From NCBI RefSeq assembly GCF_001758345.1, contig NZ_MKQS01000019.1, positions 1 to 43,267 on the forward strand: a stretch of 43,267 nt of DNA, given 5' to 3'. The notes under the pieces were generated by a model. That model was not told where the DNA came from. It saw nothing but the letters and a program-made list of their open reading frames with translations, and did not search any database. The translations under genes were made by a program, and so were the position numbers. Source of the stretch: Acinetobacter towneri (lineage in GTDB: Bacteria; Pseudomonadota; Gammaproteobacteria; Pseudomonadales; Moraxellaceae). Of this stretch, positions 1-43,267 are shown one piece after another (positions within the stretch are counted from its first letter, which is position 1; every line of letters begins with the position of its first letter).

Positions 1-212
1 TGAGTAGGATCCTGCACGGCACCCTCATGATGGCTGAAGATCCTGATCCAACGACTGACAAGGTTGGCATTAATACTATGTTGCAGTGCGACCGAAGCGA
101 TCGAGGTATTAGGATTTTTACAGGCATTGACAATACTGAGTTTGAATTCTTTGCTGTATGTTCTGCGTTTTTTAGCAACAGGAGGTGTTGCTGAATATAT
201 ATCCATGTTCAT
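1..212 (-). CDS. tnpA: IS66-family accessory transposase TnpA, partial (N-terminal part)
   Basis: The reading frame starts at ATG 212 (or the in-frame ATG at 206) and runs off the left edge after about 70 residues. It shows a basic patch (KKRRTYSKEFK) followed by a helix-turn-helix region containing SIASVALQHSINANLVSRW. The INANLV-W signature after an A-x-x-H turn is typical of the small DNA-binding OrfA/TnpA of IS66 elements, where TnpA, TnpB and TnpC are together needed for transposition. There is no clear ribosome binding site. Family assignment rests on this motif and on the adjacent GTAAGC terminus. Confidence 0.75.
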   Translation of the reverse strand, partial: MNMDIYSATPPVAKKRRTYSKEFKLSIVNACKNPNTSIASVALQHSINANLVSRWIRIFSHHEGAVQDPT

Positions 213-298
213 GGATTAAGTCCCCACTTGTTTTTAGGTGGGAACTAAATTAAGGCTTATAGGATCGCTTGGTAAGGCTGTGTTAGCCGGATGCTTAC
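1..298 (-). mobile_element. IS66-family insertion sequence, truncated by the window edge
   Basis: The outer end is at 298, where the minus strand begins GTAAGCATCCGGC, the GTAAGC start typical of IS66-family inverted repeats. Inside it lies a short hairpin (CCCAC/GTGGG, about 222-241) and then a tnpA reading frame. The rest of the element lies outside the window, so the other inverted repeat and the target duplication cannot be seen. IS66 elements normally duplicate 8 bp, which here would be 299-306 and would include the manB stop codon. Confidence 0.8.
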
Positions 299-301
299 AG
301 A

Positions 302-1672
302 TTAGGCTTGAATGAGTTGCGTCAACTCATCCACATAGTCCTGCATTGGGCGTGGGTTTTGATCACGACGGCTTTCAATATTTAAGCGTAATAAAGGCTC
401 GGTATTTGACGCACGCACATTAAAACGCCATGCCCCAAAGTCTAGACTCACGCCATCGGTTTGATCAATCGTTGGGTTTTGGCTGGCATAATGCTCAAAG
501 ATTTTTTGGATGGTGGCTTGAGTATCGGCCACTTTAAAGTTAATTTCGCCCGAACATGGGAACTTGGCAATCATTTCTTCGACCAGACTGGATAGTGATT
601 GTCCTGTTTCAGACAATACCGAAACTACCAATAACCATGGAATCATGCCGCTGTCACAATAGGCAAAATCACGGAAATAGTGGTGTGCACTCATTTCACC
701 GCCGTAAACAGCATTGTGTTCACGCATTACATCTTTAATAAATGCATGCCCAGATTTAGATTGAATTGCTTCACCTTGATATTGCGCGACCACATCAAAA
801 GTATTCCAGACCAAACGCGGGTCATGCACAATTTTTTCGCCTGCTTGTTTGAGCAAAAACGCCTGTGCCAATAAGCCAACAATATAATAACCTTCAATAA
901 ACTGGCCTTTTTCATCGAATAGGAAACAGCGGTCAAAGTCACCATCCCAAGCAATGCCCATGTCGGCTTGATGCTGCAATACGGCATCGCGGGTGCTATC
1001 ACGGTTTTCCACTAAAATTGGGTTCGGGATACCATTGGGGAAAGTACCATCGGCATCATTGTGAATTTTGACAAACTCAACAGGAATATTCAGAGCTTTG
1101 AATTTTTGCTCAATCGCATCGACCACATGTCCTGCAGCGCCATTGCCTGCATTCATGACCAGTTTCATTGGGCGAATTTTGCTAGGCTCGATATACGTCA
1201 TTAAATGTTCAATAAATTCAGGCAAAATATTGTAGTTTTGGGTGCTGCCTTTGTGTTCAACAGGGGTGAATTTGCCTGATTCTGCCAAAGCCTGAATGTC
1301 TTTTAGACCAGTATCGGCACTAATCGGACGTGCATTCTCACGTACCAGTTTCATGCCGTTGTAGTCCATGGGGTTATGGCTGGCAGTTATTTCAATGCCC
1401 CCTTGCACGTCTAAATGAAAAGCCGCGAAATAAACTTCTTCTGTGCCTGTCATTCCCAAGTCGAGCACATTGACCCCTGCATCATTTAAACCACGAATGG
1501 TGGCCTGCTTTAAGCCTTCGCTGCTAAGGCGAATATCGCAGCCAATCGCAACGGTTTTGGGTTGGTAAATTTGTCCGTAAGCACGACCAATTTTATAGGC
1601 AATCTCTTCATTGAGTTCTGTGCCCAATTTTCCGCGAATGTCATAGGCTTTAAAACAGGTTAATGTGCTCAT
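302..1672 (-). CDS. manB: Phosphomannomutase (ManB/CpsG family)
   Basis: This 456-aa enzyme interconverts mannose-6-phosphate and mannose-1-phosphate in the cytoplasm, feeding GDP-mannose and surface polysaccharide synthesis; many relatives also act on glucose phosphates. It resembles E. coli CpsG/ManB from the first residues ([14 protein letters not shown]). The catalytic phosphoserine is S98 in TASHNP, the Mg loop is DGDFDR at 243-248, the sugar-binding loop is [10 protein letters not shown] at 324-333, and the phosphate-binding loop is [10 protein letters not shown] at 420-429. All four are intact. An AGGA ribosome binding site precedes the ATG at 1672. In Acinetobacter a pgm/manB gene usually sits at the edge of the capsule locus, so that locus may lie to the left. 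An IS66 end lies 3 bp past the stop codon. Confidence 0.93.
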
Positions 1673-1814
1673 GTATTGTCCTAAATATTTGGAGAAATCG
1701 TATTGCTGCCTATGATAATCGAACTATGTGCAATGTGCTGTAAAGAATAGAAAATCAATTGCTTGAAGATGTTTCGGTGGGTAGGTTTTAGAGATGAGAA
1801 AATATAAATCAATA

Positions 1815-1846
1815 AAAAAAGCCCCAGTCATTTAACTGAGGCTTTT
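1815..1846 (-). terminator. Rho-independent terminator of tRNA-Gly
   Basis: On the minus strand AAGCCTCAGT pairs with ACTGGGGCTT around a short AT loop and is followed by seven T. It lies just downstream of the tRNA-Gly 3' end. Confidence 0.8.
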
Positions 1847-1852
1847 AGAATC

Positions 1853-1928
<76 letters not shown>

Positions 1929-1937
1929 ATGCGGTGT

Positions 1938-1965
1938 ATAATACATGATGAAAAAATAGGGTCAA
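1938..1965 (-). promoter_or_regulatory. Sigma-70 promoter of tRNA-Gly
   Basis: The minus strand carries TTGACC (1960-1965), a 16-bp spacer and TATTAT (1938-1943), ending 9 bp before the tRNA 5' end. The near-consensus hexamers and the position fit a strong tRNA promoter. Confidence 0.7.
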
Positions 1966-2161
1966 TCATTTTTTGCATGTCATTGTACTGACTGAATAAA
2001 TAAACAACATTTTTAGAAAAAATAGCAGTCATCAGCCCAAATTTTTTTAAAGAAACTGCTCAAATCCTAAATTGAAGAATCCTCATGGCAAGATGCTGCG
2101 AATCTCACAGAAAACGTTATACTTCTGAGAGTTTTTAAAAACCACGCGGGGAAATACAATC

Positions 2162-2473
2162 ATGAGTTTAGAACAACAGTTGCTACAACGCTTAGCCGTT
2201 TTCAATCCAATCCATTTGGAAGTGGTGAATGAATCTGCAGGTCATGGCGGTTATTTCCCAGGCAAAGAATCCCATTTTAAAGTGGTGATAGTCAGCGATG
2301 CTTTTCAGGGCTTACGTTCGGTACAACGTCATCAAAAAATTTATGCTGCTGTAGGTGATTTACTCGCGCCAAGTAAAATTCATGCCTTGGCAATTCATGC
2401 CTTTGTCTCGTCTGAATGGCAGGGACAAGACACTACTAGCCCAGAATGTGCTCATGCACCAAAAACATCGTAA
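2162..2473 (+). CDS. bolA: BolA family protein
   Basis: A 103-aa protein of normal BolA length. The core runs from about residue 17 to 85 and contains SAGHGGYFPGKESHFK and the RSVQRHQKIY helix that mark the family. BolA proteins work with monothiol glutaredoxins in iron-sulfur cluster handling, and in E. coli BolA also affects morphology and stationary-phase gene expression. H28 in the AGHGG segment is in the region of the conserved cluster-ligand histidine. The next gene begins a few bases after the stop, so the two are probably co-transcribed. A TATACT hexamer at 2118-2123 could be the -10 element, though its -35 is weak. Confidence 0.88.
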   Translation: MSLEQQLLQRLAVFNPIHLEVVNESAGHGGYFPGKESHFKVVIVSDAFQGLRSVQRHQKIYAAVGDLLAPSKIHALAIHAFVSSEWQGQDTTSPECAHAPKTS

Positions 2474-2486
2474 TGGAATGAAATAC

Positions 2487-2879
2487 ATGGAAAATTTAGG
2501 AATGCTGAACACCATTCACGTTGCTGCAGCTGCTTTATTATTATTGGTGCTGTTTGTACGGGGCATGACTTTGTTTAAAGGCACACAAAATAACTCGCCT
2601 AATCCTAAAGCGCGGACAGTCTTTGTGGCGTTGCAACATTCAGCACTCACGCTGATTGTGGTGACAGGTGTTATTGCTTTGTTTTTAAAAGACTTTCAAG
2701 TCGAACCGTGGTTTTATGCCAAAATTATTTTGTTTTTGGTGATGCTGTCATCTTTAATCAAAGCGTATAAAAAAGATGACCGTATTTTGTTGATTCAACG
2801 TCGTGTGGGTTGGGGCTTAGCGCTAGTCGCATTTTTTGCCATTTTAGGTTTGGTGATGTTAAAGCCAAGCTTTGGCTAA
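2487..2879 (+). CDS. SirB family membrane protein
   Basis: A 130-aa integral membrane protein with four predicted transmembrane segments: about residues 6-25, 43-61, 73-89 and 106-126. The pattern of a short N-terminal helix, VALQHSALTLIVVTGVIALFL, a basic cytoplasmic KAYKKDDR stretch and a last helix fits the SirB family, whose biochemical role is unknown. The frame is open upstream to 2355, but that part overlaps bolA and is not membrane-like. I choose ATG 2487 because GGA sits 9 bp upstream; ATG 2478 is the alternative. Translation is probably coupled to bolA. Confidence 0.75.
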   Translation: MENLGMLNTIHVAAAALLLLVLFVRGMTLFKGTQNNSPNPKARTVFVALQHSALTLIVVTGVIALFLKDFQVEPWFYAKIILFLVMLSSLIKAYKKDDRILLIQRRVGWGLALVAFFAILGLVMLKPSFG

Positions 2880-3068
2880 TTCAGCAGGTCATATTGTAGA
2901 TGTTGCTTGTGGCTGCAAACTCACGGGCATTGAGTGTATGCAAATATTGGCAAGAGATCGTTTGCATATTTGAGCATTGGCGAATTGTTAGACATAATTT
3001 GGCAAGAATATTGACAGCTCAGTTAAACTGAAGTGATGTCACAACAAAAATTGAAAAGAGGGGCGGCA

Positions 3069-3905
3069 ATGCGCACACGTGTGGTGTTTAATCAGAAAGG
3101 TGGTGTTGGAAAATCCAGTATTACCGTCAATTTGGCTGCAATCAGTGCGCATCAGGGTTTAAAAACCTTGGTGATAGACCTCGACCCGCAAGCCAACTCT
3201 AGCCAATATTTATTGGGTGATGATGCTACTTATTCTGCCGATAAGCCTGCGCTTGAACCTAACATCGAAAATTATTTTGAAGAAGTGTTGGGTGCAAATC
3301 AATCCAAAGGTTTATTGGGCAATGCCTTAGGTTCAATTTTAAAAAACCGCAGCAAAGGTTTAGAAGCCTATGTGCATCAGTCGCCATTTAAAAATTTGGA
3401 TGTGATTCCTGCGAGTCCGCAATTGGGTGGCTTGGCACATGCACTTGAATCGAAACATAAAATTTACAAGCTGCGCGATGCCTTGCAACAATTGTCCGAT
3501 CAATATGACCGTGTATTTATTGATACTCCGCCTGCGTTTAACTTTTTTACGCTCTCTGCCTTAATTGCGGCAGATCGGGTGCTTATTCCGTTTGACTGTG
3601 ATGTGTTTTCTAAACGCGCCTTACAAAGCCTGATTGAAAATGTGCTGGAAACGCAAGATGATCACAATGCAAACTTGCAAATTGAAGGAATTGTGGTGAA
3701 TCAATACCAAGCACAGGCCAAGTTACCGCGTGAAGTGGTGCAGCAACTCAAAGATGAAGGTTTGCCTGTTTTGAATAGCATGTTACCGCCTTCGGTATTG
3801 ATGAAAGAATCACATCATAAAAATTTGCCATTAATTCATTTGGCAACAGATCATAAATTGACGCAGGCCTATCAATCGTTGTTCAATGAAATTGAGCAAG
3901 CGTGA
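3069..3905 (+). CDS. ParA family ATPase (orphan, no ParB partner nearby)
   Basis: A 278-aa deviant-Walker ATPase. The Walker A motif KGGVGKSS is at residues 10-17 with the signature lysine K10. Walker A-prime/switch I is LVIDLDPQANSS (about 37-48) and Walker B is VFIDTPPAFNF. ParA/MinD proteins dimerise on ATP and bind DNA or membrane to position plasmids, chromosomes or protein complexes. No parB or centromere-like repeat follows; the next gene is a lipoprotein 13 bp downstream, so its cargo is unknown. ATG 3069 is preferred over an upstream ATG at 3033 because GAGGGG lies just before it and the ATPase fold starts there. Confidence 0.85.
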   Translation: MRTRVVFNQKGGVGKSSITVNLAAISAHQGLKTLVIDLDPQANSSQYLLGDDATYSADKPALEPNIENYFEEVLGANQSKGLLGNALGSILKNRSKGLEAYVHQSPFKNLDVIPASPQLGGLAHALESKHKIYKLRDALQQLSDQYDRVFIDTPPAFNFFTLSALIAADRVLIPFDCDVFSKRALQSLIENVLETQDDHNANLQIEGIVVNQYQAQAKLPREVVQQLKDEGLPVLNSMLPPSVLMKESHHKNLPLIHLATDHKLTQAYQSLFNEIEQA

Positions 3906-3918
3906 TACAGAGGTAGAC

Positions 3919-4314
3919 ATGAAAACATTTGCAATTGGTCTTGTCGCGGCAAGTAGTTTATTGCTGGGGGCTTGTGCGACTACAGTGAAACCTAGTTACG
4001 TGTCGCCTACACATTATCAGGCTTTGAATTGCCAACAATTACAAAGTGAATATAACCGTATTCAGCAATATATTGAAAGCGGTGTCGAAACGCCGAAACG
4101 TACAGGCGTTGGTGTGGGCGTGGGCTTAGGTGGTGGCTGGGGCAGCCGAGGTGGTTGGGGCGTTGCACCGAGTGTTTCGGTCAATATGGGACAGTCATCC
4201 AACACCAAAAGAACAGAGTTGGCACGTCTTTTAGGTGAGCAAGAAGCCATTGTGCAAGCAGCAAAATTTAAAGCTTGCCCGATTATTGTTAAACTCAAAC
4301 CCGCAACATCTTAA
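3919..4314 (+). CDS. Glycine-rich putative lipoprotein
   Basis: A 131-aa exported protein with a signal peptide (MKTFAIGLVAASSLLLGA) and a lipobox LGAC ending at C19, so it should be lipidated. Residue 20 is A, which favours outer-membrane sorting. The mature part has a helical segment near 35-50 (NCQQLQSEYNRIQQYI), a glycine, valine and tryptophan-rich low-complexity linker at about 61-82, and a C-terminal helix with a conserved-looking Cys near residue 121. The N-terminal Cys-Gln-Gln-Leu and C-terminal Cys could form a disulphide. The ribosome binding site AGAGG precedes ATG 3919. The gene lies 13 bp after parA and is probably co-transcribed. Function unknown. Confidence 0.75.
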   Translation: MKTFAIGLVAASSLLLGACATTVKPSYVSPTHYQALNCQQLQSEYNRIQQYIESGVETPKRTGVGVGVGLGGGWGSRGGWGVAPSVSVNMGQSSNTKRTELARLLGEQEAIVQAAKFKACPIIVKLKPATS

Positions 4315-4557
4315 TTTTAGGGTTTGTGAATATTTTGTCTATGGTACTGCCATTTGTGCAGCACCATTGCTTAAAAAAAATGTAGCAATATAATTCAAGA
4401 TTGATTTCTATCTAATATTTTATAAAACAAAAACTTAATTTTATTTTTGTTTTATTTATGCACTTGGGTCAGCCCTGACAGATAGAAAAACTTGTCATTT
4501 TTAATGGCTTTCATATAAGGTGTGCTCCTATTTTTTGATTTGCATGCTCTGGTGTTT

Positions 4558-5148
4558 ATGATTGAAAGTTGGCTCTTTGTCCTAGCAATGATTGCGGTCT
4601 TGATGATTCCTGGCCCGACCAATGCACTATTGGCAAGCTCAGCCCACCAACAAGGCATTGCCAAAACCAGTTTGCTGATTCCCGCAGAGTTTTTTGGTTA
4701 TATGTACGCCATTAGTTTTTGGGCATTATTCATTCATTTGAGTGCGCCTATTTGGCCTTACTTGATTGATATTCTGCATGTTTTAAGTGCAGGCTATGTA
4801 TTTTGGATGGCTTTTCATTTATGGAAGCAGTCACATTTAGAGCAACATTGTCAAAAACACTCTACCATTCGCCCCGCACGATTATTTTTTTCGACTTTTA
4901 AAAACCCGAAGGCCTTGTTATTTGCTGCAGGTATTTTTCCTACAGAAACTTGGGATAACCCGACCAATTTTGCCATGGTCTATCTCTTATTCGGTCTGGT
5001 TTTATTGCCGACAGCGTTATTTTGGATGTCTTTTGGGCGGGCTGTTTTGGCGCTAGAAACCAATAAAGTAACGGCAGATTTATTATATAAAGGCTCGGCT
5101 TTGCTGTTGGTGGTATGCATGCTGCCTGTCGTAGCACGTTTTTTCTAA
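4558..5148 (+). CDS. LysE/RhtB family amino-acid exporter
   Basis: A protein of about 196 aa with six predicted transmembrane segments, the size of LysE/RhtB translocators that export amino acids by proton antiport. The family hallmark near the N terminus is present as MIPGPTNALLASS, and KNPKALLFAAGIFP in the middle corresponds to the conserved N-P-K segment after helix 3. The substrate cannot be predicted. ATG 4558 places the PGPTN motif at the usual distance from the start. A GTG at 4522 would add 12 residues but has its AAGG too close. The promoter probably lies in the 240-bp gap upstream. Confidence 0.82.
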   Translation: MIESWLFVLAMIAVLMIPGPTNALLASSAHQQGIAKTSLLIPAEFFGYMYAISFWALFIHLSAPIWPYLIDILHVLSAGYVFWMAFHLWKQSHLEQHCQKHSTIRPARLFFSTFKNPKALLFAAGIFPTETWDNPTNFAMVYLLFGLVLLPTALFWMSFGRAVLALETNKVTADLLYKGSALLLVVCMLPVVARFF

Positions 5149-5248
5149 AGATTTAGAGCTCAATTTGCTGAGCTGAACAATCATCTCACTTGTTTTGAAT
5201 AGATGAGGGCAGCGCTGTTAAATAGGCTTGCCCACAGAGTTATACAAC

Positions 5249-5884
5249 TTAAGCAGGTTTTTTCTTGAGTTTTTGGCGAATAAAACCAATCACCCCAGGC
5301 AAAACACTTAAAATAATAATGCCGAAAATTAAATAGGTGAAATTGTCTTTCACAATTGGCATATTGCCAAACAAATAACCGAGTGTAATAAACGACGCGA
5401 TCCAGCAAAAAGCGCCAACCACGTTATAGGTCAGGAAGTATTTATAATTCATGCTGCCCGCACCTGCTACAAAGGGTGCAAAGGTACGCGCAAAAGGCAC
5501 AAAACGCGCAAAAATAATGGTTTTTCCGCCGTGTCGCTCAAAAAACTTTTGGGTTTCGATCAAATGTTTTTTATTGATAAAACGTGATTCCAGTTCAAAA
5601 ACCCGTGGTCCGATATATTTACCAATGTGATAATTTAGTGTGTCACCCAGTACCGCAGCAGTAAACAATAAAATACCCAAAATCCAAGGATCCATCACTC
5701 CTGTCGATGAAGCTAGTGCGCCTGCCGCAAACAATAAACTATCGCCAGGTAAAAACGGCATAACCACCAAGCCTGTTTCCACAAAAATAATCAGGAATAA
5801 AATAGCGTAAATCCATACCCCATATTGGGTGATGAATTCGAGCAAATGCTCATCGACGTGCAAGATAAAATCAATCAGTTCCAT
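5249..5884 (-). CDS. dedA: DedA family membrane protein
   Basis: A 211-aa integral membrane protein closely matching E. coli DedA along its length. Key features are E36 in FVETGLVVMPFLPGDSLLF, D48 in PGDS, and the R127/R133 pair in ARFVPFARTFAPFVAG. These acidic and basic residues are those required in DedA proteins. The family (VTT/SNARE-associated domain) comprises lipid scramblase or flippase-like proteins; members such as UptA recycle undecaprenyl phosphate, and others affect membrane potential and polymyxin resistance. A basic KLKKK tail ends the protein. ATG 5884 matches the DedA start; a TTG at 5896 is possible. It is divergent from guaA. Confidence 0.9.
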   Translation of the reverse strand: MELIDFILHVDEHLLEFITQYGVWIYAILFLIIFVETGLVVMPFLPGDSLLFAAGALASSTGVMDPWILGILLFTAAVLGDTLNYHIGKYIGPRVFELESRFINKKHLIETQKFFERHGGKTIIFARFVPFARTFAPFVAGAGSMNYKYFLTYNVVGAFCWIASFITLGYLFGNMPIVKDNFTYLIFGIIILSVLPGVIGFIRQKLKKKPA

Positions 5885-6104
5885 GGGAAAAAACAAGCGA
5901 AAGTGTGCTCAAATCCTAGCAGTCTAGACGTTGAAAGTCAGTATAAAAAGTAAATAATTATTAGAGGAATTTAGGAGTAATTAATTACACTCTTGAATAT
6001 GTTCTAAAAATGCAACAGTTTATCTCACTTGGGCGGATCATCTATAAAAAAAATATCCAGATTCTGCATTGTCTGAATAGTGTGCGCAAGGCGTGGAAAA
6101 ATGC

Positions 6105-6110
6105 TAGAAT
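6105..6110 (+). promoter_or_regulatory. Probable -10 element of the guaA promoter
   Basis: TAGAAT lies 39 bp before the guaA start in a context typical of a short leader. No good -35 hexamer is visible 16-18 bp upstream, so only the -10 is proposed. Confidence 0.4.
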
Positions 6111-6148
6111 AGCGCGCTTAATTCGTTTGCCTTTCATAGTTGTTTGTC

Positions 6149-7717
6149 ATGACTACCAATACTCAAATTACTGAAGATCGTATCCTGATTCTGGATTTCG
6201 GTTCGCAATATAGTCAGCTCATCGCACGTCGTGTGCGTGAAGCGGGCGTATATTCTGAAATGTATGCCTACGATATGTCGGAAGCAGACATTCGGGCATT
6301 TAATCCAAACGGTATTATCTTATCGGGTGGACCTGAAAGTGTTCACCAAGCGGGTAGTCCACGTGCACCTGAAATTGTATTTAACTTAGGCGTACCTGTA
6401 TTGGGGATCTGCTATGGTTTACAGACCATGTCAGAACAATTGGGCGGTAAAGTTGAAGCGGGTGCAGTGCATGAATTCGGTTATGCCGAAGTCGATATTT
6501 TGGTACGTGACAAACTGATTGGTAACTTGCAAGACCGTGAAAACCAATTACACGTTTGGATGAGCCATGGCGATAAAGTGGCACGCATTCCAGAAGGCTT
6601 CCAAATTACTGCAAGCACGCCAAGCTGCCCAGTGGCGATGATTTCTGATGAAACCCGCCGTTTCTATGGCATTCAGTTCCATCCAGAAGTGACACACACT
6701 GCTAAGGGTGCAGAGTTATTGTCTAACTTTGTACATCAAATTTGTGGATGTCGCGGTTTATGGACACCAGAACACATCATCGATCTGCGTGTAGAACAAT
6801 TACGTCAGCAAATTGGCGATGAAAAAGTATTGCTAGGTTTATCAGGTGGCGTAGACTCTTCTGTGGTTGCTGCATTGTTACATAAAGCCATTGGCGATCA
6901 ATTAACATGTGTGTTTGTAGACAACGGCTTATTACGCTTGAACGAAGGCGATCAAGTGATGCAAATGTTTGCAGAAAACATGGGTATTCGCGTGATTCGT
7001 GCCGATGCAGAACAACGTTTCCTAAGCGCGTTGGCAGGTGAAGTCGATCCTGAGAAAAAACGTAAAATTATTGGTCGTGAATTTATTGAAGTCTTTGCCG
7101 AAGAAGCGCGTAAACTCGATGGCGTGAAATTCTTGGCACAAGGTACGATTTACCCAGACGTGATTGAATCTGCAGCCAGCAAACAAGGTAAAGCGCACGT
7201 GATTAAATCACACCACAACGTGGGTGGTTTACCGGATGATTTGGCTTTTGAACTGGTTGAACCTTTGCGTGATTTGTTTAAAGACGAAGTGCGTAAACTC
7301 GGCACGACTTTAGGCTTGCCACACAGCATGATTTACCGTCATCCATTCCCAGGTCCAGGTTTGGGCGTGCGTATTTTGGGTGAAGTGAAAAAAGAATATG
7401 CTGACATTTTACGTCTTGCAGATGACATTTTCATGCAGGAATTGCGTGCAAGTGGTTGGTATGACAAAACAGCACAAGCGTTTGCGGTATTCCAACCTGT
7501 GAAATCTGTGGGTGTCGTGGGTGATGGTCGTCGTTATGCATGGGTGATTGCACTTCGTGCCGTAGAAACAGTGGACTTTATGACAGCACGTTTCGCACAC
7601 TTACCGTACGATTTAGTTGACAAAATCTCTACCCGTATCATGAATGAAATTGCAGACGTTTCACGTGTGACTTACGACGTATCGTCTAAACCGCCTGCAA
7701 CAATTGAATGGGAGTAA
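6149..7717 (+). CDS. guaA: GMP synthase (glutamine-hydrolysing)
   Basis: This 522-aa cytoplasmic enzyme makes GMP from XMP, ATP and glutamine, the last step of guanine nucleotide synthesis. The N-terminal class I glutamine amidotransferase has catalytic C88 in LGICYGLQ, with H178 and E180 in QFHPE. The ATP-pyrophosphatase domain carries the PP-loop LSGGVDSS at about 231-238. The C-terminal dimerisation domain ends TIEWE, as in other GuaA proteins. Length matches the E. coli enzyme (525). An upstream TTG at 6140 would add three residues, but ATG 6149 begins the usual protein. guaB is not adjacent. Codon use looks like that of a well-expressed gene. Confidence 0.97.
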
Positions 7718-7900
7718 TTCAGGGATTTCGGACAGCACTGCTGTCCGCCTGAATTACGCCAAGCGCTATGCGCGCGGCAGTCGGGGTTTAAAGCAGCACT
7801 GCTGCTTGCCAGTTTTACGCCATGAACCCATTTTAAAGCACGGCTTTTTAAATGGGTGCAAGATGCCCGCGACAGTTGGGATTTCACGAAGCACTGCTTT
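7715..7900 (+). repeat. Cluster of four palindromic elements starting at the guaA stop codon
   Basis: Element A has outer arms TAATTCAGG (7715-7723, containing the stop codon) and CCTGAATTA (7748-7756), enclosing GGACAGCACTGCTGTCC (7730-7746). Element B is AAGCAGCACTGCTGCTT (7791-7807). Element C has a stem of about 14 bp, ACCCATTT to AAATGGGT (7826-7857). Element D contains AAGCACTGCTT (7889-7899). A, B and D share the core GCACTGC, and the flanks of B and D resemble each other (GGCAGTCGGGGTTT and GACAGTTGGGATTT). None ends in a T-run, so they are not simple terminators. REP-like or 3' stabilising elements are possible. Confidence 0.65.
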
Positions 7901-7974
7901 TAAAATAGGTGCAAGATACATGTGATAACAGGTTAAGCACCGATTTTAAACGCACTCTAGCCAAAAACCCAATA

Positions 7975-8001
7975 AATGAGCACTTAATGTGCTCATTTTT
8001 T
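7975..8001. terminator. Bidirectional terminator between guaA and the diguanylate cyclase
   Basis: AATGAGCAC pairs with GTGCTCATT around TTAAT and is followed by a T-run on the plus strand. The genes on both sides converge on it. Confidence 0.8.
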
Positions 8002-8013
8002 ATATCAATTAGA

Positions 8014-9300
8014 TCATTCAGGATTTAACTTCTTTTTTAAAATCGGTTCGGGTGGCTCAGACATTCCTACATCATAACTGATCACGCAATTACGTCCGCT
8101 TTGTTTGGCTTGGTAAAGTGCGAGGTCGGCTTCCTTAATCAACAGTTGTAAGTCAGTTTGTTGTGGTTTTAAACTCGATACACCAATCGACACGGTGAAA
8201 TTAAAGCACTTATTGCCTATACATATTTGATGCTGTGCAATTTTTTGTCTTAAACGCTCAGAAATCATCATTGCTTCATCTAAACTGGTTTCGCTGAGCA
8301 GAGCAATAAACTCTTCGCCACCAAAGCGTGCCAAAATATCTTTACGACGCATTTCTTTACGTGCAATTTCAGCAATATTTTGCAGCACCCGATCTCCAAC
8401 ATCATGCCCATAGGTATCATTAATATGTTTAAAGAAATCTACATCAAACATCAATAAACAGCTCGAATTCGATTTAGGCCATTTGTGAATTTTATGTTCC
8501 GCCATGTGCACAAATTGCCGACGGTTATTCAGTTGTGTCAGTTCATCGGTATGGGCTAAGGCTTGCAGGGTATGGAAATTCCAGTCATCCAGCAAACTGC
8601 GTAAAAAGTGGTGACGCGCATTGAGGGTATTGCTCCAGCTAATATACAAACTGAGTAGCCACATGGGGATATAGACCACCATAAAAATGAGTGCATCTTG
8701 TAGGGTTGTTAAGGAGACAGCACTTAGAAAAATCAGCACACTCATGAGCAATGAGTTATACAGTGCAGGTCGGAAACGTACCTGAATACACAGATTGGCC
8801 ATCACCACAAAAATAACCGCAGCATAAAGATAGTAGCCGACCCATGGACTGTGTGATTGCGACAAAATATAAAACCAGACACCGCAACACAGTGTGGCGC
8901 TGATGGGTAAGATTAAATCTAAAAGCTGAATGTCTTTGACATATTTAAAACAAAAATAATTACCTACCAATGCAAGAGTTACGGCAAACACACGAATAAT
9001 GCCTGAAAGCAGACTGACGTCTGGAATCACAAAATAATCGACAAAGAAATACAGTAAGAAAACCATTTGCCCAATGTAATTGACCTGACGTAAATAACGA
9101 CGTTGATGTAAATATTGGTATTGGTCAAAGTGGGCTTCAAATTTTGGTGGGAGAGGCGCAGTCGGATGCTGCAATGCTGTTTCAATTGCCTGTCGGTTTT
9201 CCAGATCGCATTCAGTCACTTTTAATAATTTAGCTGAAGCTTCTTGGTCGCTTAAAACTTTCGAATGAAACTGTTGCCCCATTCGAGCTTTCACAGACAT
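8014..9300 (-). CDS. Membrane diguanylate cyclase (GGDEF domain)
   Basis: A 428-aa protein predicted to make cyclic-di-GMP from two GTP. The N-terminal cytoplasmic segment (1-85) is followed by about six closely spaced transmembrane helices (about 90-245) that look like a MASE-type membrane sensor. The C-terminal GGDEF domain starts near HTDELTQLNNRR. The active site is GGEEF at 327-331, and an inhibitory-site RxxD (RRKD) lies the usual five residues before it, so product inhibition is expected. No EAL domain is present. ATG 9300 is preferred to an upstream alternative at 9324. It is convergent with guaA and stands alone. Confidence 0.87.
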   Translation of the reverse strand: MSVKARMGQQFHSKVLSDQEASAKLLKVTECDLENRQAIETALQHPTAPLPPKFEAHFDQYQYLHQRRYLRQVNYIGQMVFLLYFFVDYFVIPDVSLLSGIIRVFAVTLALVGNYFCFKYVKDIQLLDLILPISATLCCGVWFYILSQSHSPWVGYYLYAAVIFVVMANLCIQVRFRPALYNSLLMSVLIFLSAVSLTTLQDALIFMVVYIPMWLLSLYISWSNTLNARHHFLRSLLDDWNFHTLQALAHTDELTQLNNRRQFVHMAEHKIHKWPKSNSSCLLMFDVDFFKHINDTYGHDVGDRVLQNIAEIARKEMRRKDILARFGGEEFIALLSETSLDEAMMISERLRQKIAQHQICIGNKCFNFTVSIGVSSLKPQQTDLQLLIKEADLALYQAKQSGRNCVISYDVGMSEPPEPILKKKLNPE

Positions 9301-9537
9301 TACGATATTTACCCAAAATAACAACTTGCACCCAAATTATGCCCAAAATGTTGAAAAATTGACCTCCCTAAATTTGGGTATTTTCTGCATTTTTTTAAAT
9401 TATTGGTCAAAACTGACAATTCAGTCATCTATTTGATTAGCACGTACTTGTGCAACAAATAGGGTCTTGCTCTTGAGTATCAATTTAGCGTATTTAATAG
9501 TAAAAGAATCAAAAGCTTTAGCTTTAAGGAGCACAGG

Positions 9538-10485
9538 ATGAGCAATAGCAACTATACCGAGCTCTCCAATTCAGACGATTGCGACAAGTACGTAAAGCAA
9601 TTTATACAGGAATATCCGCTGCGTAATGCTGAAATTGGACAGGGGACTTTAATTAAACGTGCCCTACCGAGTCGACATAAACGCATGATTGGCGCATGGT
9701 GTTTTCTAGATCATGCAGGCCCTGTGAGTTTTCCGCAAGGTGAAGGTTTAGATATTGGTCCACATCCACATATTGGTTTGCAAACTTTTACTTGGATGAT
9801 TGAAGGGACAATCATGCACACCGATAGTTTGGGCACCAAGCAGCTGATTCGTCCGAAACAGGTCAATTTAATGACCGCAGGTTATGGCATTTCGCATACC
9901 GAAGTTGCACCTGAAACTGAAACCCATATGCATACTGCTCAGTTGTGGATTGCATTACCTGATGATCAGCGCAATATGGCACCGCGCTTTGACCATTACC
10001 CTGACTTGCCTGTGGTACACCAAGATGGTTTGGAATTTACTATTTTGGTGGGTGAATTTTTAAAAACGACATCACCTGTACGCGTGCATAGTGACTTGCT
10101 CGGGGTGGATATTAGCGCAAGCACATCGAGTAAAACCCGTTTAGCACTCAATCCTAAATTTGAATATGGTTTGATGATGTTAGCCGGAACAGCAACATTG
10201 CATGGGCATGAACTGACCGATGAAAATATGTTACTGCTTGAACCTGGGCTGACTGAAATTGAATTGCATGTGCATGCAGGTGCACGGCTATTACTTTTAG
10301 GTGGTTTGCCGTTTGAATCGCCCATTTTGTTATGGTGGAATTTGGTCGGAAGAACCCATGAAGAATTAGAACTGGCTCGGGAGCAGTGGGTCAATCAAGA
10401 TCCGCGTTTTGGTTCAATTCCAGATTATGACGGACCACGTTTAGAAGCACCGACTTTTCCCGCAAGAATTCGGGCATCGAGTTGA
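9538..10485 (+). CDS. Pirin family protein
   Basis: A 315-aa bicupin of the pirin family. The metal-binding set of the N-terminal cupin is complete: H76 and H78 in GPHPHIG, H120 and E122 in GISHTE. Bacterial pirins are non-haem iron proteins; some act as quercetin 2,3-dioxygenases and others bind metabolic enzymes, and the substrate here is unknown. The start is well supported by AAGGAG 9 bp before the ATG. A second pirin lies at 38071 and has clearly different sequence outside the cupin motifs. The stop codon at 10483-10485 coincides with the right end of an IS605-type element, so the last residues may have been changed by that insertion. Confidence 0.87.
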   Translation: MSNSNYTELSNSDDCDKYVKQFIQEYPLRNAEIGQGTLIKRALPSRHKRMIGAWCFLDHAGPVSFPQGEGLDIGPHPHIGLQTFTWMIEGTIMHTDSLGTKQLIRPKQVNLMTAGYGISHTEVAPETETHMHTAQLWIALPDDQRNMAPRFDHYPDLPVVHQDGLEFTILVGEFLKTTSPVRVHSDLLGVDISASTSSKTRLALNPKFEYGLMMLAGTATLHGHELTDENMLLLEPGLTEIELHVHAGARLLLLGGLPFESPILLWWNLVGRTHEELELAREQWVNQDPRFGSIPDYDGPRLEAPTFPARIRASS

Positions 10486-10640
10486 CATACTCCCCGACCT
10501 AAAGGACGGAGATTCCTACTGCTAGACGCTCATGTCCGAGCGCAAGAATATTCAGTGCGGAATTTACATCCCGATCATGGAGCGTACCGCACTCCACACA
10601 CTGCCATTCTCTTATTCCAAGTCCTGCTCTACCTTTCGGA
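10486..10640 (-). ncRNA. Putative omega RNA (reRNA) overlapping the tnpB 3' end
   Basis: TnpB guide RNAs are processed from the 3' end of the tnpB transcript through the right end, with the guide taken from flanking DNA. By that rule the scaffold here would cover roughly the last 100-150 bases of tnpB plus the right-end hairpin, and the guide would be complementary-strand pirin sequence just below 10486. Placement is by family analogy; the 5' limit is a guess. Confidence 0.3.
10490..10511 (-). repeat. Right-end hairpin of the IS605-family element, containing the tnpB stop codon
   Basis: On the minus strand CTCCGTCC and GGTCGGGGAG pair around TTTA with a small bulge. The tnpB stop codon TAG (10499-10501) overlaps the loop. 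In IS605 elements this segment is both the transposition end and the 3' scaffold part of the guide RNA. Confidence 0.65.
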
Positions 10641-11557
10641 CTACTATAGCGTGAGCCACAGCACGAGCAAGTCTGGGTGGTATAGGCTTCATTGACCTCT
10701 TCATACCATACCCCTGCGTTCTCGCATTTATACTTGAGCATGGTTTTTAGCGCAGAAAACCCTGTATCCAAAACAGACTTTGCCATCTTGGTTTTTACAA
10801 GTTTTTTTGCACTCAAGTCACCTACAACAATCAGTGCATTGTCTTTGACAAGCATAGTGCTTGCCTTATGCAAATGATCTTTACGACAGTTTGCAATCTT
10901 AGCGTGTAATGCACGTACACGCTTTTTATTTTTTGCTCGTTGAGCAGCAGCTAATTTCTGTTCGTACTTGCGATAGAACTTAGGATTTGAAATGACTGTA
11001 CCATCAGAACAGGTAGCAATATCTTTTAAACCTAGATCAATACCTATGGCTTTGCTTGACGTTGGCTTAGCTTGCTTTGGTGAATCTATAACAAGACAAA
11101 CATACCAACGTCCACGACTATCTTCTACGAATGAGCCTGTTTTGATATTGTATTTACTTAATCCGTAACTATCCCATAGTTTAAATTGATGTTTACCATA
11201 TTGAACATAGCCATCAGCATATTTGATTGCAACCTTTTTAAACGGTATCCAACCTAATGAACGTCTAGCTGATTTTTTATTACTGACACGCCATTTTAGT
11301 TTTGCTTTTTTGAATTGCTTGCGTCTTGTGACCAATTCTTCTGTCACTGCCTGAATAGTTTGACTGTGCAAGTTGCATTCTTTCGATGTGCCTTTGGTGT
11401 ATTTTGCAATATCGTATGCTGAAAAGAATTGTTGTTTTCTTTGAAGATGTTTAAAACACAAATCATTGACATAATTCCAGACAAAATTTACTTCGGATGC
11501 TAACTGATTTAGCACCTTGCAATGTTTGTCTTTTATGCGTAATTTGAGTGTCTTCAT
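10499..11557 (-). CDS. tnpB: TnpB, IS605-family RNA-guided nuclease with an atypical RuvC-II site
   Basis: A 352-aa TnpB. TnpB proteins cut DNA under guidance of an RNA from the element's right end and favour element retention. RuvC-I aspartate is D174 in GIDLGLKD, and RuvC-III is HDRDVNSALNI (D330). The zinc ribbon cysteines are C297, C300, C320 and C323. The canonical RuvC-II glutamate (usually V-E-D-L) is replaced by glycine in VVGDLSAKKL (G246, D247). A glutamate sits instead at E290 in EVNEAYTTQTCS, where many relatives have proline or lysine. This may be a rearranged rather than a dead site. The N-terminal domain begins directly with MKTLKLRIKDK and seems full length. No tnpA is adjacent. 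Confidence 0.88.
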   Translation of the reverse strand: MKTLKLRIKDKHCKVLNQLASEVNFVWNYVNDLCFKHLQRKQQFFSAYDIAKYTKGTSKECNLHSQTIQAVTEELVTRRKQFKKAKLKWRVSNKKSARRSLGWIPFKKVAIKYADGYVQYGKHQFKLWDSYGLSKYNIKTGSFVEDSRGRWYVCLVIDSPKQAKPTSSKAIGIDLGLKDIATCSDGTVISNPKFYRKYEQKLAAAQRAKNKKRVRALHAKIANCRKDHLHKASTMLVKDNALIVVGDLSAKKLVKTKMAKSVLDTGFSALKTMLKYKCENAGVWYEEVNEAYTTQTCSCCGSRYSSPKGRAGLGIREWQCVECGTLHDRDVNSALNILALGHERLAVGISVL

Positions 11558-11656
11558 CCAATTATTTTAACAATATTTTTCTTAATAGTGACTATAGTAC
11601 AAGTATTTAAAAAGACATTTCGTGTCGTTAATATGGTTTACTCCAGTCGCTTATAT

Positions 11657-11676
11657 CCTCGTGCTGAACCACGAGG
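11657..11676 (-). repeat. Left-end hairpin of the IS605-family element
   Basis: CCTCGTG (11657-11663) and CACGAGG (11670-11676) form a perfect 7-bp stem with loop CTGAAC, about 100 bp upstream of the tnpB start. This is the usual subterminal hairpin position for the left end. Confidence 0.6.
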
Positions 11677-11690
11677 TTTTACGCTCCAGT

Positions 11691-12128
11691 GGATAAATTT
11701 TAGTAAAGTAGTTTGAAAGAGGGAAAGCAGCTGACAAAGATTGGAAAAGTACAGCTACACAGTTTAGAGACAGCCTAGCAAAGTCAACTACTGTAAAGCG
11801 GACAGCATCAATTTATTGTGGATGGGCCTGAGTCTTTGGGTGATCCTGATATAGGTCCCGCTGCTATGATTTGCTTTGTAGAGCTCTACTCACCTGCACT
11901 ATGATTACCTTGCGTATGTAATCACAGCATAAGAGATTAGATGTTAGCAAATTTCAAGTTGAGGCTCATTTACGCAGTATGGAGACTCGTACTGAGTTTG
12001 GTTAAACATAGGTTGAATCCATCTCTTACAAATAGCCCTCTAGGACAGATCTTTTTTTATAATGTTGATTCAAATATAAGCGTACAATCACTCAAAAACA
12101 TAGGCAATAAAACAAAATAGGACGTTTT
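11691..12128. other. Gene-free 430-bp stretch with possible decayed coding fragments
   Basis: No full gene is visible. Two short plus-strand frames look protein-like but have no start signals. One at 11712-11831 contains KDWKSTATQFRDSLAKSTT. The other, at 11797-11904 in another frame, contains FIVDGPESLGDPDIGPAAM. They could be pieces of a gene broken by frameshifts beside the IS605 element. I do not recognise the family. The last 100 bp before 12129 probably hold the promoter of the glutathione transferase gene. Confidence 0.4.
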
Positions 12129-12776
12129 ATGATTACTTTACACCACCTTGATCAATCCCGCTCTTTCCGCATTTTGTGGGCCCTTGAAGAGCTGGGCTTA
12201 GACTATGATATCAAGTTTTATCACCGTCAGCCCAATTTTAGTGCGCCCGATGAATTGAAGCTGATTCACCCATTGGGTAAAGCGCCAATTTTAACTGATG
12301 CAGAGCAGACCATTGCAGAATCTGCAGTAATTTTGGAATACTTGCAGCAGCATTATGATTTGCAAGCGCAGTTTCAACCGCAGCAGACTTCTGCACAGCA
12401 AGCCTATCAATACTGGATGCATTATGCCGAAGGTTCATTGATGCCATTGTTAGTAATGCAGTTGGTATTGACCAAAGTGCCACAGCAAGTGCCATGGTTA
12501 GTTCGACCAGTGGCAAACAAAATTAGTGCAGGTATTAAAGCAGGATTTATTCAACCTCGTTTAAAAGATCATATTGCCTATTTGGAAGCTTATTTGTCCG
12601 AACATGATTATTTTGCAGGCAATTTTTCTTTTGCTGATATTCAAATGAGTTTCCCGCTTCAGGCACTGCAAAGTCGTACAGGGCACCGTTATCCAAAGAT
12701 TGCGGCTTATTTGGCACGTGTAGAACAGCGTCCTGCATTTCAATCTGCACGCGAACGTGAGCAGCAATTATTGTAA
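12129..12776 (+). CDS. Glutathione S-transferase family protein
   Basis: A 215-aa cytoplasmic protein with an N-terminal thioredoxin-fold GST domain (about 1-80). S10 in LDQSRSFRILWALEEL is the likely catalytic or glutathione-activating residue. The cis-proline is in LGKAPILTD and the glutathione-binding E-S pair is in TIAESAVILEYL. The helical C-terminal domain (about 90-205) includes FSFADIQMSFPLQA, matching the family's N-capping box region, and ends with the usual YLARVEQRPAFQSA. GSTs conjugate glutathione to electrophiles or act as peroxidases; the specific substrate is unknown. The gene ends about 45 bp before a shared terminator and converges with ftsN. Confidence 0.88.
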   Translation: MITLHHLDQSRSFRILWALEELGLDYDIKFYHRQPNFSAPDELKLIHPLGKAPILTDAEQTIAESAVILEYLQQHYDLQAQFQPQQTSAQQAYQYWMHYAEGSLMPLLVMQLVLTKVPQQVPWLVRPVANKISAGIKAGFIQPRLKDHIAYLEAYLSEHDYFAGNFSFADIQMSFPLQALQSRTGHRYPKIAAYLARVEQRPAFQSAREREQQLL

Positions 12777-12820
12777 CAACACTCGTGATGTTTCTTATGC
12801 GTATAAGATTCCGTTCCTTT

Positions 12821-12846
12821 AAAAAAGATGCCGTGGCATCTTTTTT
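12821..12846. terminator. Bidirectional terminator between the GST gene and ftsN
   Basis: AAAAAAGATGCC pairs with GGCATCTTTTTT around GT, giving a T-run on both strands between two convergent genes. Confidence 0.85.
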
Positions 12847-12880
12847 AAGTGATTTTAATCTATTGATAACCTCACCAGGC

Positions 12881-13489
12881 TTAGCGTTTCACTACAATCG
12901 AATCAATGCCACTATGCTGCAGAGTCTGCTGGGCAATCACTGCCGCTTCTGCTGAGTCATAAGGCCCTGAAATCACACGATACCATGTTTCGCCGCCGTC
13001 GGTACTTTTCACTACATCAGCAGATAAACCATTCAAAATAATTTCAGCACGACGTGCATCGGCAGCATCTGGATCGGTATAACTGCGTACTTGCAAAATA
13101 TAGCTGGCTTTGACCACAGGAGCAGGCATTTCGGTTAAACCGACATCGGCTTCACTGGCAGCTGTTGCTTCTACCGCAGCAGGTGCTTCAACAATAACTA
13201 CGCTATTTTGTTGCTGTGTTTCAGGAACCGCTTGCTCAGGAATAGGCGTGACCTGTTGCTGTGGTAGCAAATCATAAAAACGATAGTCTTTATTGGTATC
13301 TTCTTGATAATGCTCTGAACTGATTTGACCTTTAGGTTGCACAGGTGCCCACGGTCTCCAAAGCATTAAACCCACCGCAAAACACAACAGTACTAAAACG
13401 ACCACGAGCGTGCCTAACCACGCAGGAATCAGTGGTTTTTTGGGCTTATTGGGGCGCTCAGATACACCGCGTTGCGTTTTTCCAAACAC
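12881..13489 (-). CDS. ftsN: SPOR-domain cell division protein, FtsN-like
   Basis: A 202-aa single-pass inner-membrane protein. It has a short basic cytoplasmic tail (1-24), one transmembrane helix (about 25-43), a low-complexity periplasmic linker rich in Q, A, E and P (about 50-125), and a C-terminal SPOR domain (about 128-202, SYILQVRSYTDPDAADARR to DSIVVKR) that binds denuded peptidoglycan at the septum. FtsN triggers septal wall synthesis through FtsA and FtsQLB. In Pseudomonas a SPOR/FtsN gene also lies next to argS, which supports the name. It is shorter than E. coli FtsN (319) because of the linker. The start is GTG 13489 with AAAGAGG upstream. Confidence 0.8.
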   Translation of the reverse strand: MFGKTQRGVSERPNKPKKPLIPAWLGTLVVVLVLLCFAVGLMLWRPWAPVQPKGQISSEHYQEDTNKDYRFYDLLPQQQVTPIPEQAVPETQQQNSVVIVEAPAAVEATAASEADVGLTEMPAPVVKASYILQVRSYTDPDAADARRAEIILNGLSADVVKSTDGGETWYRVISGPYDSAEAAVIAQQTLQHSGIDSIVVKR

Positions 13490-13546
13490 GAGGAAACCTC
13501 TTTATTGTCATCAATAGCAGAAACTTATTTTGGGTCACTTTATTTT

Positions 13547-13657
13547 GTATGTTGCCTGAATAAATTTAAGCAACATACGATCAAGATAAAGAATCGCTTT
13601 GCAAAGTTCAAGCATTGCAAAGCGAGAAACACATCAGTGTTGAGATCACGATCTCAA
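13547..13657. repeat. Three consecutive inverted repeats between argS and ftsN
   Basis: First, GTATGTTGC (13547-13555) pairs with GCAACATAC (13570-13578). Second, TCGCTTTGCAA (13594-13604) pairs with TTGCAAAGCGA (13615-13625), an 11-bp perfect stem with a 10-nt loop. Third, TTGAGAT and ATCTCAA flank CACG (13640-13657). No T-run follows any of them on either strand, so they do not look like intrinsic terminators. They occupy most of the 214-bp gap between two genes on the same strand. Confidence 0.65.
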
Positions 13658-13703
13658 GCATTAATTTTCAGTCTTGCGACCCCTCAACGCGTTGCTCAGT
13701 GAA

Positions 13704-15494
13704 TTACATCGTTTCAGGTGCAGAAACACCCAATAACTCTAAGCCATTGCGCAAGACTTGTTGCACGTTAACTGAAAGCAATAAACGCGCCTGAGTCAAG
13801 GCTGTATCATCATTCAGCACTTTATGCTCGTTGTACCAACCATGGAACAAGGCAGCTAATTCTTTCAAGTAGTTACCTACCTGATGCGGTTCGTGGCTGT
13901 TGGCAGCACGCACTAAAATTTCAGGGTAGGCTGCCAATTTGGCTAAAATTTCAGTTTCAGCATCTAGCTCAAGTTTTGCAGCAAATTGACGTGCCTCGGC
14001 AGCATCAAAATTGAGCTGTAATGCTGTCGCTTTTTCGAGCATACGACAAATACGCGCATGTGCATATTGAATATAGTACACCGCATTGTCTTTACTTTGC
14101 GAAACGGCTAAGTCTAGGTCAAAGTCAATATGTTGTTCAGATTTACGCATCACATAATAGAAACGCGCAGCATCATTCCCCACTTCTTTACGCAAGTCGC
14201 GTAAGGTCACGTATTGACCCGAGCGAGATGACATTTGCACCATTTCACCGCCACGCCATAGGCTCACAAACTGCACCAACAGCACGATGAGTTTTTTCGA
14301 GTCATAGCCGAGCGCGTCAATCGCCGCTTTTACACGTGAAATATAACCGTGGTGATCTGACCCCCAAATATCAATTAGGTCCGTATAGCCACGTTGTAAT
14401 TTATTTAGGTGATAAGCAATGTCTGAAGCAAAGTAAGTGGTTTGACCATTACGGCGTTTCACTACACGGTCTTTTTCATCGCCAAATTCAGTTGATTTAA
14501 ACCAGATATTGCCGTCTTGTTCATACAGATAACCACGTTGATCTAGGGTTTGTAGGGCTTCATCAATTTTTTCAGTCAATGATGCTTCACTAAACCATTG
14601 ATTAAAGGTCACGCCAAATTCGCCCAAGTCATCTTTAATGTCGGCCAAAATTGCGTTCAAGGCCGCTTGGTGGAATACGCGATAGTCATTGCCCAAAAGG
14701 TTTTGTGAATTGAAGATCAAACCATCAATGTGTTTTTCTTTATCGCCCGATAGCACTACTTTGTTGCCATCGGCATCGGGTTCTGCCGCATATTGCACAT
14801 CTTCAGGTACATTGTGATATACATCTGCAACAGGGCGAACGTGGCGTTCACCATCTTGTTTTAAAATGCTTTGTGCAATGTCTTTGACATAGTCACCTTG
14901 ATACGCATTTTTCGGGAAAACTAGAGTTTGTCCAGCCAGTTCCAAATAACGTAAATAAGTCGAAGTCGCCAAAATATCCATTTGACGGCCTGCGTCGTTG
15001 ACATAGTATTCACGCTCAACTTTGGCACCTGTCGCTTCAAGTAAGTTAGCAACGGTCATGCCATAAGCCGCACCACGACCATGTCCTACGTGCAGGCTTG
15101 AAGTTGGGTTGGCAGAAACGAATTCGACCTGAATACGTTTTTGCGCATTGATTTGGCTGCGACCAAAATTTTGTTGTTGTGCTTGAATTTGATCTAAAAC
15201 GCTAAAACGTTGATCGGCATTTAAAAAGAAGTTAATAAAACCTGGTCCTGCAATTTCTGCTTTGCTGATATCTGCCACTTCAGGCAGAGCAGCAAGAATT
15301 TTTTCGGCTAAATCGCGCGGCTTCATACCCGCAGCTTTAGAGGCAATCATGGCAATATTCGATGCGAAATCGCCGTGGCTGCGGTCTTTGGTACGAGTTA
15401 AATTACTCGTATTGTTCCAGTCAGATGGGAGTACACCTTCAGCTTGAAGGGATTGCACTGCATGCTCGAGCGCTGCTTGTATTGCCGTATTCAT
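13704..15494 (-). CDS. argS: Arginyl-tRNA synthetase
   Basis: A 596-aa class I aminoacyl-tRNA synthetase that charges tRNA-Arg in the cytoplasm. The N-terminal Arg-tRNA-synthetase additional domain (about 1-95) contains the conserved SHGDFASNIAM. The HIGH motif appears as HVGHGRG at 135-141 within SANPTSSLHVGHGRGAAYG. The KMSKS-equivalent is the MSSRSGQYVTLRDL segment, normal for bacterial ArgRS. The C-terminal anticodon-binding helical bundle ends with the usual GVSAPETM. The frame is open to 15539, but ATG 15494 (MNTAIQ) begins the conserved protein. The ftsN-like gene lies 214 bp downstream on the same strand. Confidence 0.96.
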   Translation of the reverse strand: MNTAIQAALEHAVQSLQAEGVLPSDWNNTSNLTRTKDRSHGDFASNIAMIASKAAGMKPRDLAEKILAALPEVADISKAEIAGPGFINFFLNADQRFSVLDQIQAQQQNFGRSQINAQKRIQVEFVSANPTSSLHVGHGRGAAYGMTVANLLEATGAKVEREYYVNDAGRQMDILATSTYLRYLELAGQTLVFPKNAYQGDYVKDIAQSILKQDGERHVRPVADVYHNVPEDVQYAAEPDADGNKVVLSGDKEKHIDGLIFNSQNLLGNDYRVFHQAALNAILADIKDDLGEFGVTFNQWFSEASLTEKIDEALQTLDQRGYLYEQDGNIWFKSTEFGDEKDRVVKRRNGQTTYFASDIAYHLNKLQRGYTDLIDIWGSDHHGYISRVKAAIDALGYDSKKLIVLLVQFVSLWRGGEMVQMSSRSGQYVTLRDLRKEVGNDAARFYYVMRKSEQHIDFDLDLAVSQSKDNAVYYIQYAHARICRMLEKATALQLNFDAAEARQFAAKLELDAETEILAKLAAYPEILVRAANSHEPHQVGNYLKELAALFHGWYNEHKVLNDDTALTQARLLLSVNVQQVLRNGLELLGVSAPETM

Positions 15495-15689
15495 ATTGAG
15501 TCGAAAAATAGATGTGCAGAAAAACGCTAAATATAGCAAATTTCAAGGGCTTTAGGGGAATGCAATTGTATGCTTTATCGAATTTTGCGGTGGGTGGATC
15601 TAAAGCAATACATTGCCTGAAAAATCATCCTTTCTCTAAGCAATTCATGGCATAGTATCCGCCAATAACGTCAGGCAAAAGGCGATGGC

Positions 15690-15971
15690 ATGAAACAACG
15701 TGCAATGATTTTTGGCAATGTACCCAAGTTACCTATGAAATGGGCCACCGTGGTGATTCCTTTCTTTTTATCGTGTTTGATGAGTGGCATCATTTCCTTT
15801 ATCAATATGATTCGTAATTTAGGCTGGATTGATGGTTTTTTTGCACTCTGGTTCAATAACTGGATGATTTCTTGGGCTTTTGCTTTTCCAGTGGTGCTGT
15901 TTGTTTTGCCAATGGTACGTAAATTCACTAGCCTGATTGTCGATATGTCACCTTTACAGCCACCGAAATAA
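15690..15971 (+). CDS. DUF2798 family small membrane protein
   Basis: A 93-aa protein with two transmembrane helices (about 20-42 and 55-77). It matches DUF2798 in its KLPMKWATVVIPFFLSCLMS opening, the central N-x-G-W-I-D-G-F segment and the WAFAFPVVLFVLPMVRKFT second helix. Members are widespread in gammaproteobacteria and their function is unknown. A purine-rich AAAAGGCGATGG precedes ATG 15690. An antisense frame over the same bases lacks family features. It stands alone, divergent from argS. Confidence 0.75.
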   Translation: MKQRAMIFGNVPKLPMKWATVVIPFFLSCLMSGIISFINMIRNLGWIDGFFALWFNNWMISWAFAFPVVLFVLPMVRKFTSLIVDMSPLQPPK

Positions 15972-16077
15972 TCGTGATCTGTTCTCTGTTTAGGTTGATT
16001 CAAAGAACGTCGTACTCAAAAACATACGGTTATCAGAAATAAAAATCATTCAGATTTGGTTATCAAACTTCTAAATG

Positions 16078-16099
16078 CCTCCTTTACTGCAAAAGGAGC
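16078..16099 (+). promoter_or_regulatory. Hairpin in the maeA leader region
   Basis: CTCCTTT pairs with AAAAGGAG around TACTGC, about 75 bp upstream of maeA. There is no T-run. It may be a leader structure or a chance palindrome. Confidence 0.25.
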
Positions 16100-16172
16100 T
16101 AAGCTAGTCAGATGTCTGATGGCGTATCTCAATCCATGCGCCATTCGCAACTGATTTAGAATGAGATGAACA

Positions 16173-17873
16173 ATGACCACCGCAAATCTGCAGCAAAAAC
16201 GTCCTTTATATATTCCCTATGCTGGCAACAGCCTTTTAGAACTGCCTTTATTAAACAAAGGTTCTGCATTTTCTGAAGAAGAACGTACTCGTTTTAACCT
16301 GCATGGTTTAATTCCGCATGTAATTGAAAATATTGAAGAGCAAACCCAGCGTTCTTATCAGCAATATTGTGCTTTTAGTGATGCCATCAACAAACATATT
16401 TATTTACGCAATATTCAAGACACCAATGAAACCCTGTTTTATCACTTAATCGAGCAGCATTTGAGTGAGATGATGCCGATTATTTATACCCCAACGGTGG
16501 GTGAGGCATGTCAGCGTTTTTCCGATATTTATCGCCGTCATCGTGGTATTTTTATTTCGTACCCTGACCGCGCCCACATTGACGATATTGTGCAAAACAT
16601 CAATAAAAAGAATGTCAAAGTGATTGTGATTACCGATGGAGAACGTATTTTAGGTCTGGGTGATCAGGGCATTGGTGGCATGGGCATTCCAATTGGGAAA
16701 CTGTCTTTATATACCGCTTGTGGTGGTATTAGCCCTGCCTATACCTTGCCCATTACCCTCGATGTTGGTACCAATAACCCGCAATTGCTGAATGACCCAA
16801 TTTATATGGGCTGGAATCAGCCGCGTATCAATGGTGAGGAATATTATCAATTTGTTGATCAAGTACTAAATGCGGTGAAACGTCGATGGCCAAAGGCATT
16901 AATTCAATTTGAAGATTTTGCTCAGAAAAATGCCATGCCGTTATTAAACAAATATCGTGATCAAATTTGCTGTTTTAATGATGATATTCAGGGTACGGCA
17001 GCAGTTTCTGTGGGCAGTTTAATTGCAGCATCACGGGCTGCGGGCAAACAATTGAAAGATCAAACCATTGCCTTCTTGGGCGCAGGTTCGGCAGGTTGTG
17101 GTATTGCCGAGCAAATTGTGGCGCAAATGGTGGTCGAAGGTCTAAGCGATGCTGAAGCGCGCGCTCGCATATTTATGGTAGACCGTTATGGCTTGTTTAC
17201 CGATAATCAGCCGAACTTACTCGACTTCCAAAGCAAACTGGCACAAAGCACGGAACGTGTCACAGGTTGGGGCAATGCAGAAGGCATTATTTCATTATTG
17301 GATGTGATTCAGCATGCCAAACCAACCGTACTCATAGGCGTGTCAGGTCAACCGGGTTTATTTACTGAAGAGGTGATTAAAGCCTTGGCTGCCAACTGCG
17401 AGCGTCCAATTGTATTGCCACTTTCGAATCCAACCTCACAAGTCGAAGCGTTTCCTGCCGATATTTTGGAATGGACGGAAGGTAAGGCACTGATTGCCAC
17501 AGGCAGTCCATTTGAGCCAGTGAATTATCAGGGCAAAATTTATAATATTTCGCAGTGCAATAACTCTTATATTTTCCCGGGCATTGGTTTAGGCGTGATT
17601 GCTGCAGGTGCAACGCGGGTGACTGATAGCATGCTCATTGCATCAAGTAATGCTTTGGCAGATTGTTCGCCATTGTTGAAAGACCCGAATGCAGATTTGT
17701 TGCCAGATTTAAATGAAATTCAGCAAGTTTCTAAGTTTATTGCTTTTAAGGTGGCAAAAGCTGCAATGGATGCAGGCGTCGCACCTGTGTTAGATGACGA
17801 AGCTTTACAACAGGCAATTGAAGCGAATTTCTGGAAGCCTGAATATCGTGATTATAAGCGTGTGACGTTTTAA
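16173..17873 (+). CDS. maeA: NAD-dependent malic enzyme
   Basis: A 566-aa cytoplasmic enzyme, the size of E. coli MaeA (565), that oxidatively decarboxylates malate to pyruvate with NAD and a divalent metal. The catalytic tyrosine is in [14 protein letters not shown] (Y105), the general-base lysine is near [10 protein letters not shown] (K176), and the metal ligands are E247, D248 and D271 in FEDF and [10 protein letters not shown]. The NAD fold has GAGSAG at 303-308. The large subunit and the lack of a phosphotransacetylase domain separate it from MaeB. It supports growth on C4 acids and gluconeogenic carbon. It is monocistronic with its own terminator. Confidence 0.94.
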
Positions 17874-17902
17874 GCAAAAATCTAGTGGTATTGTTAATCA
17901 AA

Positions 17903-17940
17903 GAAAACAAGGCGTGCCAATTGCACGCCTTGTTTTTATT
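17903..17940. terminator. Bidirectional terminator between maeA and the next gene
   Basis: ACAAGGCGTGC pairs with GCACGCCTTGT (11 bp) around CAATT and is followed by TTTTTATTT on the plus strand; A-rich sequence on the other side allows reverse use. Confidence 0.88.
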
Positions 17941-17991
17941 TGAAAAGGTGTTGGTGATGTGATCACTTGGAATCTAAGTCTTCAACTGACC

Positions 17992-18759
17992 CTAAGCAAT
18001 ATAGTTCTGCTTTGGATTTAAATCGGCACAATTCAAAGGATTTAAGGCACATTGCAACTCATCAATTTGTTGCTCACTGACATAGCCTTGTCTAATCAGG
18101 TATTTCGCAACGTGGTCATCTCTCAGGCTTAAAAATGCAGCGTCATACACGCCTAAATCGACAAATAAGGCTGCAGTTTCAAGACTGTTAAAACGGTCTA
18201 AATACACGTCATTGCCATACAGTAGAAAAATATGTTCAGTGGGTGCATGCGCATCGACCTTTAAGCGTTCTGCCAATTCAAAAGGTGAGGTTTTAATGAA
18301 CAGTAAATCGGACAATTCATCAAATTGAGCTGTATCGAGTTGTGCTTCATCTGTTTTGACTTTACCTAACCATGCTTTAAAGACCAATACAGCACCACCA
18401 CGTAATAACATACTCCAAATATGTTGGCGCGTGCTTTGATCCAAGCCTTGCGCTTCTTGTTCCAAAACATCCAGTAATGGCTGCTCTTGTGCTGCAAGCT
18501 TGTCAAACAGACCTAAACCTTGTGGTTGATATGCGGCAGGACGAAACACATCAAAATTGAGTTCCTCAAAAACTTGCAGGGCTAAGGGCACTGCGGTTTG
18601 ATACAGGGTATTTAGTGCTTGTAGGTGGGGAGCTTGGAGCTTGCTGTTTTGAAACAGACGATCCCAATGAATTTCGGGCAAAATCGCATTCACGCCATAT
18701 TGACGATGGAGTTGCTGTGTTTGTTCTGCAAGCTGCTGTTCAGAGTTCACGGTATTCAT
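17992..18759 (-). CDS. Conserved hypothetical protein (255 aa)
   Basis: I do not recognise this protein. It is about 255 aa, soluble and leucine/glutamine-rich, with no signal peptide or membrane segment. It appears all-helical with two acidic halves: residues 1-140 contain QYGVNAILPEIHWDRLF and FDVFRPAAYQPQGLG, and residues 140-255 contain the LLRGGAVLVFKAWLG helix and a C-terminal YLIRQGYVSEQQIDELQ segment. Two cysteines lie close together near the end (LQCALNPLNCAD). ATG 18759 is preferred over an upstream start at 18852 because AGGAAG lies 7 bp before it and the extra N terminus looks unstructured. It converges with maeA. Confidence 0.7.
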   Translation of the reverse strand: MNTVNSEQQLAEQTQQLHRQYGVNAILPEIHWDRLFQNSKLQAPHLQALNTLYQTAVPLALQVFEELNFDVFRPAAYQPQGLGLFDKLAAQEQPLLDVLEQEAQGLDQSTRQHIWSMLLRGGAVLVFKAWLGKVKTDEAQLDTAQFDELSDLLFIKTSPFELAERLKVDAHAPTEHIFLLYGNDVYLDRFNSLETAALFVDLGVYDAAFLSLRDDHVAKYLIRQGYVSEQQIDELQCALNPLNCADLNPKQNYIA

Positions 18760-18852
18760 GAGATTCTTCCTAAAACGTGAAAATAGGTCGATCAACGCTG
18801 ATGGGGCGAGCATTTTATTTGGATGTGGTTTAGAGATGAACGCGCTGATCAT

Positions 18853-19294
18853 TTCTTGTACTTAGTTATGCGCGTAGATCATCAACGAGTGTATAAGACT
18901 AAAGTCTAATAAGAGCGAGTCCGCTTGGAAAAGCCTTTATAAAATCGCCAATTAAAAAAATTGTAAGCAAGTTTGGGTGTATTTGCTTACAACTTCGTAA
19001 GGCTTTGCCATAGTGAATCTGATCATGATATTTAATGTGAATTGTATCGAATTAGAACCGAGTGTTTTTTGAAAGCTTTGGTCAATTGATGTGCCGGATC
19101 AGGTCAATTACTGTCAATATTCACAGCACATGTGTTGGATTTTCACTGTACCTATATTTCACTATGTAAAGTGAAGTCTTGTCATCAGACTGCTAAATGT
19201 AACCAAACCAGAAAATGTAACTAGGTTAGTGCTCTCATCGCAGTTTTATCTCTGAGAGATGAACGCCAAAATTAACCAAAGCCAGATAGCTGAA
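18853..19294. other. Intergenic region, no gene seen
   Basis: The 440-bp gap between two minus-strand genes is AT-rich, has no convincing frame on either strand, and contains one minus-strand terminator (18954-18992). The half nearer 18853 probably holds the promoter of the hypothetical gene. Confidence 0.5.
18954..18992 (-). terminator. Terminator downstream of the SLC5-kinase gene
   Basis: On the minus strand TTGTAAGCAA pairs with TTGCTTACAA (10 bp perfect) around a 12-nt loop and is followed by seven T. It is about 300 bp past the kinase stop codon. Confidence 0.75.
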
Positions 19295-22200
19295 TCAAGT
19301 GGCTGAAATTTTCAGACCCGATAACCAAGAGCGCAGTGATGCTGGTTTTAACGGTTTTTTCAGCAGGATGATATTGAGGTCTTTTAAACGCTGTGGCAAT
19401 TCTGGATCAGAGTCTGCTGTAATTAACGCCACAGGAACATCAGCCTGACGATGTTCCAAAATGAAATCTAAACCGATTTTATCGTCATTTAAGTGCTGAT
19501 CGATTAACCAAACTTGAATATGCTCACGTTGAATCAACTCAATTGCTTGTTCAGGTTCGGTGGCTTTAAATACATGATAGCCCCATTTACTTAGTAGAGT
19601 CGCCATACCTTCCAAAATGGTTTCATCATTGTCTAAACATAAAATCTTGTAGGCTTTGGATTTCAATGGCACCACTTGCACAGGTGCCGCCACCACTTTT
19701 GGTGCTTCGACAATCGGCACTTCAATCATAAAGCATGAGCCTTTGCCCAATTCTGAATAGACATGCACAGGGTAGTTCAATAAACGGGTCATACGATGCA
19801 CAATCGCCAATCCAAGACCTAGACCTTGCTCACCCCAAGGTGAAGTATGTCCACAACGCTCAAATTCCTGAAACAGTTTAATACGTTGTTCTTCGGCAAT
19901 ACCTGGACCTGTATCCCACACCCCAATCCGAATATGTTGTAGTTGTTCTGCAGAACGTAATACCCCAACCACCACACGCCCTTTGGCGGTATAGCGCAGC
20001 GCATTGCTGACAAAGTTTTGAATAATACGACGAATCCATTGCGGGTCAGTGTCAATCCAGAACGGTACATCATGCACACGAAATTCAATGCCACGTTGTG
20101 CCGCAATAGATTTAAATTGCAGGCTTAAATCACTCAGTAAGTCATGTAATGGATAAGCCTGACGTTTCGGCTGAATTGTACCGCCTTCCAAACGGGCAAT
20201 ATCCAGCAAGGCCGAAATCATACTTTCTGCACCATGCAAGGCACGATCCAGTTGCTGTAAGGTTTTACGGTCTTCATCGGACTGAATGCTTTGTTCTAAA
20301 GCCGTACTGAACAAGCGTGCCGCATGCATCGGCTGTAATAAGTCATGACTGGCAGCGGCAATAAAGCGGCTTTTGGACATATTGGCTTTGTCGGCTTGTT
20401 CACGTGCCAATTGCTGCTCGGCCAAAGCATCGGCCAATTGTTGCGTGCGATCTTGTACCCGTGCTTCAAGTACCGCTTCGTTTTCACGGAAGGAGGTAAT
20501 ATCGGCAAAGGTGGTCACGAAACCACCGCCTTCAATTGGATTACCACGCATTTGAATCACACGACCATCTTTACGAATGCGTTCAAATTCATGTGCGCTG
20601 CCCAGTTTCATCCAGTGAATACGCTTACGCACGTGTTCTTCAATCGAGCCCGGGCCACATTCACCCCGTTCTGCGTTATAGCGAATCAAGTCGGCAATTG
20701 GGCAACCGACGTAGACAATATCTTTAGGATAATCAAATAGTTTAAGGTATTGATTATTCCATGCCACCAAACACATATTTTCATCGACCACACTCACGCC
20801 TTGGGTCATGTGGTCTATCATGGTCATGATTAGGTTTTGGTTAAAGCGTTGCCATTGCGAGGCTTGGTCAAGAATGTTCGCAACTTGCCCTAAAGCGAGT
20901 CCATTATTGACCATGGCGGTGGTGAGTAAGGTACGCGCAGATGCTGCACCAATAGTACCTGCCAAATATTGTTCGGTAAAACGCCACCACATGCCGTTGG
21001 CGTTTGCGTTTTCATTCAGCACCACATTATTTTGCTGACTAAACTGCTCAAAGGCTTGTCGGGCTGGAGATTCGCCTGTAATGCGTTTTGCAAGTGTGAT
21101 TAAATCGCCTACTTTTAAACGTGCCACATCCTGATGTGAATAGCTGACCTCATTACTCATGTTCTGAGTTGGCAAAGGTTTGGTCTCATAATAAAAGAAA
21201 CTTTCGGCCTGAATTTGTTCTGCCACACTTGGGCGAAAAATACGTGACACCCAAATGTATAACAATATATTTAAACCGAGCGCCCAAACGACCCCGTGTG
21301 TGAGCGGTGCAAAAGATTCAAAGCCAAGCAAGGATTCAGGGCGTAACCAGTTGATGCCCAAAGGCCCAAGCAATAAAAACTCACGGGTAAACTCGCTGAA
21401 CTGACTTGGCAGGCTGCGTAAAATAGTCGGAAGTAGCAGGGTATAGGCCCACATCGCAAAACCAACAATTAAGCCTGCATAAACGCCCTGTTTACTGCCA
21501 CCACGCCAATATAACCCCCCAATCAGGGCAGGGGAGAATTGCGCCACTGCACTAAAGGCCAACAAGCCAAACACAGAAAGCTGATCAATATCGTTAAAGA
21601 AATTGAAGAACAGGAAGCCAAGCAGCATCACCGCTAAAATACAAATGCGTCGGGTGACTTTCAACACCAAAGGCAAACGCTTGTCATGGCGTGAAAAAAT
21701 GCCCATGCGCCACAAGGCAGGCATGATCAGATCATTACTCAACATGATTGACAGTGCTACCGAAGATACCAACAGCATGCCTGTCGAGGCCGAGAATCCC
21801 CCTAAGAACGCTAACAGCGTCAGCCAGTCCTGGTTATAGCTAAGTGGTAAAGACAATACCGCCACATCGGGGATGGCTAAATATTGCGGAGCTGCATGCA
21901 AAGCCCAACTGGCAATGGGAACAATCGCAATGGTGGTTAAAATCAGATAAACGGCAAACCAACGACGCGCACCTCGAATATGTTTTTCATCGCGCAGTTC
22001 GACCACAGCAACGTGAAACTGACGCGGCAAACAAATTATTGCTAAGGCCGCCAATAAGGTTTGAACCCAGAAGGTTTCAGGCACCCCAAACAGCTGCACT
22101 TCATGAAAGGTAATAGAGACATCGTTGGCAATTTGGTGAATATTGTCGGGGGCTTCAAATATAAAGAAGAAAGCCACAGCAAGCAGGGCAAATAATTTAA

Positions 22201-22786
22201 CAAAGGATTCAAAGGCAACCGCGAGCATTAAGCCGCCGTGTTGTTCGGTATTGGCAATTTGTCGGGTACCAAATAGCATAGCTAAAATAGCCAATAAACC
22301 TGTGAGGAATAACACCGCATTGGTGGTACTTTCGACATTATTGCTTTGATCCAAAATCACTGCGGCACTAAGCGCAATTGCACGTAATTGCAGAGCCAAA
22401 TAAGGAATAATTGCAATCACTGCCAAAATTGTGACCAGTGATGCCAGAGGTCCACTTTTCCCATAACGTGCGGCAACAAAGTCAGCAATAGATGAAATGG
22501 CGTGGTGTTGTCGTACGCGACCTAAACGTCGCCAAATATCATAACCAACAGCGACAAACAGTAATGGTCCTAAATAAATTGGTAAAAAAATGATCCCTTC
22601 ACGAACGGCTGCGCCCGTTGCGCCATAAAAAGTCCATGATGAACAATACACCCCTAAAGTTAAGCTGAACATGAGCATGCGCCCACGTGAGCTTAAACGA
22701 CTGGCATGTTTTTCCCCATAGAAAGCACAAATAAAAAGTAATGCGATATAGAGGGCTAAAACCCCCATAATGAGCCAGCTGTTCAT
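19295..22786 (-). CDS. CrbS/MxtR-like hybrid sensor kinase with sodium/solute symporter domain
   Basis: A 1163-aa inner-membrane protein. Residues 1 to about 530 are an SLC5/SSS transporter-like domain with about 13 transmembrane helices. A PAS domain follows (about 650-770), then a short coiled coil, a HisKA domain with phospho-acceptor H814 in AAASHDLLQPMHAARL, and a HATPase with N box NFVSNALRY, G1 DTGPGIA and G2 GLGLGLAIV. A C-terminal receiver has D1096 in WLIDQHL and a lysine in ILLKKPLKP. This order is that of CrbS (Vibrio, Pseudomonas entomophila) and MxtR (P. aeruginosa), which control acetate use through CrbR/ErdR. The divergent yjcH-actP pair supports this role. CbrA is the other relative but lacks the receiver. 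A partner regulator is not in the window. Confidence 0.88.
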   Translation of the reverse strand: MNSWLIMGVLALYIALLFICAFYGEKHASRLSSRGRMLMFSLTLGVYCSSWTFYGATGAAVREGIIFLPIYLGPLLFVAVGYDIWRRLGRVRQHHAISSIADFVAARYGKSGPLASLVTILAVIAIIPYLALQLRAIALSAAVILDQSNNVESTTNAVLFLTGLLAILAMLFGTRQIANTEQHGGLMLAVAFESFVKLFALLAVAFFFIFEAPDNIHQIANDVSITFHEVQLFGVPETFWVQTLLAALAIICLPRQFHVAVVELRDEKHIRGARRWFAVYLILTTIAIVPIASWALHAAPQYLAIPDVAVLSLPLSYNQDWLTLLAFLGGFSASTGMLLVSSVALSIMLSNDLIMPALWRMGIFSRHDKRLPLVLKVTRRICILAVMLLGFLFFNFFNDIDQLSVFGLLAFSAVAQFSPALIGGLYWRGGSKQGVYAGLIVGFAMWAYTLLLPTILRSLPSQFSEFTREFLLLGPLGINWLRPESLLGFESFAPLTHGVVWALGLNILLYIWVSRIFRPSVAEQIQAESFFYYETKPLPTQNMSNEVSYSHQDVARLKVGDLITLAKRITGESPARQAFEQFSQQNNVVLNENANANGMWWRFTEQYLAGTIGAASARTLLTTAMVNNGLALGQVANILDQASQWQRFNQNLIMTMIDHMTQGVSVVDENMCLVAWNNQYLKLFDYPKDIVYVGCPIADLIRYNAERGECGPGSIEEHVRKRIHWMKLGSAHEFERIRKDGRVIQMRGNPIEGGGFVTTFADITSFRENEAVLEARVQDRTQQLADALAEQQLAREQADKANMSKSRFIAAASHDLLQPMHAARLFSTALEQSIQSDEDRKTLQQLDRALHGAESMISALLDIARLEGGTIQPKRQAYPLHDLLSDLSLQFKSIAAQRGIEFRVHDVPFWIDTDPQWIRRIIQNFVSNALRYTAKGRVVVGVLRSAEQLQHIRIGVWDTGPGIAEEQRIKLFQEFERCGHTSPWGEQGLGLGLAIVHRMTRLLNYPVHVYSELGKGSCFMIEVPIVEAPKVVAAPVQVVPLKSKAYKILCLDNDETILEGMATLLSKWGYHVFKATEPEQAIELIQREHIQVWLIDQHLNDDKIGLDFILEHRQADVPVALITADSDPELPQRLKDLNIILLKKPLKPASLRSWLSGLKISAT

Positions 22787-22806
22787 GATGCCTTAAAAGT
22801 ATCGAC

Positions 22807-22828
22807 AATAGGGCTATGATAGCCTATT
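22807..22828. promoter_or_regulatory. Inverted repeat in the kinase-actP divergent region
   Basis: AATAGGGCTAT pairs with ATAGCCTATT around a single G with one bulged base. It lies 21 bp upstream of the kinase start and may be an operator or a leader hairpin. Confidence 0.35.
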
Positions 22829-22912
22829 CCATAGCCTTTGCGATGAGGTTGATCATTTTTTTAGCGACCAAAGTCTAAATTGCAAATGAGGCTCAACATT
22901 GTTAATTTTAAG

Positions 22913-22928
22913 TTCGAAATAATTCGAA
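22913..22928. promoter_or_regulatory. Paired TTCGAA sites upstream of yjcH-actP
   Basis: TTCGAA-ATAA-TTCGAA: two identical palindromic hexamers with centres 10 bp apart, one helical turn, 44 bp before the yjcH start. The spacing suits a dimeric activator or repressor. A GCGCC/GGCGC hairpin (22939-22956) follows before the ribosome binding site. Binding protein unknown. Confidence 0.35.
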
Positions 22929-22971
22929 TTAAAAATTTGCGCCTAAGGCAGGGCGCTTTAAGGAGCAGGTT

Positions 22972-23304
22972 ATGGATGAGGTACAAGTAGATCGTATTCT
23001 ACAAAACCCAAAATTCAAAGAAATGGTTCGCAGAAAAAGTAACCTAAGCTGGACATTAACAGCAATCATGTTGTTTGTGTACGTAGGTTTTATGCTTTTA
23101 GTGGGCTATAACAAAGAATTTTTATTGAGTTCAATTTCTGGCGGTGTGACGACTTGGGGTATTCCACTGGGTCTGGGCATTATCGTTTTATCTTTCATTT
23201 TATGTGCGGTTTACGCATCAATTGCGAATAGCAAACTTGACCAATTGAATGAAGAAGCGATGCGTGAAGTTGAAGCAATTACACATGAGAAAGGACCGCA
23301 CTAA
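22972..23304 (+). CDS. yjcH: DUF485 inner-membrane protein, YjcH-like
   Basis: A 110-aa protein with two transmembrane helices (about 27-47 and 61-84), cytoplasmic ends, and a charged C-terminal tail. The opening [21 protein letters not shown] is typical of DUF485/YjcH. In E. coli yjcH sits between acs and actP and is co-transcribed with them. Here it precedes actP with 1 bp between stop and start codons, so translation is probably coupled. A strong AAGGAG ribosome binding site lies 8 bp upstream. No acs gene is in the window. Function unknown, probably auxiliary to the permease. Confidence 0.88.
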
Positions 23305-23305
23305 G

Positions 23306-25015
23306 ATGAAATGGAATTCATTGAAAGCACTGGCTGCGTCTACTGTATTAATGTCAGGTATGGCATTTGCAGGACCAGATTTAGGTGCAGCAGAACAGCA
23401 GCCAACCAACTGGCCAGCAATTATTATGTTCTTGATTTTCGTTGGCGCAACTTTGTTCATTACTAAATGGGCAGCGAAGCAAACTACGAGCACTAAGGAC
23501 TTCTATACCGCAGGCGGTGGTATTTCTGGTTTCCAAAATGGTCTAGCGATTGCAGGTGACTATATGTCAGCAGCATCGTTCCTCGGTATTTCCGCAATGG
23601 TGTTTATGTCAGGCTTTGATGGCTTGCTATATTCACTGGGCTTCATGGTGGGCTGGCCAATTGTATTGTTCTTGATTGCTGAACGTTTACGTAACTTAGG
23701 TAAATATAACCTTTCTGACGTGGTATCGTTCCGTCTAGCTGAAAAGCCGGTACGTACCCTTGCAGCATTCAGTTCACTTGTTGTGGTTGCGTTCTATCTG
23801 ATTGCACAGATGGTAGGTGCGGGCCAGTTAATCAAACTACTCTTTGGTTTGAACTACAACCTTGCGGTAGTAATCGTGGGTCTACTCATGATGGCTTACG
23901 TAATGTTCGGTGGTATGTTGGCAACAACTTGGGTACAGATCATCAAAGCGGTGATGTTACTTTCAGGTGCAACTTTCATGGCCTTCATGGTAATGAAAGG
24001 TGTGGGCTTCAGTTTCACTAACATGTTCGAGCAATCGATCCAAGTATTCTCTAAAGTACATGACTTGAGCTTGGCAGATGCTGCAAACATTATGGGTCCT
24101 GGTAATTTAGCGTCTAACCCAATTGATGCAATCTCACTTGGTCTTGCGTTAATGTTCGGTACTGCAGGTTTACCACATATCTTGATGCGTTTCTTCACAG
24201 TAAAAGACGCGAAAGAAGCACGTAAATCAGTAGTTGTAGCAACAGGTTTCATTGGTTACTTCTACTTATTAACCTTCATCATTGGTTTTGGTGCGATCCT
24301 TTATGTATCAAACAACCCACAATTCCTTGATGTTGCGAAAATGGCAGTGACTGGCAAGTTAGAACTTGTTGGTGGTAACAACATGGCTGCGGTGCACTTG
24401 TCTGACGCAGTTGGCGGTGACTTGTTCATGGGCTTCATTTCAGCGGTAGCATTCGCAACAATTCTTGCGGTTGTAGCTGGTTTGACATTGTCTGGTGCTT
24501 CAGCAATCTCTCACGACTTGTATGCTAACGTATTCAAGAAAGGTCAAACGACTCCTGAATCTGAACTTCGCATGTCTAAAATTGCAACTTTAGGCTTAGC
24601 TATCTTCGCAATGATCTTGGGTATTCTTTTCGAGAAACAAAACGTTGCGTTTATGGTCGGTTTAGCATTCTCTGTAGCAGCATGTGCAAACTTCCCAGTA
24701 CTTGTATTGTCTATGTACTGGAAAGGCTTAACGACTCGCGGTGCAGTGATTGGTGGGGTAGCAGGCTTAGTTTCAGCAGTCACCTTGATTGTATTGTCTA
24801 AAGCAGTTTGGGTAGATACGCTGCAAATTTCTGACACACCAATCAATCCATTCAATGGTCCTGCGATCTTTGCAATGCCACTTTCATTCTTCTGCTGCTG
24901 GTTGTTCTCTATCACTGACAACTCTGCGCAAGCACAAGCTGAACGTAAAGCATTCGATGCACAGTTCGTACGCTCACAAACTGGTATTGGTATCTCAGGT
25001 GCATCTGACCACTAA
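23306..25015 (+). CDS. actP: Acetate/glycolate cation symporter ActP
   Basis: A 569-aa SSS/SLC5-family permease for acetate and short carboxylates, driven by a cation gradient. The N-terminal segment ([20 protein letters not shown]) is a hydrophobic leader seen in ActP proteins and is followed by about 13 transmembrane helices. Family sequences include [23 protein letters not shown], the [19 protein letters not shown] loop and [15 protein letters not shown]. The frame is open upstream to 23249, but that part overlaps yjcH; ATG 23306 has GAAAGGA before it. Codon use is biased toward favoured codons, which suggests high expression. It ends the operon at a strong terminator. Confidence 0.94.
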
Positions 25016-25030
25016 GGTCTGAAACACCCC

Positions 25031-25061
25031 AAAAAAAAGTCCCAGTCATGGGACTTTTTTT
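25031..25061 (+). terminator. Terminator of the yjcH-actP operon
   Basis: AAGTCCCA pairs with TGGGACTT around GTCA, with eight A before and seven T after. It begins 15 bp past the actP stop. Confidence 0.9.
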
Positions 25062-25219
25062 ATGTCTGCCTGTTGGCTTGGGTAAGCATGCCGATAAATA
25101 TTTTGAGTATTTATGGATACGGTTATTGAGATATGCAATTTTGATACAGAGTGATTGCATTACATGACTAAATAAGCTGCTATGTTGGATGCAATATAAA
25201 AAGAATAGGCAGCAGATAT

Positions 25220-25918
25220 ATGTACATATTAGACAATGTCTGGAAAAGGTTTCAGGTCTTGCCTTCGGCATGGCTGTTGTTTTTGCAGTTTGTGATTTTG
25301 CTACTTTCACTCTTTTCACAGCACAACATGCCCTATAAAGTCATAACATGGATGGTCGGCGTACTGGTCTTGTTATTGATTGCTAAAGTTATTCGTCAGA
25401 CTCCTATGCTGAGTGTGCTGGGACTAAGTTTTGTATATGCTGCACTATTTTTTTCAGTATTGATTTTATTGGGGGTGCGGCATCCGCTGGTATTGGTACT
25501 GAGTCATGCCTGCGAAGCGGCTGCATATTTTAGTGCTGCTTATGGTTTATTGCGCTATATGTTTCATGATCGCTATTTAACCAAAGATGAGTTGTTTGCT
25601 GCGGCAGCAGTCTTTACTTTAATTGCTTGGGGATTTGCCTTTTTATATAGCATTTGCCAGATATTGATTCCACAGAGTTTTCAGAATCCAAATGTTATAG
25701 GCATGCAAAGCTGGCTAGACTTGCTGTTTCTGAGTTTTAGTTTGCAGTCTGCGACAGGCTTATCTGATCTTATACCGATCAGCCCAGAAGCACGGGTGAT
25801 TGCCATGTTGCAAATGTTCTGTGGCGTGATGTATTTGGCATTGATCGTGTCACGTTTAATCGCATTGCAATACATTCGCCACTTACCGCATCATCACCAT
25901 GATGATTCATCTGAGTGA
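25220..25918 (+). CDS. Ion-channel-like membrane protein with degenerate selectivity filter
   Basis: A 232-aa protein with about six transmembrane helices. The C-terminal third has the layout of a two-helix pore domain: an outer helix (about 127-150), a pore-helix-like stretch SWLDLLFLSFSLQS (164-177), a filter position, then SPEARVIAMLQMFCGVMYLALIVSRLIALQY (188-218) as inner helix. In potassium channels the filter reads T-V-G-Y-G-D; here it is ATGLSD (178-183), keeping the first glycine and the aspartate but not the tyrosine or second glycine. The tail is histidine- and acid-rich (HLPHHHHDDSSE). Potassium selectivity is therefore doubtful. It could be a non-selective channel or a non-conducting relative. 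It is a single gene, converging with the porin. Confidence 0.72.
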   Translation: MYILDNVWKRFQVLPSAWLLFLQFVILLLSLFSQHNMPYKVITWMVGVLVLLLIAKVIRQTPMLSVLGLSFVYAALFFSVLILLGVRHPLVLVLSHACEAAAYFSAAYGLLRYMFHDRYLTKDELFAAAAVFTLIAWGFAFLYSICQILIPQSFQNPNVIGMQSWLDLLFLSFSLQSATGLSDLIPISPEARVIAMLQMFCGVMYLALIVSRLIALQYIRHLPHHHHDDSSE

Positions 25919-25956
25919 AATAGCAGTTCAATTTTTTCATGAAATATTTCAGGCAT

Positions 25957-25987
25957 AAAAAAAGACGCTCAGATGAGCGTCTTTTTT
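25957..25987. terminator. Bidirectional terminator between the channel-like gene and the porin
   Basis: AAAAAAGACGCTC pairs with GAGCGTCTTTTTT around AGAT, with T-runs on both strands between convergent genes. Confidence 0.9.
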
Positions 25988-26009
25988 AACCTCAGTATCT
26001 AATGTGAAA

Positions 26010-26891
26010 TTAGAAACGGAATTTAGCGTTTACACCAACAGTTTGAGTGTCACGAGCTACACCAACAGCATTCGCATTTACATAGCTAGCACCTACAGCA
26101 ACTGCAGGAGTGATGAAGTAGTTTACGTTCGCGCCCCAAGCAGAATCGACATCAGTATTAGCACTTGTTTCTGCATAAGAAGCACCCACGCTAAGTGCTG
26201 GTGTTAAGTAAAGATCAGTTTTTAAGTTGTACATAGTATCTTCACCATATACAAGACCTGCTTCAAAACCAACAGCCATATTGGTGCCGTCAATTGCGCC
26301 TACATATTTTGTACGTGCAGTGATTGCGTCTTGGTCTTGATCGATTGTGTCTGACTCAAGCGCTGCTTTAGCAACACCATTAGCAAGGATATTGAAAGCA
26401 TCTAAAGAATATTGATCGGCAACGCTTGTATAACCTACAGCAACCAAGAAGTTAGGCGCTACTACTGCACCAAGTTCTAAAGCATAACGGTCACCTTGGT
26501 CATCAGATTTAAGGTTATTTTTGCTGTCATTAATTGTATGGCTATATGCTGCACTTGCATAAACAGGTACAAGCTTAGTTGGTACATACGCTTCAGCTTT
26601 AGCACCATAAACATGAGATACGAAATCTTCATCTACAGCATCTACATCGTATTCACCATAGTTGTATGCTAAAGAGAAGTTAGAAGCTTGGTTTAAGAAC
26701 GCAGCTTCAGCCAATGGACCTTTAGTCGCATCAACATTTTTGAAGTAGTAAGTACCTTGAACAGCGCCAGTGAAATTCTTATCATTTACTGTATTGTCGA
26801 TGTATTCAGATTGACCTTGAACTTCGAATTGGTACGCTTGAGCACCGGTCATGGCTAATAATAATGCAGTGGCTAAACCGAGTTTTTTCAT
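26010..26891 (-). CDS. Putative outer-membrane porin
   Basis: A 293-aa protein with a clear signal peptide (MKKLGLATALLLAMTGAQA, cleaved before YQF). The mature part consists of alternating amphipathic strands, for example FSLAYNYGEYDVDAV, VYASAAYSHTI and LSVGASYAETS, and ends in phenylalanine (AKFRF), the usual recognition signal for the BAM machinery. This is a beta-barrel of about 12-14 strands. The acidic composition (many D, N, T) resembles the putative general porins common in Acinetobacter. The substrate is unknown. The start is ATG 26891 rather than an upstream frame extension to 26927. A strong promoter is visible just upstream, which suits an abundant protein. Confidence 0.82.
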   Translation of the reverse strand: MKKLGLATALLLAMTGAQAYQFEVQGQSEYIDNTVNDKNFTGAVQGTYYFKNVDATKGPLAEAAFLNQASNFSLAYNYGEYDVDAVDEDFVSHVYGAKAEAYVPTKLVPVYASAAYSHTINDSKNNLKSDDQGDRYALELGAVVAPNFLVAVGYTSVADQYSLDAFNILANGVAKAALESDTIDQDQDAITARTKYVGAIDGTNMAVGFEAGLVYGEDTMYNLKTDLYLTPALSVGASYAETSANTDVDSAWGANVNYFITPAVAVGASYVNANAVGVARDTQTVGVNAKFRF

Positions 26892-26932
26892 GATAGTTAC
26901 CAGTTTTGTTAAAAATGGATGAAACATTGATC

Positions 26933-26960
26933 ATTTTAGTGTAACAAATTATTAAGTCAA
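26933..26960 (-). promoter_or_regulatory. Sigma-70 promoter of the porin gene
   Basis: On the minus strand TTGACT (26955-26960), a 16-bp spacer and TAAAAT (26933-26938), about 40 bp before the porin ATG. Confidence 0.65.
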
Positions 26961-27454
26961 TGAACTAAAAGGACTTTATTTAAGAATTAAGTCCAATTGA
27001 CTTTGTTGTTTAAAAAATATTCAAATAAAATTTTTGCTGTCAACCTAAAAACTGTATGGTTAACAAGTCGATATGTTCGTTTTTGCAACAAAAGTAGAAA
27101 TAATAAGCAAAGCATTAATTGGATTAATCGATCAGTTTTATTGAAATTATCTTTAATAATAATTCTTGGAATGTGAAGAATAACGGAAAAATTCACCTGT
27201 TTTAGGGTGAAATCATGATATTTGGGTAAAAAACAAGCAATAAAGAAGGCTTGTTTAGACTGAATTTGAGTGGAATATTTGAATTAATGTGAGTTTAGTC
27301 ACATTAAATTTTAATATTTGTATAAAAATAAATCAGACTAGTTAGCTAAGCTTTACAATAACTGTGATTTATTTCATAATTGCAGCTTGAAGACCTACTA
27401 CTCAAGTCAGGTTTGAAAATTATGTAACTTATCTCGTAATTTATCTTTCAAATC

Positions 27455-27482
27455 TTGAGCTTGCTTGATCTCGTAGTATGAT
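27455..27482 (+). promoter_or_regulatory. Sigma-70-like promoter of a candidate small RNA
   Basis: TTGAGC (27455-27460), a 16-bp spacer and TATGAT (27477-27482), followed about 30 bp later by a strong terminator with no coding frame between. Confidence 0.4.
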
Positions 27483-27489
27483 CTAATTC

Positions 27490-27543
27490 TCCATAAATGT
27501 TTCGTTTTATCTGCCCAACTTTCCCCAAGGTTGGGTTTTTTTT
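27490..27543 (+). ncRNA. Candidate short intergenic RNA
   Basis: Predicted start near 27490 from the promoter above; end at the T-run after CCCAAC...GTTGGG (27514-27535, eight T). The product would be about 55 nt with a single-stranded 5' part CATAAATGTTTCG and the terminator hairpin, the minimal layout of an Hfq-type small RNA. A longer form starting upstream of 27420 is possible. No homology claimed. Confidence 0.3.
27514..27543 (+). terminator. Stand-alone rho-independent terminator
   Basis: CCCAAC and GTTGGG pair around a 10-nt loop, followed by eight T. No gene ends within 600 bp upstream on this strand. Confidence 0.8.
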
Positions 27544-27621
27544 GCAACTAAAAAAGCAGTGTCATTTTATTACCGCACCAATACAGTGCAATATATCTGT
27601 GTAAAAAATTAAACCCCATAA

Positions 27622-27656
27622 AAAAATCCCAGTTTTCTTTCAAAAACTGGGATTTT
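27622..27656. terminator. Terminator-like hairpin, best on the minus strand
   Basis: AAATCCCAGTTTT pairs with AAAACTGGGATTT around a short loop. The minus strand continues with seven T, the plus strand with only four. No minus-strand gene is visible upstream of it, so the transcript it would end is unknown. Confidence 0.6.
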
Positions 27657-28029
27657 GCGCCAAATATGCGGGTAAATTTAGTTTTCTGCTGAGTAAAAAC
27701 TAAATTCGCCCTAATGAGGTGCATTATGCACCTAAATGTTGCATCTGTAAAATATTTTTTGCATGTTGAACCATTATTTTGTATTTGTCGTTTTAAGCAA
27801 ATGGCTCATGGGTATGCGCTTGGAAGTTTTCTTGAGTGAGCTGATCGAGTCAGACAGGTCTGAAATATTAGCCCAATTTAGCTGCCATATTTGCCGTTTA
27901 AACTAAAATCTAACTGAATTAATTATCTTTTTGGTAAGTATTTTAAGGGGTATTCATGTAATATAGGCGCCGATTTGGTGATCAAGTTCACGATTTTGCA
28001 CAGTAATAATGACGTAGGTGAAACTTAGC

Positions 28030-29733
28030 ATGATGATGAAGTTGCGCTCAGAACATATCAGTCAGCGATTGTGCATTTCGATGATCATTATTATCGTGTC
28101 ATTACTTTTTATTTCTGTTCCTTCAATTGTGAATAGTTATCAAAGTTATAAAAGAGCTGAGCGAGCTTTAATCGAAGTTTCTGTTTTGCGTAATGTAGCT
28201 GAGCTGACCAATAATATTTCACGTGAGCGTGCGCCAGCCAATCAAGTCATGTCGAGTACGCCCGAGAAAAGAGCAGAATATATTGAAGAATTAAAACGCT
28301 ATCGGGCTAATGTTGATCAGCAAATCGAAGAAACTACTCAACTACTCAAAAGCAAGGGTTTTATTCCGCATGCGCAGCATTTGTCACTTCAATTAAAATC
28401 TTCGTTAAAAGAGGGACGTGATGCGGTAGATGCTTATGCTGCAACTCCTCAGTCTTCTCGCAGTTCAGCTCAATTGGATCATGCGATTCAGAAAATGTTT
28501 GCTGCTTGGGATAGTTCTCAGTATGTATTGAAGCATGTGATGCTAGATTCTGTGGGCAAAGATTCGCGTGCATCAACTTATTATAGTGTGATTTTTATTT
28601 TATCGGAATTGCGTGATCAAGCTGGGCGAGTCGCATCGAATATTATGGCTGCCATCACTTTTGGTGAAAAAATTCCCGCGGAAAACTTAGCTAACTCCTT
28701 ACAAAACCAGCGTCAAGCTTATCATTTATGGGACTTGGTGCATACGATTTTGCCTGAAGCACATAAAGTGCCTGAATATACAGCTTTACATCATCGCTTA
28801 AAGACTGAGTTTTTAGATCAAGGGATTCCAATCGTAAAGCAGCTGATGGAGCAGAGCTTACAGGATGAAGCTTATTCTTTGACAGGCACACAATTGACCG
28901 AAGTTATGGTGAATAAATTTAGCACCGTGGTCGACTTACAAAATTACTTGTTAGATTATAGTTTGAACTTAGCTAAAAAAGATTATATCAAAGCGCAGCA
29001 AAAACTTGTTTTAACTTTGGTGGTCGCATTAATTTCTTTGATGGCTGCTATTTTTACCATGGTCTATGCGCGTTCGAAGGTATTTATTCCTTTAATTCAG
29101 GCACGCAACCAAATTTTGCGCTTGGCAGCTTATGATCATGAAGCTCATGGTACGCAAAATCCAGACAAAGTAACACTTTTGGAGGCCATTCAAAAACTAA
29201 AACAACGCCTAGAGCAACGTGATATTTTAGAATTTCAGCTGCGTAATATTGCCAATACCGATGTTTTAACGGGTGTTTCCAACCGTTTGGCACTTGAAGA
29301 ATACATCAAATATTTGGAACATCGACCTGAAAAATTGACCAAAACTGGTCTGATTATTTTGGATGTGGATAAATTCAAGCATATTAACGATACCTACGGG
29401 CATGTGGTGGGTGACCAAGCTATAAAATGTATTGCCGATACGCTCAAGGCGCATGTCCGTGCTTCAGACTTGGTGGTGCGTTATGGTGGCGATGAGTTTT
29501 TGGTTTTGATTGAGCAAATAGAATTCACTGAGGCGCTACATTTGGCAGATAAATTGCGCTGTCATATTGTGAATCAGGAATTTTTTATTCCAGAACTAAA
29601 TGATTATATTCAAATATCAGTCAGTGCGGGCGTGGCGGTGGGTGCTGTATCATGGAGTAGCTTGTTCAAAAAGGCCGATAAACATTTATTTAGAGCCAAA
29701 GCACTTGGGCGCAATGCTGTTGCTGGTGACTAA
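28030..29733 (+). CDS. Membrane-anchored diguanylate cyclase with large extracytoplasmic sensor
   Basis: A 567-aa protein. One transmembrane helix near residues 16-36 and another at about 322-344 enclose a mostly helical periplasmic domain of about 285 residues (NISRERAPANQVM, long heptad-like helices), a layout typical of four-helix-bundle or nitrate-sensor-like ligand domains. A short HAMP-like linker and coiled coil (about 360-395) leads to a GGDEF domain with GGDEF at 486-490 preceded by the I-site RASD. It should make cyclic-di-GMP in response to an unknown periplasmic signal. ATG 28030 is chosen for the AGGTG 9 bp upstream; a GTG at 28018 is in frame. Confidence 0.85.
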   Translation: MMMKLRSEHISQRLCISMIIIIVSLLFISVPSIVNSYQSYKRAERALIEVSVLRNVAELTNNISRERAPANQVMSSTPEKRAEYIEELKRYRANVDQQIEETTQLLKSKGFIPHAQHLSLQLKSSLKEGRDAVDAYAATPQSSRSSAQLDHAIQKMFAAWDSSQYVLKHVMLDSVGKDSRASTYYSVIFILSELRDQAGRVASNIMAAITFGEKIPAENLANSLQNQRQAYHLWDLVHTILPEAHKVPEYTALHHRLKTEFLDQGIPIVKQLMEQSLQDEAYSLTGTQLTEVMVNKFSTVVDLQNYLLDYSLNLAKKDYIKAQQKLVLTLVVALISLMAAIFTMVYARSKVFIPLIQARNQILRLAAYDHEAHGTQNPDKVTLLEAIQKLKQRLEQRDILEFQLRNIANTDVLTGVSNRLALEEYIKYLEHRPEKLTKTGLIILDVDKFKHINDTYGHVVGDQAIKCIADTLKAHVRASDLVVRYGGDEFLVLIEQIEFTEALHLADKLRCHIVNQEFFIPELNDYIQISVSAGVAVGAVSWSSLFKKADKHLFRAKALGRNAVAGD

Positions 29734-29770
29734 GTCACAATCACAGGCTTTCTGGTATTTCCGAAATGAA

Positions 29771-29849
29771 AAAAGCCTCGCTTGAAAGATTCAGCGCAAC
29801 CTTACGCTGAATATGGGTTCAAATTTGAATGAGCCAAAAACTGCAATCA
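29771..29849 (-). terminator. Complex hairpin downstream of uvrA
   Basis: ATTCAGCG pairs with CGCTGAAT (about 29789-29813) inside a longer imperfect stem whose outer part ends, on the minus strand, in GCGAGGCTTTTTTC. It lies between convergent genes and probably ends uvrA transcripts. Confidence 0.5.
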
Positions 29850-29855
29850 TCTATT

Positions 29856-32690
29856 TTAGCCTTTCAGCATTGGTTTTAAGAATTTTGCCGTGTGCGAAAC
29901 TTTAGATTTTGCGACAGTTTCAGGTGTGCCTTCGGCAATGATTTGTCCACCGCCTGCACCGCCTTCAGGACCTAAATCGACAATCCAGTCTGCAGTTTTA
30001 ATCACATCTAGATTGTGTTCAATCACCACAATGGTATTACCCTTATTGCGTAGCTCATGCAAGATATCGAGCAATTTGGCAATGTCATGGAAATGCAAAC
30101 CAGTGGTCGGCTCATCCAGTACATACAAGGTTTTGCCTGTATCTCGCTTGGCCAGTTCACGCGCAAGTTTCACGCGCTGTGCTTCTCCACCAGATAACGT
30201 CGTGGCAGATTGTCCAAGGCGAATATAACCCAAGCCCACCTGATTTAAGGTTTCCAAACGACGATGAATCACAGGAATGGCATCAAAAAAATGCATGGCA
30301 TCTTCAACGGTCATTTCCAACACATCAGAAATATTGCGACCTTTATAACTGACTTCCAAAGTTTCACGGTTATAGCGTTTACCATGACAGGCATCGCAAG
30401 GCACATACATATCTGGCAAGAAGTGCATGGCAACTTTAATCATACCATCGCCCTCACACGCCTCGCAGCGTCCCCCTTTGACGTTAAAGGAGAAGCGACC
30501 TGCTGCATACCCACGTGCTTTGGCTTCAGGGGTTTGCGCAAACAGTTCACGAATTGGAGTGAACAAGCCTGTATAGGTCGCAGGGTTCGAGCGTGGCGTT
30601 CGCCCAATTGGGCTTTGGTCAATATCCACAACTTTATCTAAATATTGTAGACCATCAATCGAGTCGAATTTTTCTGCGTTTAAGGTGGTGGCACCATTTA
30701 ATTGAGTTGCAGCCAAAGGCAATAAAGTGCGGTTAATTAAGGTGGATTTTCCTGAACCCGACACGCCTGTGACACAAGTCATTACCCCTAAAGGCAAAGT
30801 GAGATCCACTTTTTTCAGGTTATGTCCTGCTGCGCCCATTAGCTTAATTTGTTGTTCGGGATATGGCGGTTGGGTGCGCGTTTTCGGCACTTCAATTTTT
30901 AATTTGCCCGATAGATATTGCCCTGTTAGGGAGTCTGCATGTTCGGCCAGTTCTGCATAGGTGCCTTCGGCAATAATATGTCCACCATGCACACCTGCAC
31001 CTGGGCCAATATCAATAATATGGTCGGCAGCGCGAATCGCATCTTCATCGTGTTCTACCACTAACACCGTGTTACCCAAGTCACGTAAACGAATCAGGGT
31101 TTCCAACAGGCGATCATTGTCACGCTGGTGCAAGCCAATTGAAGGTTCATCTAGCACATACATCACGCCCATAAGCCCCGCACCAATTTGAGATGCCAAG
31201 CGGATACGTTGTGCTTCACCGCCTGAAAGAGTTTCGGCGGAGCGTGACAGACTTAAATAATTCAAACCCACCGACACTAAAAAGTGCAGACGTTCACGAA
31301 TTTCTTTAAAGATTTTATCTGCGACTTCACCTTTGGCCCCTTCAAGATTTAAGCCTTGATAGTAGTCTTCGGCATCGCCAATCGACATTTGGGTAATTTG
31401 AGCAATGGTTTTGTCTTTCACGCGGACATTACGAGAGATTTCATTTAAACGTGAACCACCGCAGGCATCACAGGCAGCATTAGATAAATACTGCGCCAAA
31501 TCATCACGTACATAATTACTTTCGGTTTCACGGTAACGACGTTCTAAATGCGGTAACACGCCTTCAAACGCAATCACACGTTTATGGTGGCGTCCACGTT
31601 CATCAGTATAGCTCAGGTCAATTTTGTCTTTACCTGTGCCATACAGGAATTTCTTTTGTGTCACGCTGTCCAGCTGATTCCATGCCGTATCGAGTGAGAG
31701 TTCATAATGTGCCGCGACTTTTTCCAGCATGCTGTAATAATACGGACGCTGTCTGTCCCAGCCGCGAATTGCGCCCTGACTAATCGACAGTTCAGGGTTT
31801 GGAATCAATTTTTCCGCACTGAAATGGCTACGTGTCCCCAAACCATCACAAGTTGGACAAGCGCCAAAAGGGTTGTTAAATGAGAACAGGCGCGGTTCAA
31901 GTTCTGCCACGGCACGGTCACATTGCGGGCAAGAGTGCTTGGCCGAAAAAATACGATCAGGTTGTTCCGCATTCATCCACGATAAAATGGCTAAATCGCC
32001 ACCTAAACGCAGTGCAGTTTCAAAGCTTTCGGCAATACGGTTGCCCAAATCATCTCGGACTTTAAAACGGTCTACCACCACTTCAATGGTATGTTTTTTC
32101 TTTTTATCGAGTTCTGGTGGTGGGTCAATGTCCATGACTTCGCCATCCACTCGGGCGCGTACAAAACCCTGACTTTGTAGTTGCTCAAACAGATGCACAT
32201 ATTCGCCTTTACGCTCACGAATTACTGGCGCGAGGAGCATTAAGGCAGTGCCTTCTTCTAGTGCTTTTACAGCATCGACCATTTCTGAAACGGTTTGCGC
32301 GACCATCGGTAAATCATGTTCAGGGCAGTACGGTGTACCAACACGTGCATACAGTAAACGCAAATAGTCGTAAATTTCGGTAATGGTCCCCACGGTTGAA
32401 CGCGGGTTATGACTGGTCGACTTTTGTTCAATAGCAATTGCAGGGCTTAGACCTTCAATTGAATCGACTTCGGGTTTTTCCATTTGCGATAAAAACTGGC
32501 GTGCGTAGGCAGAAAGAGATTCGACATAACGACGTTGCCCTTCGGCATAGAGGGTATCAAATGCCAGTGAAGATTTTCCTGAACCAGATAAACCCGTAAT
32601 TACCACAAATTTATCGCGTGGAATATCAAGGTTCACGTTTTTTAGGTTATGGGTACGTGCACCTCGAATACGGATATGACTTTGGCTCAT
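29856..32690 (-). CDS. uvrA: Excinuclease ABC subunit A (UvrA)
   Basis: A 944-aa damage-recognition ATPase of nucleotide excision repair that loads UvrB onto lesions. The first Walker A is GLSGSGKSS at 33-41, and ABC signatures occur as [14 protein letters not shown] and [14 protein letters not shown]. Zinc-binding cysteines are visible in [18 protein letters not shown]...[15 protein letters not shown] and CEACEGDG...CDACHGKRY. The second Walker A is [10 protein letters not shown]. Length matches E. coli UvrA (940). The frame extends to 32753, but ATG 32690 ([14 protein letters not shown]) has GAGAAG upstream and begins the conserved protein. In pseudomonads uvrA is divergent from an MFS gene and ssb, an arrangement partly kept here. 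Confidence 0.97.
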
Positions 32691-32723
32691 AAAAACTTCT
32701 CGATATTTTGCAAATGAAAAACC

Positions 32724-32753
32724 TATATATGATAGCGCATGAAAAGTGTTCAA
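32724..32753 (-). promoter_or_regulatory. Probable uvrA promoter
   Basis: On the minus strand TTGAAC (32748-32753), an 18-bp spacer and TATATA (32724-32729), 34 bp before the uvrA start. No LexA-type CTG-N10-CAG operator is evident, as expected for Acinetobacter. Confidence 0.45.
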
Positions 32754-32832
32754 GTGTTATTTTTCATGCTTTATCGGTTATGGCTTGTCGCAGTGTATGG
32801 GGTGATCGCCATACAGTGTGTGAGGGCGGCAG

Positions 32833-33507
32833 TTAAGCTTGATCTAAACCTGGCCACTGACGTTGATGGTAGGCACTGTCCCAAAATAACCATTCCAGTT
32901 CTGCGGCTTTGGTGTAAGCGTGGTGCATTTTTTCAAGGGTGTCGGCATCACAGCGCGCAGCAACACGGTCAATGGTTTGAATCACATTATTGACTGCAGT
33001 GTGGAACTCCTCGCCTGAATAGGTATCGACCCATGCCTGATACGGATTATTCGGTGCAGAATTATTGACGATATCTTTACCAACTTCGGCATAAATCCAG
33101 AAACATGGCAGTAGTGATGCCAATACCACAGGATAGCTTTCTGACCATGCGGTTGCGACTAAATAAGAGGTGTAATGATGGCAGGCAAGAGTCAGCGGAG
33201 TGTTTTCAAATTCCTGTTTGGAAATATCAAACTCCTGCATAAAGCTGTCATGTAAGGTACGTTCCACCACAATTGCAATTTTGGCTGCATCTGCGAACTG
33301 AATAATATCATCTGTATCAAAAGCTTTGGCTGCACAGACGGCCAGCGCGCGCCCGTAGGCAATTAAGTAATGTGAATCTTGAATCACATAATGCGCAAAG
33401 GCAGCTTTACTCAAGGTGCCTTGAGCCAATTCCTGATTAAACGGTAACGCGAGCGTCTTGTGATAAAGGGCAAGGTTACGTTGCCAAGCATCTTGAGAAA
33501 AGCGCAT
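32833..33507 (-). CDS. tenA: TenA family aminopyrimidine aminohydrolase (thiaminase II)
   Basis: A 224-aa all-helical enzyme that salvages thiamin by hydrolysing aminopyrimidine breakdown products. Every residue of the Bacillus subtilis TenA active site has a counterpart at the same number: D44 (QDSHY), Y47, Y112 (HHYTSY), catalytic C135 (LLPCFWIYAE), Y163 (YSGEEF) and E205 (ELEWLFWD). This is therefore the cysteine-containing TenA_C class and likely active. An AGGAATTTAGG ribosome binding site precedes ATG 33507. No other thiamin gene and no clear TPP riboswitch is adjacent. It lies between uvrA and the divergent DUF475 gene. Confidence 0.92.
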   Translation of the reverse strand: MRFSQDAWQRNLALYHKTLALPFNQELAQGTLSKAAFAHYVIQDSHYLIAYGRALAVCAAKAFDTDDIIQFADAAKIAIVVERTLHDSFMQEFDISKQEFENTPLTLACHHYTSYLVATAWSESYPVVLASLLPCFWIYAEVGKDIVNNSAPNNPYQAWVDTYSGEEFHTAVNNVIQTIDRVAARCDADTLEKMHHAYTKAAELEWLFWDSAYHQRQWPGLDQA

Positions 33508-33809
33508 CCTAAATTCCTATATGTCGTTGCATTTCACTATAGCAGTTTGGGAACGGAAAGTACGGTTGTCGCTGTATCTGATCGGGAAACCAAAAATCAT
33601 ACGAAGAATTTTGCCGAAGTTGAGAAAAAAGCGTCATAATTGCAGCATAAAATTTTACATTCTCAGTTTTTGTCCGATTTAAAACTCGGGCAATTCAACT
33701 TTCAGAATTTTTACATCTGTTAAAGCTTAATAAAACTGTACTTTGTGTTGATCGTACAAATTCGGCAGATGAAAAGTTCAGATCAAAATATAGTGATAGG
33801 TCGTTTCTC
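33508..33809. other. Divergent intergenic region between tenA and the DUF475 gene
   Basis: About 300 bp, AT-rich, presumably holding both promoters. I looked for a yybP-ykoY manganese riboswitch, often found before TerC-type genes, and saw none of its conserved stems. Confidence 0.4.
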
Positions 33810-34895
33810 ATGATGAAACATTTTGGTTTCTCAATCGTATTTTCGATTGTGTGTCTTGCGCTATCTGCATACTGGGGCTATACCCATGGCCCAGAAGCAG
33901 GTGTGCAAACCATGCTTACCGCACTAACCATTACCGCAATTTTGGCGATTATGGAAGTGTCGTTGTCGTTTGATAACGCGGTGGTGAATGCGTCAGTGCT
34001 GCGCGGTTGGGATCATTTCTGGAAAATGCTGTTTTTAACCGTGGGGATTATCATTGCAGTTTTTGGTATGCGTTTAATTTTCCCTGTGGTCATTGTGGCG
34101 GTCACTGCCGATATGGGCATGATGGAAGTGGTGCAACTGGCATTGAATGATCCGAAGCAATATTCGGCTAAACTGATGGCACATCACCCTGAAATTGCTG
34201 CTTTTGGTGGCGCATTCTTGTTGATGGTTTTCCTAAACTTTTTCTTGGATGATGAAAAAGACACGCACTGGTTTAGATGGTTTGAGCGTCGTTTGAGCAA
34301 TCTGGCAAGCGTGCCTGCCATGTCGGTATTTTTGGCCTTAGTGACTTTGTTAATCATGGCGGCCAATGTGGTGGAAGATAAGCGCCTTGTGGTGACGATG
34401 GCGGGTATTTGGGGCATCGTGATTTATATTGGCGTACAAGTGCTGAGTCACATGCTGGGCGGTGAACCAGAGGTCGATGAACAGGGCAATGCTGTGCGTC
34501 ATGACGAAAATGGCGTACCGACAGGCGTGGTGAAAGCAGGTATTGGCGGCTTTTTATATCTAGAAGTGCTAGATGCCTCGTTCAGTTTTGATGGTGTCAT
34601 TGGTGCATTTGCAATCACCTCTGACGTGGTGATCATCATGTTAGGCTTGGCGATTGGTGCAATTTTCGTGCGTTCGATGACGATTTATTTGGTCGATAAA
34701 GGCACCTTGGATGCCTATATTTACCTTGAACACGGTGCGCACTACGCGATTGGTGCTTTAGCCTTTATTATGATTGCCAGCGGTACAGGCTTGCATGTGC
34801 CAGAAGTGGTGACAGGTTTAATTGGTGTAGCCTTTATTGTTTGGGCGGTGATTGCATCTATTCAATTTAAAAAGCGTCAGGCAAAAGCGGGTTAA
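33810..34895 (+). CDS. DUF475/TerC-superfamily integral membrane protein
   Basis: A 361-aa protein with about eight transmembrane helices. Two inverted-repeat-like motifs carry buried acidic residues: MEVSLSFDNAVVNASVL (E49, D55) and LEVLDASFSFDGVIGAFAI (E252, D256, D261). These paired E/D-N motifs define the TerC/DUF475 superfamily, in which several members export manganese or protect exoenzymes by metalation and others are linked to tellurium resistance. A metal-transport role is inferred only. The cytoplasmic loop at 215-240 is acidic (GGEPEVDEQGNAVRHDENG). A short leader precedes ATG 33810. It sits between uvrA/tenA and the MFS-ssb pair and is probably monocistronic. Confidence 0.85.
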   Translation: MMKHFGFSIVFSIVCLALSAYWGYTHGPEAGVQTMLTALTITAILAIMEVSLSFDNAVVNASVLRGWDHFWKMLFLTVGIIIAVFGMRLIFPVVIVAVTADMGMMEVVQLALNDPKQYSAKLMAHHPEIAAFGGAFLLMVFLNFFLDDEKDTHWFRWFERRLSNLASVPAMSVFLALVTLLIMAANVVEDKRLVVTMAGIWGIVIYIGVQVLSHMLGGEPEVDEQGNAVRHDENGVPTGVVKAGIGGFLYLEVLDASFSFDGVIGAFAITSDVVIIMLGLAIGAIFVRSMTIYLVDKGTLDAYIYLEHGAHYAIGALAFIMIASGTGLHVPEVVTGLIGVAFIVWAVIASIQFKKRQAKAG

Positions 34896-35109
34896 GTCTA
34901 TGCTGATGTCCGTTACTATATTGTTGCGAAATCATAGAGTAATACAGTGACGAAGACTGTATAAAATATAAATTTGGGTGCACAGCGTTGCGCCCTTTTT
35001 TATTGAAATCGAAAGCTTGTTGAATAAACATCTGGAAAAATCAGCATCCTTAAGCTGAATGTTGTAGGATATCTGCAAATTCAAAATTATTTAGTTTTAG
35101 TCGATTGAT

Positions 35110-36474
35110 ATGATGAATGCCTTAGAACGCCGCTCGACCTTTGCTTTAAGCAGTATTTTTGCATTGCGCATGTTGGGTCTGTTCATGATTATTCCTGTAT
35201 TTTCAGTGGCAGGGCAGTCATATCAATACGCAACTCCTGCACTCATTGGTCTTGCTGTTGGTGTTTATGGGCTTACCCAAGCCATTTTGCAAATTCCATT
35301 TAGCTTGATTGCAGACCGTTATAGTCGTAAGCCATTGGTGGTTTTGGGCTTATTGCTGTTTGCCTTAGGCGGTGCAATTGCAGCCATGTCCGACACCATT
35401 TATGGCGTGATTATTGGCCGTGCCATTGCTGGTGGTGGTGCGGTATCTGCTGTGGTGATGGCATTATTGGCCGATGTGACCCGTGAAGAAAACCGCATGA
35501 AAGCCATGGCGGTGATGGGTATGAGTATCGGTATGTCCTTTGTGGTGGCCTTTAGTTTAGGACCGTGGCTGACAGGTCTAGTTGGTATTTCAGGGCTGTT
35601 TTGGGTGACTACAGTAATGGGACTAGCAGCAATTCTCATGCTGTTATTGGTGCCTAAAGTCACGCGTCATCATCGCAATTTTCAGCAAGGCTATATCACT
35701 CAGTTAAAGCAAGTCCTGAAAATGGGCGATTTAAACCGTCTGCATGTATCGGTATTTACCCTACATTTATTACTTACTGCCATGTTTATTTATGTGCCTT
35801 CGCAATTAATCCAATTTGCCGATATTCCTTTGCAGCATCATGGTTGGGTGTATTTGCCATTGTTGTTGGTCAGTCTGTTCGTAGCATTTCCAAGCATTGT
35901 TTTGGCAGAAAAATATCGCAAAATGCGTGGCATTTTCCTGACTGCAATTGCAGGTATTATTTTAGGTCTGTTGGTGCTGATTTTTGGGTTTGAATCGAAG
36001 TACATCCTTTTATTGGGTTTGGGCTTATTCTTTATTGCTTTTAACGTTATGGAAGCGTTATTACCTTCGTGGTTGTCAAAGGCTGCACCAATTCAATCTA
36101 AAGCCACCGCGATGGGTGTGAATGCGAGCAGTCAGTTTTTGGGCGCATTTTTTGGTGGGATGATTGGTGGGCAATTGTTGATGCTCAACCACACCGCAAT
36201 GGGTTGGAGTATTTTGACTGCGATTGCTATAATTTGGCTGCTTGTTAGTTTTGGATTGGCGCAGCCGCGCTATCTTTCGTCTTTGGTGTTGCGCTTGCCT
36301 GAGAATAGAGAAACAGATGAATGGACTTCTCAGTTATTGGCAATTCGTGGTATTGAAGAGGTTGTGGTGATGTCTGACCAACAAGTGGCGTATGTAAAGG
36401 TTGATAAACAGCATATTGATGATGCTGCGCGACAACAATTAACGCACTTGTTTGGGAAAGAGGTAGCCATTTAA
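35110..36474 (+). CDS. yajR: MFS transporter, YajR-like with C-terminal YAM domain
   Basis: A 454-aa major facilitator transporter, the same length as E. coli YajR. Twelve transmembrane helices span about 12-385. Motif A between helices 2 and 3 is present as IADRYSRKPLVVLGL, and the antiporter-like region near helix 5 is SIGMSFVVAFSLGPWLTGLVG. After the last helix comes a soluble tail of about 65 residues (WTSQLLAIRGIEEVVVMSDQ to the end) with the alternating pattern of the ferredoxin-like YAM domain of YajR. The substrate is unknown. ssb follows 51 bp downstream, as PA4233 precedes ssb in Pseudomonas aeruginosa. ATG 35113 is an equally possible start. Confidence 0.83.
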   Translation: MMNALERRSTFALSSIFALRMLGLFMIIPVFSVAGQSYQYATPALIGLAVGVYGLTQAILQIPFSLIADRYSRKPLVVLGLLLFALGGAIAAMSDTIYGVIIGRAIAGGGAVSAVVMALLADVTREENRMKAMAVMGMSIGMSFVVAFSLGPWLTGLVGISGLFWVTTVMGLAAILMLLLVPKVTRHHRNFQQGYITQLKQVLKMGDLNRLHVSVFTLHLLLTAMFIYVPSQLIQFADIPLQHHGWVYLPLLLVSLFVAFPSIVLAEKYRKMRGIFLTAIAGIILGLLVLIFGFESKYILLLGLGLFFIAFNVMEALLPSWLSKAAPIQSKATAMGVNASSQFLGAFFGGMIGGQLLMLNHTAMGWSILTAIAIIWLLVSFGLAQPRYLSSLVLRLPENRETDEWTSQLLAIRGIEEVVVMSDQQVAYVKVDKQHIDDAARQQLTHLFGKEVAI

Positions 36475-36525
36475 GCATAACTCTTATAAAGTAAATAATA
36501 GAAACAAATAGGAAGAAAACATCTA

Positions 36526-37077
36526 ATGCGTGGTGTAAATAAAGTCATCTTAGTGGGTACTTTAGGTCGTGATCCTGAAACAAAAACTTTCCCAAATGGG
36601 GGTTCTCTCACTCAATTTTCTATCGCAACCAGTGATGTCTGGACAGACAAAAATACAGGTGAGCGTAAAGAGCAAACAGAGTGGCATCGCATTGTTTTAC
36701 ATAACCGTTTAGGCGAGATTGCACAGCAATATTTACGCAAAGGTTCTAAAGTATATATTGAAGGTTCATTGCGTACACGTCAGTGGACCGATCAAAATGG
36801 TCAAGAGCGTTACACCACTGAAATTCGTGGTGATCAAATGCAAATGCTCGATTCTTCGAACCGTGGACAATCTGACCAGCAAGATGGTGGGTTTGCTCAA
36901 CCACGTTTTAACAATAACCAAGCTCCAGCCACAGGTTATGCGAATCAAAATCAAGGCGGTTTTAACCAAAATCAGGGTGGCGGCTATGCCAACAATAACC
37001 CGAGTGGTTTTGCACCGAAGCCACAAGCTGCGCCTGCAACTGCACCAGCAGATTTAGATGATGATCTACCGTTCTAA
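36526..37077 (+). CDS. ssb: Single-stranded DNA-binding protein
   Basis: A 183-aa SSB. The OB fold occupies about 1-110 ([18 protein letters not shown], the FSIATSDVW strand, [30 protein letters not shown]), with conserved tryptophans for base stacking. A flexible G/N/Q-rich linker with repeated N-Q-G-G units spans 118-172. The acidic tip DLDDDLPF (176-183) recruits repair and replication partners. It protects single-stranded DNA in replication, recombination and repair. It is a short distance downstream of the MFS gene and has its own terminator. The ribosome binding site is AGGAAG 9 bp upstream. Confidence 0.96.
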
Positions 37078-37105
37078 CTTAAGTTAAAACGGCAAATCAT
37101 CCTCC

Positions 37106-37135
37106 AAACCCTTTGTTTCGACAAAGGGTTTTTTT
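37106..37135 (+). terminator. Terminator of ssb
   Basis: AAACCCTTTG pairs with CAAAGGGTTT around TTTCGA and is followed by a T-run, 29 bp past the stop codon. Confidence 0.92.
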
Positions 37136-37188
37136 ATGCAGATATACAGCAAATATCTATTTTCTCGATTAAATTTCAAACTATGATA

Positions 37189-37209
37189 GGATTATTAATT
37201 CATAAATCC
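37189..37209. promoter_or_regulatory. Possible operator upstream of ahpC
   Basis: GGATT...AATCC imperfect inverted repeat with an ATAG just before it, located 26 bp upstream of the -35 hexamer. The position and AT-rich dyad suit a LysR-type activator such as OxyR, but the match to the OxyR consensus is weak. Confidence 0.3.
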
Positions 37210-37234
37210 GATTATTTTTATAAAAAAACACTGT

Positions 37235-37263
37235 TTTACCGATTCTTTGGTTTTTCGTATTCT
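37235..37263 (+). promoter_or_regulatory. Sigma-70 promoter of ahpC
   Basis: TTTACC (37235-37240), a 17-bp spacer and TATTCT (37258-37263), 46 bp before the ahpC start. A GAGGAAT ribosome binding site follows. Confidence 0.6.
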
Positions 37264-37309
37264 AGCTACACAAGATAAGCAATCTCTGAAATGAAATGAG
37301 GAATTATCC

Positions 37310-37873
37310 ATGAGTTTAATCAATACCCAAGTCAAAGCATTTAACGCAACTGCTTACCATAATGGTCAATTTATTGACGTATCTGAGCAAGACTTTATTG
37401 GCAAATGGTCAGTGGTGTTTTTCTACCCTGCAGATTTCACTTTTGTGTGCCCAACTGAACTTGCAGATTTAGCCGATCAATATGCTGAATTCCAAAAAAT
37501 GGGTGTGGAAATTTACTCAGTTTCTACAGACACGCATTTTACCCATAAAGCGTGGCACGACACTTCAGAAGAAATCAAAAAAATTCAATATCCAATGATT
37601 GGCGACCCAACTTGGACCTTGGCTAAAAACTTTGAAGTGCTGATTGAAGCAGAAGGTTTGGCAGATCGTGGTACATTCGTGATTGACCCTGAAGGGAAAA
37701 TCCAGATTGTAGAAATCAATGCAGGCGGTATTGGTCGTGACGCGCAAGAATTGTTGCGTAAAGTGAAAGCAGCGCAATATGTGCATGCACACCCTGGCGA
37801 AGTTTGCCCTGCCAAGTGGAAAGAAAGCGATGCAACCCTAGCACCATCTATTGATTTGGTCGGTAAAATCTAA
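37310..37873 (+). CDS. ahpC: Alkyl hydroperoxide reductase subunit C (typical 2-Cys peroxiredoxin)
   Basis: A 187-aa cytoplasmic peroxidase that reduces hydrogen peroxide, organic peroxides and peroxynitrite. The peroxidatic cysteine is C47 in DFTFVCPTE, the resolving cysteine is C166 in GEVCPAKW, and the active-site arginine is R120. The length equals E. coli AhpC (187). The C-terminal YF-type tail is replaced by LVGKI but the GG(I/L)G-like motif is present as AGGIGR. Its reductase AhpF is not in the window and must be encoded elsewhere. It is a single gene with promoter and terminator visible. Confidence 0.96.
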
Positions 37874-37895
37874 TCGAATCATTACACTCAATTTT

Positions 37896-37927
37896 AAAAA
37901 TCCAGAACTTCGTTTCTGGATTTTTTT
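37896..37927 (+). terminator. Terminator of ahpC
   Basis: AAATCCAGAA pairs with TTTCTGGATTT around CTTCG and is followed by a T-run. Confidence 0.92.
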
Positions 37928-38070
37928 ATGCTCATGATTTGTTTAACCATGTATAAGTTTCAACAAGATTATTCCATTCTTGCAATGCTGTATGCCAAAT
38001 TTGCACTAGGTTGTGGCACGTTAGCAGAATAAGATTAAAGTATCTATTCTCCTAGCAATAGGTGTAACAC

Positions 38071-38955
38071 ATGAAAAAAATAATCGGTTTATATCGCAAC
38101 CAAAACATGCATTGGGTGGGCGATGGTTTTCCCGTTAAAAATCTATTTTCTTATGACCGTTTAGGTCAGGCGATCAGTCCATTTTTACTCTTGGATTATG
38201 CAGCGCCGTATCATTTTGATGCAACTACGGCACAGCATGGTGTGGGTTCACATCCACACCGTGGTTTTGAAACGGTGACGATTGCCTATCAAGGCGAAGT
38301 GACGCATAAAGATTCAGCAGGCGGTGGTGGCACCATCAAAACAGGTGATGTGCAGTGGATGACAGCAGGTGCAGGTGTGGTGCATGAGGAGTTTCATTCC
38401 AAAGAATATGCAGCACAAGGCGGGTTGTTCGAAATGGTACAGCTTTGGGTCAATTTGCCTGCCGCAGATAAAATGACAACACCACGCTATCAAGCCATTG
38501 AATCTCAAAATATTCCGAAAATTGAGTTTGAAAATCAGGCGGGGCATTTACGCATTATTGCAGGTCAGTACGCCGAGCAATCTGGACCTGCTAGCACCTT
38601 TAGCCCTGTTAATGTTTGGGATGGGCAACTGAAAGCCGCACAGACCCAAGCGCTGCATGTACCTGTAGACCACAATACTTTATTGGTGGTATTGGCAGGT
38701 GAAGTGCGGGTCAATGGCAGTCAGCTTGTGCAAGATCATTCAGTGGTCTTGTTTGCTCAAGATGGCGAAGCGTTAATTCAGCTTGAAGCACTGCAAGATA
38801 CGCAATTTTTAGTGCTGACAGGCAAGCCACTAAATGAACCTATTCAAGGCTATGGTCCATTTGTCATGAATACCAAGCAGGAAATCATTCAAGCTTTTGA
38901 AGATTTTAATCAAGGTAAGTTCGGTGAAATTCCCGTTCAACATCAAGCGGGTTAA
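38071..38955 (+). CDS. Pirin family protein (second copy)
   Basis: A 294-aa bicupin closer to the E. coli YhhW/YhaK type than the pirin at 9538. Metal ligands are H61 and H63 in GSHPHRGFETVT, with H105 and E107 in AGVVHEEFH. The C-terminal cupin (about 170-270) lacks metal ligands, as usual. Possible roles include quercetinase-like dioxygenase activity or redox-sensitive regulation; neither can be decided from sequence. The start MKKIIGLYRN has no strong ribosome binding site but the cupin begins soon after. The gene follows ahpC by about 200 bp with a terminator between, so it is separately transcribed. Confidence 0.88.
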   Translation: MKKIIGLYRNQNMHWVGDGFPVKNLFSYDRLGQAISPFLLLDYAAPYHFDATTAQHGVGSHPHRGFETVTIAYQGEVTHKDSAGGGGTIKTGDVQWMTAGAGVVHEEFHSKEYAAQGGLFEMVQLWVNLPAADKMTTPRYQAIESQNIPKIEFENQAGHLRIIAGQYAEQSGPASTFSPVNVWDGQLKAAQTQALHVPVDHNTLLVVLAGEVRVNGSQLVQDHSVVLFAQDGEALIQLEALQDTQFLVLTGKPLNEPIQGYGPFVMNTKQEIIQAFEDFNQGKFGEIPVQHQAG

Positions 38956-38978
38956 GTTTTAAAAAATCTTAGCCAAAA

Positions 38979-39013
38979 AAAAGCCTCATGTCGATGTTCC
39001 GACAGAGGCTTTT
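38979..39013 (+). terminator. Terminator of the second pirin gene
   Basis: AAAGCCTC-ATGTCG pairs with CGACA-GAGGCTTTT around a short loop, giving an interrupted but long stem 24 bp past the stop codon. Confidence 0.8.
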
Positions 39014-39377
39014 GTTATTTTGGCGCTGTCAAATTTCTAGTTTTAGCGGATTGATCATATTCTTTATGATAATTATCTGTGATTTAGTTATTAATTATGT
39101 GCCTACTATCATAGCGTTTAGAGATTTATTTGTAAAACAAAAATTATAAAAATGGTTAATTTATCTATATGGTTTAGAACACTATTTATGGAATTAAAGA
39201 AATAATATGAATAAATTCTAAGGCTTATTTAAGCATCTTCTGATTGTTAGAAAATGTAATCATATTGCCAATACTCTTTGTGTTGTTTCTCTGTGAAAAG
39301 TACTCAATCTGGTAGTTTTTAATAGCTCATTTTCCTTAGGCATGGTTCATAATTTCATAAAGTATGTAAAAAGATGG
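39014..39377. other. AT-rich intergenic region, no gene seen
   Basis: About 360 bp. No frame is convincing. It contains the short palindrome GATAATTATC (39068-39077) and presumably the promoter of the FAD-oxidoreductase gene. Confidence 0.4.
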
Positions 39378-40685
39378 ATGATCGGTTTGGATATCGCAGT
39401 GATCGGTAGTGGTATGGCTGGACTGGCTACCGCAAGAATTCTTAAAGATGCAGGGCATAACATTACAATTTTTGAGGCGCTGCCTGGTCGTGGAATGGAC
39501 AGTCATAGCATCGAATTTGAAGATGGTTTAATTGATGCGCCGTTACGGGTCATGAATCCACATTTGTGGAAAAACACCCTCAGCTTGGCCACACATTTAG
39601 GCATTAAAACTTATCCTGTGCGTACTTATATGGCGTGCAGTTGGTTATTTGAAGATCGTACCGAAACTTGGCTGACCACAAGCCGTACCCGTATTGGTAA
39701 TTTTCCCATCATTAACAACCGTAAAGGAATCCAGCAATACGGTTGGCGTTTAGTGAAAGGCATGTTGCAGTTAAAAACGGCCATTGCTAAATTTTTTAAA
39801 TCCAAGAACCAAGACATCACCCTTGCGGAATTTATCAACCGCAACGAGATTGAAGAAGTGTTTTGGCATGGTGCAGTGATGCCAGTGCTTTATACCATTT
39901 GTACTTGTGATCCTAAGACCATTGGCGAATGGCCAGCAAAACCATTATTGGTGTTTTTACGCCAATTAACTGATGGTGATGCGTTATTGCGTTTACAAGG
40001 TGGCACGCCCGCATTAGTTGATAAGTTGATTGAAGGCATTAATATTGAAAGTGGTGCAGCGATCACTCGCGTTCATCAAAAAGAAGATGGTGTGGTTGTT
40101 GAAAATTCTGCAGGTCAGTCGCAAACATTTGACCGTGTGGTAATTGCAACGCCAACCACTAAAGTTCAAGAATTCTTAGATAATCAACAATTTTCTGAAG
40201 ATATTGAATTGCTTAAACAATTTAAATTCGAGCAGGGTGATTTGGTGATTCACACCGATCAAACGGTGATGCCGCCAAAACGTAAAGACTGGTCAGTTTT
40301 AAGTTATATGATGGATCGTAAATTTACCCGTCAGCAATTTACGGTATGGCTTAACTCGATTGAACCAACGTTGGTCGGCAAATCTCCAGTGTTCCAAACA
40401 TGGCGTCCAGTCACACCAATTGATCCGAAAAAGATCATTTCAACGGTGACTTTAACCCGCGCTGTAGTGGATTCAAAGACAGTGGCATTAAACAAAGAGT
40501 TGCAGCAACGGCATCATCAAGACAATCGTAAAGTGTTCTTCTGTGGTTCATGGTCGTGTGATGGTTTGCCTATTTTAGAATCTGCAGTGACCTCAGCCAT
40601 GCATATTGCAGAAATTTTTGGTGCGCCATTACCGTTTATTGATTTAAAACCACAAGTTGAGGTTGCGCCACAATTAGGTTATTAA
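39378..40685 (+). CDS. FAD-dependent oxidoreductase (amine-oxidase/CrtI-like fold)
   Basis: A protein of about 435 aa with an N-terminal Rossmann FAD site (IAVIGSGMAGLATARIL, GxGxxG at about 9-17, then the acidic E of FEALPGRGMDS at the end of strand 2). The last part (KVFFCGSWSCDGLPILESAVTSAMHIAEI) is the second FAD-contact motif of amine-oxidase/phytoene-desaturase-type flavoproteins. The substrate domain has a cysteine-containing stretch (LYTICTCDPKT). The substrate is unknown. A methyltransferase gene follows after 35 bp, so the two probably act in one pathway, possibly on a lipid or small amine. ATG 39378 gives the standard start; ATG 39342 would add 12 residues. Confidence 0.8.
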   Translation: MIGLDIAVIGSGMAGLATARILKDAGHNITIFEALPGRGMDSHSIEFEDGLIDAPLRVMNPHLWKNTLSLATHLGIKTYPVRTYMACSWLFEDRTETWLTTSRTRIGNFPIINNRKGIQQYGWRLVKGMLQLKTAIAKFFKSKNQDITLAEFINRNEIEEVFWHGAVMPVLYTICTCDPKTIGEWPAKPLLVFLRQLTDGDALLRLQGGTPALVDKLIEGINIESGAAITRVHQKEDGVVVENSAGQSQTFDRVVIATPTTKVQEFLDNQQFSEDIELLKQFKFEQGDLVIHTDQTVMPPKRKDWSVLSYMMDRKFTRQQFTVWLNSIEPTLVGKSPVFQTWRPVTPIDPKKIISTVTLTRAVVDSKTVALNKELQQRHHQDNRKVFFCGSWSCDGLPILESAVTSAMHIAEIFGAPLPFIDLKPQVEVAPQLGY

Positions 40686-40720
40686 GTCTATTCATCTTTA
40701 CTGAATTAGACTGAGTCAGC

Positions 40721-41551
40721 ATGAAATGGCAACAGGTGATACGCTCGCACTTTCCAAAACATAAATATGCCATTCATGCGGCATATTTGGGAGATGATTC
40801 TGCGTTGCCGTGGAGCAATCTAGGTTATTGGTCAGATGCAGTGGGATATGATTATCCTGCTGCATGTCAAAATTTAGCCGCGCATTTGGCCGCAGCAGTC
40901 CGTTTAAATTCAAAAGACGCTGTGTTGGATTTAGGCTGTGGGCAAGGTGCTAGTCTTAAATACTGGTTAGAACACTATCAAGTACAACAGCTTGAGGCTA
41001 TTGAGCTACAAGATCATCATGTGCAGTGGATTCGACAACATTTAAATTCAAATATTAAAATTCACGCTGCTTCATTTTTAAATTTACAAGCACTTTTTCC
41101 ACAACCCCGTTTTGATGTGGTGTTTTGTATCGATGCGGCATATCACAGTCATTTGAATTCCTTTTTAAGTCAGGTGAGTGCAGTTTTGAATTCAAATGGA
41201 CGCATGGGCTTTCATTATTTAATTTGGGCAGAGCAAGCGCCAACGCATGTATTCAAACAGCTGCAATATCGTGCCTTATTAAAATCTGCCGATGTCAATT
41301 TTAAAGATCTAATGTCTGAAAGTCAGCTTCGGGCAGTCTTAGCACAGTTTGAATTTAAACAGATTCAAGTGGAAGATTTATCGGCCCAGGTGCTAGCAGG
41401 TTTTGCTGATTATGTGAATCAGCATCTCAGGCATCGAGTGCAAAGGCGAGATGTAGACTGGTTTAAAATTGCTATGACCGCACGTTTATGTGCCAAGCTC
41501 TATACAGATGGCTGGATTAAATATGTTCAGGTGAGTGCGGAAAAATCTTAA
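40721..41551 (+). CDS. Class I SAM-dependent methyltransferase
   Basis: A 276-aa protein with motif I VLDLGCGQGASLKYW (68-82), an acidic loop (EAIELQDHHVQWI) for the SAM ribose, motif IV-like FDVVFCIDAAYHS (about 130-142), and the NGRMGFHYLIWAE strand. The N-terminal NLGYWSDAVGYDYPAACQNLA resembles the region before motif I in small-molecule and fatty-acid methyltransferases such as tocopherol or cyclopropane synthase relatives. The acceptor is unknown. The gene is in an apparent operon with the flavoprotein 35 bp upstream. It ends overlapping a broken gene fragment on the other strand. Confidence 0.8.
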   Translation: MKWQQVIRSHFPKHKYAIHAAYLGDDSALPWSNLGYWSDAVGYDYPAACQNLAAHLAAAVRLNSKDAVLDLGCGQGASLKYWLEHYQVQQLEAIELQDHHVQWIRQHLNSNIKIHAASFLNLQALFPQPRFDVVFCIDAAYHSHLNSFLSQVSAVLNSNGRMGFHYLIWAEQAPTHVFKQLQYRALLKSADVNFKDLMSESQLRAVLAQFEFKQIQVEDLSAQVLAGFADYVNQHLRHRVQRRDVDWFKIAMTARLCAKLYTDGWIKYVQVSAEKS

Positions 41552-41720
41552 TCAATCGTAATCGGCTGATAGATGATGAAGTTTTCGGTGTTTGGGTTTC
41601 TATGATTGGTTTTAAATCTCAGCTACCACACGAAACTGCTTTAGTAAAATTTTTTCGCCAAAAGTCAATTGATCTCTGACATAAGCCACGGCTTTGTCAT
41701 CAAAAAAGAATATGATCGTG
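41548..41720 (-). pseudogene. C-terminal remnant of an unidentified gene, frameshifted
   Basis: Two minus-strand frames read as protein but are out of phase. Frame one (about 41720-41612) reads VTIIFFFDDKAVAYVRDQ then LTFGEKILLKQFRVVAEI and a stop. Frame two (about 41616-41548) continues with FKTNHRNPNTENFIIYQP and a stop. One indel near 41615 would join them. Upstream of 41720 the frame is closed by stops in AT-rich DNA, so the N-terminal part is lost. I do not recognise the family. The final codons overlap the methyltransferase stop codon. Confidence 0.45.
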
Positions 41721-41970
41721 ACTTTTTATAATTGTGGACGGATTTGTTGTACAAACAACTAACACTATGATTAATTATATTTATTTTAACTTAAATTTAT
41801 ATAAAAATTTAAAAATCAATATTTTATGCAACAAAGTCAATTATAAAATACATTTTACAAGCTAAAAATCACAATCCTGTATTGCGGTTTAAGTTTTGCA
41901 GATAGATCGATGTCCTGAATAATTTTGGCTATTCGGGCAGAATGAGTGAGATAAAATATACGTATATAAA
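41721..41970. other. AT-rich intergenic stretch, no gene seen
   Basis: About 250 bp of very AT-rich DNA between the gene remnant and the tRNA-Thr terminator. No frame, repeat or RNA gene is supported. Confidence 0.4.
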
Positions 41971-42004
41971 CAAAAAACCTCATAAATTAGAAACTTATGA
42001 GGTT
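41971..42004 (-). terminator. Terminator of tRNA-Thr
   Basis: On the minus strand AACCTCATAA pairs with TTATGAGGTT around a short loop and is followed by six T, immediately past the tRNA 3' end. Confidence 0.85.
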
Positions 42005-42009
42005 GAATA

Positions 42010-42085
<76 letters not shown>

Positions 42086-42097
42086 GTTGTGTAAAGA

Positions 42098-42125
42098 ATT
42101 TTACAGAATTTTTACCTGTGCGCAA
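42098..42125 (-). promoter_or_regulatory. Probable promoter of tRNA-Thr
   Basis: On the minus strand TTGCGC (42120-42125), a 16-bp spacer and TAAAAT (42098-42103), ending 13 bp before the tRNA 5' end. Confidence 0.5.
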
Positions 42126-42227
42126 GCCAAAAAGTAACCGTTTAATGCAAGGCATAGCGTTTTTGCAGAGTTTATATGCAGTGTTTTGCATATTACAAAT
42201 GAGGAAATTACACAGAAGGTTTAGGAA

Positions 42228-42250
42228 ATGAGCCCAGCGAGTGGGCTCAA
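42228..42250. terminator. Hairpin downstream of the small hypothetical gene
   Basis: TGAGCCCA pairs with TGGGCTCA around GCGAG. No clear T-run follows, so it may be a weak terminator or a 3' stem for the minus-strand gene ending at 42288. Confidence 0.35.
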
Positions 42251-42287
42251 GGAAGAAAATAACTTGAAGTAAAGTGTGAAAAAGCGA

Positions 42288-42515
42288 TTATTTACTTCTT
42301 AAGATGCGGTCTAAATCTTGTGCACATTCCTCTAAGGTAAAGGCCATATCCAGTTGCATTTGTGGTTTAAGTTCATTTGCGAGCGTTCTCCATTGTTCAA
42401 TTAGGCGAATGGCTTTTTGAATCTTATGTTTGTTGATGTCTTTGGCGATGGTAGGCGTGTATCCTCCACGTTTAGCATTTTTAATTTGTTTGACATAATT
42501 TTGGCTGTTATTCAT
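42288..42515 (-). CDS. Small conserved-looking hypothetical protein (75 aa)
   Basis: A 75-aa soluble protein. The N-terminal part is basic (NYVKQIKNAKRGGYTPTI) and the rest is predicted as two amphipathic helices (KDINKHKIQKAIRLIEQWRTLANEL and LDMAFTLEECAQDLDRILR). A good ribosome binding site, GGGAG, precedes ATG 42515; the frame extends upstream to 42557 without one. The helical, charged character could suit a nucleic-acid or protein-binding adaptor, but I do not recognise the family. Confidence 0.6.
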   Translation of the reverse strand: MNNSQNYVKQIKNAKRGGYTPTIAKDINKHKIQKAIRLIEQWRTLANELKPQMQLDMAFTLEECAQDLDRILRSK

Positions 42516-42968
42516 GTTCGCTCCCGAATAGCAGTTATATATGTAAGGCATTTGCATGCTTTTATTATGCTAAAACTTAATGATGACCCTTTTATGTAGA
42601 AAGCAGAGATGACCAAGTAAAATAAAAAAAGTTTGATAAAAAACAATAAATTTCTTCACATCCCCTTTTTTGACGTTACAACTCAGTTGTAGCATAGTGG
42701 TTAAAGATTGTCTTTATTGCAGAGTAACGTAATGTGTCATGTTTGTTGATTTATCATCAATAGTTAGAGAGAGGATCATCAAAATCACTGCTTAACAAGC
42801 TGATAAATGCAAATTCCATTTATTGCTTTATTCATTTTACGCTCTAGATAATTGCCAAGTTAGATAGCGCCACGATAAAAATAGCAACGAGCATAACCAT
42901 GCAAAGTTCACTCTTTGCTGTATTGGCTTGGGTGCACAAAGATTGGAAAGGCAAAGCACCCCGAATTC
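42516..42968. other. Intergenic region beside the IS256 element
   Basis: About 450 bp without a convincing gene. It contains the palindrome TACAACTCAGTTGTA (about 42676-42690). The last 125 bp hold a minus-strand frame ending at 42844 whose final part is hydrophobic (MVMLVAIFIVALSNLAII) and which is closed by a stop at the IS junction. It may be the tail of a gene broken by the insertion. Confidence 0.4.
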
Positions 42969-43267
42969 AGAGTCTGTAAATAATTTTGTGTAATTGCTTT
43001 TCATAAATTTAAAGGCGATTGCTTAAGCGGTCACCGAATTCAATAATAAAGCGGCTCATGGCTAAACGCCAGTCGCGAATAGGCATATTCCACTTTTTAG
43101 ACGCTGCATCAATTGCCAGGTAAATCACTTTACGTACAGAATCATCCGTTGGAAAGACTTTACGCTTTTTGATCGCCTGACGTATTACGCTGTTTAATGA
43201 TTCGATCGCATTGGTGGTATAGATGGCTTTGCGTATCTCGGCTGGATAAGCAAAGAAGGTATTTAGA
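42969..43267 (-). mobile_element. IS256-family insertion sequence, truncated by the window edge
   Basis: The transposase C-terminal end is followed by about 40 bp leading to AGAGTCTGTAAATAATTTTG at 42969, which resembles IS256-family terminal repeats starting G-x-x-T-C-T-G-T. The rest lies beyond the window. Confidence 0.7.
43009..43267 (-). CDS. IS256-family (mutator-type) transposase, C-terminal part
   Basis: The last 85 codons of a transposase; the N-terminal part is outside the window. It reads FFAYPAEIRKAIYTTNAIES, LNSVIRQAIKKRKVFPTDDS, then a helical tail with KKWNMPIRDWRLAMSRF and a stop at 43009. The P-x-x-I-R-(K/R)-x-I-Y-T-T-N-A-I-E-S-x-N motif contains the catalytic glutamate of the DDE domain in the IS256 family and is intact. 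The W-x-x-P-x-x-x-W end is also typical. Whether the whole gene is functional cannot be told. Confidence 0.9.
   Translation of the reverse strand, partial: LNTFFAYPAEIRKAIYTTNAIESLNSVIRQAIKKRKVFPTDDSVRKVIYLAIDAASKKWNMPIRDWRLAMSRFIIEFGDRLSNRL

What the first reader, a model, noticed from the sequence alone, without database searches (positions are those of the whole stretch)
10499..11557. TnpB with glycine at the canonical RuvC-II glutamate
The motif usually read as V-E-D-L is VVGDLS here, so the expected catalytic glutamate (position 246) is glycine. RuvC-I D174, RuvC-III D330 and the zinc ribbon are intact, and a glutamate appears at E290 in NEAYTTQTCS. TnpB subgroups with a relocated RuvC-II glutamate have been described in surveys of the family; this may be one, rather than a dead enzyme.
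Basis: partly seen in the sequence, partly recalled or inferred. Interest (0 to 1): 0.6.

Follow-up and report, generated by a model that had tools for sequence, protein, structure and literature searches.

The report
TnpB nuclease with a relocated glutamate
This gene encodes a small RNA-guided DNA-cutting enzyme carried by a bacterial insertion sequence; one of its three active-site acids appears to sit at a different place in the chain from the textbook position, a variation that has already been published for other members of the family.

Summary
Confirmed, and a member of a published group. The ORF (minus strand, 10499-11557, 352 aa) is a TnpB (NF040570, 270.7 bits). D174, G246, E290, D330 and the zinc ribbon are as stated. 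Glycine is no lesion: in 122 unique full-length relatives (query included) position 246 is Gly in 122, 290 is Glu in 121 (Asp in 1), 174 Asp in 122, 330 Asp in 121. Against 46 canonical TnpBs the positions swap: Glu246 in 46/46 canonical and 0/40 relocated; acid at 290 in 0/46 and 40/40. E290 lies exactly six residues before the first CxxC: the published 'Ealt' arrangement (Yoon 2023). The gene is under purifying selection and lies in an intact-ended 1,211-bp IS200/IS605-type element (10482-11692) without tnpA, inserted after TTTAT at the stop codon of a pirin gene. A covarying RNA hairpin pair overlaps its 3' end. The predicted fold matches TnpB and Fanzor2. Nuclease activity is inferred, not shown; the D174-E290-D330 distance could not be measured. 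New member of a known kind. Small addition: the published search pattern, as I read it, misses all 122.

The parts
10499..11557 (-). tnpB, 352 aa, RNA-guided endonuclease TnpB family; RuvC-II Glu relocated from 246 (Gly) to 290
10482..11692 (-). IS200/IS605-type element with only tnpB (IS1341-like layout: LE-tnpB-RE), 1,211 bp
   Evidence: End positions shared by many copies (RE end 10482 in 82 HSPs; RE ends TCAA in 76 of 76 unique flanks, LE starts C after TTTAT/C in 29 of 29 unique flanks); empty site in L185
11693..11697 (-). TTTAT, inferred target/transposon-adjacent motif (TAM) left of the left end
   Evidence: 28 of 29 unique left flanks TTTAT, 1 TTTAC
11649..11684 (.). left-end imperfect hairpin (15-nt arms, 80% complementary, 6-nt loop), inferred TnpA recognition hairpin
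   Evidence: function inferred from the family
10482..10732 (-). inferred guide-RNA (omega-RNA/reRNA) scaffold region: last 77 codons of tnpB plus right end
   Evidence: fourfold-site pairwise identity 0.34-0.53 per 25-codon block for codons 1-275, 0.63-0.71 for codons 276-350; the exact 5' end is not determined
10526..10543 (-). RNA hairpin inside the tnpB coding region (6 pairs: 10538-10543 with 10526-10531)
   Evidence: 33 sequences: 100% of cells paired, 6 of 6 pairs with changes on both sides
10491..10512 (-). right-end hairpin, loop holds the tnpB stop codon
   Evidence: 8-pair helix 88.5% paired, 6 of 8 pairs with changes on both sides; one further pair 78.1% paired; pair 76-101 unpaired in 16 of 32
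10462..10481 (-). flank expected to be copied as the guide of this copy's RNA (first 20 nt beyond the right end; antisense to the end of the pirin gene)
   Evidence: position set by the right end; guide role inferred from ISDra2 (PMC8612924 passages)
11036..11038 (-). codon of D174 (RuvC-I)
   Evidence: Asp in 122 of 122
10820..10822 (-). codon of G246 (canonical RuvC-II Glu position)
   Evidence: Gly in 122 of 122
10688..10690 (-). codon of E290 (relocated Glu, six residues before C297)
   Evidence: Glu 121 and Asp 1 of 122
10568..10570 (-). codon of D330 (RuvC-III)
   Evidence: Asp 121 and Asn 1 of 122
9538..10485 (+). pirin-like gene into whose stop codon the element inserted; the present TGA stop is partly IS sequence
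   Evidence: ORF; L185 reads ASK-stop where the window reads ASS-stop; 'pirin' is my naming of the ORF, not from a family search

Best explanation
A selected, probably active TnpB RNA-guided DNA endonuclease of an IS200/IS605-type insertion sequence, whose RuvC catalytic triad is D174-E290-D330: the RuvC-II glutamate has moved from the end of strand beta-4 (246, now Gly) to just after strand beta-5 (290), so that a carboxylate can reach the same metal site. The protein would bind the RNA made from the 3' end of its own gene plus the right end, use the flanking sequence as guide, and cut the TTTAT-flanked empty site left when the element is excised, so that repair restores the element. Shown here: residues, swap, conservation, selection, element ends, motif, empty site, covarying RNA hairpins, overall fold. 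Inferred: metal binding by E290, cleavage, guide use, repair.
For: Residues. 246/290 swap complete: Glu246 46/46 canonical against 0/40, acid at 290 0/46 against 40/40; the only complete carboxylate switch in the RuvC half. 122 relatives: G246 122, E290 121 (+1 D), D174 122, D330 121 (+1 N). E290 is exactly six residues before C297 as in the published Ealt group. 39 of 40 Ealt rows on one side of a branch in a tree built without the trait columns (SH-aLRT 85). Median dN/dS 0.107, 282 pairs. Fold: 8h1j TnpB Z 24.3, rmsd 3.5, 322 aligned; 9b0l Fanzor2 Z 24.1, rmsd 4.9, 330 aligned. DSSP: D174 in strand 170-175, G246 in strand 242-247, E290 after strand 284-289, D330 in helix 329-347. Element ends, motif, empty site. 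Guide-RNA overlap. Literature: one RuvC-II-rearranged ortholog cleaves; SpuFz1 coordinates two Mg ions with E541, D383, N385 and D606 (passage).
Against: No activity data for this protein or any close relative. No coordinates, so the E290-D174-D330 distance is unmeasured. 27 of 59 TnpBs showed TAM activity in the published screen, so many are silent in vitro. The element lacks tnpA and the genome holds only a 95-aa Y1 fragment, so mobility now is doubtful. The second copy in the genome is broken (two frames, one TGA). Conservation shows selection on the protein, not which reaction it does.
Confidence: 0.85

Rival explanations
1. A nuclease-dead TnpB-like RNA-guided DNA-binding repressor (TldR type): loss of the RuvC-II glutamate killed cutting but kept guided binding.
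For: The canonical catalytic Glu is missing; TnpB inactivation with kept RNA and DNA binding is documented (PMC13418256 passages).
Against: D174, E290 and D330 are kept in 120 or more of 122 relatives each, whereas TldRs carry RuvC mutations. The gene lies between IS ends at many different sites with different flanks and hence different guides, not beside one fixed partner gene. No neighbour shared between copies was looked for systematically.
Confidence: 0.07
2. Active, but E290 is structural and another residue or water serves as the third metal ligand.
For: No coordinates to prove proximity. D264 is conserved in both kinds, 97% and 96%, and E287 is Glu in 100 of 122.
Against: 290 is the only complete acid switch in the RuvC half; D264 is equally present in canonical enzymes so is no substitute; E287 is V, I, L or T in 22 of 122; D247 is N, K or S in 38 of 75. 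328 switches only partly (0.82 against 0.30).
Confidence: 0.06
3. An inactive, decaying IS relic: the glycine is simple damage.
For: tnpA is absent; the second copy in the same genome is broken.
Against: Gly246 in 122 of 122 relatives and dN/dS about 0.1; full-length open frame; both ends intact.
Confidence: 0.02

Closest known systems
D-Phi-G / Ealt TnpB clade (Yoon et al. 2023, PMC10711439)
   Same: DLG at RuvC-I; Glu six residues before the zinc finger; non-Glu at the canonical site; IS200/IS605-type element
   Different: Shorter spacing than the published pattern: 113 residues between DLG and E290 and 19 between the two CxxC, so the printed RegEx (read as 120-160 and 12-18) does not match this protein or any of 122 relatives; whether these were in their tree was not checked
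RuvC-II-rearranged TnpB clades RII-r3 and RII-r5 (Nety et al. 2023, PMC10278001; clades from Altae-Tran et al. 2023, not held)
   Same: TnpB with the RuvC-II catalytic position rearranged; transposon-borne; omega-RNA at the 3' end
   Different: Which of the two clades this belongs to is unknown: the figure and supplement were not seen
Fanzor2 / pro-Fanzor (for example mimivirus Fanzor2, 9b0l)
   Same: Ealt glutamate; overall fold (Z 24.1)
   Different: RuvC-I is DLG, not the DPG fingerprint; IS200/IS605-type ends and Y1 TnpA relatives, not IS607
ISDra2 TnpB (8h1j, 8exa)
   Same: Fold (Z 24.3), RuvC-I and RuvC-III Asp, zinc ribbon, element layout with TAM, LE, RE
   Different: ISDra2 has Glu at the canonical site and Pro at the 290 column

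Membership tests
TnpB (guided_TnpB, NF040570) | Profile match over the curated cut-off | tested here: met
   270.7 bits against cut-off 100, residues 3-339; Pfam PF07282 83.6 and PF01385 59.6 over their cut-offs
TnpB (guided_TnpB, NF040570) | TnpB fold | tested here: met
   8h1j Z 24.3, rmsd 3.5, 322 aligned
TnpB (guided_TnpB, NF040570) | RNA-guided DNA cleavage | not testable with these tools
   no assay
Ealt (relocated RuvC-II Glu) TnpB | Glu six residues upstream of the first zinc-finger Cys, none at the canonical site | tested here: met
   E290, six residues, C297; G246
Ealt (relocated RuvC-II Glu) TnpB | Match to the published RegEx D{P}G x(120-160) E x6 CxxC x(12,18) CxxC x(4,8) D | tested here: not met
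   spacing 113 and 19; 0 of 75 and 0 of 47 match; the RegEx is printed 'x(120160)' and 120-160 is my reading; it is a search filter, not the definition
Ealt (relocated RuvC-II Glu) TnpB | Groups apart from Ecan TnpBs in a tree | tested here: met
   39 of 40 Ealt rows on one side, SH-aLRT 85 (under the starred level), quick tree; L136 falls elsewhere on a long branch
Ealt (relocated RuvC-II Glu) TnpB | E290 within the D174/D330 metal site | not testable with these tools
   no model coordinates; order of secondary-structure elements agrees
Fanzor / pro-Fanzor | DPG motif at RuvC-I | tested here: not met
   DLG; DPG pattern 0 of 75 and 0 of 47
TldR (nuclease-dead TnpB-like repressor) | Inactivated RuvC triad | tested here: not met
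   D174, E290, D330 conserved, if E290 is accepted as the third residue
IS200/IS605 family element | Ends with hairpins, insertion 3' of a fixed short motif without target duplication | tested here: met
   TTTAT/C in 29 of 29 unique left flanks; TCAA right end in 76 of 76; empty site TTTAT + flank in L185; hairpins
IS200/IS605 family element | Y1 transposase tnpA in the element | tested here: not met
   none in the window element; own genome has only a 95-aa fragment; related elements carry a divergent tnpA: 14 of 107 loci hold a relative of that fragment

The most novel reading that the evidence does not exclude
The short (about 350 aa) D-Phi-G/Ealt TnpBs of Acinetobacter, other Pseudomonadota and viral contigs form a large, experimentally unexplored lineage that spacing-based searches miss, and their relocated glutamate gives them, as it has been proposed for Fanzors, DNA cutting with little collateral single-strand cleavage, using a guide RNA that lies almost wholly inside the coding region.
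Probability: 0.3. Interest if true: 0.45.

Novelty: new member of a known kind. Interest (0 to 1): 0.22.

Why it matters
It is a caution for annotation: a check of the triad that looks only at the positions of the ISDra2 residues (the kind of check described in PMC13418256, passages) would label the whole lineage nuclease-dead, although 122 of 122 relatives kept D174 and an acid at 290. The lineage is compact, its inferred TAM (TTTAT), element ends and 3' RNA hairpins are defined here, and it would make a simple test of whether moving one carboxylate changes collateral activity.

Tried and rejected
Distance test: the AF2 job (collected) gave no coordinates, so D174-E290-D330 was not measured. 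Fold searches gave scores and ranges, no residue pairs at 290; the residue alignment to Fanzor2 9b0l was not printed among the five shown.

Rfam at gathering threshold found two tRNAs only in the window, no omega-RNA family. RNAalifold over the last 215 nt of 58 copies gave only a weak consensus (-19.3); only the two 3' hairpins were then tested with pair counts, on 33 of those 58 copies, with the structure partly drawn from the window's own fold. Fourfold-site conservation is not uniform in the 3' region: codons 325-332 drop to 0.382.

HSP ends: besides 27 ending at 11697 and 82 at 10482, 26 stop at 11557, the gene start, because the left end is diverged or tnpA intervenes (the reason is inferred). 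Left flanks were extracted for 43 loci only, 29 unique.

Rows dropped: 107 ORF hits, 92 full length, 75 unique with the query; 66 new viral loci, 47 unique full-length rows without masked letters. In one search six rows with masked bases and L135 (neither Glu) were set aside; L136 has Gly/Glu but Glu at the RuvC-III position and was counted as Ealt. In the same comparison four N-terminal acids also differ between the groups (10, 32, 49, 146); I take them as lineage differences outside the RuvC half.

Considered and rejected: D247 or E287 as the substitute acid (both vary). Papers not held and not seen: Altae-Tran 2023, Jiang 2023, Meers 2023. No search was made that would show that this particular element is unnamed in ISfinder.

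Full report
Observation. The ORF is on the minus strand, 10499-11557, 352 aa. It matches NF040570 guided_TnpB with 270.7 bits (cut-off 100), PF07282 and PF01385, and in the PDB ISDra2 TnpB at E 2.4e-22, where G246 faces a Glu and E290 a Pro.

Family. Scans by peptide patterns that include neither position gave 77 loci in genome contigs, 12 in viral contigs and, with an alignment, 78 loci in viral contigs. From the loci in hand, 107 ORFs hit the query, 92 were full length and 75 unique with the query; from the 66 new viral loci 47 unique full-length rows were kept. In these 122 rows position 246 is Gly in 122, 290 Glu in 121 and Asp in 1, 174 Asp in 122, 330 Asp in 121 and Asn in 1; identity to the query goes down to 38%. 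An Asn in place of the RuvC-III Asp is also known in the active GtFz1 (PMC11423790 section 7).

Swap. In 46 distant canonical rows and 40 Ealt rows, 246 is acidic in 46 of 46 and 0 of 40, 290 in 0 of 46 (one gap) and 40 of 40. In the RuvC half no other column switches completely; 328 does partly (0.82 against 0.30), and D264 is equally common in both. In the N-terminal half four columns (10, 32, 49, 146) also differ, which I read as lineage differences. One row, L135, has neither Glu and was left out. In a quick tree of 87 rows without the trait columns, 39 of 40 Ealt rows lie on one side of a branch with SH-aLRT 85 (not at the starred level); L136, on a very long branch, joins a canonical row. 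So in this sample the relocation looks like one old event for our lineage.

Selection. Median dN/dS is 0.107 over the 282 pairs of the 75-row set with dS between 0.1 and 1 (90th percentile 0.168); the query against its nearest relatives gives 0.06-0.11, at dS 0.8-1.25, close to saturation. The protein is thus under purifying selection, although the overlapping RNA may add to the constraint at the 3' end.

Structure. AlphaFold2 with 73 rows: mean pLDDT 88.8, pTM 0.72; D174 in strand 170-175, G246 in strand 242-247, E290 right after strand 284-289, D330 in helix 329-347. VIA-align: 8h1j (ISDra2 TnpB) Z 24.3, rmsd 3.5, 322 aligned; 9b0l (mimivirus Fanzor2) Z 24.1, rmsd 4.9, 330 aligned. Distances could not be measured since no coordinates are handed out. 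PMC11423790 (section 7) places the catalytic Glu on the loop between the fifth strand and the TNB domain, which is where E290 falls.

Element. Many copies end at 10482 (82 HSPs) and at 11697 (27 HSPs). The left flanks are TTTAT in 28 and TTTAC in 1 of 29 unique cases (43 loci), the right end is TCAA in 76 of 76 unique cases (100 loci), and beyond it the sequence is varied. The element is therefore 10482-11692 with the motif TTTAT at 11693-11697. A Shewanella plasmid (CP078039, L185) has the empty site: TTTAT followed by a 16-nt stretch with 2 differences from the window's flank. The element sits at the stop codon of a pirin-like gene: L185 reads ASK-stop, the window ASS-stop with the stop in the element. 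No tnpA is in the element; the genome has a 95-aa Y1 fragment, 97.8% identical to the TnpA next to a tnpB of this family in another genome (L096); 14 of the 107 loci hold a relative of it. The tnpB-only layout corresponds to what PMC9956272 (passages) calls IS1341. A 361-nt derivative with both ends and no tnpB is on an Acinetobacter plasmid.

Guide RNA. Fourfold-degenerate sites have pairwise identity 0.34-0.53 in 25-codon blocks up to codon 275 and 0.63-0.71 in codons 276-350, with a dip to 0.382 at 325-332. Two 3' hairpins covary in 33 sequences: 92.5% of cells paired against 71.2% in shuffles and 44-62% in slid versions; 85 cells with changes on both sides against 20.5; the hairpin inside the coding region is paired in 100% of cells with double changes in all six pairs. 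The sequences are related, so the shuffle counts are not probabilities. This fits reRNA/omega-RNA from the 3' end of tnpB and the right end, as in ISDra2 (PMC8612924 passages) and in the survey of Nety et al. (PMC10278001 sections 13 and 14).

Mechanism, most likely. D174-E290-D330 binds the metal ions and cuts DNA next to TTTAT as directed by the guide; the natural target would be the empty site after excision, so that repair restores the element (model of Karvelis et al., passages). Shown: sequence, conservation, swap, selection, ends, motif, empty site, RNA covariation, fold. Inferred: metal binding by E290, cleavage, guide use, repair.

Known or new. Yoon et al. (PMC10711439; sections 23 and 28 and the reference list read whole, otherwise passages) define Ecan and Ealt, Ealt being six residues before the zinc finger, and describe an Ealt clade with D-Phi-G at RuvC-I, which is this protein's combination. 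Nety et al. report one active ortholog in a RuvC-II-rearranged clade. The finding is a new member of this known kind. A modest addition is that the pattern printed by Yoon et al. (read by me as 120-160 residues between DxG and E) matches 0 of 75 and 0 of 47 of these proteins, in which the gap is mostly 113 (79 of 107 measured). A triad check against ISDra2 positions alone would call them dead; that is inference from a method passage.

Noticed in passing
window 11731-11972: Remnant of an OsmC-family gene with internal stops and a frame change (63.6% and 75% identical pieces), next to the insertion; the gene is open in the Shewanella plasmid CP078039 (L185), between a glutathione S-transferase gene and the pirin end.
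   Followed up: partly
window 9538-10485: The pirin-like gene keeps its full length because the right end of the element supplies a new stop codon one residue from the old end (ASK-stop to ASS-stop).
   Followed up: yes
L154 (own genome, C9:19448-20200): Another TnpB-like ORF of 324 aa with the canonical Glu (AEDL) but with most zinc-ribbon cysteines missing; a similar-sized match (327 aa) is in genome G234.
   Followed up: no
L187 (NZ_CP055280.1, Acinetobacter sp. NEB 394 plasmid): A 361-nt piece with both ends of this element and no tnpB, which suggests mobilisation of the ends alone by a transposase in trans.
   Followed up: partly
L188 (own genome, C4 around 16032-16283): Truncated Y1 transposase fragment about 60 bases from a sequence like the left end of this element (TTTAT followed by CCAATGAGCC...), probably a relic of a complete relative.
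   Followed up: partly
L059 position 330 and L135: One relative has Asn for the RuvC-III Asp with the rest of the triad kept, as in the active Fanzor GtFz1; one distant TnpB-like ORF (L135) lacks Glu at both positions and may be a real inactivated member.
   Followed up: no
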